Source: Solobacterium sp. (GTDB lineage Bacteria > Bacillota_I > Bacilli_A > Erysipelotrichales > Erysipelotrichaceae). From it: a stretch of 64,000 nt of DNA. This document shows, in pieces, positions 1 to 64,000 of the stretch. The position numbers were made by a program, and so were the translations under genes. The notes beneath the pieces are model-generated. The model was given only the letters and a program-made list of their open reading frames with translations, was not told the DNA's origin and did not search any database. The DNA lies in assembly GCA_017941735.1 (NCBI GenBank), contig JAGAVW010000007.1, positions 1-64,000 of the forward strand, written 5' to 3'. Position 1 is the stretch's first letter; each line of letters opens with the position of its first letter.

Positions 1-102
1 AGAATGGAAAACGTTAAATTTCTTGCCAATTATAACTTTTCCCCATCCTTCCTCTTTCCATAATCTGTAAATTTCTAATTTGTCTTCATAAGTTAATTTC
101 AT
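1..102 (-). CDS. IS3-family transposase OrfA-like N-terminus (partial)
   Basis: The first 34 residues, starting MKLTYEDKLEIYRLWKEEGW, match the start of the helix-turn-helix protein OrfA that binds the ends of IS3-group elements. In the family OrfA is usually fused to the DDE catalytic OrfB by programmed frameshifting. The reading frame runs off the left edge of the window. The start is supported by a strong Shine-Dalgarno about 8 bases upstream. Whether the full transposase is intact cannot be judged here. Confidence 0.65.
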   Translation of the reverse strand, partial: MKLTYEDKLEIYRLWKEEGWGKVIIGKKFNVFHS

Positions 103-150
103 AAGAAAAACCCCTCCATTAGGTTGTCCTAATTTTGGGGTCCAGTGCAG
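1..150 (-). mobile_element. IS3-type insertion sequence, left end (partial)
   Basis: The minus strand at about 150-128 reads TGCACTGGACCCCAAAATTAGG, the kind of C-run/A-run terminal repeat found on IS150-group IS3 elements. It is followed by a good ribosome site (ggagggg at about 108-115) and an OrfA-like start at 102. Only this end lies in the window, so the exact tip and any target duplication cannot be fixed. The element lies directly against the 3' end of the neighbouring aldolase gene. Confidence 0.65.
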
Positions 151-803
151 TCTTCGTTCTTTTTAATTTGGTCTGGATATTTCCATTCTTTAAAGTCTTG
201 TTCGGTGAAGATCTTTGGATCTTGGCCGTTATTGAGGGTAAGAATGTAGTAATAGATATGTGCGAGCTCTTCGATATAGTCTGCATTTTCATAGGCTTCA
301 TCTAAGTCTTTTCCTACCGCAATCGTGCCATGGCGTTCCATGAGCACAAGGTCAGATTTTTTCACGGTATTCGCAACACTTTCCGCAAGGTCTGTTGTGC
401 CAGGTAATTTGTATGGGGCAACAGGAATGGTTGCGTTATCGAGGTTAAAGACAAAGAGTTCAAAAATGAAAGCAGGAATTGGTTTGTTGAGACATGCGAA
501 GGCACTTGCCATGGTGCTATGGGTATGAACAATCGCATTGATATCAGGGCGCGCTTTATAGCACTCCAAATGCATTAAGCTTTCACTTGATGGTTTGCCA
601 CCTTCAATCACATTGAGATTTTCATCTAATACACAAACTTGATCCGCTGTTAAGACTTCACGGTCTACACCAGATGGGGTAATACAAACATAACCAGTTT
701 CTGGATCTTTTGCGGAAACGTTTCCAGCTTTGTGTTTACATAAGCCTGCACGTTGGGCTTGTTTCGCAATTCGTACGACATGTTCTTTGAGTTCTTCTAA
801 CAT
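129..803 (-). CDS. class II aldolase/epimerase (FucA/AraD family)
   Basis: A 224-residue class II (zinc) aldolase-family protein of the L-fuculose-phosphate aldolase / L-ribulose-5-phosphate 4-epimerase fold. Visible signatures are GNVS at 27-30, PSSE at 71-74 (Glu74 as catalytic acid/base in the FucA type), the zinc pair His93 and His95 in HTHS, and a third zinc His158 in RHG. Length is normal. It is the last gene of the minus-strand arm behind the kinase and SorC regulator, 14 bp after the regulator, so it probably splits or epimerises the phosphorylated sugar. Its last residues (CTGPQN and stop) are read from the adjoining IS end, so the native C-terminus appears replaced. The exact substrate is unknown. 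Confidence 0.85.
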   Translation of the reverse strand: MLEELKEHVVRIAKQAQRAGLCKHKAGNVSAKDPETGYVCITPSGVDREVLTADQVCVLDENLNVIEGGKPSSESLMHLECYKARPDINAIVHTHSTMASAFACLNKPIPAFIFELFVFNLDNATIPVAPYKLPGTTDLAESVANTVKKSDLVLMERHGTIAVGKDLDEAYENADYIEELAHIYYYILTLNNGQDPKIFTEQDFKEWKYPDQIKKNEDCTGPQN

Positions 804-817
804 AGTTTTCCTTCTTT

Positions 818-1855
818 CTACTTAGATAATTCTTCATGTAAGGCTAAGACTTGGGAAGCTGTCGCCACATTGGTAATCATGACGTTGATTAAGCCGCCAC
901 GTAAAGCACCTAATATGGGCTTCACTTTTTGATTTCCACAAGCGACTGCAACCGTAAATGAATTGGCCTTTACTTCATCAAAAGGCATTGTAATACATTT
1001 ATCGTTCCAATCACAAGGAATATAATTCCCGTTGATGTCATAATAGACGGCCATAATACAACCAACCGCACCTTTTTCCGCTAACTCTCTTGCGTGCGCT
1101 TCGGTTTGGTATTCCCGAATGATTTCTGCGGTTTGGAATCGTTTTTCATCAAAGGCACCGAGACCAGTTAATAAGATATTACAGCGCTTCATCATCTCAA
1201 ATACACTCACAACAGAAGGGTTTTGTAAGAGTTGACTACGCGCAAAGGCATTATCCATATAAAGTGGTGTATTTAAGAAATAACTTCTTCCCCCGGGAAA
1301 TACTTCCGCAATCCGATTGACAGAGTCACGCGATTCCACTGCTTGGTGGGCATTGGAACCTGAACCAACAATCTGTACAATCTCTAATTTACAAGGATGG
1401 ATGGGGGAGATCTTACGCGTCACTTTATTGACCGCATTCCCATTGGAGACACCGAGGACGATGCTTCCTTTTAATAAATTAGAAATATAGATACTCGCAA
1501 AGTCACTTACGATATCAAGGTTTTGGTCATATTCTTCATTGGAGAAACTAGAAATCACAATCGCATCACGAAGATGGAATTTTTCTTTTAAGGTATCTTC
1601 AATAGAAGGGACACGTTCTAATATCTTTTTTACCTTGATATCGACAATGCCAAGCTCTTTTGCTTGGGTAAGAATACGGGAAACTTTCGAACGCGAAAAA
1701 TAGAGTTGCTTAGCAATCTCTGACTGCAACATGTTTTGGTTGTAATACATGTCAGCGACTTGTGAAATAAAGGCATACTCTTGTAATGTCTTTGTATCTT
1801 TTTCGCTGGAGCTTATGGAAAGCTCTTCAATGTTTTTCTTTCTAGCCTTTTTCAA
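818..1855 (-). CDS. SorC-family sugar-responsive transcriptional regulator
   Basis: 345 residues. An N-terminal helix-turn-helix lies at about 43-62 (QSEIAKQLYFSRSKVSRIL), followed by the SorC sugar-phosphate-binding domain with a typical ILLTGLGAFDE-like segment near residue 217 and a GxLRGGL segment near the C-terminus. SorC/DeoR-type proteins are usually tetramers that sense a phosphorylated pathway intermediate. The start overlaps the kinase stop by four bases, so translation is probably coupled. It is the obvious candidate to bind the paired 14-bp words in the divergent spacer at 3372 and 3456. About 25 residues precede the HTH, longer than in many relatives. Confidence 0.88.
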   Translation of the reverse strand: MKKARKKNIEELSISSSEKDTKTLQEYAFISQVADMYYNQNMLQSEIAKQLYFSRSKVSRILTQAKELGIVDIKVKKILERVPSIEDTLKEKFHLRDAIVISSFSNEEYDQNLDIVSDFASIYISNLLKGSIVLGVSNGNAVNKVTRKISPIHPCKLEIVQIVGSGSNAHQAVESRDSVNRIAEVFPGGRSYFLNTPLYMDNAFARSQLLQNPSVVSVFEMMKRCNILLTGLGAFDEKRFQTAEIIREYQTEAHARELAEKGAVGCIMAVYYDINGNYIPCDWNDKCITMPFDEVKANSFTVAVACGNQKVKPILGALRGGLINVMITNVATASQVLALHEELSK

Positions 1856-3318
1856 TCGTTTAATACCTTATAGACCTTTTCTGTTTTTTCGTTATATGTT
1901 TGATAGAATGTATGATTCTCTTCATTTGGTTGATAAGAATAAATTTCAGATTCTTTCCGTACAGCTTCAAATGCTTCTTGGTAAGAAGGATAAAGCTTTA
2001 GGGCAACCGCCGCATTCATGAAGGCACCAATCGCCGTTGCTTGGGCATCACTATAGCGGTAGAGTTCTTTGCCGGTCATATCCGCGAGGACTTGGTTAAA
2101 GAAATCAGACTTCGTTAAGCCACCACCCACAAATACGCGATTTGCGTTTTGTGAAGCTTCGGGTAATGCTTGAATGCTCTTTGTGATTTCGGAAGCGATT
2201 CCTTCAAACATCGCACGTGCTAAATCACTACGTGTATTCGATAGATTTAAATTGGAGAAACTTGCGCGGGCATTGAGGTTCCAATCTCTTGTGCCACAAC
2301 CTTGGAATAATGGAACACAAACAATCCCATTTGCCCCAACGGGAGAAGAAGCAGCCAATTGGTTAAAGGTTTCAAAGTCTACATTTCCATCATGCCAAAG
2401 GTCTGGGAATAATTCTTTGATTAACCAGTTTAGTGCTGCTGCAGAAGCTAAGACATTGGATTCAACGGTATATTTATCTTTGATTGCGGAAACATTACAA
2501 ATCATAGAATGGTTATTTAAGTAGGGTTCATCAATTAAGGAAATGATGAAAGAACCAGTTCCACAATTGATCACTAAGGAAGAAGAATCGAGCTCACCCA
2601 GTCCTAAAGCACCATTTTGTTGGTCGCCACCAGAAGAGATGACGGGGATACCACTTTGGATACCCGTTTCTTTGGCGAAGGCTTCTGTCGTATAACCAAC
2701 AACACTACCCACATCAACAAGATCCGGTAACTTTTCTTTATCTAATGCGAAAAGCTCAATCATCTTGTCATCCCACTCTAATGTTTTAATATTCATTAAA
2801 GATGTACGACTTCCATAAGTACGATCACTTGTCCAAGCGCCACTCATATAGTGGATTAAGTAATCTGGTACGACAAGTGCTTTATATGCCTTTTGGTAAG
2901 CCTCAGGCATATTTTCTTTTAACCAAGTAATCTTTGAAGCAGTAAAGACGGCGTTAATGTTTGCGCCAGTTGTGTTATAAACTTCATCATTCGCATAAGC
3001 AATACGCTCGCAGATTTCCTTGTTGCGCGTATCTTGCCACATGATGAAGTTGGATAAAGCATTTCCTTCTTCATCAAAAAGGGCAGGGGCACTACGGAAA
3101 GCTGTGACACTAATCGCATCAATACTTCCATATTTTTTTACATCCGAAACAATTTCAACTAAGGCATTACGGAAGGTTTCTGCGCTTTGTTCAATGTATT
3201 CACCCACAAAGATCAAAGGGGTCAATACACTCTTAATGCCTAAAACGGAACCGCTTTCATCGTAAAGAATTCCGCGGATGCTGGTGGTACCTACATCAAT
3301 TGATAATATGTTTGTCAT
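1852..3318 (-). CDS. FGGY-family carbohydrate kinase
   Basis: 488 residues, full length for a xylulokinase/gluconokinase-type kinase. The ATPase-fold phosphate-1 motif DVGTTSIRG is at residues 8-16. SSGGDQQNGALG near 232 and NCGTGSF near 256 form the second phosphate region and the adenosine-side glycine motif FVGGGLTKS lies near 400. It transfers phosphate from ATP to a free sugar, sugar alcohol or sugar acid in the cytoplasm. It heads the minus arm opposite an ABC importer, which delivers unphosphorylated substrate, so it probably makes the first phosphorylated intermediate. Ribosome site AGAGG precedes the ATG. The substrate cannot be read from sequence alone. Confidence 0.9.
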   Translation of the reverse strand: MTNILSIDVGTTSIRGILYDESGSVLGIKSVLTPLIFVGEYIEQSAETFRNALVEIVSDVKKYGSIDAISVTAFRSAPALFDEEGNALSNFIMWQDTRNKEICERIAYANDEVYNTTGANINAVFTASKITWLKENMPEAYQKAYKALVVPDYLIHYMSGAWTSDRTYGSRTSLMNIKTLEWDDKMIELFALDKEKLPDLVDVGSVVGYTTEAFAKETGIQSGIPVISSGGDQQNGALGLGELDSSSLVINCGTGSFIISLIDEPYLNNHSMICNVSAIKDKYTVESNVLASAAALNWLIKELFPDLWHDGNVDFETFNQLAASSPVGANGIVCVPLFQGCGTRDWNLNARASFSNLNLSNTRSDLARAMFEGIASEITKSIQALPEASQNANRVFVGGGLTKSDFFNQVLADMTGKELYRYSDAQATAIGAFMNAAVALKLYPSYQEAFEAVRKESEIYSYQPNEENHTFYQTYNEKTEKVYKVLND

Positions 3319-3342
3319 AGTTATAAACCTCTAATTAATTTC

Positions 3343-3371
3343 AAAATACCATGTATAAAACAATTGTGCAA
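3343..3371 (-). promoter_or_regulatory. candidate promoter of the kinase-regulator-aldolase arm
   Basis: On the minus strand a -35 TTGCAC (3371-3366) is followed after 17 bases by a -10 TATTTT (3348-3343), 25 bases ahead of the kinase start. The -35 box coincides with the left arm of the first operator-like inverted repeat, which would allow the regulator to block RNA polymerase directly. Confidence 0.5.
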
Positions 3372-3386
3372 TGAAATTATGTGCAC
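3366..3386. promoter_or_regulatory. candidate SorC operator 1
   Basis: Inverted repeat GTGCA-N11-TGCAC. It contains the 14-base word TGAAATTATGTGCA at 3372-3385, which recurs exactly at 3456-3469. It sits between divergent sugar-catabolic arms, one of which encodes a SorC regulator. Assignment to SorC is by context. Confidence 0.55.
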
Positions 3387-3445
3387 TTTTTGTGAGAATA
3401 CTTTGTGAAAAACTGACATTATTTGACAAAATTTACCAAATCCTA

Positions 3446-3469
3446 GCACAAAACGTGAAATTATGTGCA
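3446..3469. promoter_or_regulatory. candidate SorC operator 2
   Basis: Inverted repeat GCACA-N13-TGTGC containing the second exact copy of TGAAATTATGTGCA (3456-3469). The two copies are 84 bp apart, close to eight helical turns, which would suit a DNA loop held by a tetrameric regulator. It lies just upstream of the plus-strand -35 box. Confidence 0.55.
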
Positions 3470-3484
3470 AAATGAGAAATTTTG

Positions 3485-3514
3485 TTGACACTGGTATTTT
3501 TCATATGTTACGTT
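3485..3514 (+). promoter_or_regulatory. candidate promoter of the ABC/catabolic operon
   Basis: A consensus -35 TTGACA at 3485-3490 is followed after 18 bases by TACGTT (3509-3514), a weak -10. An alternative TATGTT at 3504 is too close. A weak -10 fits a promoter that needs an activator or is tightly controlled. The cre site begins 13 bases downstream. Confidence 0.45.
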
Positions 3515-3526
3515 CCTGGTAAGAGA

Positions 3527-3540
3527 TGTAAGCGCATTCA
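3527..3540. promoter_or_regulatory. CcpA catabolite-response element (cre)
   Basis: TGTAAGCGCATTCA fits the cre consensus TGNAARCGNWWWCA at every fixed position. It lies just past the predicted transcription start and upstream of the binding-protein ribosome site, a position at which CcpA usually represses. Glucose repression of the catabolic operon is therefore expected. Confidence 0.75.
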
Positions 3541-3574
3541 CTGAATGTGGCTTAGGAGGAAAGGAAAAATTAAA

Positions 3575-4666
3575 ATGAAAAAAATTTCTAACATCTTACT
3601 TGCCGGATTCATGGCTATGAGTCTGGTAGCTTGTGGCGGTGCAGCAAATGCTGCAAATGAAGCAAATGCAACCACAGCACAAGCTGCTACAACAGAAGCA
3701 GCTCCAGCAGCAGAAGCAGCAGCTCCAGCAGCAGCAGCTTCCGCAGAATCCATTGGCTTTAAGGACAGAGCAAAAAATCCTTACACTGATGAATTGAAGA
3801 TTGCTTGGGTACCAACCAATGCTTCGGAAGCAAATGGTACAGCATGGGGCCAAGGTATTGCTGAAGAATTAGCTTATTGGCCAAACATCACATTTAACAT
3901 TTTCGATCCAAAGAGTGAAGCAGAAGAAGAAGCAAAGATTGTTTCTGACTTAGTTGCACAAGGTTATGATGGCATTCTCATGCAAACCGTTAACCCTGAC
4001 GTATTATCCGCTCCAGTACGTGAAGCTGAAGAAGCTGGTATTCCAGTTGTATGCGTTAACATGGGTACAACCGAACCACACGCTGCTCTTGTTTCTATGA
4101 CCGACTATGAAGCTGGTCAAGTAATTGCTGAAAGAATTGCTGAAGGACTTGGTGGAAAAGGTAACGTTGTTGTTATCCAAGCTAAAGTTGGTGCAGCACG
4201 TGGTGTCCGTCTAGAAGATGGTTTCCAAGCAGCTATTGCTAAATATCCAGACATCAAGATTCTTGATGAACAACCAGCTGACTGGAACATGGAAAAAGCA
4301 CAAAACTTAATGAATGACTTCTTAACAAAATATGGTGATGATATTGATGCAGTATTCGCACACAATGACCAAATGGCAGAAGGTGCTGGTATGGCTGTAG
4401 CTAACGCTGGTAAGAAGGGCGATATCATTATCTGGGGTGCTAACGGTGAATCCAAAGCTCTCGAATACATTGAACAAGGACTCATTACAGGTACTGTTTA
4501 TACCAACTGTAAAGATCAAGGTAAGACAGCTGCTCGTATCCTTCTCATGTATCTCAACTCCAACATTGATACAAGCACATTCACAAAGACTCCAGTTACA
4601 AAGATGCCTCCAATCACGGTTGATGCAAGTAATGTAGACACCATCACACCTGATATGCGTTGGTAA
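3575..4666 (+). CDS. sugar ABC transporter substrate-binding lipoprotein (RbsB type)
   Basis: 363 residues from the ATG at 3575, chosen because AGGAGGAAAGG lies just upstream and the protein then begins with a clean lipoprotein signal ending LVAC (lipidated Cys20). After an Ala/Glu-rich linker (about residues 21-60) comes a periplasmic-binding-protein type I fold (IAWVPTNASEANG; later VFAHNDQMAEG and IIWGANGESKAL), as in ribose/galactose binding proteins. It captures the substrate outside the membrane and hands it to the permeases encoded next. It is first in the plus arm, and a hairpin after it may raise its expression relative to the membrane subunits. Confidence 0.92.
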   Translation: MKKISNILLAGFMAMSLVACGGAANAANEANATTAQAATTEAAPAAEAAAPAAAASAESIGFKDRAKNPYTDELKIAWVPTNASEANGTAWGQGIAEELAYWPNITFNIFDPKSEAEEEAKIVSDLVAQGYDGILMQTVNPDVLSAPVREAEEAGIPVVCVNMGTTEPHAALVSMTDYEAGQVIAERIAEGLGGKGNVVVIQAKVGAARGVRLEDGFQAAIAKYPDIKILDEQPADWNMEKAQNLMNDFLTKYGDDIDAVFAHNDQMAEGAGMAVANAGKKGDIIIWGANGESKALEYIEQGLITGTVYTNCKDQGKTAARILLMYLNSNIDTSTFTKTPVTKMPPITVDASNVDTITPDMRW

Positions 4667-4698
4667 GTTTCAGAACATAATTTAAATTCATTACAAGA

Positions 4699-4735
4699 AT
4701 CGGGCCGGGTGGGTTATCGCCCAGCCCGATTTTCT
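4699..4735 (+). terminator. attenuator/terminator hairpin after the binding-protein gene
   Basis: ATCGGGC at 4699-4705 pairs with GCCCGAT at 4724-4730, with an inner TGGG/CCCA pairing, followed by TTTTCTT. It stands between the binding protein and the permease, where a partial stop would give excess binding protein. Confidence 0.75.
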
Positions 4736-4759
4736 TAAACAAAGTTAGGAGATTAATTC

Positions 4760-5770
4760 ATGAAACAAATGAGACAAGAAACAATTCGCCGGATTATCTC
4801 TTTGGTCTTACTGGTTGTTTTAACAATAATCTTTACCTTAACGACAGACACGTTCTTATCTTGGGATAATATCACCTCGATGTTACGTGAAGCTGCGTTT
4901 ATTGGTATTATCGCAATCGGTATTACACTATGTATTATTACAGGAGGTAACAACCTTTCCGGTGGTCTTGCATTAGGTATGGTTTGTATGGTGTTTGCAC
5001 ACTTATATCACTATACAAGCATGTCCTTGTTAGGAATCGTATTAGTTTGTTTGGCTGCCGGCTTAATATCAGGCGTATTTAATGGATTTGTAGTTTCCGT
5101 ATTACAAATCAATGACTTTATCGCAACCCTTTCAACAGGTATGATTTTCCAAGGAATCACCTATATTCTTGCAGTACGTAACCAATATGGATCTATCACT
5201 TCTGAGATGATTAAAAATCCAACCATCCAATCGCTTGGTGGAAAATTCTCAAATGGTATTTATTATGTCACGATCGCATGGCTTATCATGACTCTAATCG
5301 CACAAATCCTTTTGAAGAAAACCAAGATTGGTACTTATATTTATGCGATGGGTTCGAAACGTACCTCTGCAGAATATTCTGGTATTAGCTTTATCAAAAT
5401 TAAGATGACCGTCTTTATCATTGCGGGCTTCTGTTCCTTTGTAGGCGCAATGTTCATGTTAGGAAGAATGGGTACCTGTGATGTTGAAACCGGTGCTGCA
5501 TTATCCTTACAGGCAGTCTCTGCATCCGTTATTGGTGGTGCGGTTTTCTCAGGTGGTCGAGGCGATATGATCGGTACACTCATCGGTGTATTGTTTATGC
5601 AAGTATTACGTAATGGCGTCTTGAAGTTCAACATGACGACTGCACAACAAGCAATCATCAGTGGTATCATCATTGTCTTAATGCTTGTATTCGATGCTTA
5701 TTACAATGAATTCATGCAGAAACGAGCAACACGTGCAGCTGCAATTGCGCGTGAAAAAGAGGGCAGGTAA
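4760..5770 (+). CDS. sugar ABC transporter permease 1 (RbsC type)
   Basis: 336-residue polytopic membrane protein of the branched-chain/ribose permease family, with about eight to ten hydrophobic helices. A conserved region GSKRTSAEYSGISFIKIKMTVF (about 199-220) is the cytoplasmic loop that contacts the ATPase in this family, followed by ASVIGGAVFSGGRGDMIGT. A second, different permease follows the ATPase, so the importer is probably a heterodimeric channel. Ribosome site TTAGGAG precedes the ATG. Six bases separate it from the ATPase gene. Confidence 0.9.
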   Translation: MKQMRQETIRRIISLVLLVVLTIIFTLTTDTFLSWDNITSMLREAAFIGIIAIGITLCIITGGNNLSGGLALGMVCMVFAHLYHYTSMSLLGIVLVCLAAGLISGVFNGFVVSVLQINDFIATLSTGMIFQGITYILAVRNQYGSITSEMIKNPTIQSLGGKFSNGIYYVTIAWLIMTLIAQILLKKTKIGTYIYAMGSKRTSAEYSGISFIKIKMTVFIIAGFCSFVGAMFMLGRMGTCDVETGAALSLQAVSASVIGGAVFSGGRGDMIGTLIGVLFMQVLRNGVLKFNMTTAQQAIISGIIIVLMLVFDAYYNEFMQKRATRAAAIAREKEGR

Positions 5771-5775
5771 ACGAC

Positions 5776-7293
5776 ATGAGTGAAAAAAGAGAAGTTTTAT
5801 TTGAGATGAAGAATATTGAAAAAATATTCTCTCACGTACATGCCTTAGATCATGTTAATTTCGATGTTCGTAAAGGTGAAGTTCATGCACTACTTGGTGA
5901 AAACGGAGCAGGAAAATCGACATTGATTAAGATTTTAACCGGTGTTTATAAAAAAGACGGCGGTCAAATCTTTATGGATGGTAAAGAGATTGAAATCAAC
6001 TCCCGTGAAGATGCAGCAAACGCTGGTATTGCGGTTATCTTCCAAGAACTTTCCTTGATTCCTACGCTTTCGGTATATCAAAACATTTTATTAGGGAAAG
6101 AGATTAGTAAGTTCGGATTTATTTCGGATCGCGCAGAAAAGAAACAAATTCAAGACCTAATCGACAATTATGGATTCCCAGTTAAAGCAACTGATATTGT
6201 GGAAACACTAAGTGTTGCGCAAAAACAAATGGTCGAAATTTTGAAAGCTTTAGCAACCGATGCGAAACTCATCATCATGGATGAGCCAACCGCTTCCCTT
6301 TCCTCAAGAGAATCGGAATTGCTATTCAAAATTATCAATCAATTAAGAGAAAAAGAAGTTTCCATCATCTATATTTCTCACCGTCTAGAAGAAGTCTTCA
6401 ACCTTTCTGACCGTATCACAATCTTACGTGATGGTAAGAATGCAGGTGTCATTGAGAAAGAAGACATCGTTCCTTCGGAAGTCGTAAAGATGATGATTGG
6501 TAAAGAAGTAAGTGAATCCACTGCTTCGCGTGAATTAAAAACAAGTAATGCCGAGAATGTGTTAGAAGTTAAGAATTTAACGCATCTTGGTTACTTCAAC
6601 GATGTAAGCTTTGAAGTGAAAAAAGGCGAAGTTCTTGTTCTAACTGGACTTGTTGGTTCTGGACGTACGGAAGTCGTTCGTTCTATCTATGGTGCAGATC
6701 CTTACGATAGCGGTGAAATTCTATTTGAAGGAAAACCAATTAAACCTACGGTAAGAAGAAGTGTTGCAAATGGTTTTGGTTTAATCCCAGAAGATCGTCG
6801 TACCCAAGGATTCTCTCCACTTCTTTCCGTAACAAAGAATGTCGCTTTGACAAACTATGACAAGCTTGCAAAGAGTGGCTTTGTTAAGAAAGCAGATGAA
6901 GATGAGATTGGTAAGAAGGCTGTTTCATTAACCGACTTACGCCCAGCAAATCCAAATGTAAGAGTAGGCGATCTCTCCGGTGGTAACCAACAAAAAGCCG
7001 TTTTAGGTAAATGGTTAACACGTGACTTGAAAGTCATTCTCATCGATGAACCAACCGTCGGTATCGACATTGGTGCGAAAGATGAAATTTATAACATCAT
7101 TGAAGGCTTAGCACAACAAGGCGTTGCGGTATTAATGGTTTCTTCTGATATTGCGGAAGTACTACACGTTGCACACCGTATCCTCGTTATGCGTGAAGGT
7201 CGTATCATCAAAGAATTCAATGATGGCGTCGCAACGCAAGAAGACATCTTGCTAGCAAGCTCTGGTTTTGTTGAGAATCAGGAGGTAGCTTAA
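5776..7293 (+). CDS. sugar ABC transporter ATP-binding protein, tandem NBD (RbsA type)
   Basis: 505 residues with two fused ATPase domains. The first has Walker A GENGAGKS at 41-48, a family-variant signature (LSVAQKQMVEIL near 148) and Walker B LIIMDEP. The second has a degenerate P-loop GLVGSGRTE near 291, the signature LSGGNQQKAVLGKWL and ILIDEPTVGID. One consensus and one degenerate site is normal for RbsA/MglA proteins. It powers uptake through the two flanking permeases. It starts 5 bp after permease 1 and ends 1 bp before permease 2. Confidence 0.93.
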   Translation: MSEKREVLFEMKNIEKIFSHVHALDHVNFDVRKGEVHALLGENGAGKSTLIKILTGVYKKDGGQIFMDGKEIEINSREDAANAGIAVIFQELSLIPTLSVYQNILLGKEISKFGFISDRAEKKQIQDLIDNYGFPVKATDIVETLSVAQKQMVEILKALATDAKLIIMDEPTASLSSRESELLFKIINQLREKEVSIIYISHRLEEVFNLSDRITILRDGKNAGVIEKEDIVPSEVVKMMIGKEVSESTASRELKTSNAENVLEVKNLTHLGYFNDVSFEVKKGEVLVLTGLVGSGRTEVVRSIYGADPYDSGEILFEGKPIKPTVRRSVANGFGLIPEDRRTQGFSPLLSVTKNVALTNYDKLAKSGFVKKADEDEIGKKAVSLTDLRPANPNVRVGDLSGGNQQKAVLGKWLTRDLKVILIDEPTVGIDIGAKDEIYNIIEGLAQQGVAVLMVSSDIAEVLHVAHRILVMREGRIIKEFNDGVATQEDILLASSGFVENQEVA

Positions 7294-7294
7294 T

Positions 7295-8311
7295 ATGAGT
7301 GAAATGACGAAAAAGAATCCGGTATTAAAAATCCTTTTAGGAAATAGCCGATTAATCGTTCTGTTAATTATGGTTGTGGTATTCACACTCTTAACAGGCG
7401 GAAAATTCTTCAGTTATAAGAACCTAGTCAATATCCTCTATGCCGTTTCTTTATACGGTATCATGATTACCGGTGCGAGTTTTGCGGTATTGCTTGGTGG
7501 TATTGACCGTACCGTTTCGGGTAATGCGGCTTTATCAGGCGCAATCGTAGCAATGACCATTCTAAATCGTGGTGTTGGCGGTGGGAATGTTGCCCTAGCA
7601 ATCTTCCTAGGCCTTGGAGCTGGTGCGCTGAGTGGATTGATTCACGGTTTGATTCTCTCACGCTTTAACATTCCAGCATTCCTCTTAACGCTTGCTACAA
7701 ACGAAGTCTTATACGGAATTGTGCAATATGTTACAGGAAACCAATTAATCTATATCCGTGATTGTGCACTTATGGATTATATCGGTCAAGTACGTTGGCT
7801 CGGTATTCCAATCCCTGTGTATATCATGATTGTGTGCGTTATCATCAGTTATATCGTGTTGAATCATACGGTTTATGGACGCCAAGTTTATAGTGTTGGT
7901 GGAAACCGTATATCTTCTGAATTATCTGGTGTACCTGCACGTAGAGATATCTTAATTGCATATATCGTTTCCGGTATTACAGGTGCGTTAGCTGGTTTCG
8001 TATTATCCAGTATGAACCAACAAGCTTCCTCCACACAGGCGAAGAACTACGAAAACGATGTCTTAGCGGCAATCGTTGTCGGTGGTGTCTCCATGCGTGG
8101 TGGTGCTGGTACCATTCAAGGCGCAATTCTTGGTGCATTCTTAATTGGTGTCATCGGGAATGGTATGACCTTAATTGGAATCGATGCGATTTACCACAAT
8201 ATGATTAAAGGTTTAATCATTATCTTTGCGATTTCCATCGATATGGCAAGTGTTCCTGGAACACCACTTAATAACTTCTTCCGCAGATTTAAACAGAAAA
8301 AAACTGCGTAA
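7295..8311 (+). CDS. sugar ABC transporter permease 2 (RbsC type)
   Basis: 338-residue RbsC-family membrane protein, distinct in sequence from the first permease. Family landmarks are GGNRISSELSGVPARRDI in the cytoplasmic loop and AAIVVGGVSMRGGAGTIQG, with further helices to the C-terminus. With the tandem ATPase and the lipoprotein it completes a CUT2-type importer. The ribosome site AGGAGGTAG lies within the last codons of the ATPase gene, so translation is likely coupled. Confidence 0.9.
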   Translation: MSEMTKKNPVLKILLGNSRLIVLLIMVVVFTLLTGGKFFSYKNLVNILYAVSLYGIMITGASFAVLLGGIDRTVSGNAALSGAIVAMTILNRGVGGGNVALAIFLGLGAGALSGLIHGLILSRFNIPAFLLTLATNEVLYGIVQYVTGNQLIYIRDCALMDYIGQVRWLGIPIPVYIMIVCVIISYIVLNHTVYGRQVYSVGGNRISSELSGVPARRDILIAYIVSGITGALAGFVLSSMNQQASSTQAKNYENDVLAAIVVGGVSMRGGAGTIQGAILGAFLIGVIGNGMTLIGIDAIYHNMIKGLIIIFAISIDMASVPGTPLNNFFRRFKQKKTA

Positions 8312-8331
8312 ACAGAAAGGAAAAATGATAT

Positions 8332-9438
8332 ATGAGCATGATTGAAGAAATCACAAGAGAAACTTGGATTAACAAGACATTCCCAGAATGGGGAACCTGG
8401 CTTGTGGAAGAAATTGAAAACAAGAAAGTTCCTAAGGGAAATGTATCGATGTGGTGGTTAGGTTGTGTTGGTATCTGGATGAAGACACCTAAGAACACAA
8501 ACATCACCATTGACTTATGGACAGGAAATGGGAAACGTACCCATGGCAATGGCAAGATGGCAGTTGGCCATCAAATGGCAAACATGGCAGGTGTGCGTAA
8601 GATGCAACCAAACTTAAGAAATGTGCCATTTGTGATTGATCCATTTGCGTTCAAGCACGTAGATGCAGTTCTTGCGACCCATTACCATCAAGACCATATG
8701 AGTCCAGAGTGGGCTGCGCACGTTGTTAATTCCAAAATGACAACGACCGACGCAAAAGGAAAGAAAATTCCAGTTCCATTTATTGGACCAAAGAAATCCG
8801 TTGAGTATTGGTTAAAATGGGGTGTTCCTGAAAAACAATGCCGTGTTGTAAAACCTGGCGATAAGATTAAATTCAAAGATTTGGAAATCATTTGTTTAGA
8901 TGCATTTGATCGTACCTGTTTAGTCACAACCGATTCCACAGGACCAGATCGTGAAGAACTTGCTGGAAAGAACCTCATCAACGATATGGATGAAAAAGCA
9001 GTCAACTACTTGATTAAGACTCCAGGTGGAAATATTTATCATAGTGGTGACTCTCACTTCTCCATCTATTTCGCAAAACATGGGAAAGACTATGATGTCG
9101 ATGTGGCATTTGGTGCCTTTGGTGAAAACCCAGTAGGTATTCAAGATAAGATGACAAGTATAGACATCTTAAGAATGGCAGAAAGTTTACGTTGTAAAGT
9201 TGTGGTGCCAATTCACCATGATGTATGGTCCAACTTCCAAGCAGATACAGAAGAAATTCGTTTATTGTATGATTTCAAGAAACCAAGAAATAACTATCAA
9301 TTCACGCCATTCTTCTGGCAAGTAGGTGGTCAATATACTTATCCACAAGATAAGGATATTATGTACTACCATCACCCACGTGGTTTTGAGGATTGTTTCG
9401 AACATCCACAAAATATTCCATTCCGTTCACTCTTATAA
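8332..9438 (+). CDS. ulaG: UlaG-like L-ascorbate-6-phosphate lactonase
   Basis: 368 residues, collinear along the whole length with E. coli UlaG: N-terminal ITRETW..TFPEWG, MWWLGCVGIW near 40, then the metallo-beta-lactamase-fold motif HYHQDH (His117, His119, Asp121, His122), YHSGDSHFS near 236, PIHHDVWSNFQAD near 291 and a C-terminal HPRGFEDCF. UlaG hydrolyses the lactone ring of L-ascorbate 6-phosphate to 3-keto-L-gulonate 6-phosphate using a divalent metal. Here it follows an ABC importer rather than a PTS, so its substrate must be phosphorylated by another enzyme, probably the FGGY kinase. A related sugar-lactone phosphate is possible. Confidence 0.85.
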   Translation: MSMIEEITRETWINKTFPEWGTWLVEEIENKKVPKGNVSMWWLGCVGIWMKTPKNTNITIDLWTGNGKRTHGNGKMAVGHQMANMAGVRKMQPNLRNVPFVIDPFAFKHVDAVLATHYHQDHMSPEWAAHVVNSKMTTTDAKGKKIPVPFIGPKKSVEYWLKWGVPEKQCRVVKPGDKIKFKDLEIICLDAFDRTCLVTTDSTGPDREELAGKNLINDMDEKAVNYLIKTPGGNIYHSGDSHFSIYFAKHGKDYDVDVAFGAFGENPVGIQDKMTSIDILRMAESLRCKVVVPIHHDVWSNFQADTEEIRLLYDFKKPRNNYQFTPFFWQVGGQYTYPQDKDIMYYHHPRGFEDCFEHPQNIPFRSLL

Positions 9439-9450
9439 TTGGAGAGACCT

Positions 9451-10272
9451 ATGGCACTAATAGATATTAAGTTATTCTCAACATCTTTATGGACCCATAC
9501 GGATGTTAGAGTCGTATTACCAACACCAAATGAACCATTTGAAAGTGAAGATACGCCTTTCTATAAAGAAGGGAAAAAGTATCAAGTCTTATATCTTTTA
9601 CATGGGATGTTTGGAGATTGTTCGGTATGGACAAGAAATACAGGTATTGAACGGTACGCACAAGAAAAGAACTTATGTGTTGTATCTGCTTCTGTAACGA
9701 ATAGCTGCTATGTAGATATGGTGCATAATGGAAGTACGGGTGGGAAGTTCATGACTTATATGTTGGAAGAATTACCAAAATTCATCCAATATACATTCCC
9801 CGTTTCAAAGAAAAGAGAAAATACATTTATTGCGGGACTTTCCATGGGTGGATATGGAACTTTCCGTCTTGCCCTAGAAAGACCAGAACTATTTGGAGCT
9901 GCCGCTAGTTTATCAGGTGGACTTGATATGGCTTCACTCCAAAAGAATCCTTCCTTAAAGGGTGGCCCAAAAGCGACAATGGATTATCACTCCATCTTTG
10001 GGGATGATTCAATTGAAGGAAGTGACAATGACTTATTTGCGCTACTTCCAAAAAAGGCAAAAGAAGGAAATCTTCCAAAGCTCTATATGTGCTGTGGGAC
10101 AGAAGATTTCTTATATGAAACCAATTTGAAATTCAGAGATTTTGCGAAGGAGATTGGGGTAGATATTACCTATGACGAATCACCAGGAATCCACAACTGG
10201 GATTACTGGGATCCACAAATTCGCAAAGTCCTCGATTGGTTACCACTTGCGGGTACGCTCGTAGAAGGTTAG
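9451..10272 (+). CDS. alpha/beta-hydrolase esterase (esterase D/EstA type)
   Basis: 273 residues from the ATG at 9451, preferred over an upstream TTG at 9439 because GGAGAG is placed correctly for it. The nucleophile elbow is GLSMGGYG with Ser131. HGMFGD near 51 is the oxyanion segment, GTEDFLYE near 222 offers the Asp and GIHNWDYW near 252 the His. This is the S-formylglutathione-hydrolase/tributyrin-esterase family, which removes short acyl groups. In this operon it may deacylate an esterified sugar or open a lactone; that role is inferred from position only. Confidence 0.82.
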   Translation: MALIDIKLFSTSLWTHTDVRVVLPTPNEPFESEDTPFYKEGKKYQVLYLLHGMFGDCSVWTRNTGIERYAQEKNLCVVSASVTNSCYVDMVHNGSTGGKFMTYMLEELPKFIQYTFPVSKKRENTFIAGLSMGGYGTFRLALERPELFGAAASLSGGLDMASLQKNPSLKGGPKATMDYHSIFGDDSIEGSDNDLFALLPKKAKEGNLPKLYMCCGTEDFLYETNLKFRDFAKEIGVDITYDESPGIHNWDYWDPQIRKVLDWLPLAGTLVEG

Positions 10273-10279
10273 AAACAAA

Positions 10280-10314
10280 AAGGGCCGTGGATAAATCTTA
10301 TTACGGCCCTTATT
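10280..10314 (+). terminator. intra-operon hairpin after the esterase gene
   Basis: AAGGGCCGT (10280-10288) pairs perfectly with ACGGCCCTT (10303-10311) and is followed by ATTT. The short T-run suggests partial termination or an RNA-processing/stability hairpin between operon segments. Confidence 0.6.
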
Positions 10315-10328
10315 TAAGGAGAAAGAAC

Positions 10329-11177
10329 ATGAACCGTGATTATGAATTAGGGATTTATGAAAAAGCAATGCCCAATACTTTGACATGGGAAGAAAAGATG
10401 CAGGTCGCAAAAGAAGCGGGTTTTGACTATATCGAAATCAGTATTGATGAAACAGATGAGAAACTAGCACGTTTAGAATGGACGAAAGAAGAACGCGATG
10501 CGTTTGTGGCACTCATGAAGAAAATGGATATGCCCATTCGCTCGATGTGTCTAAGTGGACATCGTAAATATCCAATTGGCTCGGCGAGTGAAGAAACTTG
10601 TGCACGAGGAATGGAAATCATGGAAAAGGCAATTAAGTTTGCGGATGATTTAGGAATTCGTACCATTCAATTAGCTGGGTATGATGTTTATTATGAAGAA
10701 TCAAGTGAAGAAACCAAAAAGCGCTTTGAAGAAAACTTAAAGATTTCAACCTTGATGGCAGCGCGCTATGGAATTCTTTTAGGTTTTGAAACCATGGAAA
10801 CCGAATTCATGAACACGGTGGAAAAGGCAATGAAGTATGTCAACATTGTCGATTCTCCTTATCTCCATGTTTATCCAGATCTTGGAAATATTACCAATGC
10901 GGCTGTGACCTATCAGACAAAAGTGGTAGATGATTTAGAGACTGGACGTGGGCATTTAATTGCGATGCATCTAAAGGAAACCGTACCAGGTGTCTTCCGT
11001 GAAGTTCCTTATGGAACTGGGCACGTGCAATTTGAAGAAGGCATTCAAAAAGCATATGCGATGGGTGTCCGTCGCTTTGTGACCGAGTTCTGGTACACAG
11101 GGGAAGAAAACTGGCGTGAAATTGTGAATGATGTGAACACATGGATTCGCAAGAAATTTGAGGCAGCGCTTAATTAG
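10329..11177 (+). CDS. ulaE: L-xylulose/L-ribulose-5-phosphate 3-epimerase (UlaE type)
   Basis: 282 residues from the ATG at 10329, which has AAGGAGAAAG upstream; an earlier in-frame start would overlap the esterase. It is collinear with E. coli UlaE: LGIYEKAMP at the start, SIDETDEKLARL near 40, RSMCLSGHRKYPIGS near 74, IQLAGYDVYYEES near 114, VYPDLGNI near 180 and MHLKET/VPGVF near 215. It has the xylose-isomerase-like TIM-barrel fold with a metal site. UlaE interconverts L-xylulose 5-phosphate and L-ribulose 5-phosphate, which the AraD-type enzyme two genes on would carry to D-xylulose 5-phosphate. Confidence 0.88.
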   Translation: MNRDYELGIYEKAMPNTLTWEEKMQVAKEAGFDYIEISIDETDEKLARLEWTKEERDAFVALMKKMDMPIRSMCLSGHRKYPIGSASEETCARGMEIMEKAIKFADDLGIRTIQLAGYDVYYEESSEETKKRFEENLKISTLMAARYGILLGFETMETEFMNTVEKAMKYVNIVDSPYLHVYPDLGNITNAAVTYQTKVVDDLETGRGHLIAMHLKETVPGVFREVPYGTGHVQFEEGIQKAYAMGVRRFVTEFWYTGEENWREIVNDVNTWIRKKFEAALN

Positions 11178-11191
11178 AATTGGAGAATAAA

Positions 11192-12235
11192 ATGTTAAAG
11201 GCAGAGAAAAAAGTAATCGGTGAATTAAATTTATGTTATTCCTTGACCGAAGTGGTGGATGAAGGAAAGCCTTACGTGATTTGTGCAGCCGAAAAAGAAG
11301 ATCCAAGTTATATGTTTGATTTGGAAGGCAACCAAGTTGCGAAATTATGGGATGGACCTGGTGGGGTTATGACGATGGAACAATTCCCAAGTGAGGAATT
11401 CATCCTTTTAGCAACATGGAAATTCTATGGGCCAAACAATTCTGCGGAGGCAAAAATTGTTTATTACACAAAAGGTGAGAATGGCTATGATTGCCATGTC
11501 CTATGTGATTTACCATTTGTGCATCGCTTTGGCATTGTGCAAAGAAATGGCCACAACTATATCGTAGCGTGCACATTAAAATCCGCACATGCATTTAAAG
11601 ATGACTGGACTTGCCCAGGTAGAATTTGGGTAGGAGAATTACCCGCTGACATCAAACAATTTAATGAAGAAAATCAACTTCCATTAACCCCATTAGTCAG
11701 TGGCTTATTTAGAAACCATGGCTTCTGTAAGATTACAGAAGATGGGATGACCTATGCGGTAGTCGGAAGTGAAAATGGCGTCCATGTGGTGATACCACCA
11801 GCTTCTCCAGAAGAAGAGTGGGGCGTTGAACAAATCTTTGATGAACCAACGAGCGATATGTTGTATGTCGACTTTGATGGCGATGGCGAAAAAGAACTCT
11901 TAACAATGGCACCATTCCATGGTGAAAAACTTGCGATTTATAAAAAAGTAAATGGGAAATTTGAAGCGGTTTATACACATCCAGAAGAGTTACCATTCTT
12001 GCATGCGATTTATGCATGTGAGTTAAATGGAAAACCATATGCGATTATTGGTAATCGTAAAGGAGAACGGGACTTATTTGCGATCCATTATGATAATGGA
12101 TATGTAGTGGAACCATTAGACCACGATGCAGGTCCAGCGAATGTGATGTATTTCCGTGATGGCGATAAGGATAAACTCATTGCCGCAAATCGTGAAACCA
12201 ATGAAATTGCGATGTATACATTGAAGGAGGAATAA
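11192..12235 (+). CDS. cytosolic FG-GAP/VCBS-like beta-propeller protein of unknown function
   Basis: 347 residues from the ATG at 11192, chosen for its TTGGAGAAT ribosome site. No signal peptide or membrane segment is seen. Repeated short strands with an acidic DFDGDGEKE loop (about 225-233) and a later RDGDKDK resemble the calcium-binding FG-GAP/VCBS blades of integrin-like propellers. It lies between the UlaE-like and AraD-like genes, 2 bp before the latter, so it is likely a pathway protein. Possible roles are a lactonase, isomerase or mutarotase acting on the sugar; none can be assigned. It is the least recognisable gene of the operon. Confidence 0.65.
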
Positions 12236-12236
12236 G

Positions 12237-12926
12237 ATGTTAGAAGATCTCAAGAAACAAGTTTATGAAGCGAATATGTTGTTGCCTAAATATGGCTTAG
12301 TCATATTCACTTGGGGCAATGTATCGGGCATTGACCGAGAAAAGAATTTGATGGTCATTAAACCTTCTGGTGTGGATTACGATGTGATGAAACCAGAAGA
12401 TATGGTTGTGGTAGATATCGCAACAGGAGAAAAGGTGGAAGGGAATTTAAAACCTTCTTCCGATACCGATACGCATTTAGTGCTCTATCGCAATTTCCCT
12501 AACATTGGTGGTATCGTACATACCCATAGCCAATGGGCAGTAAGTTTTGCCCAAGCAGGGAAAGGAATTCCAGCTATGGGAACGACCCAAGGGGATTACT
12601 TCTATGGAGAAATTCCTTGTACAAGAAAGATGACACCAGAAGAAATTAATGGTTCTTATGAACTAGAAACAGGTAATGTCATTATCGAAACATTTAAAGA
12701 TTTAAATCCAGATTATGTACCAGGTGTACTCGTACATAGTCATGGCCCATTCAGTTGGGGCAAAGATCCATTTGACGCAGTTCATAATTCGGTTGTTATG
12801 GAACAAGTCGCATTCATGGATTTCCATGCACTCATGTTGAACCCAGAAGCAGGAAGTATGCAACAAGAATTGTTGGATCGTCACTTCTTAAGAAAACATG
12901 GACCAAATGCATATTACGGACAATAA
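12237..12926 (+). CDS. araD: L-ribulose-5-phosphate 4-epimerase (AraD/UlaF type)
   Basis: 229 residues, close to the 231 of E. coli AraD. Functional residues fall at the same numbers as in AraD: Asp76 in PSSDTD, zinc ligands His95 and His97 in HTHS, Asp120 in QGD, and a third zinc His at about 169 in HSHGPF. The Tyr-rich C-terminus (AYYGQ) supplies the catalytic Tyr position. It converts L-ribulose 5-phosphate to D-xylulose 5-phosphate, the exit to the pentose phosphate pathway. It is clearly different from the class II aldolase at 129-803, so the locus has two members of this fold. Confidence 0.9.
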
Positions 12927-12937
12927 AGGAGAAAATT

Positions 12938-13750
12938 ATGCAAGAATACAAAATCATTACACTCAACACAGGACTTGTAACCGCAAGTAAATCCAACTAT
13001 TTGTATCATGCTTCGACGCATAAGTATTACCTCAAACCAGGCGAAGATGATACCGCAATCTTACCAGTAGCGGTCTTCTATGTTGAAGGTGGTGGACGCA
13101 AGATTATGGTAGATACAGGTATGTCTTCAACCGAAATTGCAGACAAGTACCATCATCCAGGTTCCACACAACCAGAAGGCTACACCATTATGGACCAACT
13201 CCATTCCATCGGTGTAGATCCAAAAGAAATCACAGATATTATCTTTACCCATCTACATTGGGACCATGTTTATTACTTGAGTGAATTCCCTAACGCAAAA
13301 CTCTATGTACAACGTGCAGAATACGAATATGCGAAGAATCCAATTCCTCTTTACTACAAGAGTTATGAAGATCCTCGTTTACCAATTGAACCACGGATTC
13401 ATCCACAATGGGAAGGCCGTGAATTTGAATTGTTAGATGGCGAATGTGAAATCTTTGATGGAATCAGTGTTTATCCAACACCAGGTCACTCCGTAGGTCA
13501 TCAAAATGTCGTCATTCATACAAAGAAGGGTGATTATCATTGTTGTGGAGACTTAGTCTTTACACTCGATAACTTTAAAGAAGTTCCACAAATCGGTTAT
13601 GAAATTACACCTCCAAGCCGTTTCGTAGATATCAACCAAACTTGGTATAGCATTGTCGAAACAAAGAAACGTGCAGCTGGCATTGAATTCATTCTTTGTG
13701 CACACGCACCAGAAATGCTTGATCTTGTAGGGAAAGTATTAGGCGAATAG
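12938..13750 (+). CDS. metallo-beta-lactamase-fold lactonase-like hydrolase (AHL-lactonase family)
   Basis: 270 residues with the dinuclear-metal motif HLHWDH (His105, His107, Asp109, His110), a second His in PTPGHSVGH near 185, Asp in CCGDLV near 206, and a late His in CAHAPEM near 257. This layout is that of the AiiA/AttM N-acyl-homoserine-lactone lactonases and their relatives. Within a sugar operon already holding UlaG, a sugar-lactone substrate is more likely than a quorum signal. No signal peptide. Ribosome site AAGGAG; one base separates it from the next gene. Confidence 0.8.
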   Translation: MQEYKIITLNTGLVTASKSNYLYHASTHKYYLKPGEDDTAILPVAVFYVEGGGRKIMVDTGMSSTEIADKYHHPGSTQPEGYTIMDQLHSIGVDPKEITDIIFTHLHWDHVYYLSEFPNAKLYVQRAEYEYAKNPIPLYYKSYEDPRLPIEPRIHPQWEGREFELLDGECEIFDGISVYPTPGHSVGHQNVVIHTKKGDYHCCGDLVFTLDNFKEVPQIGYEITPPSRFVDINQTWYSIVETKKRAAGIEFILCAHAPEMLDLVGKVLGE

Positions 13751-13751
13751 T

Positions 13752-14990
13752 ATGCCAAAAACAATCGCACTCATTGAATCTTTAGATACCAAATTAAACG
13801 AAGCACTGTTTGCGAAGGAATGCATTGAGAAGGAAGGATTTCAAGCACTATTAATTGATAATAGTACCTTCCATCTCGATGTGAATCGTGGTGACGTGAC
13901 ACCTTTAGAAGTCTTAAGTGAACTTTCCTTAACGCAAGAAGATTTTGAAAAAATGAATAAACCAGAACGCATTGCGACCATGGGAAAAGCACTGGAGAAG
14001 TTCGTGCCAAGATTGTACATGGAAGGAAAGATTGATGGGGTCATGTCCATTGGTGGTGGCCAAAATGGAAGTATGGCTGCACCATGCATGAAGGCATTGC
14101 CATTTGGTGTGCCAAAAGTATTATCTTCTGCCCTTGCGTGTGGAGTTCGTGAAATGGAACAATTCGTTGGCGAAAAAGATATCTTTGTGGCGCCAACGGT
14201 TGCGGATATTTCCGGCTTGAATCCCATCACAAAAACGATGATTCAAAGTGTATGCGCAAGTATTATGGGCCTTGTCCAATATGGGAAGACCTATGAAAAA
14301 GAAGGAGATTCAAAAGTCATTGGGGCAACGATGCTGGGAGAAACCACCAAAGGAACGGAAAAAGCATTGGAGCTCATTCGCGAAGGTACCAATTGGGAAA
14401 CCGTTATCTTCCACGCCAATGGGGTAGGTGGTAGATCAATGGAATCTTTAATGGAAACAGGACAGATTCAAGGCGTCTTAGATATGACGCTCCATGAGAT
14501 TGTCTGTGAAGTCTATGGTGGCTTTTGCGCAGGTGCCAATAATCGTTTATTAAAGGCCTTAGAACTTGGGTTACCGGTCGTTGCAGCACCGGGTGGCTTA
14601 GATATGAATGATTATTATAACGATGCTACCGGGCGTGCTTTACCAGCAGACTTTGCACAACGTAAAAAGATTTTACATAATCCAACCATTTATCATGTGA
14701 AAGTCTTTAAAGAAGAAGCGATTGCTTTAGCAAAACTTGTTTGTGAAAGACTTGGCTCGACCGATAAACCGGTCACACTTGTTGTGCCAACCAAAGGATG
14801 TTGTCAAACCACAAAACCAGGAGGAGCCATTGAAGATCCAGAAGTGGATGAAGTCATGGTGCAGGCCTTTAAAGATTATGTAAAAGACAATACCAAACTT
14901 GTGATTGTGGATACCGATATTAATGATCCAGAATTTGCACAGGTGGTTGCGTCAGAATTTAAAGATTTAGTGAAGCAATATGGATGGTAA
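13752..14990 (+). CDS. Tm-1-like ATP-binding domain protein (UPF0261)
   Basis: 412 residues matching the UPF0261/Tm-1-like family: N-terminal ALIESLDTKLNEALF, a glycine-rich MSIGGGQNGSMAAP near 98, GVGGRSMESLMETG near 224, AAPGGLDMND near 277 and the C-terminal VPTKGCCQTTKPGGAIEDP near 341. The plant Tm-1 protein of this family binds ATP, and bacterial members often sit in carbon-catabolic clusters, but their reaction is not firmly known. It is translated directly after the lactonase-like gene and is followed by a hairpin. An enzymatic role in the pathway is inferred. Confidence 0.85.
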   Translation: MPKTIALIESLDTKLNEALFAKECIEKEGFQALLIDNSTFHLDVNRGDVTPLEVLSELSLTQEDFEKMNKPERIATMGKALEKFVPRLYMEGKIDGVMSIGGGQNGSMAAPCMKALPFGVPKVLSSALACGVREMEQFVGEKDIFVAPTVADISGLNPITKTMIQSVCASIMGLVQYGKTYEKEGDSKVIGATMLGETTKGTEKALELIREGTNWETVIFHANGVGGRSMESLMETGQIQGVLDMTLHEIVCEVYGGFCAGANNRLLKALELGLPVVAAPGGLDMNDYYNDATGRALPADFAQRKKILHNPTIYHVKVFKEEAIALAKLVCERLGSTDKPVTLVVPTKGCCQTTKPGGAIEDPEVDEVMVQAFKDYVKDNTKLVIVDTDINDPEFAQVVASEFKDLVKQYGW

Positions 14991-15016
14991 AATACAGAGG
15001 GAAACCTCTGTATTTT
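14990..15016 (+). terminator. hairpin after the Tm-1-like gene
   Basis: AAATACAGAGG (14990-15000), loop gaaa, CCTCTGTATTT (15005-15015) and a T-run: a canonical intrinsic terminator shape. The next gene begins 15 bases later with its own ribosome site and no evident promoter, so read-through probably sets its level. Confidence 0.8.
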
Positions 15017-15030
15017 TGAAAGGAGCTACC

Positions 15031-15921
15031 ATGATCAAAACACCACAAGGGAAGATAGATATTGTGATTGATACAGATACCTATAATGAAGTAGATGATC
15101 AATTTGCGATTGCCTATGCATTAGCTAGTCCAGAGTTAAATATTCAAGCCCTGATTGCCGCTCCCTTTTTAAATGCGAAAGCAAGTAGCGCAAAAGATGG
15201 CATGGAAAAAAGTAAAGCAGAATTATTAAAGGTATTAACACTAGCGCAACGAGAAGATTTAAAAGATATCGTCTATGAAGGCTGTGGTGATTTCTTGCCA
15301 GATGAAAAAACACCAGTGATCGCAGAAGGAGTGCAAAAGATGATCCACTTAGCAAATGCCCATACCAAAGAGAATCCACTTTATATCGTTGGTCTTGCGG
15401 TCGCAACGGATATTGCCTCTGCGCTTTTATGTGAACCTTCAATTAAAGATAAGATTGTGGTTGTTTGGTTAGGTGGCCATAGTCGAGAATATGAAGATAC
15501 ACACGAATTCAATATGCGCCAAGATTTCGCCGCTGCCCGTGTCTTATTTCAAGCGGATGTACCATTTGTGCAGATTCCTTGTCGTGGTGTGGCAAGTCAC
15601 TTTTTAACCACAAGACCAGAAATGGATCATTGGCTATATGGTAAAAATGAACTCGCTACGTATTTAGTGGAAAATGCGGATAAAGAAGCAAATACCTATG
15701 CCAAGGGAAAACCTTGGAGTCGCGTGATTTGGGATGTCACGGCTATCGCATGGCTCTTAAATCACGAGGAAAGATTCTTAAAAGAAAAAGAAGTACTTCG
15801 CAATCTTCCAGAATACGATGGAACTTATTCTTATCCTGATACTAACCTAAGGATGAATTATGTCTATTATGTAAATCGGGATGCATTATTTGAAGATTTG
15901 TTTAAGAAATTAGGATATTAA
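15031..15921 (+). CDS. nucleoside hydrolase-family protein (IunH-like)
   Basis: 296 residues from the ATG at 15031 (AAAGGAGC upstream; the in-frame ATG at 14980 lies inside the previous gene). The calcium-binding cluster characteristic of inosine-uridine nucleoside hydrolases is present: DTDTYNEVDD with Asp14, Asp16, Asp22 and Asp23. Further on are a VVWLGGHSREYEDTHEFNMRQD-like segment (about 149-170) and VIWDVTAIAWL near 234. The family cleaves N-ribosyl bonds to free base and ribose. Here it ends a sugar-acid operon, so a non-standard N- or O-glycoside may be the substrate. Confidence 0.85.
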   Translation: MIKTPQGKIDIVIDTDTYNEVDDQFAIAYALASPELNIQALIAAPFLNAKASSAKDGMEKSKAELLKVLTLAQREDLKDIVYEGCGDFLPDEKTPVIAEGVQKMIHLANAHTKENPLYIVGLAVATDIASALLCEPSIKDKIVVVWLGGHSREYEDTHEFNMRQDFAAARVLFQADVPFVQIPCRGVASHFLTTRPEMDHWLYGKNELATYLVENADKEANTYAKGKPWSRVIWDVTAIAWLLNHEERFLKEKEVLRNLPEYDGTYSYPDTNLRMNYVYYVNRDALFEDLFKKLGY

Positions 15922-15925
15922 AAAA

Positions 15926-15953
15926 AGAAGGAACTTTAAGTTCCTTCTATTTG
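15926..15953. terminator. bidirectional terminator between convergent genes
   Basis: AGAAGGAACT (15926-15935) pairs with AGTTCCTTCT (15939-15948). T-rich sequence follows on the plus strand and A6 (T on the minus strand) precedes it. It lies between the nucleoside-hydrolase-like gene and the convergent pyrophosphatase gene and overlaps the latter's stop. Confidence 0.8.
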
Positions 15954-18061
15954 AATAATGTAATGTGTGTAAAGACGGTTGCGAGGGAGTTTGCGACGGT
16001 ACTCATTGTTTTAATGAAGATATCTAAGGCAACCCCGACCACGTCTTTTCTTGTATCACCAATCGTGTCACCTGTAACAGCTGCTTTGTGTGCAGCACTT
16101 CCTTTTTCACTACCGACAACGGCACCACTTTCGATATATTTCTTTGCGTTATCAAACGCACCACCAGAGTTCCCCATAAAGATGGCACGTGGAATGGCGG
16201 TGATTGTTGCGCCTACAAGCATACCACCTACAAAGTTCACACCAAACAATAATCCACCCGCAACTGGAATCGCCATCGCTAGAACACTAGGCAATAACAT
16301 TTTACGTAATGCATTATTCGCAGCCATTTCAATCATCTTATTGTAGTCTGGTTTAACCGTGCCTTCTAAAACACCAGGAATCGATAATTGACGATCGCCT
16401 TCATCTGCCATAAGTTTGGCTGCATCGATGGTGTTATCTGTTAATAAAGCACTGAAGTATTCCACAAGGGCACCACCAATAATGCCACCAGCAATAACGA
16501 CATAAGAGGCGATATTTAGAATTGGTTCTACAGAAGTGGAGTAATTTGAAACATAAGCAACAATTAAGGATACGGTAGCGAAGGTTGCGGATCCAATCGC
16601 AAAACCTTTACCGATTGCGGCGGTTGTATTTCCTACCGCATCAAGTTTATCGGTAATATTACGTACTTTCGAATCCAAATGACAAGATTCCGCAATCCCA
16701 CCTGCGTTATCCGCAATTGGGCCAAAGGCATCAATGGATACTGTTGAGCCAACAAACGACAACATACCTAAAGCAGAAATCGCAATCCCATAGGTGCCAC
16801 AAAGACGACCCGATACAAATAAGGCAATTCCAATGACGAGGATTGGTAATAAACAACTTCTTGAACCAATCGCATCCCCCTTAGTAACAACGAAGGCTTC
16901 TCCTTCGTGTGCGATTTTCGCAAGTTCTTGGGTTGGTTTGAAATCGGTACTTGTATAGTATTCGGTAATCGAACCAATCGCAATGCCACTAATAATACCA
17001 AGAATCGTAGAAAGCCATGGGGAAATCCATCCAAGGCGGAAATTCTCATAGAGTTTAACTTGGTTGAAAAGATAATAACTTACAACTAAGCCAAGAATTA
17101 AGGTAATACCAGCTGCTACCCAAGTGGATAGATTTAATTCTTTACTTGGATTATCCGACATCTTCTTAACCGAAATAAAGGCGATACTTAAGAAACAAGA
17201 TAAGAGGCCACAAGCCGCTAATAGAATTGGATAGAGGATGGTCGCATTAAATGTTTCTGGCGTAACGGTTGAACCATACGCAACATAGATGGAAATCGCA
17301 ATCATGATTGATCCCGAAATGGTTGCGACAAAACTCTCTAATAAATCCGAGCAGTTTCCAGCAATATCATTGACGTTATCACCAATAAAGTCAGCAATCG
17401 TATTGGGAACACGTGCATCATCTTCTGGTAAATCATGACGAATCTTACCAAGAATATCTGCGGAAATATCTGCCGCTTTTGTATAGTTACCACCCGCGAC
17501 ACGATTGAACATCGCAACAATGGAACATCCTAAGGAATAAGCGGTAATACGTGTAATATAGGGATTACAAGGAAGGTTTGCGAGAAAGCCTGTACTTGTA
17601 GCAGTAGGGTCAATGTGGTTAAAGAGAATAAGAATTAATGCCACCCCTAATAAGCCAAGAGCTTGAACAGATAAACCACTAATGGATCCTCCAATTAACG
17701 CAACCTTTACCGTTTCGCCAATGGATAAAGTATTACGTGCAGTATTTGCGGTACGCACATTCGCATAGGTTGCACTACGCATACCTAAAATACAAACCAC
17801 GGAACTCATGAATGCACCCAACAATAACGTAAAGCCACTTGTCTTTTCGACAAATAAACTAAAGACAATTGCTAATACGACAACAACAGCCGCGATGGAT
17901 TTGAATTCGGTGCGAATGAAAGTGTTAGCACCAGAACGAATGATTCCAGATAACTCTTTCATCTCTTCGGTGCCTTCGTCCATCTTTTTAATTTTCTGAT
18001 AGTTGTAGAAAACATAGGCTACAACAATTAAAGAAAGAATTGCGATATACCAATATACCAT
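15947..18061 (-). CDS. hppA: K+-dependent membrane-bound pyrophosphatase (ion pump)
   Basis: 704 residues from the ATG at 18061, which has GGGGAGGACCTC upstream; the longer frame to 18109 is not needed. About 16 membrane helices. The pyrophosphate site is seen in GGNYTKAADISADILGKI, DLPEDDARVPNTIADFIGDN and a later DNAKKYIESG. GNTTAAIGKG has Ala where K+-independent enzymes carry Lys, so this is the K+-dependent class, which pumps Na+ or H+ using pyrophosphate hydrolysis. The ion cannot be decided here. Monocistronic, with a shared terminator downstream. Confidence 0.93.
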   Translation of the reverse strand: MVYWYIAILSLIVVAYVFYNYQKIKKMDEGTEEMKELSGIIRSGANTFIRTEFKSIAAVVVVLAIVFSLFVEKTSGFTLLLGAFMSSVVCILGMRSATYANVRTANTARNTLSIGETVKVALIGGSISGLSVQALGLLGVALILILFNHIDPTATSTGFLANLPCNPYITRITAYSLGCSIVAMFNRVAGGNYTKAADISADILGKIRHDLPEDDARVPNTIADFIGDNVNDIAGNCSDLLESFVATISGSIMIAISIYVAYGSTVTPETFNATILYPILLAACGLLSCFLSIAFISVKKMSDNPSKELNLSTWVAAGITLILGLVVSYYLFNQVKLYENFRLGWISPWLSTILGIISGIAIGSITEYYTSTDFKPTQELAKIAHEGEAFVVTKGDAIGSRSCLLPILVIGIALFVSGRLCGTYGIAISALGMLSFVGSTVSIDAFGPIADNAGGIAESCHLDSKVRNITDKLDAVGNTTAAIGKGFAIGSATFATVSLIVAYVSNYSTSVEPILNIASYVVIAGGIIGGALVEYFSALLTDNTIDAAKLMADEGDRQLSIPGVLEGTVKPDYNKMIEMAANNALRKMLLPSVLAMAIPVAGGLLFGVNFVGGMLVGATITAIPRAIFMGNSGGAFDNAKKYIESGAVVGSEKGSAAHKAAVTGDTIGDTRKDVVGVALDIFIKTMSTVANSLATVFTHITLFK

Positions 18062-18220
18062 TATGAGGTCCTCCCCTAAATCAAAATAAATCTGATTAAG
18101 ACTTATCATAACATAAGAAAATGAGGATAGGAATAAAAATGGTTAAAGAATTCACAATCTTTTACTTTTAATCTATTTGTTTTCATATACAATAAAGTTA
18201 GAAGGAATAGGTAACAAATC

Positions 18221-19303
18221 ATGACAGATAACAAAATTAAGGTTTTGCATGTGGCAATGCGTTTTTATGGAGGTATTTTTACATTTCTTCAAGATTTAAC
18301 CGAAGGGTTGAAAGATACCTGTGATTCAACAATTGCGTATGCTTTAAATCCAGCAACGCCTCCAAAGGTAAGAGACCTCTTTGATCCAGAAGTCAAACTA
18401 TTCCGCATTAGTAGTTATGCGGAAGACCATAATCTGATTGCGGATAATGCAACAAGGAATGAATTAAAAGATCTCTATGAAGAGATTCAACCTGATTTGA
18501 TTCATCTTCATGGGTATCATGCCGGTCGCTTAGGACGCAAAACATTTGAAGGGTTCGATGTACCTGTTTTATATACCCCACATGGTTATCGCTTCTTATC
18601 AGAAGACCATAATCGTTTAACAAGAAGTATCTTCCGTCGCACCGAACAACAAGCCATTACTGAAAATAGCACAACGGTTGCTTGTTCGAAGGGAGAATTT
18701 GCGGAGTCCTTAAGTTTTTCAAAAAATGCGACCTATATCAATAATGGAATTAATACCAAGTTAATTGATCAACTTGTCAAAGAAGTAAAACAAGAAGCAC
18801 ATCCATTCACCGTCTTTACAACTGGTTTGATTAACCCACAAAAAAATCCAGAACTCTTCAATGAAATTGCGAATGCAATGCCAGAGGTTCGCTTCTTGTG
18901 GATTGGGGATGGAGAATCAAAGTGGAAACTCACCGCTCCAAACATTGAAATTACTGGTTGGCTTGATCACAACAAAGCCATCCAAGAGATGTCAAAAGGG
19001 GATGTGTTTATCCTAACTTCACTTTGGGAAGGCTTACCCATTTCCTTACTAGAAGCGATGTATTTAGGAAAGTTATCCATTGTATCGAATGTAGTAGGAA
19101 GCCGGGATGTCATTATCAATGGAGATAATGGTTATGTATGTGATTCGGCAGCTGCGTTTGTGAATGCGATTAATCATTTTAAAGATGAAGAAACAACTAA
19201 AATCATTGAGCGTGCAAGAGAAGATATCATTGAACATTATTCCTTAGATAAAATGATTGCATCCTATAAAGAACTATACAAAGAAAAGATAAACAATAAG
19301 TAA
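18221..19303 (+). CDS. glycosyltransferase, GT4/GT1-like (GT-B fold)
   Basis: 360 residues. N-terminal VLHVAMRFYGGIFTFLQDL is the donor-domain nucleotide loop; DLIHLHGYHAGRLG near 88, FTTGLINPQKNPELF near 196, and the GT4 motif FILTSLWEGLPISLLEAMYLG near 264 (Glu-x7-Glu type) follow. It transfers a sugar from an activated nucleotide-sugar to a cell-surface glycan or lipid. It stands alone rather than within a capsule cluster. A -10-like TACAAT and GAAGGA ribosome site precede the ATG. Confidence 0.85.
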   Translation: MTDNKIKVLHVAMRFYGGIFTFLQDLTEGLKDTCDSTIAYALNPATPPKVRDLFDPEVKLFRISSYAEDHNLIADNATRNELKDLYEEIQPDLIHLHGYHAGRLGRKTFEGFDVPVLYTPHGYRFLSEDHNRLTRSIFRRTEQQAITENSTTVACSKGEFAESLSFSKNATYINNGINTKLIDQLVKEVKQEAHPFTVFTTGLINPQKNPELFNEIANAMPEVRFLWIGDGESKWKLTAPNIEITGWLDHNKAIQEMSKGDVFILTSLWEGLPISLLEAMYLGKLSIVSNVVGSRDVIINGDNGYVCDSAAAFVNAINHFKDEETTKIIERAREDIIEHYSLDKMIASYKELYKEKINNK

Positions 19304-19325
19304 ACATTCAAAATAATCCAAAAAT

Positions 19326-19345
19326 AAAACCCCGTATGGGGTTTT
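19326..19345. terminator. bidirectional terminator
   Basis: AAAACCCC, loop gtat, GGGGTTTT: a perfect short hairpin with T-run on both strands between the glycosyltransferase gene and the convergent E2-like gene, touching the latter's stop codon. Confidence 0.8.
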
Positions 19346-20231
19346 AATCATATTCATAACCACTTGGTTCATTGAGAGGACGATCAAGTAATTCAGGATG
19401 GGCAAAGATATATTTAATGAGATTTAAACTTCTTACAAAGTAGAAGCCATCGCCAATCCGTTCATCAATCGTTACACCAATGTTGATGACATCACGGATT
19501 TCTTTCGTGCCATCTTTCATCAACATCTCTTCTTTATGGATGACGCCAATGGTTGTCATGAAAGAATTGGTGCCATAGTTATTTAAATGGTGATAAACAG
19601 CAGGTGCTTTAATCGAACCTAAGTTACTTAAGAAAATCGTCGAATAGTTTGGATCTCCTTCGGTAATAAAGTCAGGGTTAATGCCCCAGAAGTCTAAACA
19701 ACGAATAATCCAAACAAGAAACATCATAAGGAGTCTAGGCATGGCGGCAAACGTATCAAGTAATGCATCAACGCCACCGGTTGCGTGTTCACTTTTACGC
19801 GTAATGTTGACCTTATTCAAAACCCAATCGCGAATATCATCAATCGTATCGGTTTCCTTTGGCACATAGAATAGAAGTGCTTCGTCGGAGCCATCCACGA
19901 AATTTCTTCTTGCGACAAAAGCAACACTAATATCATAGCGCTCATAGATGCGTCCTCCTTGAATAAAGCGATTCATCATAGGGCGCTCTTTTACCATTCT
20001 AGTAAGGGCTGCTATAAAACAATGGAAGACGGTTGTTTTTTGTTCGGGATTGTCTTTGTTTTTCTTTTCTAAATATTTTAATAATTCGGTTACATCAATC
20101 GTTTCATTTAAATAAACTTCACAATCAGTACGGTTTGGCATAAGGGAAGTCATGACCGTTTGCAAGCCGGGTGCTTTGACTTTAAACCCGTCTTTACGAT
20201 CTCCCCATTTGCGCTTTCTTTTATCAGCCAT
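19344..20231 (-). CDS. E2-like (CAT-fold) acyltransferase-domain protein
   Basis: 295 residues that resemble the catalytic domain of 2-oxoacid dehydrogenase E2 / chloramphenicol acetyltransferase: TVFHCFIAALTRMVKERP near 67, NYSTIFLSNLGSIKAP near 194, TIGVIHKE near 230 and NIGVTIDERIGDGFYFVRS near 251. There is no lipoyl or peripheral-binding domain. In E2 enzymes the last motif is DHRxxDG; here the catalytic His position is Glu. The gene follows the acyl-CoA ligase by two bases, so the pair may act on the same acyl group. The reaction is unknown. Confidence 0.7.
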   Translation of the reverse strand: MADKRKRKWGDRKDGFKVKAPGLQTVMTSLMPNRTDCEVYLNETIDVTELLKYLEKKNKDNPEQKTTVFHCFIAALTRMVKERPMMNRFIQGGRIYERYDISVAFVARRNFVDGSDEALLFYVPKETDTIDDIRDWVLNKVNITRKSEHATGGVDALLDTFAAMPRLLMMFLVWIIRCLDFWGINPDFITEGDPNYSTIFLSNLGSIKAPAVYHHLNNYGTNSFMTTIGVIHKEEMLMKDGTKEIRDVINIGVTIDERIGDGFYFVRSLNLIKYIFAHPELLDRPLNEPSGYEYD

Positions 20232-20233
20232 GG

Positions 20234-21910
20234 TTATTCCTCAATTTCTTTGTTTGCTTCTTCTTCAAGCTTACGATAAGCCACTTTTCCTACCAATGTC
20301 TTTGGCAATTCATTACGGAATTCAATCTCTTTTGGTAGAGCATAAGCTGCGACATGTGCTTTTAATTCATTCATAATTTTTTCTTTCATCGCATCACTTT
20401 TTGCGACACCATCTTTTAAGACAATATAGGCTTTGACTTTTTGCATACGACGTGGGTCTTTCACACCAATGACACAACTATAAGAAACTTCAGGGATGCT
20501 GTCGATGATGTTTTCGACTTGCCCTGGATAAACGTTATAGCCATTGGTGACAATCATACGTTTGATGCGCTGTTTAAAATAGATATATCCATCTTTATCC
20601 ATCGATCCTAGATCCCCAGTATAAAGCCAAATTGCGCCATCGGATAATTTACGTAAGGTTTGTTTGGTTTCTTCTTCATTCTTTAAATACCCAATCATCA
20701 CGGATGGGCCTTTCAGAATGATTTCACCTTCTTCCCCATAAGGGAGTTCTTCATCGGTGCCTGGACGCACAATGCAGTATTCCGTATCAGGGAAAGGTAA
20801 ACCAATACTGTTTTCGCGATACGTGTCTTTAGGGGTTAAGCAACTAGCGGTAACGCATTCGGTTAGCCCATAGCCTTCACGCACTTGAATGCTGGCATGA
20901 TGTTCATGTAAGAATTGATCCACTTTCTTTTTGAGTTCAACCGAAAGGGAGTCGCCACCACAGAACATACCTTTTAGGAAACTTAAATCCACCCCATCTA
21001 ATTCCTTTAAGTGTAAGAGTGCTTCAAAGATGGTAGGGACACCCGCAATAAAGTTCGGTTTTTTCTTCGCTAACATTTGCGCATAGGATTTTCCATTAAA
21101 CGTTGGCATCAAGATACAACAAGCACCAGAAATTAATACGGTATGAATGTTGATGCCTAAGCCAAACCCATGGAATACAGGCATACAACTTAACATCGTA
21201 TTCCCGACACCTAACGTGACTTCGATGGCTTCTTTTGCTTGAAGTGCTGTGGCATTAAAGTTTTGATCAGATAGACAAACACCTTTTGGTAAGCCACTTG
21301 TACCACCACTATATAAGATGGTTGCGGTATGACTGGGGTCATATACAATTTCAGGTAACTGAATATTCGTGGTCCCTTTCTTTAAGAATTGGGTCCATAA
21401 TTCATCTTCTTTACGAGTGGGGTATTTTAAGAATTTTCTGCCTTGGGTTGCGATGTAGCCGGCTTTGATGAATGGATTGTATAACTCATCTTGCATGCGT
21501 GCAGTTAAGATAGTCACAGGATGATCCACTTGGTCTAAAGCAGCTAATACTTTTTCATAAAACATATCTAAAGTAAGAATCATCTTACTTTGCGAGATGT
21601 TTAAATAAAAGGAAATCTCATTTTTCGCAGACATGGGGTGAACCATGTTGGAAGTTGCGCCAATGCGATTGAGTGCGTAATAGCAATCCAATGCTTGAGG
21701 AATGTTTGGTAAACAAATTGTTACCGCATCATCTTTACGAATCCCACACGCAATAAAAGAGCGCGCTGCTCTTTCGATACGATTTAAAAAACCTTCATAG
21801 GTTGTTTTGTGATTATAGAATTCATAGGCTGGTTCTTTTGGATAACTGATAGCCATGTCTTCGACTAATTGAAACATGGTTTTCTTTGGATAGTTTATAT
21901 GCTTTTTCAT
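20234..21910 (-). CDS. acyl-CoA synthetase/ligase (class I adenylate-forming)
   Basis: 558 residues. The AMP-binding P-loop YSGGTSGLPKG is near 201-211, the EGYGLTECV motif near 350, WLYTGDLGSMDKDGYIYFKQRIKRMI near 427-452, and the C-terminal lysine region LPKTLVGKVAYRKL near 535. Such enzymes form an acyl-adenylate and then an acyl-CoA thioester. The sequence is of the medium/long-chain fatty-acid type, although chain length is uncertain. It is translated just ahead of the E2-like protein. Confidence 0.9.
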   Translation of the reverse strand: MKKHINYPKKTMFQLVEDMAISYPKEPAYEFYNHKTTYEGFLNRIERAARSFIACGIRKDDAVTICLPNIPQALDCYYALNRIGATSNMVHPMSAKNEISFYLNISQSKMILTLDMFYEKVLAALDQVDHPVTILTARMQDELYNPFIKAGYIATQGRKFLKYPTRKEDELWTQFLKKGTTNIQLPEIVYDPSHTATILYSGGTSGLPKGVCLSDQNFNATALQAKEAIEVTLGVGNTMLSCMPVFHGFGLGINIHTVLISGACCILMPTFNGKSYAQMLAKKKPNFIAGVPTIFEALLHLKELDGVDLSFLKGMFCGGDSLSVELKKKVDQFLHEHHASIQVREGYGLTECVTASCLTPKDTYRENSIGLPFPDTEYCIVRPGTDEELPYGEEGEIILKGPSVMIGYLKNEEETKQTLRKLSDGAIWLYTGDLGSMDKDGYIYFKQRIKRMIVTNGYNVYPGQVENIIDSIPEVSYSCVIGVKDPRRMQKVKAYIVLKDGVAKSDAMKEKIMNELKAHVAAYALPKEIEFRNELPKTLVGKVAYRKLEEEANKEIEE

Positions 21911-21950
21911 GACTACAAGTTTATCACATTCTTAGCTATGAAGTAACTAT

Positions 21951-22490
21951 TTATATTAGTAAAAAGCCTAGTAATAGCCCCACCAGCATGCCACCTAAAT
22001 GGCCGAGTAAAGAAACATTTGGCATCAAGGAGATTAACGCATTAACAACGAGGACTTGGATGATGGAATAACGGATACTTGGGACGGTAAACAAGCCTGC
22101 GCGCCATAATAAAATGATATAAGCACCAAGTAAGCCATATAAGCCACCGCTAATCCCAACGGTTGTGGTTTCGCGCTTACCAAAGTAAATTACCATTAAA
22201 CTGCCACCAATAATCGATAATACTAGAATCACTAAGAATTTAAAGTGTCCTAAGAATGGTTCTAAGAAAGATCCTAGGTTGTAAAGGGAATACATGTTCA
22301 TCACAAGGTGATAAATCTGAATGTGAATCAGGCCAACTGTAAAAATACGATACCATTGTCCTTGTCTTACATACCAAGGAATCAACGCATATTTTTGTAC
22401 GAGGTCTTCACGTCCATTCATGTTGATTAAAAACCAAACGATGACACAAATTCCAATAAACAATACTGTGATTGGGGATTGATATAACAT
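21951..22490 (-). CDS. rhomboid-family intramembrane serine protease
   Basis: 179 residues, six hydrophobic helices, the minimal rhomboid core. HxxMN at 61-65 (HLVMN), the active-site Ser114 in GISGG, and the catalytic His164 in HLGGMLVG are all in place. Rhomboids cleave single-pass membrane proteins within or near the membrane. The substrate is unknown. The gene is divergent from the DUF349 gene. Confidence 0.88.
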   Translation of the reverse strand: MLYQSPITVLFIGICVIVWFLINMNGREDLVQKYALIPWYVRQGQWYRIFTVGLIHIQIYHLVMNMYSLYNLGSFLEPFLGHFKFLVILVLSIIGGSLMVIYFGKRETTTVGISGGLYGLLGAYIILLWRAGLFTVPSIRYSIIQVLVVNALISLMPNVSLLGHLGGMLVGLLLGFLLI

Positions 22491-22521
22491 ATCTTTTTTA
22501 TACCATATTTTTGAAATCTTG

Positions 22522-22553
22522 TTTACAGATGAAGGAAAAAAACGATATATAAT
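22522..22553 (+). promoter_or_regulatory. promoter for the DUF349/OB-fold operon
   Basis: TTTACA at 22522-22527 with TATATA at 22546-22551 (18-base spacing) or TATAAT at 22548-22553 (20-base spacing). A strong ribosome site ACGGAGGAAC precedes the gene start at 22603. Confidence 0.6.
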
Positions 22554-22602
22554 ATAAGTGATGCGATATTCGCAGACAACAAAAACTACGGAGGAACAAA
22601 CT

Positions 22603-23964
22603 ATGGATTACACACAATTAGAAGGCTTTGATGAAAAATACGCAAAAGTGCGCATACGTGAACACAAGAAATTTGGCGGGAAAGTCATTGAGGTATTGTA
22701 TGGCGCAAAGGATGCGGAAGGTAATCCAGTGCTTCCTCAAGAAGGAACAAATGACGGGCACGGTCGTTGGTTTGGGATTGAAGTGGATGGAGAAAAGAAA
22801 ATGTTCTCCTTACAAAAACCAAATGAAACAGAAGTGACTTATACAACCGACAGCAAAGAGAATGCCTTAGAAGATATGGAGCGTACCATTGATGAAAAGC
22901 AAGCTCTTTGTCGCGAAGCAACAAGTCTTTTAGAAAGCACAAGTAAAGATGCAGAAGAAAGCTACCAAGCACTTGTTGAAACATGGAATGCATTAAAAGA
23001 TTGGGCAACTCCAAAAGAACAAGAATTCAGTCGCCGCTTTGCAGAAATCAAAGAAGAGTTTGCGCATCGCAATGAACAAGTAGAAGAAAACTTAAAAGAA
23101 AAATTAGCGGTACTCGAACAAGCAAAAGCATTAGGTGATTCCACAAACTGGAAAGTAACACAAGCGAAGTTTGATGAATTGCGCAAAGAACTATTTGATA
23201 TTGGACATGCGGGTGAAAAAGGAAAAGAAGTTGAAAAAGAATTCAAACAATTAGTCAATGAATTCAACGATAAGAGAAAAAACTATTTTGCACAACTTGA
23301 TGAAACACGTGCAAGTGCAAAAGAGAAGAAAGAAGAACTCATTGAAAAAGCCAAAGAAGTCATGGCTTTAACAAACTTTAAATCCGCAAGTGATAAGATG
23401 GTCAATCTCATGAATGATTGGAAAGCAGCAGGTTCAGCAGGACATGCGGTAGATCAAGAATTATGGGATGCTTTCAACGGGATTCGTAATGACTTCTATG
23501 AGAAACGTAAAAACTATTTTGAAGAACGTAAAGAAACCTTCGATAAGAGCATTGAAGCAAAGACAGCTTTAATTGAAGAAGCAAAGAAAATCAGCGAAGA
23601 AAAAGATTACTCCAAAGAAAAAACCGAACGCATGAAACAACTCGACCAAGAGTGGCGTAAAGCAGGTTATTCTGGAAAAGATAAGAATGATAAGCTTTGG
23701 GAAGAATTCACTGCTGCCAAAGAAGTATTCTGGAATGCGAAACATGAAGAAAGCTTAAAGCGCTTTGCGGAAATCATCGAACGTAAAAAAGAAAACATTA
23801 AAAAACTAAGAGAAGATATTGAAGACTTAGGTATCAAGGAATACGAAACGGATGTCTATGATGAGATTCGTGGAATTCAAAGACGAATCGAAGAGAAGAA
23901 AGAAATCGTTGCGTCTTTGGAGAAGGATATACAGGAATTAGAAGAAAAGATGAACCGTGATTAG
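22603..23964 (+). CDS. DUF349-family alpha-helical protein
   Basis: 453 residues from the ATG at 22603 (GGAGGAAC upstream). A short N-terminal beta region of about 90 residues is followed by at least four charged helical repeats of DUF349 type, recognisable by W-x-AG or KA-G-x-x-G patterns (WKAAGSAGHAVDQELWDAF; WRKAGYSGKDKNDKLWEEF), and a C-terminal coiled coil. No signal peptide. Function of the family is not established; some members affect RNA or stress behaviour. It is cotranscribed with an OB-fold-like gene 17 bp downstream. Confidence 0.75.
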   Translation: MDYTQLEGFDEKYAKVRIREHKKFGGKVIEVLYGAKDAEGNPVLPQEGTNDGHGRWFGIEVDGEKKMFSLQKPNETEVTYTTDSKENALEDMERTIDEKQALCREATSLLESTSKDAEESYQALVETWNALKDWATPKEQEFSRRFAEIKEEFAHRNEQVEENLKEKLAVLEQAKALGDSTNWKVTQAKFDELRKELFDIGHAGEKGKEVEKEFKQLVNEFNDKRKNYFAQLDETRASAKEKKEELIEKAKEVMALTNFKSASDKMVNLMNDWKAAGSAGHAVDQELWDAFNGIRNDFYEKRKNYFEERKETFDKSIEAKTALIEEAKKISEEKDYSKEKTERMKQLDQEWRKAGYSGKDKNDKLWEEFTAAKEVFWNAKHEESLKRFAEIIERKKENIKKLREDIEDLGIKEYETDVYDEIRGIQRRIEEKKEIVASLEKDIQELEEKMNRD

Positions 23965-23981
23965 GCGAGAAAGGAAACTAC

Positions 23982-24467
23982 ATGGAAATTAAAAAGTATC
24001 GTGATTATTTCTCATTCGAATCAATTCGCGACAAAGAAGAAAATGTGGTTTGTTATCATGTGACCATGATTGGTACGGTTGAAGCAAATGGCGTTGCGAA
24101 AATCAACCAAACCAATGAACAAGAAATCGCCTTCGGTGGATTAACACTTCATAGTCAAGATAAAAAGATTAAAACATTACTTGATCTAACCAACAGCCGT
24201 ACCTATTATCACGACTATACCTATAATGAAGGACCTGTAAATGTCATTCGTTATGCAGCCCATGGACGACATGTGGAAGAGGTATGTAAGTTTGAAGAAG
24301 GAGATCGTGTTCTCATTGAAGGAAGAGCCTATATCCGACAGAACTCCATCCGTGGAGAAGGTGATAAACCAGAATTAACGGTCAGCGTTGCAGGAACGTT
24401 CTATCTCGGTAAAGTGAGAACGCAATACATTCGTAACGATTTAGTACCACAAGAAGATATGGATTAG
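23982..24467 (+). CDS. small OB-fold-like protein (SSB-like), function unknown
   Basis: 161 residues without signal peptide. The middle-to-end part EEGDRVLIEGRAYIRQN followed by LTVSVAGTFYLGK near 135 reads like the beta-barrel strands of a single-strand-binding OB fold, though no aromatic DNA-binding pattern is clear. Ribosome site GAAAGGAAAC. It shares a transcript with the DUF349 gene and is closed by a strong terminator. Nucleic-acid binding is inferred. Confidence 0.5.
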   Translation: MEIKKYRDYFSFESIRDKEENVVCYHVTMIGTVEANGVAKINQTNEQEIAFGGLTLHSQDKKIKTLLDLTNSRTYYHDYTYNEGPVNVIRYAAHGRHVEEVCKFEEGDRVLIEGRAYIRQNSIRGEGDKPELTVSVAGTFYLGKVRTQYIRNDLVPQEDMD

Positions 24468-24468
24468 A

Positions 24469-24494
24469 AGATAACGGAAACGTTATCTTTTTTT
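24469..24494 (+). terminator. intrinsic terminator of the DUF349 operon
   Basis: AGATAACG, loop gaaa, CGTTATCT, then T7: a canonical GAAA-tetraloop terminator. Confidence 0.9.
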
Positions 24495-24613
24495 AGGAAT
24501 TTTTAAGGGATTGCTTCTTTCATATCGAATCAATCATTGTGAGGCTCTCGTATCTAAAGATGGAAATTGATTTGATTATAGTACAAGAGTTTTTATTAAT
24601 GAGGATTTTTGCT

Positions 24614-25585
24614 GTGAAAGAAAAGAATGCGATTATGAATGCAAATACCTTAAAAGACAAAATCTATGTTATTCGTGGTCAACAGGTAATGTTAGATCGT
24701 GATTTAGCAACCATTTATGGCTATGAGGTTAAAACGCTGAATCAGCAGGTGAAACGTAATATCGAACGGTTTCCTTCAGATTTTATGTTTCAGTTAACAA
24801 ATAAAGAATTAGAGAATTTGAAGTCACATTTTGTGACTTCAAGTTGGGGTGGTGTGCGTAAACTGCCGTATGCATTTACTGAACAAGGTATATATCAATT
24901 AGCAACTGTATTAAAAGGGGAACTTGCGGTTAGACAAAGTATTGCACTTATGCGTGTTTTTAAAGCAATGCGAAAACATATAATTGAAAGTTCACAATTC
25001 ATTTCAACCCAAGAATTCTATAGTTTAGTAATAAAACAAGAAGCGCTAGAAGGTGAAGTACGAAAGATGCAAGAGGATATGATTTCTAAAACAGATCTAT
25101 TCGATATCATGAAAGGATTTCAGGATGAAAACAATTCAATTCAAATACTAATTTATGATGGTCAGCCCTTCAAGGCGGATGAAGCTTACCAAACCATTTA
25201 CAAACGCGCTAAAAGAAATGTCATTGTTATTGATAATTACATCGGAGTTAAAACACTGCGTCATCTTGTTTTTACAAAAAAAGGAGTAGAGAGAACAGTG
25301 ATTAGTGATAATAAAGGTAGCCGGCCATTACGTTTATCAGAATACATTGACTTTACAATTGAATATCCAGATGTACCGATTGTATTTAAAACTGCTTCTA
25401 ATAAGATACACGATCGTTACATCGTTTTAGATTATGGGACAAAGAATATGAAGGTCTACCTATGTGGGAGTAGTTCGAAAGATAGTGGTAAGAAAATTAC
25501 CACAATTATTCAGATTCATGATATTTCTGAATATAAACAAATGATTCAAACCTTATTGTTGAATTCGGAATTGGTTTTAACCTAA
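24614..25585 (+). CDS. ORF6N-domain protein with PLD-like C-terminal domain
   Basis: About 323 residues from a GTG at 24614, preferred because GAGG lies nine bases upstream; ATGs at 24599 and 24635 are alternatives. The N-terminal ORF6N/KilA-like domain is clear (IYVIRGQQVMLDRDLATIYG, later LPYAFTEQGIYQLATVL). After a short coiled coil, the C-terminal part IQILIYDGQPFKADEAY..VIVIDNYIG, then HDRYIVLD and CGSSSKDSG, is a phospholipase-D-like half-site with HxR instead of HxK. ORF6N proteins are typically phage or plasmid genes. This one stands alone without other phage genes. Confidence 0.75.
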   Translation: MKEKNAIMNANTLKDKIYVIRGQQVMLDRDLATIYGYEVKTLNQQVKRNIERFPSDFMFQLTNKELENLKSHFVTSSWGGVRKLPYAFTEQGIYQLATVLKGELAVRQSIALMRVFKAMRKHIIESSQFISTQEFYSLVIKQEALEGEVRKMQEDMISKTDLFDIMKGFQDENNSIQILIYDGQPFKADEAYQTIYKRAKRNVIVIDNYIGVKTLRHLVFTKKGVERTVISDNKGSRPLRLSEYIDFTIEYPDVPIVFKTASNKIHDRYIVLDYGTKNMKVYLCGSSSKDSGKKITTIIQIHDISEYKQMIQTLLLNSELVLT

Positions 25586-25633
25586 TAAAGATATGGAATT
25601 GACGTGTACAAACAATTCTTTTAAGGTATAGAT

Positions 25634-26059
25634 ATGTTTGTGAAAACGTTTCAAGAGTTAAGTAATGAAGAATTATATGAGATTTTAAAGATACGCTCTG
25701 CGGTTTTTGTGGTGGAACAGAATTGTGTCTATTTAGATATTGATGGGATTGATCCAAGAGCTATTCATATCTATGAAAAAGAAGATGGGGAAATCGTTGC
25801 GTATCTAAGAGTGTTTATTGCAGAAGAAGGGGTTGCACAAATAGGACGTGTCTTAACCATGAAACGAAGCCAAGGATATGGGAAAAAGGTACTTGAAGAA
25901 GGGGTGCGCTATGCCTTTGAAGAATTACATGTGAATACTATTTTTGTAGAAGCACAAGTATATGCCAAAGCTTTTTATGAAAAAGTCGGATTTGAGGTAT
26001 GCTCACAAGAGTTTTTAGAAGATGGCATCCCACATGTCAAAATGGAATTACGGAAATGA
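25634..26059 (+). CDS. GNAT N-acetyltransferase (ElaA-like)
   Basis: 141 residues. IRSAVFVVEQNCVYLDIDGID near 19-39 is typical of ElaA-like GNATs, and the acetyl-CoA loop is seen at IGRVLTMKRSQGYGKKVLEEG near 75. FYEKVGFEV near 116 is the C-terminal strand of the fold. It would acetylate a small molecule or protein N-terminus; the substrate is unknown. Its stop lies inside the terminator hairpin. Confidence 0.85.
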   Translation: MFVKTFQELSNEELYEILKIRSAVFVVEQNCVYLDIDGIDPRAIHIYEKEDGEIVAYLRVFIAEEGVAQIGRVLTMKRSQGYGKKVLEEGVRYAFEELHVNTIFVEAQVYAKAFYEKVGFEVCSQEFLEDGIPHVKMELRK

Positions 26060-26083
26060 GCAAACGCTCATTTTTGTTTTTTT
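26054..26083 (+). terminator. intrinsic terminator of the GNAT gene
   Basis: AAATGAGC, loop aaac, GCTCATTT, then TTGTTTTTTT. The GNAT stop codon is within the left arm. Confidence 0.85.
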
Positions 26084-26100
26084 AAACAAACGTATATAAT
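26072..26100 (+). promoter_or_regulatory. candidate promoter placed unusually close to a start codon
   Basis: TATAAT at 26095-26100 is only four bases from the ATG at 26105. A weak -35 TTTTGT lies 17 bases upstream at 26072-26077. No Shine-Dalgarno is visible, so transcription from here would give an almost leaderless mRNA. Confidence 0.4.
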
Positions 26101-26104
26101 CTAT

Positions 26105-27493
26105 ATGATGATTCGAAAAGGTCTAGTTGGAATCCTTGTGGGTTCTTTATGCATAACAGGAAGTATACTCACTCTTTACGCAGAAGAGGACTTTAGTAAT
26201 ACTTCTTATTGGAATAACTTATGCACGAATTCGAGTAGCTTATCCAAAGAAGAACAAGCAAGTTGCCAAGCCTATATTGCGCATATGAAAGAAACCAATT
26301 CTTCTTTACAACAAGAACTGGATTCGATTGATGCGAAAAAGGAAGAAATCAGTGGGAATATCAATGTGTATGCCTCACAGGTTAATACCTATAATACGCA
26401 GATTGCGAGCTTGAATGAGATGATTGATGATTTGAATATCCAAATCATAGCGACAGAAAAGCGTGTTGCGGAAATGGAAGCAACCATCAAAGCGAATCAA
26501 CAATTAATCGTTCAAAAAGAACACGATATTGAAGAGATACGGAAGCGTTTAGAAAACCGTATGGTACAACAACAAGAAACCATGCGATTAAACCAATTTA
26601 TTGATGTACTAATGGGCGCAAAGAGTTTCTCTGATTTCTTACGTATTATTAATGGAATTGAAGATATCACCGCAAGTGATCATGCCTTACAAGATGAACT
26701 CAATAAAAACATTCAAGAACTAGAAGAAATGAATGAAGCATTAAAAAAAGAGGAAGAAGAACTCTTAGAAGTACAGCGTCACTTAGATGGAGGGAAAGCA
26801 ACCCTCGCCAGCCAACAAACCCAATTACTCGCTTCTCGATATGAAGCGGAGCTCATTGTGAATACCTATAATCAACAACTCAAAGATCAAGATTCTGAAT
26901 TAAAACTTGGGAAAGATGCGATTGAAGCTAATCAAAGTACCATTGCGAATATTAATCAAAGCATTGAAGATTCCATTGAAACAATGAACGCAACCCCAAC
27001 GCCAGAACCAACGCCAACCCCGTCTTCAGAACCAACGGAAGTAACACCAAGTGCAGCGCCAGAAGAAAAACAAGAAGAAGAGGCAATTGCGGTTGTAACG
27101 CCAACGCCAGAACCAGAAGTAGAGGAAGCAGACCCCTATGGCACCCCAAAAACAGGGGACACAAGTGGCAATCCTTATTATGGGGGCTGGAGCAATTGTA
27201 CATGGGGTTGTTGGCAACTTGTTCATGATACGTTAGGTATTTCCTTACCGGGTTGGGGATGGTCGACCAATTGGATTAATGATGCAGCTGCATCCGGTTA
27301 TCCAACCGGGTCTGAACCACGAGCACCAAGTATTGCGGTATATGAAAACCATGTCGCGCTTGTTACGCAAGTAAATGGAGAACAGTGCTATATTCGCGAA
27401 GGCAACTATTTAGGGCATTACATGGAACGTTGGGTATCCATTTATGAACTTCCTTGGACGGGTCAAAAGTGTCTAGGTTATATCTATCTATAA
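26105..27493 (+). CDS. secreted coiled-coil CHAP-domain peptidoglycan hydrolase (PcsB-like)
   Basis: 462 residues. A signal peptide (about 1-26, ending LYAEE) is followed by a long coiled coil (about 50-290), a Thr/Pro/Glu-rich linker with TPTPEP repeats, and a C-terminal CHAP domain with Cys in NCTWGCWQ and His in YENHVALV. This is the layout of PcsB/CwlO-type hydrolases, which split stem peptides or cross-bridges during division and are activated by FtsEX through the coiled coil. The ATG at 26105 is needed for the signal peptide; a second ATG follows at once. Confidence 0.87.
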   Translation: MMIRKGLVGILVGSLCITGSILTLYAEEDFSNTSYWNNLCTNSSSLSKEEQASCQAYIAHMKETNSSLQQELDSIDAKKEEISGNINVYASQVNTYNTQIASLNEMIDDLNIQIIATEKRVAEMEATIKANQQLIVQKEHDIEEIRKRLENRMVQQQETMRLNQFIDVLMGAKSFSDFLRIINGIEDITASDHALQDELNKNIQELEEMNEALKKEEEELLEVQRHLDGGKATLASQQTQLLASRYEAELIVNTYNQQLKDQDSELKLGKDAIEANQSTIANINQSIEDSIETMNATPTPEPTPTPSSEPTEVTPSAAPEEKQEEEAIAVVTPTPEPEVEEADPYGTPKTGDTSGNPYYGGWSNCTWGCWQLVHDTLGISLPGWGWSTNWINDAAASGYPTGSEPRAPSIAVYENHVALVTQVNGEQCYIREGNYLGHYMERWVSIYELPWTGQKCLGYIYL

Positions 27494-27497
27494 CATG

Positions 27498-27526
27498 AAA
27501 AGCTCTTATAACGATAAGAGCTTTTT
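27498..27526. terminator. bidirectional terminator
   Basis: AAAAGCTCTTAT, loop aacg, ATAAGAGCTTTTT: a 12-bp perfect stem between the CHAP gene and the convergent kinase-like gene, overlapping the latter's last codons. Confidence 0.9.
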
Positions 27527-28402
27527 CATAAGATTAAGTGAGGCCTGGTAATACATTCCACCAAAGATATTTAAGTGATTTACGGTGTGATAGAGATTAT
27601 AAATATCACGCCGTATTTCATATCCTTCTTCTTGGGGGATGATTTCATAATAGGCTTGATAGAATTGGCGAGGATAACCGCCATAAAGTTCTGTCATTGC
27701 AAGTTCTGCTTCATAATGCCCCACATAAGATCCAGGATCAATCAACCACACCTTATCATCACTTCCAACAATGGTATTCCCAATCCACAAATCCCCATGT
27801 AAAAGGGAAGGGAAGGAGGGCTCAATTAGAAAAGACTTTGCCTTTTCTAAATAAGCAACAATCTCTTCCTTTTCTTCCTTCGTAAAGTATGAATCAGCCC
27901 ATTTGAATTGTGGCATTAATCGTTCTTCAATATAAAATTCAATCCAAGAATCATGAGGGGTATTGATTTGTGGCATGGAGCCAATAAAGTTATTTTCTAA
28001 AAAACCATATGTCCCACCAGTAATGGCGTGGCTTGTATTTGCGCGATGCATTTGCGCAAGTTCATGACCAAAGGTTTTCCAATCATATTCCTTTGAAGAA
28101 GATAAATATTCAAGAAGAATAAAAGCCATATGGTCTTTCGCATCAATTCCATACCCATAGACTTGTGGCACACCAATGGTATGTGTATCTCTTAAAGTAT
28201 CCAAGCTTGTGACTTCTGTTTGAAAGAAAGGAAGGGTATCAAAATCATTGAACTTTAAAAATACAACTTGTCCATTTGATAAAGTAAGTTTGCGTGCTTT
28301 GTTGATTGCACCCCCAGACACAGTTTGGCTTGAAACAATATTTGCATCGTTAAAAAGTGTTTTTAGGGCTTCTTCTAGGGATTCAAAATAAGGTGTTTTC
28401 AT
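27506..28402 (-). CDS. fructosamine kinase-family protein
   Basis: 298 residues from the ATG at 28402; an upstream ATG (28417) and TTG (28432) have no better ribosome site. Kinase-like fold: GGAINKARKL near 30, LKFNDFD near 49, the catalytic HGDLWIGN near 187 and metal-binding DPGSYVGHYEAELAMTELYGG near 206-226, the hallmark of fructosamine-3-kinase relatives. These phosphorylate glycated amines for deglycation. It could also act on another ketosamine. The start codon lies within a perfect inverted repeat (28400-28418). Confidence 0.87.
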   Translation of the reverse strand: MKTPYFESLEEALKTLFNDANIVSSQTVSGGAINKARKLTLSNGQVVFLKFNDFDTLPFFQTEVTSLDTLRDTHTIGVPQVYGYGIDAKDHMAFILLEYLSSSKEYDWKTFGHELAQMHRANTSHAITGGTYGFLENNFIGSMPQINTPHDSWIEFYIEERLMPQFKWADSYFTKEEKEEIVAYLEKAKSFLIEPSFPSLLHGDLWIGNTIVGSDDKVWLIDPGSYVGHYEAELAMTELYGGYPRQFYQAYYEIIPQEEGYEIRRDIYNLYHTVNHLNIFGGMYYQASLNLMKKLLSL

Positions 28403-28418
28403 GTACTCATTGTACATG

Positions 28419-28468
28419 AAAAAAAGACACAAGGGGTTAGAAAGGGGATTTTCACATTCGTGTCTTTT
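28419..28468 (-). terminator. terminator of the small DUF6132-like gene
   Basis: Read on the minus strand, AAAAGACAC (28468 side) pairs with GTGTCTTTT (28430 side) across a 29-base loop and runs into a T-run ending at 28419. It separates the small membrane-protein gene from the kinase-like gene on the same strand. Confidence 0.6.
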
Positions 28469-28481
28469 ATTTCAAAGATGA

Positions 28482-28697
28482 TTATTTTTCTTTTGTGGAA
28501 TTGGTTTTGCAGGCATTGCTACAGCAACATCCGTTTCCTGACAATAGGAATCCTACAAATCCCATGTAAAGCATAGAATTGAAAGGATTTGAAGCAATTC
28601 GACAATTACCAGAAGCACACCCAACAAACTTGTAATATAAGAATCCAACGAGAGAACCAACTCCAATGTAGAGTAAGGTTTTATAAAGTGATTTCAT
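28482..28697 (-). CDS. small cysteine-rich membrane protein (DUF6132-like)
   Basis: 71 residues with two hydrophobic segments (about 6-25 and 41-55). GCASGNCRIASNP near 26-38 is the pattern of the DUF6132 family, and a cysteine cluster NGCCCSNAC follows near 55. Such proteins often accompany rhodanese-like or thioredoxin genes, none of which is adjacent here. Metal or thiol chemistry at the membrane is inferred. Ribosome site GGAGCG. Confidence 0.6.
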   Translation of the reverse strand: MKSLYKTLLYIGVGSLVGFLYYKFVGCASGNCRIASNPFNSMLYMGFVGFLLSGNGCCCSNACKTNSTKEK

Positions 28698-28789
28698 ATT
28701 CGCTCCTCATCTTTGTAAGCTTAGTATACTAAGGGGAAAGTATTGCTTCTGTGACTTGGTCACAATATGATAAATATAGGGAGAATGTA

Positions 28790-28987
28790 ATGGGCATTTT
28801 AGATCAATTATTAGGACGTGATTCTACTTTTGAAAAAAAGGTGAGATGTAGTCGATGTCATCGCGTAATCAAAAGTAATGAATCTACCTATGAACGCTTT
28901 GGACAAATCTATTGCAAAGAGTGTGCAGAGGAAGAAGACTTTTGGGATGAACTCGATTTTTTAGAAGATATTGATGAGGATTGGTAA
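28790..28987 (+). CDS. small LIM-like zinc-ribbon protein
   Basis: 65 residues from the ATG at 28790 (AGGGAGAAT upstream). A CxxC (CSRC, residues 19-22) and a second CKEC near 42-45 with RVIKSNESTYERFGQIY between them look like one treble-clef/LIM zinc finger, followed by a strongly acidic tail (EEEDFWDELDFLEDIDEDW). Partner unknown. It lies alone between the DUF6132-like gene and a terminator. Confidence 0.6.
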   Translation: MGILDQLLGRDSTFEKKVRCSRCHRVIKSNESTYERFGQIYCKECAEEEDFWDELDFLEDIDEDW

Positions 28988-28995
28988 ACAGGAAG

Positions 28996-29024
28996 AAACG
29001 TCTTAATAACTAGGGCGTTTTTTT
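28996..29024 (+). terminator. terminator after the zinc-ribbon gene
   Basis: AAACGTC (28996-29002) pairs with GGCGTTT (29014-29020, one G-T pair) and is followed by a T-run. Confidence 0.65.
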
Positions 29025-29089
29025 ATTTATTGTCGATTGACTGTCCCATACGGAACACTTCTAGAATCAAAATAGTAGGAGAAATCATT

Positions 29090-30535
29090 ATGAAAAAAAT
29101 GAAGATTATGTTGAGTGTAGTCATTGTGCTCATTTTATTTGGATGTGGAAAAAAAGAAAGTTCAGAACCAATTAGTTTAGTCGGTAATTGGATGGAGGAA
29201 GAAAAAAGCAATTATCATTTTGCTTTGATATCTGAAGAGGCCATGGAGATTTATCAAGTGGCTGGAGATGATGTTTCTTTATACTGGGCAGGAAGTGTGC
29301 AATCACTAGAGAATAAAAAAGAACCAATCACATGGGTTTCCAAACGGGACGCACTTAAAATGCAAAACAGTTTATTTGCATCGGGTTTAGAAGAAAAAGA
29401 ATTTACATATGAGAATAATACGATTAGTTATACCAGTTCTATTATGGGGATTGAAACAAAACGGGAATTAAAACGCACGGAGAAAGAATTGCCAAAAATG
29501 GAAATGAAATCTTCAACAACAGTCGTACAAGAAGAGCTAAAACAACCAGAAGTATTAGAAATTGGTGGAGGTCTTACGAAAAATGGAGATTATTTTATGT
29601 ACGGAGGAATTCTATATAATCCCAATGAGAAAGCGACGATTAAATATGCAAATTACGACATTACGCTAACCGATTCAGAAGGTAATATCGTAGGAGTTGA
29701 AAGTGGTATTACTACTGAAATTGGACCTAAAGAACAAAAGGTAATCACTGGACAAATCAGTTGTGGTAGCAGTCAACTATCTAACATCGAATTAAAAGCA
29801 ACTGTCAGTAGAGATAATTTTATAAGCAATTCGGAATGTATTCCAAGCACTATGTTCTATTTTCAGCAACCTAGTATATTAGAAAACTATTATACCGAAA
29901 TTGTAGGGAAACTCATTAATAATTCACAAATAGAAACCGCATCTGTAAAGATAGAAGTATTATGCCGAAAAGAAGGTAAAATTGTGTATTCCGATATGAC
30001 ATTTTTAGATCATGTGATGCCTGGAGAAAATGTATTTAAAGTATCCACTAATTTATCAGATATAGATTTTGATGCGATTGAATTATATGCATATGATCAT
30101 TCTTCGTATTCTCATATTAAGCATCCAGAATATACACCACAAACCGGTTTAATAAATCAAAATGTTATCGAGTATAAAAAGGCTACTTTCAATGAAGAAG
30201 GTAATAGCGCGACTGCATCAATTGATAACACAGAAGAAAAGACCAAAGAAGAAAGCGAGCCGAGCACAGTTGAAGTTCAAGATGATTTTGAGTCATTCAA
30301 AAAAGTAATGGATGAATATGAAAGCTTCTTTGATTCATATATTGAATTTCTAAAGACCTATGATTCTTCCAATCCAAGTGCGCTATTGAAGTACATGGAA
30401 GTATTACAAAAATATCAATCAACAATGAAGGCGTTAGAAGATTTGAAGAATAAAGAGATGACGCCTGAAGAAGCAGAATATTATACGCAAACAATGTTGC
30501 GAATTAATCAAAAGCTTTCAGAAGTGGCGTTTTAG
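29090..30535 (+). CDS. lipoprotein of unknown function
   Basis: 481 residues from the ATG at 29090 (AGGAGAAATC upstream; the earlier in-frame start lacks a signal). The signal peptide ends LFGCGKK, a lipobox with Cys near 20. Then come a lipocalin-like or DUF5640-like strand region (VGNWMEEEKSNYHFALI), a central beta domain resembling FxLYD (about 165-360, with GGILYNPNEKATIKYANYDIT), a Ser/Glu-rich linker and a C-terminal helical segment with MDEYESFFDSYIEFLK near 420, which resembles a family found in other firmicute lipoproteins. No function can be given. Confidence 0.75.
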   Translation: MKKMKIMLSVVIVLILFGCGKKESSEPISLVGNWMEEEKSNYHFALISEEAMEIYQVAGDDVSLYWAGSVQSLENKKEPITWVSKRDALKMQNSLFASGLEEKEFTYENNTISYTSSIMGIETKRELKRTEKELPKMEMKSSTTVVQEELKQPEVLEIGGGLTKNGDYFMYGGILYNPNEKATIKYANYDITLTDSEGNIVGVESGITTEIGPKEQKVITGQISCGSSQLSNIELKATVSRDNFISNSECIPSTMFYFQQPSILENYYTEIVGKLINNSQIETASVKIEVLCRKEGKIVYSDMTFLDHVMPGENVFKVSTNLSDIDFDAIELYAYDHSSYSHIKHPEYTPQTGLINQNVIEYKKATFNEEGNSATASIDNTEEKTKEESEPSTVEVQDDFESFKKVMDEYESFFDSYIEFLKTYDSSNPSALLKYMEVLQKYQSTMKALEDLKNKEMTPEEAEYYTQTMLRINQKLSEVAF

Positions 30536-30561
30536 GAAACGATTTCAATTCGCGTGAAATT

Positions 30562-30584
30562 CGTGCCTCCTAATAGGAGGTACG
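30562..30584 (+). promoter_or_regulatory. hairpin sequestering the MerR-gene ribosome site (or MerR operator)
   Basis: CGTGCCTCCT (30562-30571), loop aat, AGGAGGTACG (30575-30584): a 10-bp stem with one G-T pair whose right arm is the complete Shine-Dalgarno of the gene that starts at 30588. As RNA it would hide the ribosome site; as DNA it is a near-palindrome that could be an operator. Confidence 0.6.
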
Positions 30585-30587
30585 TAA

Positions 30588-31016
30588 ATGAATACGTTTG
30601 AAATTGACTGTTCCACAGGGAACGGACTTACAGTAGGCTTGGAAAACAAGTCATCCATGAAAACAGTGAAAGAGGTATGTGCTCTAACGGGTATCACGAG
30701 AAAAACACTATTCTATTACGACAAAATTGGTTTACTGAAACCAACTGCACGGATAGGATCACAAAAAGAAAAACGATACAACGAAGAAGCGTTTAGAAAG
30801 CTCATATTAATACGCATCTATCGCAAAGCAGGTTTTGAAATTGAGGACATACGGGGCTTATTAGAAGGAAAAGAAGTATTACAAGAAACCATCGATAAAG
30901 CTATTAAGAAAAGAGAAGAAATGGAAAAACAACTCCAATTTGCGAAAACGGTGGCCAAGAAGAAAATTGACCATCTTGATGTGGAGGCCTTACTGAAACT
31001 GTTAAAAGAAGATTGA
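30588..31016 (+). CDS. MerR-family transcriptional regulator
   Basis: 142 residues. About 23 unusual N-terminal residues are followed by the MerR winged helix MKTVKEVCALTGITRKTLFYYDKIGLLKPTAR and a coiled-coil dimerisation helix ending in LDVEALLKLLKED. No effector domain and no cysteine triad, so a small-ligand or stand-alone regulator. The start at 30588 is chosen for AGGAGG; an ATG at 30657 would give only the core domain. The ribosome site lies in a hairpin. Target unknown; the flanking lipoprotein or helicase are candidates. Confidence 0.8.
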   Translation: MNTFEIDCSTGNGLTVGLENKSSMKTVKEVCALTGITRKTLFYYDKIGLLKPTARIGSQKEKRYNEEAFRKLILIRIYRKAGFEIEDIRGLLEGKEVLQETIDKAIKKREEMEKQLQFAKTVAKKKIDHLDVEALLKLLKED

Positions 31017-31049
31017 ACAGGATGCCGAATTCGGCATCTTGTTCTTTTT
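31016..31049 (+). terminator. terminator of the MerR gene
   Basis: AACAgGATGCCG, loop aatt, CGGCATCtTGTT, then CTTTTT: a long stem with one internal mismatch. Confidence 0.9.
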
Positions 31050-31083
31050 GGATGGTATACTTTAAACAAAGAGGATAACGCAA

Positions 31084-32946
31084 ATGATTATCTACAACGG
31101 GACAAAATTGAGTTTTACAGAATCTGTCATTGACCAAAGAATTGCGGATATTTTAAATGAAGCCGTATATGAGAAAATGCATCGTCATACTTCCCAAAGT
31201 GAATTAGAATCTTGGAAGAATTCGATGAATTATATGCAGATGGTATTAAGTGATACAGAGATACCAGAAGATGCAGGTGTCGCAATAGAATATAACATTC
31301 CACAAACATCCAAACGTGTGGATTTCATCATTTCTGGCTTTAACCAAGCTGAAAAAGAAAATGTTGTGATTGTTGAATTAAAACAATGGACCAATTTAGA
31401 AGCAATAGCAGGCATGGATGGTTTAGTAGAAACATTTACCGGACACGCAAAACGACAAGTCGTCCATCCTTCCTATCAAGCCTGGTCTTATGCATCCCTC
31501 ATTAAGGATTACAATGATTCCGTTCAAAAAGATGCGATTACATTATCTCCTTGTGCTTATCTTCATAATTATGAAGTTAAAGAAGAAGATCCTTTATATG
31601 CCTCACAATATGAAACCTATTTGGAAGAAGCACCTGCTTTTACGAAACATGATATGCGCAAGTTACGAGAGTTTATCAAAAAGTATATTGTGATTGGGGA
31701 TAATGGACATACCATTTATAAAATTGATAATGGAAAAATTAAACCATCAAAAAGCTTACAAGATGCGATCGCAAGTATGGTCAAAGGCAACGAAGAATTC
31801 ATCATGGTGGATGATCAAAAGGTGGTATATGAGCGCATTAAAGAAGTATCGAATCAATGTAAGCGTGATGATAAAAAACGTGTAGTCATAGTTAAAGGAG
31901 GCCCTGGTACTGGTAAAACCGTTGTGGCGATTAACCTATTAGCTAAACTCACAAACGAAGGTCAATTTGTACAATATGCCTCAAAGAATAGTGCACCACG
32001 CAGTGTATATTTGAAGAAACTAAAAGGGGTCATAAAGAAGAGTAGTGTGGATAATCTCTTTAAAGGAACCGGTTCTTATATTGATGTGCCAAGAAGTGCG
32101 ATGGATACGGTACTTGTGGATGAAGCTCATCGACTCAACGCAAAATCGGGCATGTTTCAAAATCTAGGTGAGAATCAAATTAAAGAAATTATCCATGCGA
32201 GTAAGTGTTCGGTTTTCTTCATCGATGAAGAACAACGTGTTACGTTAAAAGATATTGGTAGTATCGAAGAAATCAAACACTGGGCAAACAAAGAACACGC
32301 TGAAGTAATTGAAGAAGAACTACTATCCCAATTCCGTTGTAATGGGTCAGATGGGTATCTTGCGTGGATAGATCACACATTAGAAATACGAGATACCGCA
32401 AACTTCACCATGGCGCAGATGGATTATGATATTCAGGTTTTAGATACACCAGAAGAATTACGAGATAAGATTTTCATGCGCAACAAAGAGCGCAATAAAG
32501 CGCGTCTGTTAGCAGGGTATTGTTGGGATTGGATTACAGAAGGAAAGAATAATCCTAATATTTATGATATCCAAATTGGAGATTTTAAAATGAGCTGGAA
32601 TCTAGGTAATACCTCAACATGGGCCATTGATGAAGAATCCGTCAATGAAATTGGCTGTATTCATACATGCCAAGGATTAGAGTTTGATTATGTAGGAGTC
32701 ATTATTGGCGAAGACTTAATTTATCGAGATGGGAATGTTTTGACCGATGTCACCAAACGTGCTAGTACAGACCAATCTATTAAAGGAATTAAAAAGATGA
32801 TGAAAGAGAATCCCGAGCATGCTAAAAAAGTTGCGGATGAACTCATCAAAAATACCTATCGTACACTTATGACACGGGGTATGAAGGGCTGTTATGTGTA
32901 TTGTTGTGATAAGGAGCTTTCAAATTATTTAAAGAAATGTTTATAA
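31084..32946 (+). CDS. DUF2075 nuclease-helicase fusion
   Basis: 620 residues. The N-terminal part has a PD-(D/E)xK-like signature: RVDFIISG with Asp80, then VIVELKQW with Glu98 and Lys100. The DUF2075 (COG3410) superfamily-1-like helicase follows: Walker A GGPGTGKT near 273, Walker B LVDEAHRL near 343, ELLSQFRCNGSDGYLAWID near 414 and IHTCQGLEFDYVGVIIGED near 523 (motif V-like). It would bind and probably cut or remodel nucleic acid using ATP. Such solitary nuclease-helicases are common among accessory and defence genes. No methylase or specificity partner is adjacent. Confidence 0.82.
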   Translation: MIIYNGTKLSFTESVIDQRIADILNEAVYEKMHRHTSQSELESWKNSMNYMQMVLSDTEIPEDAGVAIEYNIPQTSKRVDFIISGFNQAEKENVVIVELKQWTNLEAIAGMDGLVETFTGHAKRQVVHPSYQAWSYASLIKDYNDSVQKDAITLSPCAYLHNYEVKEEDPLYASQYETYLEEAPAFTKHDMRKLREFIKKYIVIGDNGHTIYKIDNGKIKPSKSLQDAIASMVKGNEEFIMVDDQKVVYERIKEVSNQCKRDDKKRVVIVKGGPGTGKTVVAINLLAKLTNEGQFVQYASKNSAPRSVYLKKLKGVIKKSSVDNLFKGTGSYIDVPRSAMDTVLVDEAHRLNAKSGMFQNLGENQIKEIIHASKCSVFFIDEEQRVTLKDIGSIEEIKHWANKEHAEVIEEELLSQFRCNGSDGYLAWIDHTLEIRDTANFTMAQMDYDIQVLDTPEELRDKIFMRNKERNKARLLAGYCWDWITEGKNNPNIYDIQIGDFKMSWNLGNTSTWAIDEESVNEIGCIHTCQGLEFDYVGVIIGEDLIYRDGNVLTDVTKRASTDQSIKGIKKMMKENPEHAKKVADELIKNTYRTLMTRGMKGCYVYCCDKELSNYLKKCL

Positions 32947-32956
32947 TATACGATTG

Positions 32957-34129
32957 CTATTCTACTTTTGCAAAGTCAGACCAATTTTTCCAACCAATAT
33001 AATCAATATTATTAATGGTGACATTTAAATCACCAAGATAAAACACAGCACCATGGGTATTATTTCCTCGGTTTTCAATATATTTTCTAATATTTTTAGA
33101 TAATTTCTTTTCGCTATCTGAATCGGATTTCACCTCAATAGCGAACGTTTTTTTCCAATCAGCAATTGTATCTATTTCAAAACCATTCACATCTCTATAA
33201 TAGGTAAGATTACTACGTCTACCTTGATTTGTTCGATTCTTAATTAATTCTCCTACTGCCATCGTTTCAATTACAGCACCTTTTTTTTCGCTAAGTATTA
33301 AATCGGCTTGTTCGTTTAGTCGCAATAAATAACATAGTAATCCGACATCCAAAAAATATAATTTTGGAGTTTTAACTAAACTTTTTCCAATATTGAATGT
33401 ATCTGGCTGTAATAAATGAATAATATAACTTGCTTCAAGAAGCGAAAGCCAAGCCTTTACCGTTGTTGCAGATATACCTATCATTCTAGAAATGCTTTCC
33501 ATATTTACCATTTGACCACTAAATAAAGCACAAATTTGAATAAACTTTTTGAATGTATGTAAATTAGTATGATTTATTTCTTCTGAAATGTCTCGCTCTA
33601 GATAAGTTTCTATGTAATTCTCAAACCAATCATCAGAAAGATAGTGTTTATGTTCATCATAAAGAGGAGGGTAGAAACCTTGGATTGCTTGTTGATAAGC
33701 ATTTTCTTTGAGACAGTTATTTGATTTTAACTCATTAATTGTAAAAGGTAATAATTCAATATTACCAATGCGCCCTGCTAACGATTCTTTGATTGAGTCT
33801 TTTAAACGAAACTGACTCAATCCTGTTAGTATGAAAGAACCTTCTTTCATATGCCTGTTGTCCACACTATATTTAATCGCATCAAATAGTTCAGGGATTT
33901 TTTGTGCTTCATCTATGACAGCTCCATCTGGGTATGCAAGTAAAAAATCGTATGGATTTGCTTTTGCAATTGCACGAATACGAGCATCATCAAAAGTAAC
34001 ATAAGGTTTATTGGGAAATAAGTTTTTAACCAAAACAGTTTTTCCAGATTGTCTTGGTCCTGTTATACCAATAACAGGAAATTGTTTTGCTAATCGCATT
34101 ACTGCTTTAGATGCTTCTCTTTGTATCAT
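32957..34129 (-). CDS. AAA_14/DUF4143 ATPase with C-terminal nuclease-like domain
   Basis: 390 residues from the ATG at 34129 (GGTGGTGA upstream; the longer frame to 34261 lacks a ribosome site). Walker A GPRQSGKT near 24 and Walker B GAVIDEAQ near 68, then the sensor FILTGLSQF near 99, a winged helix (MVNMESISRMIGISATTVKAWLSLL) and the DUF4143 C-terminus with EIDTIADWKKTFAIEVKS, whose D..E-x-K pattern resembles a PD-(D/E)xK site. The family is widespread in prokaryotes with unclear function. It converges on the DUF2075 gene. The AT-rich codon use differs from the core genes around it. Confidence 0.85.
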   Translation of the reverse strand: MIQREASKAVMRLAKQFPVIGITGPRQSGKTVLVKNLFPNKPYVTFDDARIRAIAKANPYDFLLAYPDGAVIDEAQKIPELFDAIKYSVDNRHMKEGSFILTGLSQFRLKDSIKESLAGRIGNIELLPFTINELKSNNCLKENAYQQAIQGFYPPLYDEHKHYLSDDWFENYIETYLERDISEEINHTNLHTFKKFIQICALFSGQMVNMESISRMIGISATTVKAWLSLLEASYIIHLLQPDTFNIGKSLVKTPKLYFLDVGLLCYLLRLNEQADLILSEKKGAVIETMAVGELIKNRTNQGRRSNLTYYRDVNGFEIDTIADWKKTFAIEVKSDSDSEKKLSKNIRKYIENRGNNTHGAVFYLGDLNVTINNIDYIGWKNWSDFAKVE

Positions 34130-34255
34130 TGTTATCACCACCAATAAATTACCATAATTCCAAAGTATATAATGCCAGAAATCCAAAGTTTTATATACAG
34201 GAAATCCCAAGTTTTGTGTATCAATAAGAGAATCTTTAAGATTCCACTCTTTCGA

Positions 34256-34284
34256 TTGCAAAAAAGAAGGTAATTTTGTATGAT
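34256..34284 (+). promoter_or_regulatory. promoter of the PASTA-protein gene
   Basis: TTGCAA at 34256-34261, 17-base spacer, TATGAT at 34279-34284: near-consensus. The gene starts 25 bases downstream at 34309. Confidence 0.7.
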
Positions 34285-34308
34285 AATCTTTACGATAGAA
34301 AGGGAAAT

Positions 34309-36162
34309 ATGGCTGAAAAAAAGGACTTTATGAGCGAACTTGCCAAATCGATTGAGGCAAGTAAAAGAGGCGAAACAAGCACCATGCAAAGCATTGATGA
34401 TTTTCAACCACGTGCACGTAAAACCTCGATGGAAACAGACTATGATCCTCTTGCGGGCACACAAGAAGTGCCTACACAACCTGTGGTAGAAGAACCACAA
34501 GTTGAGGAGGTTGTGATACCACAAGCGGTACGACAAGAAGAGAGTCCCGTTTTCGAAGCGCCCAAGGAAGAACCGATTTCAACGCGCCCAGCCAGTTTTT
34601 CACAGGAAACCTTTCAAAAAATTGAAAAACCAAAACGTTCCATTCCAAAGTGGGTTTGGTTGGCTTTATTATTAGGATTATTGTTATTAGGATTCTTAAT
34701 TTATTATTTCTTTTTTGCACCAAAAATTGTGGTACCAGATTGTGTAGGACAAGATATTAGCTGTGTCACGAACTGGGCAAAACAAAACCGTGTGGAATCA
34801 AGTTCCTTAGTGCGTAATGAAGAATACAATATGGAATATGATAATAACGTAGTTATCTATCAAAGCGTTGATCCAGGTAAGAAAGTAAAACCAACAACGC
34901 CATTTACCATTACGGTTTCTTTAGGACCAGATCCAGAAGAAGGGATTGTCTTCCCAGGTGATTTGCGTTCTATGACGAGTGATGAAATCAAAGATTGGAT
35001 TGCGGAAAATAAACTATTAAAGACAAAAGTTACAACGCAATACAATGACACCATTCCTGAAGGCCATGTAATTTCTTATGAAGTAAAAAATGGCTCGGAA
35101 AGTGATTTTACACGTGGTACAACGTTAAATGTTGTTACCTCAAAAGGACCTGCACCAGCTGGACAAGTCACAGTCGATAATCTTGCGGGTAAGACCATTA
35201 GCGAAGTGGAAACATGGGCAAATCAAAAGAAAGTAAAATTAGAAAAAATTGAAACCTTTGATGATAAAGTAGACAGTGGCAAAATTATTGCCTCTAGTGT
35301 TCCACAAGGACAAACCGTACGGGAAGGCGATACGATTACGGTAACCGTATCGAAAGGTAAAGGTGTTCGCATTCCAAATGTGGTAGGCTATACCAAAGAA
35401 CAATTTGAAGCATGGAAGATGGATAAAAACAATAGTGTAACAGTTGTACCTAAGTCCATCTATAACGAAGCACCTTTAGGTACTATCATTGGTCAAAATA
35501 TTACACCAGGAACCGTTGTGGAAAGTGGTGCAGTTTTAGAAGTAACCGAATCGTTATACTTACCAATTTTAGAAACCCATTCTAGAGAATGGTTAGGAAA
35601 AGATTACTTAGAGTTAAAGGCGAAGATTGATGACTTTAACTATAAGGGCGCAAATATTCAAGCCGGTGAATATGGAGAATTTGCACAACGTACTTGTAGT
35701 GATGAGTTCCCAACCGAGGGAATGATTATCAACTATACCTGTTCTGGCGGCACGGTTGATTCAGCAGGTAGTACCCATTATTCGGCAGGATGTGAAAGAC
35801 CATTAAACTTGAATGCACGTGTTGGTTATCAAGTATCAACCGGTCCATGTACCGTAGCGACTCCGTCACCAACTGTAGTGGTATTAACGAATGGAGATTT
35901 GTATGACTTACAATCCATCGTAGAATTCAGTAACAATCATGGGATTATTTACGATCAATTGATACCTATTACTAAAGATCAAAGAGATGCGGAATGGGAA
36001 ACCAAAAACGCGGATGTGTGCATCACTTATAATGGACAAAAGTATTATGGGGGTTTTGATATTCCATTTACACTTGTTATGAATAAAGGTGACCATATCG
36101 TCGTTGAGTACGTGACAGATACTGGAGATGCGAAACCGACTGAAGATCCGAACAATAACTAG
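34309..36162 (+). CDS. PASTA-domain membrane protein lacking a kinase domain
   Basis: 617 residues from the ATG at 34309 (AGAAAGGGAAAT upstream). A cytoplasmic tail of about 115 residues rich in Glu/Pro is followed by one membrane helix (VWLALLLGLLLLGFLIYYFF), then four PASTA repeats: KIVVPDCVGQD.., the next from VFPGDLRSM.., QVTVDNLAGK.. and IPNVVGYTKE... A C-terminal extracellular domain of about 200 residues with several cysteines follows. PASTA repeats bind muropeptide or cell wall and usually belong to PknB-type kinases or PBPs; neither is fused here. It precedes an FtsX/MacB-type ABC pair. Confidence 0.85.
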   Translation: MAEKKDFMSELAKSIEASKRGETSTMQSIDDFQPRARKTSMETDYDPLAGTQEVPTQPVVEEPQVEEVVIPQAVRQEESPVFEAPKEEPISTRPASFSQETFQKIEKPKRSIPKWVWLALLLGLLLLGFLIYYFFFAPKIVVPDCVGQDISCVTNWAKQNRVESSSLVRNEEYNMEYDNNVVIYQSVDPGKKVKPTTPFTITVSLGPDPEEGIVFPGDLRSMTSDEIKDWIAENKLLKTKVTTQYNDTIPEGHVISYEVKNGSESDFTRGTTLNVVTSKGPAPAGQVTVDNLAGKTISEVETWANQKKVKLEKIETFDDKVDSGKIIASSVPQGQTVREGDTITVTVSKGKGVRIPNVVGYTKEQFEAWKMDKNNSVTVVPKSIYNEAPLGTIIGQNITPGTVVESGAVLEVTESLYLPILETHSREWLGKDYLELKAKIDDFNYKGANIQAGEYGEFAQRTCSDEFPTEGMIINYTCSGGTVDSAGSTHYSAGCERPLNLNARVGYQVSTGPCTVATPSPTVVVLTNGDLYDLQSIVEFSNNHGIIYDQLIPITKDQRDAEWETKNADVCITYNGQKYYGGFDIPFTLVMNKGDHIVVEYVTDTGDAKPTEDPNNN

Positions 36163-36217
36163 AAGATAAAATAGTTATGATACTACAAGGTAAAAATAAT
36201 ATTACTGGAGGGAATAC

Positions 36218-37780
36218 ATGAACGCTTTTAAACGAGCATGGAGATACATTACAAGAAGACCTACGAAAAGTCTCTTATTAATCATTACATTTTTCTTAAT
36301 TGGAAACCTTGTTATTTTAGGGTTAGGTATTTCGCAAGCTGCAGATAATGCGAAGGTTTTAACGCGTAAACAAATGCGTGCTGCGGTGAGTTATGAAGTG
36401 GATTATGACAAATACTATGAATATGTGAATACCTTAGAAGATGAAGATGAAATTAATAAAGCTTATCAAAATTATCCAAGGGTAAGTGAAGAGGCTGCGA
36501 TTGCGATTTCACAAGATGAACGTGTCAAAGCATTTAACTATATGATGACAACCACAGCGATGTCAGATGGTTTTGAAAATGTACCAATCGGAAATGAAGA
36601 AGAAAGAGGAACAAGTTCCTATGTAGATGAAGCAGGAAATGAAGTGGTTTATCGAGAGCCAAACCTCATGATTTATGCGAACTTATTCCCAGAGATGATT
36701 GAATTTGAAGAAGGAACTTTTACCGTTACGGATGGTAAAATGTATGACCAAAATGATTTGGACCAAGAACGTAATGTGGTACTAATTACCGATGAACTTG
36801 CGGAAACAAATGGACTTCGAGTTGGAGATACCATTCGTATTTCGACTTTAAATACTTATATGGAACAAGAATTCAAAGCGCATAATTTGGATACAGAAGT
36901 CTTCTTTTTAGAGCTTGAAATCATTGGTATTTTCCATAATTTAAATATGGTTGATCCAAATGCGGAAAACTTTCGTTGGATGTCCGCATATGAGTCTCCT
37001 CAAAATATCTTATTGATGCCAATGACGGCATATCGTAATTATTATCGAGACACTTTACGTGCACAAATTGAATTCCAACAAATCGCTTATTCTGATTCTT
37101 CCATCAATGTTGAAGAAGCAATTGAAAATAACTTAGCTCCAAGCCGAGTGGTATATCTATTAATTGATCCTTTAGAAGTAGATCAATTTGTGGAAGATCA
37201 TCAAAAAGATATAGGAGAATACTTAAAACTAAATGCGAATAATGAAACGTTTAAACGTTTAGCACGTCCTTTAGATACGATGAGTTTCTTTGCGAATATT
37301 GTTGTATGGATTGTGATTGTGAATGCGATTGTCATTATTACGTTGGTTACTGCTTTAACCTTAAAAACACGTGAATATGAAATTGGTGTTCTTTTATCCA
37401 TGGGTGTCTCCAAAGTGAAAGTCATTCTCCAATTGTTTACAGAGTTATTCATACTTGCCTTATTAGGATTTACTTTAGCAGTAGGAAGTGGTTCTTTGAT
37501 GGCAGGTACGGTTGGAAGAGCAGTGTTAGATTATCAAACTGCTTCCGATTCGCAATATGGTGAGGTGGAAGATGGAGGCTATTATTGGCATGATTCTACC
37601 GACTACTTTACAGAAGTCTCACAAGATGAAATGTTAAGCCAATATGAGGTAAGTGTATCTCCACTCTTGATATTTGAGATTTATGTTTTGGGTACTGCAG
37701 TTGTACTAATTGCGATTGTGATTCCATCCTTTATGATTATGCGCTTGAATCCAAAACAGATTCTCTTGGAGCAGAACTAG
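36218..37780 (+). CDS. ABC transporter permease, FtsX/MacB-like
   Basis: 520 residues. One N-terminal helix (SLLLIITFFLIGNLVILGLG), an extracellular domain of about 340 residues, then three C-terminal helices, the MacB/FtsX mechanotransmission topology. The FtsX-domain core is seen at LKTREYEIGVLLSMGVSKVKVI near 387. Ribosome site CTGGAGGG. The cognate ATPase follows after nine bases. Such pairs export peptides or toxins, or pull on envelope enzymes rather than transporting. Confidence 0.88.
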   Translation: MNAFKRAWRYITRRPTKSLLLIITFFLIGNLVILGLGISQAADNAKVLTRKQMRAAVSYEVDYDKYYEYVNTLEDEDEINKAYQNYPRVSEEAAIAISQDERVKAFNYMMTTTAMSDGFENVPIGNEEERGTSSYVDEAGNEVVYREPNLMIYANLFPEMIEFEEGTFTVTDGKMYDQNDLDQERNVVLITDELAETNGLRVGDTIRISTLNTYMEQEFKAHNLDTEVFFLELEIIGIFHNLNMVDPNAENFRWMSAYESPQNILLMPMTAYRNYYRDTLRAQIEFQQIAYSDSSINVEEAIENNLAPSRVVYLLIDPLEVDQFVEDHQKDIGEYLKLNANNETFKRLARPLDTMSFFANIVVWIVIVNAIVIITLVTALTLKTREYEIGVLLSMGVSKVKVILQLFTELFILALLGFTLAVGSGSLMAGTVGRAVLDYQTASDSQYGEVEDGGYYWHDSTDYFTEVSQDEMLSQYEVSVSPLLIFEIYVLGTAVVLIAIVIPSFMIMRLNPKQILLEQN

Positions 37781-37789
37781 GAGGTTACC

Positions 37790-38464
37790 ATGAGTGCTAT
37801 TTTAAGATTAGAAAATATCAATTATGGATATATCGATGGTGGTTATCGCAGAGAAATATTAAAAAATCTTAGTTATGACTTTGAAGAAGGAACCTTCTAT
37901 ACCATCTTAGGTCCATCTGGTTCTGGTAAGACGACCTTATTAAGTATTATGGCAGGTCTAGATAAACAAGAAAGTGGAAAGATTTATTTTGAAGGCGAAG
38001 ATGTGGATCAAATCGGGCTTTATAAATATCGTAGAAATAAGGTGGGTGTCGTCTTTCAATCTTATAATCTCATTACCTACTTGAATGGTTTAGAAAACGT
38101 ATTACTAGCGATGACAGAAACCGATAATCCATTACCTAAGAATAAGGAAGAAATTGCGTATGCGTTATTAAACATGGTAGGCATTGTGAATACGAAAGCA
38201 GATCGTATGGTAAATAAGCTTTCAGGTGGAGAACAACAACGGATTGCGATTGCGCGTGCAATTGCGGGCAATGAAGATTTGATTTTCGCCGATGAGCCAA
38301 CAGGAAACTTAGATACCGAAACCGAAAAAGAAATTATTAAACTGTTCCAGATGTTAGCAGAGACCTATGGAAAAACCATTATCGTGGTAACGCACTCGAA
38401 TGAAGTAAGCAAACTATCAGATCGTAGAGTGCTCTTGAAAAATGGCGTATTAACAGATATTTAA
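37790..38464 (+). CDS. ABC transporter ATP-binding protein (MacB/LolD-like)
   Basis: 224 residues. Walker A GPSGSGKT near 42, Q-loop VVFQSYNLI, signature LSGGEQQRIAIARAIAG near 144, Walker B LIFADEPTGNLD and H-loop VVTHS. The class is that which drives FtsX-like permeases (MacB, LolD, FtsE). Its ribosome site AGGAGG overlaps the end of the permease gene. It ends at a strong bidirectional terminator. Confidence 0.93.
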   Translation: MSAILRLENINYGYIDGGYRREILKNLSYDFEEGTFYTILGPSGSGKTTLLSIMAGLDKQESGKIYFEGEDVDQIGLYKYRRNKVGVVFQSYNLITYLNGLENVLLAMTETDNPLPKNKEEIAYALLNMVGIVNTKADRMVNKLSGGEQQRIAIARAIAGNEDLIFADEPTGNLDTETEKEIIKLFQMLAETYGKTIIVVTHSNEVSKLSDRRVLLKNGVLTDI

Positions 38465-38487
38465 AAAGGCGTTTTGAAACGCCTTTA
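38465..38487. terminator. bidirectional terminator
   Basis: AAAGGCGTT, loop ttga, AACGCCTTT, between the ABC ATPase gene and the convergent CARF-protein gene. Confidence 0.85.
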
Positions 38488-39666
38488 TTCTTTTCCTTTA
38501 TCAAGAGAACGTTTGGAAGCTGCCTTAAGTGCTTCCTTGAGTTCTCCTTTTTTGAGAATATCAATATCAATGACATGAATGTTTAATTCAATAGCGCGCC
38601 GTTTCATCATGGCGCCTCCTTTTGAAGTTGTAACAATGGCTGAGTGCGCCATTAAGCCACCAAAACGATTACGTAAAACTGCAAGTTCATTGAGTGCTTC
38701 GGTTTTTACGCTGTTGGTTTTACAGCTAATAAAGAATGGGGAAACTTCACGACAAGCAAGCACATCAATTTCATTGGTCACATTGCTTTGTTTACCATCA
38801 CCTTCCCAATCAACTACAGCCGAGCAAACAACATCATCATAGAAACCAATATCAAGACAAGCTTTATAAACATAGAGCTCTAAGACACTGCCAATATCAC
38901 GTAACCAAAAACGTATTTCATGGTCATGGAATTCAAAAGAGATTTCCTCATTTCCTAGATGTAAGCGATGAATAAGTCCAATTTGTTGGAAGGCTTCAAG
39001 TAATTCATCGTTAGGACTTACTTTTCCGGTATCCGTACGGACCGTGCGTTTGCCTTGGGCATACATGGATTGATTGGAATCTAGAGATATGTTTTGAATA
39101 TAGGTAATGGTACGAAGCCAGGATTTTTTATGTGCTAAATAAACATTGAAGAAGGGATCAATATAATCTATGTGATTCTCTAATACATTTTGATCAAAAC
39201 GTCCTCGACGCATTGCGCCACCTGCCATACGTAAGAAAGATTCGACATTGAAGTGCACATTGCATTCCATTTCATCCGCAAATTGTGCATTCTGGATAGA
39301 AAAATATTTATTCTTACGACGACTATAGGTCATAACCGAAACGGGTAAATCTTGGCTTAATAAACCTGTCGCAAATAGGGCAGCATCCGTGCCACCGGTA
39401 ATATCGATTGTGAGATCGTCATACATATTGGCAAGCTCAACAAGCTTCTCATAGACATCGTTCGTATTATACATATCTACGGTTTCAAAAGTATAAGGCG
39501 TATAAATTCCGCGAAAACGAAAATAGTCTTGGAGCTTTCGTTCATAGGATTCTAAGTTTTCAAGCTCATCTGGCACAAGTAAAATGGTTCGCTCAGGACG
39601 AAACATTTCGGTGCTCAAAACATTTTCTAATGGTCTTTCATCGTAAAGCTCAATGAGTGTTTTCAT
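38485..39666 (-). CDS. orphan CARF-domain nuclease-like protein (DUF1887, Card1/Can2-like)
   Basis: 393 residues from the ATG at 39666 (a TTG two codons earlier is possible). The N-terminal Rossmann-like domain carries the CARF hallmark DITGGTDAALFATG (about 87-100), which contacts cyclic oligoadenylate in known members. A winged-helix-like middle leads to a PD-(D/E)xK-like end: Glu263 in VLELYVYKA, Asp301 in NEIDVLA and ISCKTN with Lys316. The usual ExK Glu is Ser here. Card1/Can2 are cA4-activated nucleases of type III CRISPR systems, but no cas gene or array lies in this window. Function outside CRISPR is therefore open. Confidence 0.8.
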   Translation of the reverse strand: MKTLIELYDERPLENVLSTEMFRPERTILLVPDELENLESYERKLQDYFRFRGIYTPYTFETVDMYNTNDVYEKLVELANMYDDLTIDITGGTDAALFATGLLSQDLPVSVMTYSRRKNKYFSIQNAQFADEMECNVHFNVESFLRMAGGAMRRGRFDQNVLENHIDYIDPFFNVYLAHKKSWLRTITYIQNISLDSNQSMYAQGKRTVRTDTGKVSPNDELLEAFQQIGLIHRLHLGNEEISFEFHDHEIRFWLRDIGSVLELYVYKACLDIGFYDDVVCSAVVDWEGDGKQSNVTNEIDVLACREVSPFFISCKTNSVKTEALNELAVLRNRFGGLMAHSAIVTTSKGGAMMKRRAIELNIHVIDIDILKKGELKEALKAASKRSLDKGKE

Positions 39667-39702
39667 AACCAAATCAATTATAACGAAAAAAAATCATATT
39701 TT

Positions 39703-39730
39703 TGCAACAATTCTCTACTTTTGCGTGTTT
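39703..39730 (+). promoter_or_regulatory. possible ECF-type promoter of the sigma-factor operon
   Basis: TGCAACA (39703-39709) and GCGTGTTT (39723-39730) carry the AAC and CGT cores often seen in ECF -35 and -10 elements. No good vegetative promoter is seen ahead of the sigma gene. Autoregulation is inferred. Confidence 0.25.
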
Positions 39731-39750
39731 CAATAGTAGAAGAGGGAAAG

Positions 39751-40239
39751 ATGGCATTATCAATCGTTGAAGCAAAACTCAAACGCATCTTAGATATCTA
39801 TGGAACGGGGTTATATCGTTTTGCCTATTCCTATCTTCATAATGACTTAGATGCCCAAGAAATCGTCCAAGATACCTTGTTGCAATTGCTGAAATATAAA
39901 CCAACTTTTGCGGATGAGGAAAAGGAAAAAGCTTGGCTATTTAAAACAGCCGCAAATCTTTCACGCAATAAATTACGTTACAACAAAGTACGAGAAACCG
40001 ATCCTCTAGAAGAGATTTTAGCCATTCGTGAAGAAAAAGATTTGAGCTTTGTATGGGAGGCTGTGAAGCAATTAGATGCAACAGGACGGGAAGTGATTCA
40101 CCTTTTCTATGAAGAAGGCTATACCACGAAAGAAATAGGTGAAATTCTCAATCGCAAAGAGGCAACAATCCGCTCAAGCTTAGCGCGGGCTAGAGAAAAA
40201 TTAAAAACGATATTGAAGGAGGCGTATGACTTTGAATAA
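39751..40239 (+). CDS. ECF RNA polymerase sigma factor
   Basis: 162 residues from the ATG at 39751 (AGAGGGAAAG upstream). Region 2 is LYRFAYSYLHNDLDAQEIVQDTLLQLLKY (about 16-45) and region 4 is VIHLFYEEGYTTKEIGEILNRKEATIRSSLARAREKL (about 115-152). No region 3 or sigma-1 domain, as expected for ECF (group 4) factors. It overlaps by 14 bases the gene of a membrane protein that probably acts as its anti-sigma, and a DUF4349 lipoprotein follows. Confidence 0.9.
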   Translation: MALSIVEAKLKRILDIYGTGLYRFAYSYLHNDLDAQEIVQDTLLQLLKYKPTFADEEKEKAWLFKTAANLSRNKLRYNKVRETDPLEEILAIREEKDLSFVWEAVKQLDATGREVIHLFYEEGYTTKEIGEILNRKEATIRSSLARAREKLKTILKEAYDFE

Positions 40240-40777
40240 GAACTATAACAAAATCATGGAAGAAGTACGTCTCAGTGAGGCACAAAAAGACGACATTCTT
40301 TCTCATGTACTTGCCAAACAAGAAAAACCATGTGGCTTTGTATGGTGGAAGGCATTAGGTGCTATTGCGACAGTGATAGTGATTAGTTTGTTATTAACAA
40401 ATGGAATACCTTTTGGTGCCCATTCGGGTGCTGCATCAGGTGTTCCCGCAGAATCGGCAGCAGCAACTGTAGAAGAGTCTGAAGCTGCACCAGAAGCTAA
40501 TGGAGAATCGATAGCAACCGTAGAAGAGGTGACAATGGATCAAGGCATTGTGACAAGTGGAGAAGCATTACCTTATCAACATGAAATTCTTCCAATAGAA
40601 TATGAGATTCAAGAAGTGGATCATGTTGAAACAATTAATGGGGTAGAAGTAATGATTATTGTAAAAGGGCAAGAAGCAATATGGGTACAAGATGCTAGAA
40701 CTCATCATTTAATAACACAAGAACCCATGGAAGAAGAAGCATTTATCGAATTAATCAAATCATTGATGAATCAATAG
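40226..40777 (+). CDS. single-pass membrane protein, probable anti-sigma factor
   Basis: 183 residues with a cytoplasmic N-terminus of about 40, one helix (ALGAIATVIVISLLLTNG) and an extracellular part beginning with an Ala/Glu-rich linker. The short cytoplasmic stretch MEEVRLSEAQKDDILSHVLAK could hold the sigma factor. It overlaps the sigma gene and has a strong AAGGAGG site. No classic zinc-binding HxxxCxxC anti-sigma motif is seen, so the assignment rests on position and topology. Confidence 0.65.
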   Translation: MTLNKNYNKIMEEVRLSEAQKDDILSHVLAKQEKPCGFVWWKALGAIATVIVISLLLTNGIPFGAHSGAASGVPAESAAATVEESEAAPEANGESIATVEEVTMDQGIVTSGEALPYQHEILPIEYEIQEVDHVETINGVEVMIIVKGQEAIWVQDARTHHLITQEPMEEEAFIELIKSLMNQ

Positions 40778-40792
40778 ATAGGGAGGTATCAC

Positions 40793-41752
40793 ATGAACTA
40801 CAAAGATTTTTTTAGAAAATTATTTACGATTGGCGCGTGTATTACCTTATTTGGATGTGCCGCAAGTGGGGTATCTTCTACCGCAACTGGCGCTTATTAT
40901 GAAAACAGTGCTGCAGCAGAAGCAGTGACGAGTGAAGATTATGGATTTAAAGAAGATTCTTTTTCTGTAGCAGAAGAAGAATCTACAATTGGAAACCAAG
41001 AAAAACTGGTCTATCGTGGGAGTTTATCGGTTGAAACTTTACAGTATGAAGATTCTTTAAAAACGTTGCGTGAGCAAATTGAAAAGTACCATGGCATTGT
41101 GGAATACGAAGAAGAATACAACAATGAACACAATTGGTACTATAGTGACTATCAAAAAACTAGAGGAACAAGAAATCTATCTATGACGGTGCGTATTCCT
41201 ACTGAATCCTTTCAAGCATTCATGAATGCAGGAGATGGCATGGGAAAGGTATTAAGCCGGTCTACCAATGTTGAAAATATTACACGGCGTTATTCAACTA
41301 CTGCTACGGAAATTGAATCGCTCGAAATCCAACAAAAACGGTTATTAGAACTATTAGAGAATGCGAATACGATTGAAGAAATGTTGGCGATTGAAAGCCG
41401 GCTTTCGGAAGTGGAAAGTAGCTTACGTATTCATAAGAATGACCTCAATAGTATGGATACAGATATCGCTTATTCAACAATTCATATCACATTATCAGAA
41501 GTAATGACTTATACCCCACAACAAGAGGGACTTGTGATTAGCCGTTTCTTTGAAAGAGCATGGGAAACCATACAATGGACAGGCACTTTCTTCATTTACC
41601 TCTTACAACAAATCATCTTATGGGCAATTCGTCTAATCCCAATTGTTGTGCTTGTAGCATTGGGTGTTTGGTTGTATCGTTTCTATCGCAAGAAACATCC
41701 AAAAGATGCTAACCAAGAAAAGAAGAGCATCTTTTCGAAGAAGAAAGAATAG
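40793..41752 (+). CDS. DUF4349-domain lipoprotein with C-terminal membrane helix
   Basis: 319 residues. Lipoprotein signal ending LFGCAAS (Cys22). The DUF4349 region spans about 70-285 (KLVYRGSLSVETLQYEDSL; MTVRIPTESFQAFMNA; YSTTATEIESLEIQQKRLLELLENA), ending in a membrane helix (LIPIVVLVALGVWLYRFY) and a basic tail. DUF4349 proteins are common companions of ECF/anti-sigma modules but their action is not known. Ribosome site AGGGAGG. Confidence 0.85.
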   Translation: MNYKDFFRKLFTIGACITLFGCAASGVSSTATGAYYENSAAAEAVTSEDYGFKEDSFSVAEEESTIGNQEKLVYRGSLSVETLQYEDSLKTLREQIEKYHGIVEYEEEYNNEHNWYYSDYQKTRGTRNLSMTVRIPTESFQAFMNAGDGMGKVLSRSTNVENITRRYSTTATEIESLEIQQKRLLELLENANTIEEMLAIESRLSEVESSLRIHKNDLNSMDTDIAYSTIHITLSEVMTYTPQQEGLVISRFFERAWETIQWTGTFFIYLLQQIILWAIRLIPIVVLVALGVWLYRFYRKKHPKDANQEKKSIFSKKKE

Positions 41753-41762
41753 ATTCAATCAT

Positions 41763-41797
41763 AAAAATCGATTACGTTAAAAGCGAATCGATTTTTT
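41763..41797 (+). terminator. terminator of the sigma/DUF4349 operon
   Basis: AAAAATCGATT (41763-41773) pairs with AATCGATTTTT (41786-41796) across a 12-base loop, followed by further T. Confidence 0.85.
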
Positions 41798-41864
41798 ATT
41801 GTTTAAACATAATCGCAATCAATTTATGCTTAATGGAGAACGAAACTTTTGTTATAATGACAAC

Positions 41865-44240
41865 ATGAAAAAGATCACAAGATTCCTATTAAGCTTTCTC
41901 GTGATATTTAATATGCAAGCCTCTTTTTTGCATGCTGAAGAAATAGAAGGGGAAACGGAAGTTGCACCTGAGTATACACAAGAAATGTTAGAAGAGGCAG
42001 AAGCAATCGAAGAAACAGAACCGATTGAAGAAGCAGAAATAATCGAAACGGTTGAAGAAGCTGGGACAATTGAAGAAGCAACCTTGTTTAATGAAGATGG
42101 CGCAGAGGCATCGATTTCTGCATTTTTAACAATTGATGGGAAAGTCACTACAGCAGAAGAAATTTTGATTTTAGATCAAACACATATCAATTCCATCGTT
42201 GCGAGCATTCATTATGAAAATATCGATATTAGTATTCCCTATAATATTTGGATTATTACCTTTTATGAAGGTCAAGTATTTGATGTGAATTTAGTAACAG
42301 ATCGAAGCTTTACAAGTGAAACGGGCGATATGCGCGTGAGTGGCAAATGGTCACCATGGCAACAGGAGTGGCTCAATATGCCAGCAGGGAATTATCGAGT
42401 TGAGATTCAGTTTCAAAGAACGGATGACACGACTTCCGGCTATGTCGTGCCAGATTCAAATCTTGTGCGTTTCGCAATTGGAGGAATTGCATCGAGTGTT
42501 GTGGCCTTGGAAGAAAAACTATTTTCTGGTCCATATGCCTTAGCTAAAGCAGATCTAGAAACGGTTCATAGAGGCTTGTATGTTGCGCAACAAGTGAACT
42601 ATGTATTACCACATGATGTAAAATACGATGCTTTACTGGATGTTTATCAAATTAAGGATGGAGAAGAAGTATTGATACGTGGAGGCATTCAAAGTAGTTT
42701 CATCTCGAATACAGATGGGTATTCCATGATGGAAGTGGGCTATTTTGATGACTTAGAACTGGGAATCTATGAAGTTCGATCACGTTTCTTTGACACAGAA
42801 ACACAAGAGGAAGTTTTCTTACCAGATTTACCTGATTATGTTCGTAGATTCGAGATTGTTGATGAATTAGATATTTTTGTAGATGAGCCATCAAAAGCAA
42901 AAACACGTATTCATAGTTATGATGAAAACGGAAATTACTTACCAACTTCAAGTTATCAGATTGTTGATGATGATGGAAACGTTGTACATACATTTACAAG
43001 TAGCGATACCTTTGAGGAACTTGATTTGGAAGAAGGAGAGTATTTCCTTGAAGAGTTGAGTGCACCAACAGGTTATCAAAAAAATGAACGAATTCCTTTT
43101 ACGATTACAAAGGCGCACAGCTACATACGTGGTGACTTGCACTATGGAACTACGAGTACACAAAAGATTGAAACGATTGATGAAAATTTCTTCCATGTAT
43201 TTGATGTAAAACCTGTCGCAGGTGAAGAAGAACCAACGGTAGGATATTGTTTCTTTTATGGGAAGTTTGATCCAAGTTATTCCACGCGTTTTACAACCGA
43301 TAGTTTAGTCTATAAAGAATATATTGCGGATCCAGATGTTTTGAAAAGTCGGTATTTGAATGAAACTTATGAAAAAGAAGAATTCTATCGCAATATGCAA
43401 CGGGTATTGTATTACGGTTATCCAAATAACTATGGTGGATTAAAAGAAAAGTACCAACTAAGTGACTTAGAACTCCAATATATTACGCAAGAAGCAGTAC
43501 ATTTTTTTACAAATAATAAATCATACGATTCTGCAGGTGGAGAGCATGGCGAAGTAGTGAATCAAGCGTACAATGAGTTGATTGAATTGGCGAAAGATGA
43601 TTCATTTGAAGTGCCTTCAGATTTAGTGATGTATCTCTATATTCCATCCAACGATAACTACCAGGATATACTTATTGCGCAATACGCAAAACCAAAAGCA
43701 TTTGACCTTGAGGTAACACACGTAAAACAAACGCGTACGCTATCGGTAACGAAAAAGTGGGAAAATGATGTGGAGAGTTTAAGACCAAAAGAAATCACAG
43801 TTGAACTGTATAAAAATGGAGTCAAGACAGATCAAACAATCACGCTTTCTAAAGAGAATAATTGGCAAGGCCATTTTGAAGGCTTAATCATGTTTGAGGA
43901 AGATAAAGAAATTAAATATACCGTTAAAGAAACACAAGTGGATGGTTATGAGGGTTCCGTTGTTGGAGATATGAAAGAGGGGTATTCAATTACGAATCGT
44001 TATAAGGAAAAAGAAACCCCAACTCCCACACCAACCACAACACCAACTATCACCCCAACGCCTACCGCTTCCCCAACACCAGAACCTAAACCAACCGATA
44101 AGCCAGTAGTACCAACTATAAAGAAAGAAAAGGTAGAAATACCATATACACATGACGATACAAATATGCAACTGTGGAGTTGTCTTGGAATCCTCTCTTG
44201 TGCAATTGTATTTCTATACAACAGAATAAGGAATGCGTAA
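41865..44240 (+). CDS. cell-surface adhesin with thioester, SpaA and CnaB domains
   Basis: 791 residues from the ATG at 41865, which opens a signal peptide (to about 24). After an acidic Glu/Ala stretch and beta-rich N-terminal region comes a SpaA/prealbumin-like domain (about 345-440). A thioester-type domain follows, with Cys462 in GYCFFYG and Gln542 in ITQEAVHFF plus VLYYGYPNNYGG between. A CnaB-type domain (VTKKWENDVESLRP to YSITNRY, about 628-710), a Thr/Pro repeat stalk, and a C-terminal IPYTHDD-membrane helix-RIRNA tail complete it. Thioester domains bind host or surface targets covalently. The tail looks like a degenerate sortase signal. Confidence 0.82.
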   Translation: MKKITRFLLSFLVIFNMQASFLHAEEIEGETEVAPEYTQEMLEEAEAIEETEPIEEAEIIETVEEAGTIEEATLFNEDGAEASISAFLTIDGKVTTAEEILILDQTHINSIVASIHYENIDISIPYNIWIITFYEGQVFDVNLVTDRSFTSETGDMRVSGKWSPWQQEWLNMPAGNYRVEIQFQRTDDTTSGYVVPDSNLVRFAIGGIASSVVALEEKLFSGPYALAKADLETVHRGLYVAQQVNYVLPHDVKYDALLDVYQIKDGEEVLIRGGIQSSFISNTDGYSMMEVGYFDDLELGIYEVRSRFFDTETQEEVFLPDLPDYVRRFEIVDELDIFVDEPSKAKTRIHSYDENGNYLPTSSYQIVDDDGNVVHTFTSSDTFEELDLEEGEYFLEELSAPTGYQKNERIPFTITKAHSYIRGDLHYGTTSTQKIETIDENFFHVFDVKPVAGEEEPTVGYCFFYGKFDPSYSTRFTTDSLVYKEYIADPDVLKSRYLNETYEKEEFYRNMQRVLYYGYPNNYGGLKEKYQLSDLELQYITQEAVHFFTNNKSYDSAGGEHGEVVNQAYNELIELAKDDSFEVPSDLVMYLYIPSNDNYQDILIAQYAKPKAFDLEVTHVKQTRTLSVTKKWENDVESLRPKEITVELYKNGVKTDQTITLSKENNWQGHFEGLIMFEEDKEIKYTVKETQVDGYEGSVVGDMKEGYSITNRYKEKETPTPTPTTTPTITPTPTASPTPEPKPTDKPVVPTIKKEKVEIPYTHDDTNMQLWSCLGILSCAIVFLYNRIRNA

Positions 44241-44268
44241 AATATCATCATTTCGATGATATTTTTCT
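44240..44268 (+). terminator. terminator of the adhesin gene
   Basis: AAATATCATC, loop atttc, GATGATATTT, then TTCTTTT. Confidence 0.88.
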
Positions 44269-44317
44269 TTTAGTGATAAGAAAGCCTCATGTAAAATAAA
44301 GAAAACAGGAGGCTAAC

Positions 44318-44647
44318 ATGGCAAAGAAAATTACACAGACAGCAGGGCGTGAGCAATTAGGTGAATTTGCGCCAATGTTTGCGCATCTGAATGATGATGT
44401 GCTATTTGGAGAAGTATGGAATGAAGAGGCAATCGATACAAAGACTAAGTGCATTGTGACGGTTGTATCCTTAATGGCATCCGGTATGATGGATTCCGCA
44501 TTGAAGTATCATTTAGAAAATGCGAAAAAGAACGGAGTCACAAAAGAAGAAATCGCAGCCATTATTACGCATGCGACTATGTATGTAGGTTGGCCAAAAG
44601 GATGGGCGGTTTTCCGCTTAGCAAAAGAAATTTGGGAGGAACAATAA
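44318..44647 (+). CDS. carboxymuconolactone decarboxylase-family protein
   Basis: 109 residues. The CMD/AhpD-like helical core is complete: FAHLNDDVLFGEVW, KTKCIVTVVSLMASG and KEEIAAIITHATMYVGWPKGWAVFRLA. The single Cys is in the KCIVT helix, without the CxxC of peroxidase-type AhpD, so decarboxylase-like or unknown chemistry is more likely. Its stop overlaps the next start by one base. Ribosome site CAGGAGG. Confidence 0.88.
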   Translation: MAKKITQTAGREQLGEFAPMFAHLNDDVLFGEVWNEEAIDTKTKCIVTVVSLMASGMMDSALKYHLENAKKNGVTKEEIAAIITHATMYVGWPKGWAVFRLAKEIWEEQ

Positions 44648-45624
44648 TGGAACAATTACAATTGGTTCAAGAATGGGATAAGACATTCCCACAAAGCGAA
44701 AAAGTAACACATGAAAAAGTAACATTTGTGAATCATTTTGGGATTCCTTTAGCAGCGGATTTATACATTCCAATAGAGGCGAATGGGAAATTACCTGCTT
44801 TAGCTGTTTGTGGGCCTTTTGGGGCTTGTAAGGAACAAGCTTCGGGTCTTTATGCGCAAACGATGGCAGAGCGTGGTTTTTTGACGATTGCTTTTGACCC
44901 TTCATTTACCGGTGAATCTGGTGGTACGCCACGTGGTATGCATTCACCAGATATTAATGTCGAAGATTTTCAAGCAGCCGTTGATTATCTTTCGACCCAT
45001 GCTCAAGTAGATCCTTCACGCATTGGCATCATTGGTATTTGTGGATGGGGTGGTATGGCACTTCAAACCGCATGCCTTGATACACGTATTAAGGCAACCG
45101 TTGTTTCGACGATGTATGATATGTCACGGATTGCGGGTAATGGATATTTTGATGAAGCCGATTCAAAAGAAGCACGCTTAGAAGCACGTAAAGCCATCAA
45201 TGCCCAACGCACCGAAGACTTCAAAAATGGAAGTTACGCAAAAGCAGGAGGAGTTGTTGATCCACTGCCTGAAGATTCGCCATTCTTTGTGAAAGATTAC
45301 TATGATTACTATAAAACACCACGTGGTTATCATGTGCGTTCTTTGAATTCCAATGAAGGATGGAATGTGACTTCCAATACTTCTTTGATGAATACACGTT
45401 TATTCACCTATGCCAAAGAAATTGAAAGTGCAGTATTCATTATCCATGGGGAAAAAGCGCATTCTTGTTATATGAGTAAAGATGCATATGCATTATTAGA
45501 AGGGGAAAATAAGAAGCTACTCTTAATTCCGGATGCAGTACATACGGATTTATATGATGGAGGCAATAAAAACTATATTCCATTTGATGCTATGGTTTCC
45601 TTCTTTGAAGAATACTTAAAGTAA
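44647..45624 (+). CDS. alpha/beta hydrolase (dienelactone-hydrolase/X-Pro-like)
   Basis: 325 residues from the ATG at 44647; the longer frame is inside the CMD gene. The order is IPLAADLYIP near 32, FDPSFTGESGG near 86, a nucleophile elbow GICGWGGMAL near 133-142 in which the nucleophile position is Cys (G-x-C-x-G), the acid near FIIHGEKAHSC and the His in DAVHTDLYD near 300. A Cys nucleophile is the dienelactone-hydrolase variant. It forms a translationally coupled set with the CMD and aldo-keto reductase genes. Confidence 0.82.
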   Translation: MEQLQLVQEWDKTFPQSEKVTHEKVTFVNHFGIPLAADLYIPIEANGKLPALAVCGPFGACKEQASGLYAQTMAERGFLTIAFDPSFTGESGGTPRGMHSPDINVEDFQAAVDYLSTHAQVDPSRIGIIGICGWGGMALQTACLDTRIKATVVSTMYDMSRIAGNGYFDEADSKEARLEARKAINAQRTEDFKNGSYAKAGGVVDPLPEDSPFFVKDYYDYYKTPRGYHVRSLNSNEGWNVTSNTSLMNTRLFTYAKEIESAVFIIHGEKAHSCYMSKDAYALLEGENKKLLLIPDAVHTDLYDGGNKNYIPFDAMVSFFEEYLK

Positions 45625-46580
45625 TGAAAAAGCTGATTAAAATCGCATGGATTATCACACTTGGGTGCTTTCTATGCGCATGCACCCCAAGATCCATCCA
45701 TATACCTACTGAATCAAAAGAAACAAATGAAGCATTTGTGTCAAAGAAAGTAGGTGCTTTTGACTTGGAAAACAAAAAGGTTCTTTTAAATAGTGGTTAC
45801 GAGATGCCGATTATGGGGTTAGGCACCTATTCTTTAGACCATGATACCTGTGTTAATTCCGTAAAGGCGCTTCTAGAAAATGGTGGTCGCTTAATTGATA
45901 CAGCCTATATGTATCACAATGAAGAAGCAGTTGGCCAAGGGGTCAAAGAAGCCATGGAAGAATATGGTATTCCACGTGAAGAAATCTTTGTGATTACAAA
46001 GCTCTATCCCAACCAATTTCAAAATGCCAAAGAGGCCATCGAAGAAGCTTTTAAAAAGTTAGGCCTTAGCTATATTGATATGGTGTTATTGCATCATCCA
46101 GGAAGTGGAGATGTAGAAGCATATAAAGTACTAGAAGGATACGTGCAAGAAGGTAAGATTCACTCCTTAGGTTTATCAAATTATTATATTGAAGAATTAA
46201 CGGAGTTCTTACCCCAAGTTTCCATCACCCCAGCCCTAGTACAAAACGAAATCCATCCCTACTACCAAGAACAAGAAGTCGTTCCTTTCATCCAAGAAAA
46301 AGGAATTGTGATGCAAGGATGGTATCCACTTGGTGGACGTGGCTATACAAGTGCACTATTAAATGATGAAACCATTATGAAGATTGCGAAAAACCATCAA
46401 GTAAGTAGTGCCCAAGTCATTTTAAGATGGAACTTACAACGAAATATCGTCGTTATTCCAGGCTCCAGTAATCCCGATCATATCAAAGAGAACTTGGATT
46501 TGTTTGGTTTTTCATTGACTGAAGAAGAAATGGAAGAAATCAAACAATTGGACCGAAATGAAAAACATGACTGGTATTAA
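45624..46580 (+). CDS. aldo/keto reductase with an N-terminal lipoprotein signal
   Basis: 318 residues. The catalytic tetrad of the family is intact: Asp92 and Tyr97 in DTAYMY, Lys126 in TKLYP and His157 in LLHHPG; the C-terminal NADPH site is VIPGSSNPDHIKENLD. Ahead of the usual start (about residue 52) is a signal ending LCAC (Cys20) and a 30-residue linker. Aldo/keto reductases are normally cytosolic, so a membrane-anchored, outward-facing form is odd. The ATG overlaps the stop of the hydrolase gene. Confidence 0.87.
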   Translation: MKKLIKIAWIITLGCFLCACTPRSIHIPTESKETNEAFVSKKVGAFDLENKKVLLNSGYEMPIMGLGTYSLDHDTCVNSVKALLENGGRLIDTAYMYHNEEAVGQGVKEAMEEYGIPREEIFVITKLYPNQFQNAKEAIEEAFKKLGLSYIDMVLLHHPGSGDVEAYKVLEGYVQEGKIHSLGLSNYYIEELTEFLPQVSITPALVQNEIHPYYQEQEVVPFIQEKGIVMQGWYPLGGRGYTSALLNDETIMKIAKNHQVSSAQVILRWNLQRNIVVIPGSSNPDHIKENLDLFGFSLTEEEMEEIKQLDRNEKHDWY

Positions 46581-46649
46581 AATGGGCTAATCTCCTATTT
46601 ACATTCAAAATTGAAACTGTTAATATATTCAAGCGAGTAGAAAAATCTG

Positions 46650-46684
46650 CTCCTTGCCAGAAATGGCCGTTAGACCAAAAGGAG
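46650..46684 (+). promoter_or_regulatory. S6:S18 ribosomal-protein leader (candidate)
   Basis: CTCCTT (46650-46655) pairs with AAGGAG (46679-46684), the rpsF ribosome site, enclosing a CCA..TGG inner pairing and the unpaired CCG (46667-46669) typical of the S6:S18 motif. In other bacteria the S6-S18 complex binds this leader and represses rpsF-ssb-rpsR translation. Here S6 and S18 are encoded in the same operon. Confidence 0.65.
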
Positions 46685-46692
46685 GTGTAAAC

Positions 46693-46998
46693 ATGAACAA
46701 GTACGAAGTAATGTACATCATTAATGTTGCAGTAGAGGAAGAAAAACGCACCGCTCTCATTGAAACATTATCCAAGATCATTACAGATCATTCTGGAAAA
46801 GTGTTGAAGACAGATGAGTGGGGAATGCGTGATTTTGCTTACCCTATTGACCACATGACAAAAGGTTACTATGTAGTAGAGACCTTTGAAGCAGATAATG
46901 ATTGTTTAAAAGAGTATGATCGTTTGATGCATATCAATCCTAATGTTGTTCGTTATATGATTGTGCGTCGCGATGATGTTCAGGAGGACAAAAAATAA
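46693..46998 (+). CDS. rpsF: 30S ribosomal protein S6
   Basis: 101 residues from the ATG at 46693 (AAAGGAGGTG upstream). Starts MNKYEVMYIINVAVEEEKR and contains EWGMRDFAYPIDHMTKGYY, as S6 does. It binds 16S rRNA with S18. It overlaps ssb by one base and is preceded by a hairpin that covers its ribosome site. Confidence 0.97.
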   Translation: MNKYEVMYIINVAVEEEKRTALIETLSKIITDHSGKVLKTDEWGMRDFAYPIDHMTKGYYVVETFEADNDCLKEYDRLMHINPNVVRYMIVRRDDVQEDKK

Positions 46999-47462
46999 TG
47001 ATCAATCGCGTAGTATTAGTTGGTCGTTTAACAAGAGATGTCGAAGTGCGTAAAACGCAAACAGGCATTTCCGTTGCGTCATTTACGGTGGCTTGTGATC
47101 GCCGTGGTTCTAAAGATGCGCAATCGGGTCAAACTGCAGACTTCATTAGTTGTGTAGCTTGGCGCCAATCTGCAGATTTCTTAGGACAATATGCGAGAAA
47201 AGGTGCACTCATCGGGGTCGATGGGCACATTCAAACAAGAAACTACGATGACAAAGATGGCAAACGTGTCTATGTGACCGAAGTTGTCGCAGATAGTGTA
47301 CGTTTGTTAGGTTCTCGGAATCAATCAGAATCTACATCAGATAATGCAAGTGCTTATGAACCAAGCACCGATGCATTTGACAACAATTTTGAAGAAATCA
47401 GCGATGCCGATTTCAATACAGGTCCTAGTTTAGATATATCTAGTGACGATTTACCTTTCTAA
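46998..47462 (+). CDS. ssb: single-stranded DNA-binding protein
   Basis: 154 residues: an N-terminal OB fold (INRVVLVGRLTRDVEVRKTQ; SVASFTVACDR; ADFISCVAWRQSADFLGQYARKGALIGVDGHIQTRNYDD), a linker and the acidic tip SDDLPF that recruits replication and repair proteins. It lies between rpsF and rpsR as in most low-GC Gram-positives. Confidence 0.97.
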   Translation: MINRVVLVGRLTRDVEVRKTQTGISVASFTVACDRRGSKDAQSGQTADFISCVAWRQSADFLGQYARKGALIGVDGHIQTRNYDDKDGKRVYVTEVVADSVRLLGSRNQSESTSDNASAYEPSTDAFDNNFEEISDADFNTGPSLDISSDDLPF

Positions 47463-47480
47463 TAATAGGAGGACGATAAA

Positions 47481-47711
47481 ATGGCATTTAAAAAACAAAG
47501 AATGGGTGGCAAAAAGGTCTGCTACTTTACCAAAAACAATGTAAAATACATTGATTATAAAGATGTAGAACTACTTAAGAGATTCATTTCTCCAAATGGA
47601 AAGATCACCCCAAGACGTGTAACTGGTACCAAAGCGAAATACCAACGTGAACTTGCGGTCGCAATCAAACGTGCACGTCAAATGGCATTATTACCATACG
47701 TTGAAGACTAA
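47481..47711 (+). CDS. rpsR: 30S ribosomal protein S18
   Basis: 76 residues: basic N-terminus, [37 protein letters not shown] and [14 protein letters not shown], all S18 hallmarks. Partner of S6. Terminator directly follows. Ribosome site TAGGAGGAC. Confidence 0.97.
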
Positions 47712-47735
47712 TCGTACGAAAGTACGATTTTCTTT
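47710..47735 (+). terminator. terminator of the rpsF-ssb-rpsR operon
   Basis: AATCGTAC, loop gaaa, GTACGATT, then TTCTTTT. The left arm overlaps the rpsR stop. Confidence 0.88.
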
Positions 47736-47776
47736 TGCCTTGAAGTAGGGGCTATCTGCCTCGTTTTGGGCCAATA

Positions 47777-47785
47777 TGGTATAAT
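47777..47785 (+). promoter_or_regulatory. extended -10 promoter of the DUF2232-gdpP-rplI-dnaB operon
   Basis: TGGTATAAT is an extended -10 (TGnTATAAT); no good -35 is seen. Downstream, TTCAAGGC (47796-47803) and GCCTTGAA (47815-47822) form a leader hairpin just ahead of the GGGAGG ribosome site. Confidence 0.55.
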
Positions 47786-47831
47786 ATTTGCACAATTCAA
47801 GGCCTTTTTAGCATGCCTTGAAGGGAGGAAA

Positions 47832-48776
47832 ATGAATCACAACGTACGTAAATTGACCGAAGGGGCAATGATGTGTGCCATCGTCGGGATGATGTTATTG
47901 ATTAACCGTCAAACGGGAGGATTTATTGAAGATGTTTTCCTATTCCTTTTCCCATTGCCGATGGTCTTTTTTGCTGCCAAATATGGCTATAAAGATGCAT
48001 TGGTGGTCTTAGTTGCGATTACGTTACTTACAGTGATTTTAGGGACACCACAGACCTTATTCTATGTGGTATCAGAATCGATTATTGGTTTGATTTATGG
48101 TGGTGGCATTTACCATAAAGTAAATACGAAACAGCTGGTATTATGGACGATGTTTATCAGTGTCGTGGTGAACCTCATTAGTATGGTGATACTTGCGAAG
48201 TTTTTTGGCTATGATATGCAAACGGAAATGGCAAGTTATGAAAATGCATTAACGAATATGACAAGCCAAGCAGGGGTAGCTTTACCATCTACCTTTAATA
48301 TGACGCAATATTTGCGTACGATTATGATTGTTTCGGTTATGTTAACGGGATGTATGGAAGGGCTTATTACACACTTTTTCTCAAGATCCTTACTGAAACG
48401 ATTCAAATATGAAATTCCAAAGAGTACACCGATTACGGAGTACTTCCCACCTGTATGGACAGGTTATGTGGGTTTAATTGGCATGATTGCGGTGCAATAT
48501 ACAATGGCGCGCCCCATCCCTAATGAACTAGTGAATAACTTAGTACAAGGCTTTGGGATGTGTGGTTTGATGTATCTAAGCTTTTATGGCTATATGGCAA
48601 TCATTCTATTTGGTAGAAAACGATTGCCTAAATTTCGCATCGTTGTGACCATAGTCGGTATATTATTGTTATTTACCAATGCCATTCTTGTGGCAATGTT
48701 AGGATTCTTATATATCACAACTTCTCTTCATAAGAAGTTATTAGAAGGAGATACCCATGCAGCAGAAAATGTCTAA
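47832..48776 (+). CDS. DUF2232 (YybS-like) integral membrane protein
   Basis: 314 residues from the ATG at 47832 (GGGAGGAAA upstream). Polytopic: about eight helices, with KLTEGAMMCAIVGMMLLINRQTG at the start and a large middle loop. In the Bacillus order a yybS-type gene stands immediately before gdpP, as here. It may be an energy-coupling-factor-like S component or a gdpP-associated protein; function is not established. It overlaps gdpP by 20 bases. Confidence 0.85.
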   Translation: MNHNVRKLTEGAMMCAIVGMMLLINRQTGGFIEDVFLFLFPLPMVFFAAKYGYKDALVVLVAITLLTVILGTPQTLFYVVSESIIGLIYGGGIYHKVNTKQLVLWTMFISVVVNLISMVILAKFFGYDMQTEMASYENALTNMTSQAGVALPSTFNMTQYLRTIMIVSVMLTGCMEGLITHFFSRSLLKRFKYEIPKSTPITEYFPPVWTGYVGLIGMIAVQYTMARPIPNELVNNLVQGFGMCGLMYLSFYGYMAIILFGRKRLPKFRIVVTIVGILLLFTNAILVAMLGFLYITTSLHKKLLEGDTHAAENV

Positions 48777-50733
48777 ATTAAAACGGATCTTCTTAGCACT
48801 CTTGATTATCCAAGTTGCTTTGTTAGTGGTGTTCCGTGTGTTCTTACAATGGAATATTATTTTACCTGCGATTATTGTTGCGATTGAAGCGGTTTTACTC
48901 TTAATTATGACCGATCGTTTTGAAGCTTACTCGGAAGAGCAAGCCATAGGTGTAAAAGAGCTTTTAGGTGAATCTGCGAAAGATGCCTATCTTTATGGAG
49001 AACTTGGTTTAGTATCTTATGATGAAGACCATGTGATTGATTGGATGAGTGAGCTCTTTGAAGAGCGTGGCATTAATCGGGTAGGCACCAAAGTATTGGT
49101 ATGGTTACCAGAAGCGGAACAGCTCATTAATGGGGGCGCAGATGTTGTAACTGTACAACTGGATGATCGTACCTATGAAATCACAAAGAAAGAAGATAAA
49201 CCATTACTCTTATTTAAAGACATTACCGATTTAAATGAATATCGTCTTGCCTATGAAGAAGAAAAATCAGTCGTTGGGATGGCTTCCTTAGATAACTATG
49301 AAGAAAGTACACAATACGAAGACGAAGCAACCGTATCCGCAATTAACGTAGCGGTACGTACGCCACTTACGGAATACTGTAAAGAACATGGAATTCTTGT
49401 GCGACGTGTGAATAACTATCGCTACTTATTGATGCTGAATGAAAAGATCTTTAGTGATTTAGTAGCTGATCATTTCTCCATTTTGAATACCGTGCGTAAA
49501 GCAGCCCAAAAACAGGATGTAAGTATTACCTTATCTATGGCATTTGCTTTAGGTTCTGACAATTTCCAAGTATTGGATGAAACGGTTACGAAGTTAATGG
49601 ATTTAGCCCAATCACGTGGAGGTGACCAAGTAGCTGTACAACGTATTGGTGAAGATGTGAAATACTTTGGTGGCTCCACTGAAGCAACGGAAAAAAGAAG
49701 TCGTGTGCGTGTAAGAGTCATGGCACAATCGTTAAAAGAATTGATATCACGTAGTTCAAATGTGATTATCTGTGGACATAAAGAAGCTGATTTTGACTGC
49801 ATTGGGGCAGCGATTGGAACTGCGCGCATAGCCCAAGCCTTAAAGAAACCAACCGCAATCATTGCGAAAACCGGTGGCATAGAAGAAAAGCTCAATCGTG
49901 TGCTTGAAAAGAATAAAGAAATCTTGAAAGAAGAAGTGAACTTTGTGACCGAAAACGAAGCACTAAACCAACTTCAAGAAAAGACCTTAGTCATTATGGT
50001 GGACCACCACAATATCAAACAATCCAATGGCGCAAAGGTATTAGAAAACGCAAATCAAATTGCGATTATTGACCACCATCGTCGTAGCACCGATATGGGC
50101 GTACAACCGGTCTTTGTCTATATCGAAGCAGGCGCAAGTTCCGCAAGTGAACTTGTTACAGAGTTGTTGCCATATGTTTCCAATCAAGTGGAATTATCGG
50201 AATTGGATGCTTCGATTATGCTAGCGGGTATGACCATTGATACCCAACGCTTCCGTACCCGTACAGGTGTTCGTACCTTTGAAGCTGCTTCCCAACTAAG
50301 ACGAATGGGAGCGGATCCTTTAGAGGTGGATGAATATCTAAAGGTTACGTATGATGCCTTTATGGAAAAGACAAGAATCCTTGCGATGAGTAAAGTCTAT
50401 GGCGAAAACGTTCTCATCGTACCAGTGAAAGATATGTATATATCACGCTCTATGATGTCACAAGTCGCAGACAACCTTCTTCAAGTTCAAAATATTGAGG
50501 CTGTCTTTGTGATTGCGGATACAGAAAACGGAACCAGTGGCATCAGTGCCCGTAGTAATGGAAAAGTAAATGTACAGGTGATTATGGAGGCCATGGAAGG
50601 TGGTGGCCATATGACTGCCGCGGCAATGCAGAAAGAGAATACCTCAGTAGAGGCATTGGAAAAAGAATTAAAAGAACAATTAGAAATCTATTTTAAGGAG
50701 GCCAAACAAGATGAAAGTGATACTGAAGAGTGA
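48757..50733 (+). CDS. gdpP: cyclic-di-AMP phosphodiesterase GdpP
   Basis: 658 residues. Two N-terminal helices, a degenerate PAS region (about 65-150), a degenerate GGDEF region (about 170-300, lacking GGDEF), then DHH ([37 protein letters not shown]) and DHHA1 ([30 protein letters not shown]). The enzyme splits c-di-AMP to pApA and so tunes osmotic and cell-wall stress responses. GAAGGAGAT precedes the ATG. Confidence 0.95.
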
Positions 50734-51157
50734 TGTAAAAAAAGTCGGTAAAAAAGGAGAAATTGTTGAAGTCGCAGATGGTTATGCGCGTAACTTCTTA
50801 ATTGCTCGTGGCTTAGCCGTGGCTTCCACCGAAAAGAGTTTAGAGATCTTAGCGGAAGAAAAAGAGATTGAAAAAGAGGAAGACGCAAAGCATAAAGCAG
50901 AAGCTGAAGCACTAGCGAAACAACTTGAAACCAAGATCTTTGATTTCCATGTGAACTCTGGTGCAGAAGGGCGTGTGTTTGGTTCGGTATCAACAAAACA
51001 AATTGTTGAAGCCTTAGCGAAAGAAGGCATCAAAGTTGATAAGCGAAAGATTTTAGATACCGCACCAATTGTGAGTTTAGGTGTCACAAAAGTACGTGTT
51101 GAATTATACAAGGGCGTGATTGGTACCATTCAATGTCGTGTCCTAGGAAGTGAGTAG
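50711..51157 (+). CDS. rplI: 50S ribosomal protein L9
   Basis: 148 residues. [31 protein letters not shown] is the canonical L9 N-terminus; the C-terminal domain [15 protein letters not shown] follows after the connecting helix. The start is 23 bases inside gdpP, with its Shine-Dalgarno AAGGAGG there, so the two are coupled. Confidence 0.97.
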
Positions 51158-51161
51158 TATT

Positions 51162-52529
51162 ATGCCAGTCAAAACAATGCCAGCAGCCCCAGAAGCAGAG
51201 GCAAGTTTATTAGGAACCATGATGGTCTATCCTCGTGCAGCGCAAACTGCCATGGAGGAAGGCTTAGAAGAAGATGATTTCTATGTTGAACGCAATCGTC
51301 GTATTTTTTCAGTGATGAAAGATCTATATAACGAAGGCGAAGTTGTGGATATTACAACGGTAACAACGCGTTTACAAGATATCAATGAACTTACCCATAT
51401 TGGTGGGTTAGGTTATTTAACAGATTTAACGAATGCTGCTGTCACAAGTGCAAATACCAAAACGTATGTGCATATGGTGCATGATAAAGCAGTCATGCGT
51501 AAGATGATTGAAGCTGCTGAACAAATTGCGCAAGATGGATTCGAAGGCCAAACCGATATCAATGAATATTTAGACCAATCTGAAAAATCCATTCTTAATA
51601 TTTCGCGTAATCGTAGAACCAGTGAATTTTATAATGCATCTTCTGTTTTCACATCCGTTTCGGATAAGATTCGAAAGATGTCTGAGAATAAATCGAGCAT
51701 CACAGGATTAGCAACAGGCTATCATGAATTTGACCGTATTACACATGGTTTCCAAAAAGGGGACTTAGTGATCTTAGCAGCGCGTCCTTCCATGGGAAAA
51801 ACTGCAGTGGCACTAAACTTTGCCTTGCAGGTGGCAGAGCGTAACCGGCAAGGTGGAGCAGTCGCAATCTTCTCATTAGAAATGCCTGTTGAACAATTGG
51901 GTATGCGTTTACTAAGCGCAAAAAGCCGTGTGAATGGCGACAATTTAAAGACGGGACGCTTAAGTAATGAACAATGGAACGCGGTTAATGAAGCTCTTGT
52001 TGATTTGAAGAGTTTGAAGCTTTATATGGATGATACACCTGCATTAAAAGTATCCGAAATCTTTAGTAAGTGTCGTCGCCTACAAGCAGACCAAGGTTTA
52101 GATTTAGTTGTGATTGACTATATTCAGCTCATTCAAGGTAGCAGCAATGGACGTGAATTTAACCGTCAACAAGAAGTCTCAGAGATTTCGCGTAACTTAA
52201 AAGCATTGGCGCGTGAATTAAATGTACCAGTCATTTGTTTATCGCAGTTATCACGTAATGTCGAATCAAGAGAAAACAAAAAACCAATGTTATCAGATTT
52301 ACGTGAATCGGGTGCAATCGAGCAAGATGCGGATATTGTTTTAATGTTGTATCGTGAATCCTATTACAACGAAGAAGCAAAGGAATTAGCAAAAGAGAAT
52401 AATTCCGAGCGCTTAGAAATTAATATCGCAAAACACCGTAATGGTGAAACGGATAAATTCAGTTTGGCTTTTGAGCCAACAACAAACTTCTGCATGAACT
52501 ATGCAGGTCCACAAGTACAAGAGAATTAA
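51162..52529 (+). CDS. dnaB: replicative DNA helicase
   Basis: 455 residues from the ATG at 51162 (GGAAGTGAG upstream; a GTG at 51150 is possible). N-terminal DnaB domain PEAEASLLGTMMVYP, then the RecA-like core: Walker A ILAARPSMGKTAVALN near 205, VAIFSLEMPVEQLGMRL, IDYIQLIQG near 320, VICLSQLSRNVE near 360 and SDLRESGAIEQDADIVLML. It unwinds DNA at the fork as a hexamer. Confidence 0.97.
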   Translation: MPVKTMPAAPEAEASLLGTMMVYPRAAQTAMEEGLEEDDFYVERNRRIFSVMKDLYNEGEVVDITTVTTRLQDINELTHIGGLGYLTDLTNAAVTSANTKTYVHMVHDKAVMRKMIEAAEQIAQDGFEGQTDINEYLDQSEKSILNISRNRRTSEFYNASSVFTSVSDKIRKMSENKSSITGLATGYHEFDRITHGFQKGDLVILAARPSMGKTAVALNFALQVAERNRQGGAVAIFSLEMPVEQLGMRLLSAKSRVNGDNLKTGRLSNEQWNAVNEALVDLKSLKLYMDDTPALKVSEIFSKCRRLQADQGLDLVVIDYIQLIQGSSNGREFNRQQEVSEISRNLKALARELNVPVICLSQLSRNVESRENKKPMLSDLRESGAIEQDADIVLMLYRESYYNEEAKELAKENNSERLEINIAKHRNGETDKFSLAFEPTTNFCMNYAGPQVQEN

Positions 52530-52540
52530 AGGAGTCCCTT

Positions 52541-54076
52541 TTGGTTAAACGATTGATTACAGTAGGATTATGTTTACTTGCGGCAATTGGAATTGTTGTC
52601 TTTTTGCCAGAACTGATGGCGGAAGTAGAATCCGTCCACTTTTCTGGTGAAAAAGAAGAAGCTAGTATCATTCCACAAAAAATCTTAAGTGTAAATGACA
52701 CCCCACGTGAGGTTCATAAAATCTATAACCAAGGAAAACTCGTGGCCATTATCAATGATCATAAAAAATTAGATCGTTTCTTAAAAGAGATTTATCGCGA
52801 AAACTTCCAAGCTGATTTCCCGAATTCATCGGTGAGCTTAGGAAAAGATATTTATGTTTCCAATGAACAAAGTTATTTCACTTATGAAAATGTGGATGAA
52901 GAAATCCTTTCATATCTAAGAGAAAATGCATTATTCTCTGTTCAAGCAACCGCCGTGACCTTCGCAGATGAAAATGGTATTTATGCGGAGATCTTTGTCA
53001 AAGATGAATCGATTTATGATGAAGCGATGAATGAATATTTAACCTACTTTGTTTCACCAGAAGAACTTGCGCTTTTAAATCGAGGAAAACAGACAGATGC
53101 CTTACGTACCTATGGGTCGCGTACCACAGGCATCTCCATTTTACAAACCGTCACTTTCCAAGAAGATTATGCGCCAAAAGAAGATATCTTTATGAGTAAA
53201 GAAGAAGTCTTAGAGTATATCAAGTATGGTGACAACAAAGAACGTCGCTATTATACAGTACAAAAATATGACACCGTTGCGGGTGTTGGCTCTAAAAATG
53301 CGGGCTTATCCGCAACCCAAGTGATGAACTTAAACCGTGACAAAATCACAAGTGTAGACCAGGTCTTAAGTGAAGGGGATACGCTTTGTGTGACTTATTT
53401 CACGCCAATTATTGATGTGGTGGTGAATAAAGAAAGTATGAAGAAAGAAGCCATCTACCCAGATACGGAATATATCGAAGATGAAGATTTACGGGTTGGC
53501 TTAACGGAAATGATTCAAGCACCTGTAAATGGAAGTAAGAATACGGTCTATGCGGAAAGATGGGTAAATGGTGTTTTGATTAGTGGTACCTTACAATCAA
53601 GTATTGATATCTTACAACCAGTCAATGAAATTATTGCGGTTGGGGTATTAGAGATTCCTGGAGTTGGAACAGGAAGCTATCGTTGGCCTGTGGATAATCC
53701 ATTTATTTCATGTGGTTGGGGATGTTATACCATTCCGCATTTACATGAAGCGATTGACGTTCAAAATATGTATGATAAGTGGAGTAATATTTATGCGGCT
53801 GACCGTGGTGTTATCGATGTGAATTCGTATGATGGCATCAGTGGAAACTATGTTTATATCGACCATGGAAATGGTCAAAGAACATATTATGGACATATGA
53901 ATGTCCCAAGTCCTTTAGAAGTTGGAACGATTGTGGAAAAGGGTGACATTATTGGCCAAATTGGTATGACAGGTCGAGCAACTGGACCTCACGTACATTT
54001 CTTTATCGAAGACAAGGAAACACAAATGAAGTTGAATCCATGTGATGGATATTTAGATTGTGAAGCGATGGAATGA
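52541..54076 (+). CDS. membrane-anchored M23 metalloendopeptidase with LysM-like and G5 domains
   Basis: 511 residues from a TTG at 52541: GGAG lies ten bases upstream and the first membrane helix would be lost with the next ATG (residue 27). The parts are a helix (LITVGLCLLAAIGIVVFLP), a helical region, a LysM-like RYYTVQKYDTVAGVG near 233, a G5 domain (MIQAPVNGSKNTVYAERWVNGVLI), and the M23 fold with zinc residues in HEAIDV and HVHF. M23 enzymes cut peptidoglycan cross-bridges. The gene takes the place usually held by walRKHI between dnaB and walJ. Confidence 0.88.
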   Translation: MVKRLITVGLCLLAAIGIVVFLPELMAEVESVHFSGEKEEASIIPQKILSVNDTPREVHKIYNQGKLVAIINDHKKLDRFLKEIYRENFQADFPNSSVSLGKDIYVSNEQSYFTYENVDEEILSYLRENALFSVQATAVTFADENGIYAEIFVKDESIYDEAMNEYLTYFVSPEELALLNRGKQTDALRTYGSRTTGISILQTVTFQEDYAPKEDIFMSKEEVLEYIKYGDNKERRYYTVQKYDTVAGVGSKNAGLSATQVMNLNRDKITSVDQVLSEGDTLCVTYFTPIIDVVVNKESMKKEAIYPDTEYIEDEDLRVGLTEMIQAPVNGSKNTVYAERWVNGVLISGTLQSSIDILQPVNEIIAVGVLEIPGVGTGSYRWPVDNPFISCGWGCYTIPHLHEAIDVQNMYDKWSNIYAADRGVIDVNSYDGISGNYVYIDHGNGQRTYYGHMNVPSPLEVGTIVEKGDIIGQIGMTGRATGPHVHFFIEDKETQMKLNPCDGYLDCEAME

Positions 54077-54879
54077 GATTTGAACTATTAGCGAGTGGAT
54101 CAAAAGGGAATTGTTGTATTGTGCAAGATGAAAATACAACGATTGTGATTGATTGTGGATCAACGAAACGCTATTTAAAAGCGTGTTTTGAAGAACGGGA
54201 GTTGTCGCTTGATGAAATAGATGCGGTACTAATTACCCATGAGCATACCGATCATATTTCCCAGGTAAAACTCTTTGCGGGAATTCCAATGTATTCGCCC
54301 GTTCCTCTAAGTGTAGAAACGTTACCCGTTAAACCAGGCAAACCATTCCATATTGAACATATTACCGTTTATCCGCTTGCCTTATCGCATGATGCGCCCC
54401 ACACTGTTGGCTACATCTTAGAAACATGGAAAGAAAAACTGGTTTACATTACGGATACGGGATATGTCAAAGATGCGTATTTAGAAAAAATGAAAGATGC
54501 GGATTATATTGTTTTAGAAAGCAATCATGATATTGGTATGTTGATGAAGACGATGCGACCTTCCTATGTAAAAGCACGGATTAAATCCGATAGTGGGCAT
54601 TTATGTAATGAAGCTAGTGCACAAATATTAGAAGAAATCATTGGCCCTAAAACAAAGCGCATCGTACTTGCGCATATTAGCCAAGAAGCCAACACGAGAG
54701 AGTTAGCACTCCAAACAACAATGGAGATGTTAGAATCATATCAAGGAAATCTAAATCCAAAATTAAGCATTAGTGCAGCAGGTCAATTTGAACCGGTGAA
54801 AGGAGGATGGGAAGATGAAGAAAATTCTTTGGGCACTTGTTATTGCGTTATGCGTATGGAACGCATGGCTCACCATTAA
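54073..54879 (+). CDS. walJ: WalJ/YycJ-like metallo-beta-lactamase-fold hydrolase
   Basis: 268 residues. Motif THEHTDH near 54-60, GSKGNCCIV at the start, a second His at SHDAPHT near 115, Asp in ITDTGYV near 137, and LAHISQEANTRELAL near 205: the YycJ/WalJ pattern. The family is a putative 5' to 3' exonuclease linked to the WalRK regulon. Overlaps the M23 gene by four bases. The last 20 or so residues run through the ribosome site and start of the next gene, an unusually long (65-base) overlap. Confidence 0.88.
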   Translation: MRFELLASGSKGNCCIVQDENTTIVIDCGSTKRYLKACFEERELSLDEIDAVLITHEHTDHISQVKLFAGIPMYSPVPLSVETLPVKPGKPFHIEHITVYPLALSHDAPHTVGYILETWKEKLVYITDTGYVKDAYLEKMKDADYIVLESNHDIGMLMKTMRPSYVKARIKSDSGHLCNEASAQILEEIIGPKTKRIVLAHISQEANTRELALQTTMEMLESYQGNLNPKLSISAAGQFEPVKGGWEDEENSLGTCYCVMRMERMAHH

Positions 54880-55912
54880 ACTGATTCGCCCGGATCAACC
54901 AATCCTACCTACCACAAATCAAGAAGTAGAAACAAATGATTCGACGGTTGTGAATCAGACCTTAAATAGCTATACCACCGATTTAACCGAAGGCATTCGC
55001 AGTAACCAGGCAAAAGTTGTAGGCATCACCATTTACCGAGATGAAACAAGGGAAGAACGAAGTGGCGTTATTTATAGTTCCAATGATCAAGGGACTTATA
55101 TCTTAACTTCTGCGCGTGGTATTAAAGATGCGACACGTTTACTTGTACGCTTTGATAATAATGCGGAATTTGAACCAGAGATTATTGGTGTGGATGAGCT
55201 TACTTCCGTCGCGCTTCTTTTAACACATCCTGAATTTAGTGCCGATTCCATTCGTATTGGCAATTCCAATTTAGTCAAACAAGGGGAATATATCTTTAGT
55301 TTAAGTGCGCGTAATCGTGGCGTTGGTAGTGGGATGGCAGGCTTTGGGATTATTTCAAGTAATGCGCAACTCTATCATTCCTTAGAACAAGAAGAAGTAG
55401 TGAGAGAAGGAATCTTCCAAACCTTTGTGTGTGATATTATCGCAACCGATGAAATGGAAGGTGGTCCACTCTTTAATGCGAGTGGGGATATGATTGGCTT
55501 ATTGACGAAACAATTCTCGAGCCCAAGTATCAATACCCGCCAACAAGTTGTCCTTTCTACTTCTGAACTACAAAGTATTGTCCAACAACTTCTTGAAAAT
55601 GGCGAAGTCACACGTCACTATTTGGGTGTAATTGGCCGTGATATAGAAAGCATTGAGGTATATGAAAAGAGTGCCTACAATTTGGCATTAGATACAACCG
55701 ATGGGGTCCTTGTGACAGAAGTATTAGAGAATAGTCCTGCCCAAGCTGCAGGGTTACAAATTGGCGATGTCATTCATTCCATCAATACGATTCCCATCAC
55801 AAATTTAAATGATTTACGGGCTGGTCTATATGAAGAAGAATTAGAGTATCCACTTTCTTTATCCATTACACGTCAAATGACCCAAATGAATGTGAGTATT
55901 ACCAATGATTAG
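54815..55912 (+). CDS. HtrA/DegP-like protein without a catalytic triad (pseudoprotease)
   Basis: 365 residues: N-terminal membrane helix (WALVIALCVWNAWLTI), trypsin-like domain and a C-terminal PDZ (about 255-360, GVLVTEVLENSPAQAAGLQIGDVIHSIN). Aligned to HtrA, the His site is Arg101 (YILTSARGI), the Asp site is Ser131 (DELTSVALL), and the Ser site is Glu215 (TDEMEGGPL instead of GNSGGPL). All three are lost but the fold-defining GGPL and GII segments remain. It cannot be a serine protease; a scaffold or sensor role is inferred. AAGGAGGA precedes the ATG. Confidence 0.88.
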   Translation: MKKILWALVIALCVWNAWLTIKLIRPDQPILPTTNQEVETNDSTVVNQTLNSYTTDLTEGIRSNQAKVVGITIYRDETREERSGVIYSSNDQGTYILTSARGIKDATRLLVRFDNNAEFEPEIIGVDELTSVALLLTHPEFSADSIRIGNSNLVKQGEYIFSLSARNRGVGSGMAGFGIISSNAQLYHSLEQEEVVREGIFQTFVCDIIATDEMEGGPLFNASGDMIGLLTKQFSSPSINTRQQVVLSTSELQSIVQQLLENGEVTRHYLGVIGRDIESIEVYEKSAYNLALDTTDGVLVTEVLENSPAQAAGLQIGDVIHSINTIPITNLNDLRAGLYEEELEYPLSLSITRQMTQMNVSITND

Positions 55913-56381
55913 AATCGTGGCCTGTGGCACATTAAAAGAAAAATGGATGAAGGAAGCGTGCCAAGATTATACAAAACGCATTCAAAACTACGAAGCCATT
56001 GAAGTGGTTGAAGTAGAAGATGAAAAGGCAAGTGAAAAGAATTCAGATGCGCAAAATGAAATGGTCAAGGAAAAAGAAGGCCAACGCATTCTGAAGCGTA
56101 TCAAAGAGGACGAATATGTCATCTTACTGGATCTAGCAGGTAAACCAATGGATTCCATCCATCTTGCGCAACATCTCGAACAACTCCCGGTATATGGGCA
56201 CTCGAGAGTGACCTTTGTGATAGGAGGTTCACTTGGCGTTAGTAAAGCACTGATTGCACGTGCTAATTTGCGATGGAAACTATCGGATAATACGTTTCCA
56301 CATCAACTATGTCGCATTTTTGTGTTAGAACAAATTTATCGTTCGTTTAAAATACGTAGAAATGAACCCTACCATAAGTAA
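55905..56381 (+). CDS. rlmH: 23S rRNA (pseudouridine-1915-N3)-methyltransferase RlmH
   Basis: 158 residues: MIRIVACGTLKEKWMKEACQDYTKRIQNY at the start, VILLDLAGKPMDS, the knotted VTFVIGGSLGVS and LCRIFVLEQIYRSFKI. It is a SPOUT methyltransferase acting on helix 69 of the 50S subunit. walJ-htrA-rlmH is the usual order. Overlaps the htrA-like gene by eight bases. Confidence 0.96.
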   Translation: MIRIVACGTLKEKWMKEACQDYTKRIQNYEAIEVVEVEDEKASEKNSDAQNEMVKEKEGQRILKRIKEDEYVILLDLAGKPMDSIHLAQHLEQLPVYGHSRVTFVIGGSLGVSKALIARANLRWKLSDNTFPHQLCRIFVLEQIYRSFKIRRNEPYHK

Positions 56382-56382
56382 T

Positions 56383-57060
56383 ATGAAACGAAAAGTAATA
56401 CAACTCGCATTTCAAAAGACCATCCCGGTGATGGTTGGCTATCTTGTCTTAGGCTTTGGCTATGGGATTTATTCTGCCTCAAAAAGCTATGGCCTTGGCT
56501 GGGTATTTCCAATTAGTCTTTTTGTTTATGCGGGTACGATGCAGTATGTGTTAGTTGATTTATTGGTGAGTCACGCAAGTGTGTTAGAGGGTCTACTAAC
56601 GACATTTATGGTTAATGCGCGTCATTTATTTTATGGCATTTCGATGTTAGAACCTTATCAAGTTTTAAAGAAAGAAAAGCCCTATGTGATTTTTGCGTTA
56701 ACCGATGAGACGTATTCTTTAGTCGTACAAGAAGTACCAGAAGGGATTTCTAAAAGATGGTATTACTTTTTTATATCCTTATTTGATCATTGTTATTGGG
56801 TGCTTGGTTCTTGTTTGGGAGCACTTGTGGGAAGTGCGAATATTATCCCAAGTAAAGGGATTGAGTTTTCGATGACCGCATTATTCTTAACGGTCTTTCT
56901 TGATCAATGGAAAGAGAAACAAGATCACTTTTCCGCATTGTTTGGTTTAGTGGCTTCTATAGGATCTATCCTTCTATTTGGAAAAGATCACTTCTTAATC
57001 CCAACCATGATACTGATTGCACTTGCGTTATATATAAGAGGAAAGAGGGAGCGTATATGA
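56383..57060 (+). CDS. azlC: AzlC-family branched-chain amino-acid exporter subunit
   Basis: 225 residues from the ATG at 56383 (an in-frame ATG at 56362 lies inside rlmH; neither has a strong ribosome site). AzlC pattern: GYGIYSASKSYGLGWVFPISLFVYAGTMQYVLVDLL and MVNARHLFYGISML. With AzlD it exports branched-chain amino acids or analogues. Its TGA overlaps the AzlD ATG. Confidence 0.9.
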   Translation: MKRKVIQLAFQKTIPVMVGYLVLGFGYGIYSASKSYGLGWVFPISLFVYAGTMQYVLVDLLVSHASVLEGLLTTFMVNARHLFYGISMLEPYQVLKKEKPYVIFALTDETYSLVVQEVPEGISKRWYYFFISLFDHCYWVLGSCLGALVGSANIIPSKGIEFSMTALFLTVFLDQWKEKQDHFSALFGLVASIGSILLFGKDHFLIPTMILIALALYIRGKRERI

Positions 57061-57371
57061 ATGGGGTTTATTTAGTACTTGCCTCGATATTCATGACGGC
57101 ACTCTTGCGGTTTTTACCTTTTGTATTATGGAAAAACCGGGCAATTCCAGAAATCGTACAACGCTTAGGAAGAGAATTGCCTTATGCAATCATGGCTATG
57201 TTGGTGGTGTATTGTTTACGAAATACCGACTTTCAAGCTAGCTTTGGAATACCTGAAGCCATTGCCTTAGTTGTAACTGCTGGTTTACATCTTTATAAGC
57301 GTAATTCCCTAATCAGTATTGCCACAGGAACACTTGTTTATATGGTATTGGTGCAATTAGTGTTTGTGTGA
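57057..57371 (+). CDS. azlD: AzlD-family transporter subunit
   Basis: 104 residues from the ATG at 57057. Four hydrophobic segments; FLPFVLWKNRAIPEIVQRLGRELPYAIMAMLVVYCLR is the AzlD core. Partner of AzlC by overlap ATGA. A lysS promoter begins inside its last codons. Confidence 0.88.
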   Translation: MNGVYLVLASIFMTALLRFLPFVLWKNRAIPEIVQRLGRELPYAIMAMLVVYCLRNTDFQASFGIPEAIALVVTAGLHLYKRNSLISIATGTLVYMVLVQLVFV

Positions 57372-57377
57372 TACAAT
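57348..57377 (+). promoter_or_regulatory. promoter of the lysS T-box transcript
   Basis: TTGGTG at 57348-57353, 18-base spacer, TACAAT at 57372-57377, a few bases ahead of the T-box leader. Confidence 0.6.
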
Positions 57378-57383
57378 GATTCC

Positions 57384-57590
57384 GCAATCTAAGAAGGGGA
57401 GCGAATGCATATTGCTTTGGTAGAGAGCTTCGGTATGGTGAAAAGAAGTGAAAGAGGTATGGATTGACAAAGACCCTGGAGAGCGCCGTGAATTCACGTT
57501 ACGAATTACTTGAGATAGTGATAACAAGCTATGAATCAGGGTGGTACCACGAACAAGTTCTCGTCCCTATGATGAGGACTTTTATTTTTT
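57384..57590 (+). ncRNA. T-box riboswitch leader (lysine)
   Basis: The T-box core GGTGGTACCACG is at 57540-57551. A terminator stem AAGTTCTC (57555-57562) pairs with GAGGACTT (57574-57581) followed by TTATTTTTT. The stem I end CCCTGGAGAGC (57474-57484) lies just after AAA (57469-57471), the likely specifier codon, which agrees with the downstream lysS. Uncharged tRNA-Lys would bind and favour the antiterminator. Confidence 0.9.
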
Positions 57591-57603
57591 GGAGGAAAAG
57601 ACG

Positions 57604-59142
57604 ATGGAAGAAGTAAAAGAGGAAAAGAAGGCTGTTAACAAAGTGGAAGAAGAAAAGCGAAGTGACCAAGAACTTGCGCGCAGACAAAAGATGCAAGGGC
57701 TCATTGAGCAAGGCATTGATCCATTTGGGCATGCGTTTAAGCGTACCCATTTTAGTGGCGACATTCGCAAGGACTATGGTGAAAAAACAGCGGAAGAATT
57801 AGATGCCTTAAATGTCGAAGCTACGATTGCAGGAAGAATTATGTCCAAACGTCGTATGGGTAAAATCGGCTTTATGGATCTACAAGATCGTGATGGCAGA
57901 ATTCAAGTCGTTGTGAAAAAACAAGTGGTTGGAGAAGAGGTTTATGAAATCTTCAAACAAAGTGATATTGGGGATATTATTGGCATTTCTGGAAAGGTAA
58001 TCAAAACCCAAGCTGGAGAATTATCCGTAGAAGTACATGAATATACCCACTTAACCAAAGCCCTTCGTCCATTACCAGAAAAGTTCCATGGCTTAACAGA
58101 TAAAGAAGAACGCTATCGTAGAAGATATGTGGATTTAATCATGAATGAGGACTCTAAGAAGGTCGCTTTCTTGCGTCCACGCATCTTACAATGCATTCGT
58201 GATTATATGAATCATGAAGGCTTTACCGAAGTCGAGACACCAATTCTTTCTACCTTACTTACAGGCGCAAGTGCACGTCCGTTTGTGACCCATCACAATA
58301 CGCAAGATTTAGATATGTATTTACGAATTGCCTTAGAATTACCATTAAAGCGTTTATTAGTGGGTGGTATGGAAGCTGTTTATGAAATTGGTCGTGTTTT
58401 CCGTAATGAAGGTATGGATACCAACCACAATCCAGAATTCACTTTGATGGAAGCATATTTAGCGTTTAGTGATTTAGAAGGAATGATGGATTTAACAGAA
58501 GGCATGTATACGGCAATCGCAAAAGAAGTCATGGGAAAGATGAACTACCAATACAATGGTCATGAAATTAACTTAGAAGGACCATGGGCAAGAGTATCTA
58601 TGACCGATGCGATTAAAGAAAAGACAGGGATTGATTTTAAAGCAATTACTGATTTGGATGAATGCTTAAACTTAGCAAAAGAGCATGGGATTGAACTTGA
58701 AGAACATGAAAAACAATATGGGCATATCATCAATAAATTCTTTGAGAAATATGTAGAAGAGACATTGATTCAACCAACCTTCCTCTATGGACATCCATTA
58801 GAGATTTCTCCACTAACCAAAAAGAATCCAGAGGACCCACGTTTTGTGGACCGTTTTGAATTATTCATTGGTGGTAATGAGTTTGCGAATGCCTATACGG
58901 AATTAAACAATCCAATTGATCAATTAGAGCGTTTCCAAGAACAACTCAAAGAAAAAGATCTTGGGAATGAAGAAGCAAATGATATCGATATGGATTTCGT
59001 GGAAGCACTCGAATATGGCATGCCGCCAGCAGGTGGAATTGGTTATGGGATTGACCGCTTATGTATGTTGTTCTTAGAACAAGAATCTATTCGTGATGTT
59101 TTACTATTCCCTACAATGAAGCCTAGAAATGAAAACGACTGA
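57604..59142 (+). CDS. lysS: lysyl-tRNA synthetase, class II
   Basis: 512 residues from the ATG at 57604 (TTTGGAGGAAAAG upstream). Charged N-terminal extension, OB-fold anticodon domain (IAGRIMSKRRMGKIGFMDLQDRDGRIQVV) and class II motifs: motif 2 VFRNEGMDTNHNPEFT near 278, and motif 3 GIGYGIDRLCMLF near 479. Controlled by a T-box that probably reads tRNA-Lys. A terminator follows 76 bases after the stop. Confidence 0.96.
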   Translation: MEEVKEEKKAVNKVEEEKRSDQELARRQKMQGLIEQGIDPFGHAFKRTHFSGDIRKDYGEKTAEELDALNVEATIAGRIMSKRRMGKIGFMDLQDRDGRIQVVVKKQVVGEEVYEIFKQSDIGDIIGISGKVIKTQAGELSVEVHEYTHLTKALRPLPEKFHGLTDKEERYRRRYVDLIMNEDSKKVAFLRPRILQCIRDYMNHEGFTEVETPILSTLLTGASARPFVTHHNTQDLDMYLRIALELPLKRLLVGGMEAVYEIGRVFRNEGMDTNHNPEFTLMEAYLAFSDLEGMMDLTEGMYTAIAKEVMGKMNYQYNGHEINLEGPWARVSMTDAIKEKTGIDFKAITDLDECLNLAKEHGIELEEHEKQYGHIINKFFEKYVEETLIQPTFLYGHPLEISPLTKKNPEDPRFVDRFELFIGGNEFANAYTELNNPIDQLERFQEQLKEKDLGNEEANDIDMDFVEALEYGMPPAGGIGYGIDRLCMLFLEQESIRDVLLFPTMKPRNEND

Positions 59143-59217
59143 TAGATAAAGGATTTTTTGAGCAGTTATTGACAAATCTTACACCCAATTTACACCCATT
59201 TATTTGGAAGGAAATAC

Positions 59218-59249
59218 AAATCATAGCTTAAACGGCTATGATTTTTTTA
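59218..59249 (+). terminator. terminator after lysS
   Basis: AATCATAGC (59219-59227) pairs with GCTATGATT (59235-59243), then T-run to 59248. Confidence 0.85.
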
Positions 59250-59275
59250 GTGACACATTTATAAGACGTGTCACT
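59249..59275. repeat. perfect 8-bp inverted repeat with adjacent direct copies
   Basis: AGTGACAC (59249-59256) and GTGTCACT (59268-59275) are exact reverse complements, 11 bases apart; TGTCACT recurs at about 59280-59286. The symmetry and repetition suggest a protein-binding site upstream of the small peptide gene. Confidence 0.5.
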
Positions 59276-59386
59276 ATATGTCACTTATGCGTCATATTCA
59301 AATAAAGTTGCTTTATAGGTCACAAATACAGAAATCGGAGTTCTTTTAAATTATCATATTAGTGTTTTGATTATGGGGTAATTAAA

Positions 59387-59416
59387 TTGCCATTTTTCTA
59401 GACAACTTCGTATAAT
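59387..59416 (+). promoter_or_regulatory. promoter of the double-glycine peptide gene
   Basis: TTGCCA at 59387-59392, 18-base spacer, TATAAT at 59411-59416. Ribosome sites AAAGGAG and, nearer, GAGG (59436-59439) precede the ATG at 59448. Confidence 0.7.
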
Positions 59417-59447
59417 TTATAAAAGGAGATAATACGAGGTACTAGTT

Positions 59448-59735
59448 ATGGAAGTTAAATTGGAAAATGCAAAAGCAAGTCCAATATTGGATGAAGATTT
59501 GGAATTAGCAACTGGAGGATCGGCAGTTAGTATTAAAAAAGATGGGCTATCTTTTGTATACGATTTTTCTTGCCCTAAATGTGGATGCAAAGATTTAGAA
59601 GGAATAGAAGAAGGTAAAGTATATTATCAAGCAATAGATATTAAAGGAGATATCATAGACAAACAAATAGTATGTAAAAACTGTGGTTATACAAATAAGG
59701 GCTCAAGATTCTCCGTCAAAATAAATCACGATTAA
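59448..59735 (+). CDS. small peptide with double-glycine leader-like start and a zinc ribbon
   Basis: 95 residues. ILDEDLELATGG (13-24) is like the leader of class II bacteriocins and other double-glycine precursor peptides (Leu/Glu-rich, ending GG). The remainder is a four-cysteine zinc ribbon: CPKCGC at 42-47 and CKNC at 76-79. I do not recognise a known product. No protease-ABC exporter or modification gene is in view. It has its own promoter and terminator and is flanked by unusual repeats. Confidence 0.65.
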   Translation: MEVKLENAKASPILDEDLELATGGSAVSIKKDGLSFVYDFSCPKCGCKDLEGIEEGKVYYQAIDIKGDIIDKQIVCKNCGYTNKGSRFSVKINHD

Positions 59736-59795
59736 ATAGAATTACAATTTCAAACATATAACCAAAGAATTAAACAATTGCGATAGTTCATAAAA

Positions 59796-59831
59796 AATTG
59801 GAGTTATGTTTATCATAACTCTAATTTTTTT
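59796..59831. terminator. bidirectional terminator
   Basis: AATTGGAGTTATG (59796-59808) pairs with CATAACTCTAATT (59814-59826, one G-T), with T-runs on both strands. It serves the peptide gene and the convergent peptidase gene. Confidence 0.88.
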
Positions 59832-59853
59832 GAGCTAAAACAGTATTATCATT

Positions 59854-61983
59854 TTACCAGATATTGACACGATCTTCTGGGGCAAGGTACATATTGTCGC
59901 CTTCTTTAATATCATAGAATTCAAAGAATTCTTCACATTGTTGTAGGGTAGTATTGATACGTAAATAGGGCATTGGGTGTACATCATTAATTCTCTTATA
60001 GACTCTAGGTAGTGTATCTTTGGTTGCCCAGATATCCGCATATGATTTAAAGAATTTATCATAGTCAAAGTTTTCTTTTGTCTTTGCGATTAGCAACATA
60101 CATTTTAACCCAGCCATATCGGCACAAGCTTCTCCTGTTACGATACTTCCATAGAGGTTTTGTCCAACCCAAGGATGTATCGCATTAAAGTATTCTTCGA
60201 GTTTCTTATTCTTTTCTAAGAATGCTTGTTTATCATTTTCTTCCCACCAATTCACCATATTTCCATTTTTATCAAATTGGGAACCAGAAGAATCAAACGC
60301 ATGGGAGATTTCGTGTCCCACAACCGCACCCAGCTTAGCATATACTTCTTCATCACTCATCTTAGAATTGTAGATATTTGCGCGGGCAAAAGCACCGAAA
60401 ACATAGATGCTATTGGTGGAAGGGTCATAGGAACAATTTAAGAAGTGTGGTGGGCGAACCCATTTATCCTTGTCATTTGGTTGTTGATATTCTTCGATGC
60501 TTCTTTTTTTGTTATCCATTTGCACATTCAGTATGGCTTCCCATAAGGTTCCACCTTCTTCGGAAGACTTGATGGTAAGATCTTCATAGTTATACTTTTC
60601 CCAACTATCTGGGAAGAGCACACGTTTATCGATGGCTTCTAATTTTTCGATAGCGTTTGCTTTTGTTTGTTCAGATAAGAAGTCTGCATTCAAAAGGATT
60701 TGGTGATAAGTTTCTAGGGCTTCATCAATCACTGCACTGATGCGGTCTTTGTCTTCTTGGGTGAGATATGTTTCTGCATAAAGACGACCAACTGGCCAGC
60801 TTAAGATCGAAGCAGTTGTGCTAGAGAATGCTGTTTCATCATCCAAGATACCACTCGAACCATTAATCGCATTGTCTGCCTCGTTGTTCCATTCATAACA
60901 TTCACGGTCAAGGAAACTTGCATAACCAATGACGCCATGAACAATGATATAGTCTTTAATCAAGTTTACATTCTCTTCGGTATAAAGCTTACTTAATTGT
61001 TCGATACTTTTTGGTTGATAGATGACATAATCATCTGTTTGAGGAAAGCCATATGCTTTTTCCAAAGCATTTAACAAAGGAAGATTCCCAATGGCTGTTT
61101 TAAATTCTTCACGTGTATAGTGATTATTTGTCGATGCCATATAATCAGGCTTTTGGGTCTCCTCAGCAGTACAAATGGATGGAGCGAGTAATGTTTCGTA
61201 TTCAAAACAATGGTCTATTTTTTGTTGGGCTTCTTCTTTTGAATAGCCTAGTTTTACCAACATTTTATTCGCTAAAGTTGCATAGGCATCTTTCTTTATT
61301 TTTCCATATTCTGTTAGCGTATTATATTCAGCAGAATCTTCTAGTAATAAGCTAGCTGGAAGAATCGCAATAATCTTCAAATTGGAATCGACCAAATCTT
61401 CTGTGACGCCATAAGTGAAAATGGAATGAAGTTGTTCAGGGGTTGGGACTTCTCCTAAATAGGTTGATAATGCGTCTAAAGAATCAATTTTTTCGACCAT
61501 ATCAACGGCTTGTTTTAGAGGTTTCACGCCAATCTTATTTCGTGTATCCCAATCCATAAATAAGTTATATAGATCGATTGCTAATTTTGCATCATGGGAT
61601 TCTGCTTTGCCAGACACAAACATGTTTTTAATGTCGCTATCATTTTGAAGCACTGCTTCCATGATAGTTCCGCCATAAGAGTATCCCTCTGGAATCACTG
61701 TTTTTAAGATTGTATCTTTATTTACATATAAAGCGAAATTGTCTTTGAGATCGGTTGGGGTATCTTCTTTGACGACACCATCTAAGTCGATACATTGCCA
61801 TGGGGTACCGGTTGTATAATCCGTTTCACTTTCCTGAGGTGCTTCGCTTTCCACGGCTACTTCGGTAGGCTCTGCGGTTGGTGCAGAAGTCGCAGCGCTT
61901 GGTTGTGCGTTGTTTGCGTTTGCACATGCAGTTAACTGCGTTAAAAATAGCGAAGCAATTATTAAGTTAAACCATTTTTTCAT
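59854..61983 (-). CDS. pepO: M13-family (neprilysin/PepO-like) metallopeptidase lipoprotein
   Basis: 709 residues. Lipoprotein signal (LIIASLFLTQLTACANA, Cys19), a Ser/Thr/Glu/Ala-rich linker, then the M13 N- and C-domains. Zinc site GHEISHAFD (His557, Glu558, His561) and VTGEACADMAGLK for the third ligand, with FDSSGSQFDKNGN and the final NRV/RVNIW tail. M13 enzymes cut extracellular peptides. AGGAGGAC precedes the ATG, as does a TATAAT on the minus strand near 62030. Confidence 0.93.
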   Translation of the reverse strand: MKKWFNLIIASLFLTQLTACANANNAQPSAATSAPTAEPTEVAVESEAPQESETDYTTGTPWQCIDLDGVVKEDTPTDLKDNFALYVNKDTILKTVIPEGYSYGGTIMEAVLQNDSDIKNMFVSGKAESHDAKLAIDLYNLFMDWDTRNKIGVKPLKQAVDMVEKIDSLDALSTYLGEVPTPEQLHSIFTYGVTEDLVDSNLKIIAILPASLLLEDSAEYNTLTEYGKIKKDAYATLANKMLVKLGYSKEEAQQKIDHCFEYETLLAPSICTAEETQKPDYMASTNNHYTREEFKTAIGNLPLLNALEKAYGFPQTDDYVIYQPKSIEQLSKLYTEENVNLIKDYIIVHGVIGYASFLDRECYEWNNEADNAINGSSGILDDETAFSSTTASILSWPVGRLYAETYLTQEDKDRISAVIDEALETYHQILLNADFLSEQTKANAIEKLEAIDKRVLFPDSWEKYNYEDLTIKSSEEGGTLWEAILNVQMDNKKRSIEEYQQPNDKDKWVRPPHFLNCSYDPSTNSIYVFGAFARANIYNSKMSDEEVYAKLGAVVGHEISHAFDSSGSQFDKNGNMVNWWEENDKQAFLEKNKKLEEYFNAIHPWVGQNLYGSIVTGEACADMAGLKCMLLIAKTKENFDYDKFFKSYADIWATKDTLPRVYKRINDVHPMPYLRINTTLQQCEEFFEFYDIKEGDNMYLAPEDRVNIW

Positions 61984-62217
61984 AAAGCGTCCTCCTAATT
62001 GTTAGGCATTAATAAACATCTATATTCATATTATAACGTTTGTAAAACATTCTTATATAGAGAAGAAACTAATCTTTTGAATGGCATTTCAAACTAAAAA
62101 AGATAAGAGCTACTTTCGATTAATGTCCAAGCATCGATAAAATATAGGTATTTCTATTTGTCTATTTTGTGGAAGGGGAGCAGAAAGTGGTAAACTATAA
62201 CCCAGAGGACTAAAAGT

Positions 62218-63048
62218 ATGATAGGTGTGATTGACGTAGGTGGTGGCAACCGTGGTGCCTTTGGTGCTGGTTTTTTTGATTATTGTTTAGATGAAAAGAT
62301 TGTGTTTGATTATTGCGTTGGGATTTCTGCTGGAAGCGCAAATGTTTCCTCTTATATTGCCAAACAAAGAGGCCGCAATTATCGTTTTTATACAAAACAT
62401 AATCTTTCAAAAGAGGCAATCAGCGCGCATAACTTATTAACCAAGCATTCTGTTGTCGATTTTCACTATATTTATACAGTGGTTAGTGGTGAGGATGGAG
62501 CGGATCCATTTGATTATGATACGTTTCAAAAATCCAATCAGAAAATGGTTGTGGTGGTGACAGATGCAGAAAGTGGAAAACCGAACTATTATACCAATGA
62601 TGCGATGCAGAAAAATCAATATGGGTTACTTGCGGCGTCCTGTAATATTCCTGTAATTAATCAACCTTATATGTTTAATGGAAGAGCTTGTTATGATGGT
62701 GGACTTGTAGATCCCATTCCAATTGAACATGCCTTTGAAGAGGGTTGTGATAAGGTGGTCGTGGTTTTAACAAGGCCCAAAGATTACTATCGTACAAACG
62801 AAAGAGATAAAACAGTCGCAAAACTAATGAATAAATATCCTGCCGTTCGAAGAGCAATGATCCGTCGAGCAGAACTTTACAACGCACAACTCGACCTTAT
62901 TAAAGCATATGAAAAGTTGGGGAAAGTGCTGATTATTGCCCCCAAAGAAGCAGCGCATATCGATACACTTGGAAAAGATACGACTGTCATCCAAGCACTC
63001 TATGATGAAGGTTATGACCAAGCAAGGCGAGTTCTAGAATTCATCTAG
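62218..63048 (+). CDS. patatin-like phospholipase
   Basis: 276 residues. Oxyanion segment VGGGNRGAFGAGFFDY near 7-22, nucleophile Ser37 in GISAGSA, and the catalytic Asp in YDGGLVDPIP near 160. The group is the RssA/YjjU-like bacterial patatins without signal peptide. It would release fatty acids from lipids in the cytoplasm or membrane face. The substrate is unknown. GAGGAC precedes the ATG. Confidence 0.9.
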   Translation: MIGVIDVGGGNRGAFGAGFFDYCLDEKIVFDYCVGISAGSANVSSYIAKQRGRNYRFYTKHNLSKEAISAHNLLTKHSVVDFHYIYTVVSGEDGADPFDYDTFQKSNQKMVVVVTDAESGKPNYYTNDAMQKNQYGLLAASCNIPVINQPYMFNGRACYDGGLVDPIPIEHAFEEGCDKVVVVLTRPKDYYRTNERDKTVAKLMNKYPAVRRAMIRRAELYNAQLDLIKAYEKLGKVLIIAPKEAAHIDTLGKDTTVIQALYDEGYDQARRVLEFI

Positions 63049-63083
63049 ATGCAGTATATAATGATTAATAGGAAGTACGATTC

Positions 63084-64000
63084 ATGAAAACTCTATATTT
63101 TAACGGCATCATCTTTACTGGCACAGACCTTGTGAATCATTTTGTGGTGGAAGATGGTGTTTTTGTATGTGAAAAACAAGATGCTACAATTGCGTATGAT
63201 GCCTGTGTGGATTTAGAAGGTCAATTTGTGTGTGCAGGTTTTAACGATTCCCATTTGCATCTATTAAACTATGGGAAAGCATTATTGATGGCGCAGCTTC
63301 ATAAACATACCACTTCTTTAGAAGACTTACTTCATTATGGGAAAGCATTTTTAGAAGCGCATCCTTTGCGTGAAGGACAATGGTTACAAGGAAGAGGCTT
63401 TAACCAAGATTATTTTCAAGATGTAAAGCGCATGCCAACAAGATGGGACTTGGATCAAATCTCCACTACCATTCCCATTGTCTTTACACGTGCATGTGGG
63501 CATTGTTGTGTGGTGAATTCAAAAGCCCTTGAAGTAGCAGGTATAAATAGCGACACCAAAGAAGTATTAGGGGGCACCATTGGTAAAAATGAAGATGGGG
63601 AATTAAATGGACTCTTCTTTGATAATGCGATGAATTATATCCAAGAAGCTTTACCCTTACCGGAAAAAGAAGATATTAAAAAGATGTTATTGGTTGGTGC
63701 AAAAGCGCTTAATTCTTATGGCATTACAAGTTGTCAAAGTGATGATTATTGCGTCTACCGTGAGATACCTGTAGAAGTGATTAATGAAGCATATCAAGAA
63801 TTAATCGAAGAAAAACAATTAAGTGTGCGTGTTTATGAACAATGTAATTTTACCCAATTGGAAGAGCTTAAAAAGTTTATTGATAAGGGAAATGTGACTG
63901 GTGTTGGCAATGATTATTTCAAAATCGGTCCTCTTAAGATGTTAGGGGATGGCTCTTTAGGTAGTCGTACCGCTTATTTGAGTCAACCTTATGCAGATGA
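63084..64000 (+). CDS. amidohydrolase 3-family (YtcJ-like) hydrolase, partial
   Basis: The first 305 residues, cut by the window edge. Start MKTLYFNGIIFTG; metal-binding GFNDSHLHLLNYG near 52-64; RACGHCCVVNSKALE near 136; ITSCQSDD near 214 and FKIGPLKMLGDGSLGSRTAYL near 281-301. These are the order and spacing of the amidohydrolase_3 family, which hydrolyses amides or imides using metal. Substrate unknown. Ribosome site AGGAAG. Confidence 0.9.
   Translation, partial: MKTLYFNGIIFTGTDLVNHFVVEDGVFVCEKQDATIAYDACVDLEGQFVCAGFNDSHLHLLNYGKALLMAQLHKHTTSLEDLLHYGKAFLEAHPLREGQWLQGRGFNQDYFQDVKRMPTRWDLDQISTTIPIVFTRACGHCCVVNSKALEVAGINSDTKEVLGGTIGKNEDGELNGLFFDNAMNYIQEALPLPEKEDIKKMLLVGAKALNSYGITSCQSDDYCVYREIPVEVINEAYQELIEEKQLSVRVYEQCNFTQLEELKKFIDKGNVTGVGNDYFKIGPLKMLGDGSLGSRTAYLSQPYAD

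Follow-up and report, generated by a model that had tools for sequence, protein, structure and literature searches.

The window, i.e., the whole 64,000-nucleotide stretch of DNA analysed here, carries on its minus strand a gene for a protein, designated P0001, in which an N-terminal CARF domain precedes a predicted C-terminal nuclease. The open reading frame is intact; a TTG at 39672 is an alternative start that would give a protein of 395 residues (38485-39672, minus strand). The features of the locus are as follows.

38485-39666, minus strand: CARF-PD-(D/E)xK nuclease gene (P0001), 393 aa from the probable ATG at 39666
39286-39666, minus strand: CARF (Rossmann-like) sensor domain, approximately aa 1-127
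39364-39405, minus strand: CARF strand-4 motif D88-I-T-G-G-T-D94 with the next helix, DITGGTDAALFATG, aa 88-101
38503-38919, minus strand: PD-(D/E)xK nuclease domain, approximately aa 250-388, placed by PF09002 and fold
38878-38880, minus strand: Glu263, acid on a helix (GSVLE), the same in all 81 orthologues
38764-38772, minus strand: E299-I-D301, acids of motif II, which correspond to Can2 E276/D278 (PMC7969007)
38719-38727, minus strand: S314-C315-K316, S-x-K where E-x-K is expected, invariant in 81 of 81 orthologues
38686-38688, minus strand: Glu327 (K+11), candidate for a catalytic Glu that has moved, the same in all 81 orthologues
38485-38487, minus strand: stop codon of P0001
38465-38486, no strand assigned: terminator-like hairpin, by consensus match alone, at the 20-bp gap between P0001 and a convergent ABC-ATPase gene

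P0001 is a single chromosomal gene amid metabolic and other core genes. A TATAAT hexamer lies about 12 bases 5' of its ATG on the minus strand (window 39667-39720) and is absent from the promoter-scan output; its position suggests that the leader, if this is the promoter, may be very short. Divergent to P0001 is an ECF-type sigma factor gene, with two more genes after it (window 39721-41752), an arrangement that is not kept beside orthologues. At 31084-32946 the window also encodes a Schlafen group-3 helicase protein, which PADLOC matches weakly to AbiO.

Profiles and fold show that P0001 joins a CARF domain to a PD-(D/E)xK nuclease and belongs to the Can2/Card1/VC1899 (PF09002) family. The Pfam model PF09002 (Card1-like endonuclease) matches aa 259-383 above its cut-off (E 1.4e-10), and the PADLOC model CARF4--CARF_PDDEXK matches aa 1-373 (E 3.8e-44). 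NCBIfam gave no name for P0001, and a sequence search of the PDB with a single query sequence returned nothing relevant; a profile search of the PDB (A2) picked up VC1899, Can2, and 8bao. The AlphaFold2 model, built from 79 aligned sequences, has a pLDDT of 93.5 and a pTM of 0.90. Foldseek ranks VC1899 first (1xmx; E 6.5e-23), ahead of Can2, Cdn1, and Card1, and VIA-align superimposes the model on 1xmx with a Z of 31.8 (359 residues, 3.3 A rmsd), on Can2 (7bdv) with a Z of 28.9, and on Card1 (6xl1) with a Z of 26.4. The match to VC1899, Can2, and Card1 is full length, so that P0001 shares both the domain order of Can2 and Card1 and the overall fold that, together with the profile, characterises the broader PF09002/VC1899 family. 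CARF-only structures, namely Csm6, Csa3, Cam1, and ring nucleases, align with model residues 1-126/128. A reading of this DNA made from its sequence alone had proposed a Card1/Can2-type protein with a CARF motif and a PD-(D/E)xK-like end. The family identity is confirmed by profiles and by the structure prediction that this reading had called for; the motif lies within the CARF domain, and the nuclease end coincides with the PF09002 match and with E299-x-D301 ... S314-C315-K316.

The same reading had noted that serine replaces the usual glutamate of ExK. Serine does occupy that place; it is the rule in the family rather than a peculiarity or a doubtful residue. E263, N298, E299, D301, S314, C315, K316, and E327 are identical in all 81 orthologues, and the E-x-K half-motif of Can2 and Card1 does not occur in the P0001 clade, where S-C-K is accompanied by Glu at K+11. 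Every one of the 133 S-x-K proteins examined has an acid in the helix that follows, at K+11 in 121 and at K+8 in 12, and all of those 12 have Lys at +11; it should be noted that this covariation is phylogenetically clustered and represents fewer independent events than 133. By contrast, none of the five E-C-K relatives has an acid at aligned K+11 or K+8 (three have one at neighbouring K+7). VC1899 and Can2 are both E-C-K in the profile alignment, and VC1899 lacks an acid at the aligned helix positions. Replacement of the ExK carboxylate with an acid kept on the next helix is the layout of the PD-XXK-E restriction enzymes, in which the carboxylate comes from elsewhere in the sequence but holds its spatial position (PMC551604). 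The presence of the helix acid throughout the S-x-K proteins, and its absence at K+8 and K+11 from the E-C-K relatives, suggests that the catalytic Glu of P0001 may now be Glu327, on the helix that follows S-C-K, a relocation of the kind seen in Cfr10I and NgoMIV. The spacing differs, being K+11 in P0001 and about K+14 in Cfr10I-type enzymes. Ser for Glu is a conserved family feature with a putative compensating acid and not decay. Annotators should therefore not label such nucleases dead for want of the ExK Glu.

The CARF motif is nearly invariant among the 81 orthologues, and the pocket positions D9, D88, G91-D94, and T113-S115 are among the most conserved of the protein. The cA4 contacts that Can2 has in common with Can1 are S19, T42, K99, and Y118 (PMC7969007). 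The first three of these are replaced in P0001: S19, T42, and K99 correspond in the profile alignment to D9, P32, and D94. The counterpart of Y118 is, with some uncertainty, T113 or Y114. By the argument already made for VC1899, the predicted placement of D9 and D94 argues against Can2-like cA4 binding. Other ligands have been suggested for CARF families without K/R after strand 4, RtcR among them (PMC4012209); RtcR itself senses RNA termini that carry a 2',3'-cyclic phosphate (PMC9879122).

Cas10-type genes went undetected in the host and in almost every genome that bears an orthologue. The host assembly (1.95 Mb, 67 contigs, 94.4% complete) lacks cas10, as the Csm1 model matches just an HD domain in a 525-aa frame, and genome searches of it found no Cmr2, Cmr4, cas1, mCpol, or SMODS nucleotidyltransferase. 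Arrays were sought in the 30-48 kb part of the window, where no CRISPR-like direct-repeat array is present; the whole window has zero Rfam matches. The sequence-only reading had seen neither cas10 nor an array, and this holds for the host genome as regards cas10 and for 30-48 kb of the window as regards the array. The survey was then widened to 54 genomes (50 orthologue-bearing Clostridia, the host, and three congeners), mostly incomplete MAGs in which modelled cyclases were sought. Csm1 scored above its cut-off in none of the 50 Clostridia with close orthologues and in none of the three congeners; Cmr2 and mCpol were each found in 0 of 54. SMODS was confined to G436 and Cmr4 to G025. Many genomes gave weak Csm1 matches that take in just the HD domain of a frame some 520 aa long, and these were left out of the cas10 count. 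The Cmr2 model has the sensitivity needed, since the short Cmr2 of locus L218, described below, scores 120.5 bits. Type III signature genes were thus undetected in 52 of the 53 other orthologue-bearing genomes. The exception is G025, in which a 3.5-kb contig, a type III-A fragment, begins with a cas10 C-terminus and also has csm-like genes. The search for cas10 and other cyclases that had been proposed from the sequence is accordingly negative for the host and, save for the SMODS match and the G025 fragment, for the others.

The type III linkage that typifies Can2 and Card1 was found neither in the window nor in the host or the orthologue-bearing genomes; it was seen solely in the more distant relative at locus L218. 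In L218 (G729, from the order of G408), an S-C-K homologue at 6998-8227 stands directly after a cmr operon and is followed by 12 CRISPR repeats at 8591-9380. Cmr2 (TIGR02577, GGDD motif), Cmr3, Cmr4, and Cmr6 match NCBIfam models, Cmr3 under its cut-off; cmr1 and cmr5 are assigned by position and by likeness to a second operon in G601. Among some 190 loci searched with cas queries, no other homologue is flanked by such genes (L173 denotes the same site as L218, and L219 is the G601 cmr operon, fetched separately). In G601 the homologue and the cmr operon are on different contigs. The L218 protein falls in a different tree clade from P0001 and has, like P0001, Asp at the Can2 Ser19 and Lys99 positions; these two changes therefore do not exclude a cyclic oligoadenylate ligand. 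Moreover, this type III-B operon is cyclase-positive and includes an S-C-K nuclease, so that working for Cas10 is within the reach of the family taken as a whole. Linkage to a type III cas locus, which the sequence-only reading would have taken, if found in close relatives, as evidence against a CRISPR-free role, exists in a more distant S-C-K protein and not in P0001's clade. With its short GGDD Cmr2, the compact type III-B locus at L218:856-9380 would be a natural test bed for control of S-x-K nucleases by cyclic oligoadenylates (cOA). Of 295 genomes of G408's order, 37 have homologues and six have Csm1, with no overlap (0.75 genomes expected; not significant). The description of P0001 as an orphan is right for its clade, which is away from CRISPR, and is not new for PF09002, in which VC1899 (PMC7969007) and members of Ter/type VII-like clusters (PMC4012209) are already on record without CRISPR linkage.

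Several other architectures with CARF nucleases were met. A 1412-aa protein (L204:4015-8253, G493) combines a protein kinase domain, CARF, and an S-C-K Card1-like nuclease. Frames of 1300-1500 aa beside PP2C-phosphatase-like genes (L205, L206, L207, L208) carry a Card1-like nuclease that is E-C-K by motif, with a protein kinase in L205 and L207. On Caballeronia plasmid pSBC2-5 (L235:874-7969), an operon encodes an FtsK-like protein, a DUF1887 CARF protein, VWA, PP2C, and a Ser/Thr kinase, and is probably an example of the Ter/type VII clusters of PMC4012209. Upstream of some CARF nucleases of the other clade, in L209, L215, and L217, a small Cys-containing protein (about 83-104 aa) is encoded; L209 and L217 also have a 273-304-aa protein with no family assigned upstream, and downstream of the nuclease they have an AAA ATPase gene.

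Species genomes were scanned for relatives of P0001. There were 194, and the best 80, which are 44-51% identical to it, belong for the most part to Clostridia of the rumen and gut. The 81 orthologues are about 44-51% identical to P0001. Values of dN/dS of about 0.03-0.2 between close orthologue pairs mark the gene as functional and under purifying selection; the nuclease itself is a predicted one. The gene type is spread across Oscillospiraceae, Christensenellaceae, Lachnospiraceae, and Erysipelotrichaceae, and in the tree P0001 lies in a 22-row clade (100/100) together with Clostridia orthologues. Within the window's own genus, about half of the 48 genomes have a homologue of one lineage or another; the lineage of P0001 occurs in only four (G000, G025, G031, G043), which points to horizontal spread. 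A phage-borne origin was rejected: viral contigs and phages contained zero relatives, and plasmid records gave a single weak match. The neighbours of orthologues are unrelated core or metabolic genes that vary between genomes, and the comparison found no conserved operon partner. A defence-island setting was likewise rejected, as the 105 immediate neighbours matched just nine PADLOC defence models, with one member each. In several related Clostridia a convergent metallo-beta-lactamase-fold gene recurs beside the orthologue on the opposite strand.

We propose that P0001 is a ligand-gated nuclease that acts independently of Cas10, has an active site completed by Glu327, and is triggered by something other than the product of a resident Cas10 (probability roughly 0.55). 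The CARF sensor would gate the C-terminal nuclease. The protein is presumably a homodimer, whose CARF interface would bind a small nucleotide-like ligand, upon which the nuclease cleft would open as in Can2. The nuclease would act through a 'PD-SxK-E' site, with Glu327 providing the carboxylate that E-x-K enzymes hold in the strand. The ligand would not come from a resident Cas10; the analogy of RtcR makes a nucleotide or oligoribonucleotide arising from stress or infection the more likely one. More tentatively, and at somewhat unfavourable odds in our estimation, the proteins may form a widespread gut-bacterial CARF-nuclease clade apart from CRISPR, with a PD-SxK-E site and a ligand from no known cyclase (e.g., damaged or cleaved RNA ends).

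The sequence-only reading had left a choice between a response to cyclic nucleotides made elsewhere and a non-CRISPR signalling effector. The latter remains the better reading, the searches for Cas10-type and two other cyclase families having been nearly all negative. The former would make P0001 a cOA effector for type III systems that are gained and lost horizontally, or for an unmodelled cyclase, with a gene that outlives any CRISPR locus. Its case lies in the L218 relative, set between cmr1-6 with a GGDD Cmr2 and a CRISPR array and bearing the two Asp of P0001, in the separate cmr operon of G601, and in the type III-A fragment that G025, a close orthologue's genome, holds on another contig. 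However, the assembly of that genome (4.0 Mb in 370 contigs) is 7% contaminated, and the absence of Csm1 (0/50) and Cmr2 (0/54), the restriction of Cmr4 to G025, and the lack of overlap, albeit not significant, between homologue and Csm1 genomes in G408's order speak against such a role, which we regard as unlikely.

Less probable still is a housekeeping nuclease of nucleic-acid processing or repair, in which the CARF-like fold would serve dimerisation and not ligand sensing. A single chromosomal gene among core and metabolic genes, free of defence-gene neighbours and without phage relatives or more than one weak plasmid match, would suit it; yet the strong conservation of the pocket positions speaks for a ligand, and patchy presence (4/48 genus genomes) is ill-suited to a core role. 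That P0001 is a CRISPR effector that has degenerated and lost its system, as suggested for VC1899, is brought to mind by its nearest fold match, an orphan whose weak RNase is unregulated by cA4 (PMC7969007), and by its changed cA4-contact positions. A relic, however, would not be kept as an intact gene across four families with invariant catalytic residues, a nearly invariant CARF motif, and dN/dS of 0.03-0.2; on conservation and dN/dS this reading was rejected as very improbable.

CARF domains are read near-automatically as sensors of Cas10-made cyclic oligoadenylates. The P0001 clade of rumen and gut Clostridia and some Erysipelotrichaceae, with sensor and nuclease intact and Cas10 undetectable, offers a clean system for orphan CARF sensing. 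If the more tentative reading given above is true, signals would reach a nuclease by a new route without CRISPR. What the analysis adds is the S-x-K/helix-acid rule, for which a narrow literature search found no reporting paper, and the description of a conserved clade free of CRISPR and of the hosts in which it occurs.

Among known systems, VC1899 of Vibrio cholerae (1XMX), the founding DUF1887/PF09002 protein, is like P0001 in full-length CARF + PD-(D/E)xK fold, in being an orphan without type III CRISPR, and in having D9 at the Can2 Ser19 position. The two are only 16% identical; VC1899 has E-C-K without an aligned helix acid, whereas P0001 has S-C-K and Glu327, and the Can2 Lys99 position is Arg96 in VC1899 and Asp94 in P0001. 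VC1899 has weak RNase activity on which cA4 is without effect (PMC7969007) and looks degenerate in vitro, whereas the P0001 clade is under strong purifying selection. Can2 and Card1 share with P0001 the domain order, the fold, the E-x-D and x-K core, and the PF09002 and PADLOC CARF4 matches; they differ from its clade in type III linkage and in having E-x-K in place of S-x-K with a helix Glu. Cfr10I and NgoMIV have PD-...-x-K with the carboxylate away from the ExK strand (PMC551604), as P0001 appears to have; they are unrelated restriction enzymes, and the likeness is one of active-site layout alone, deduced for P0001 from its sequence. Finally, RtcR, whose family is mostly without K/R after strand 4 (PMC4012209), is like P0001 a CRISPR-independent CARF protein; RtcR is a transcription activator, whereas P0001 is a predicted nuclease.
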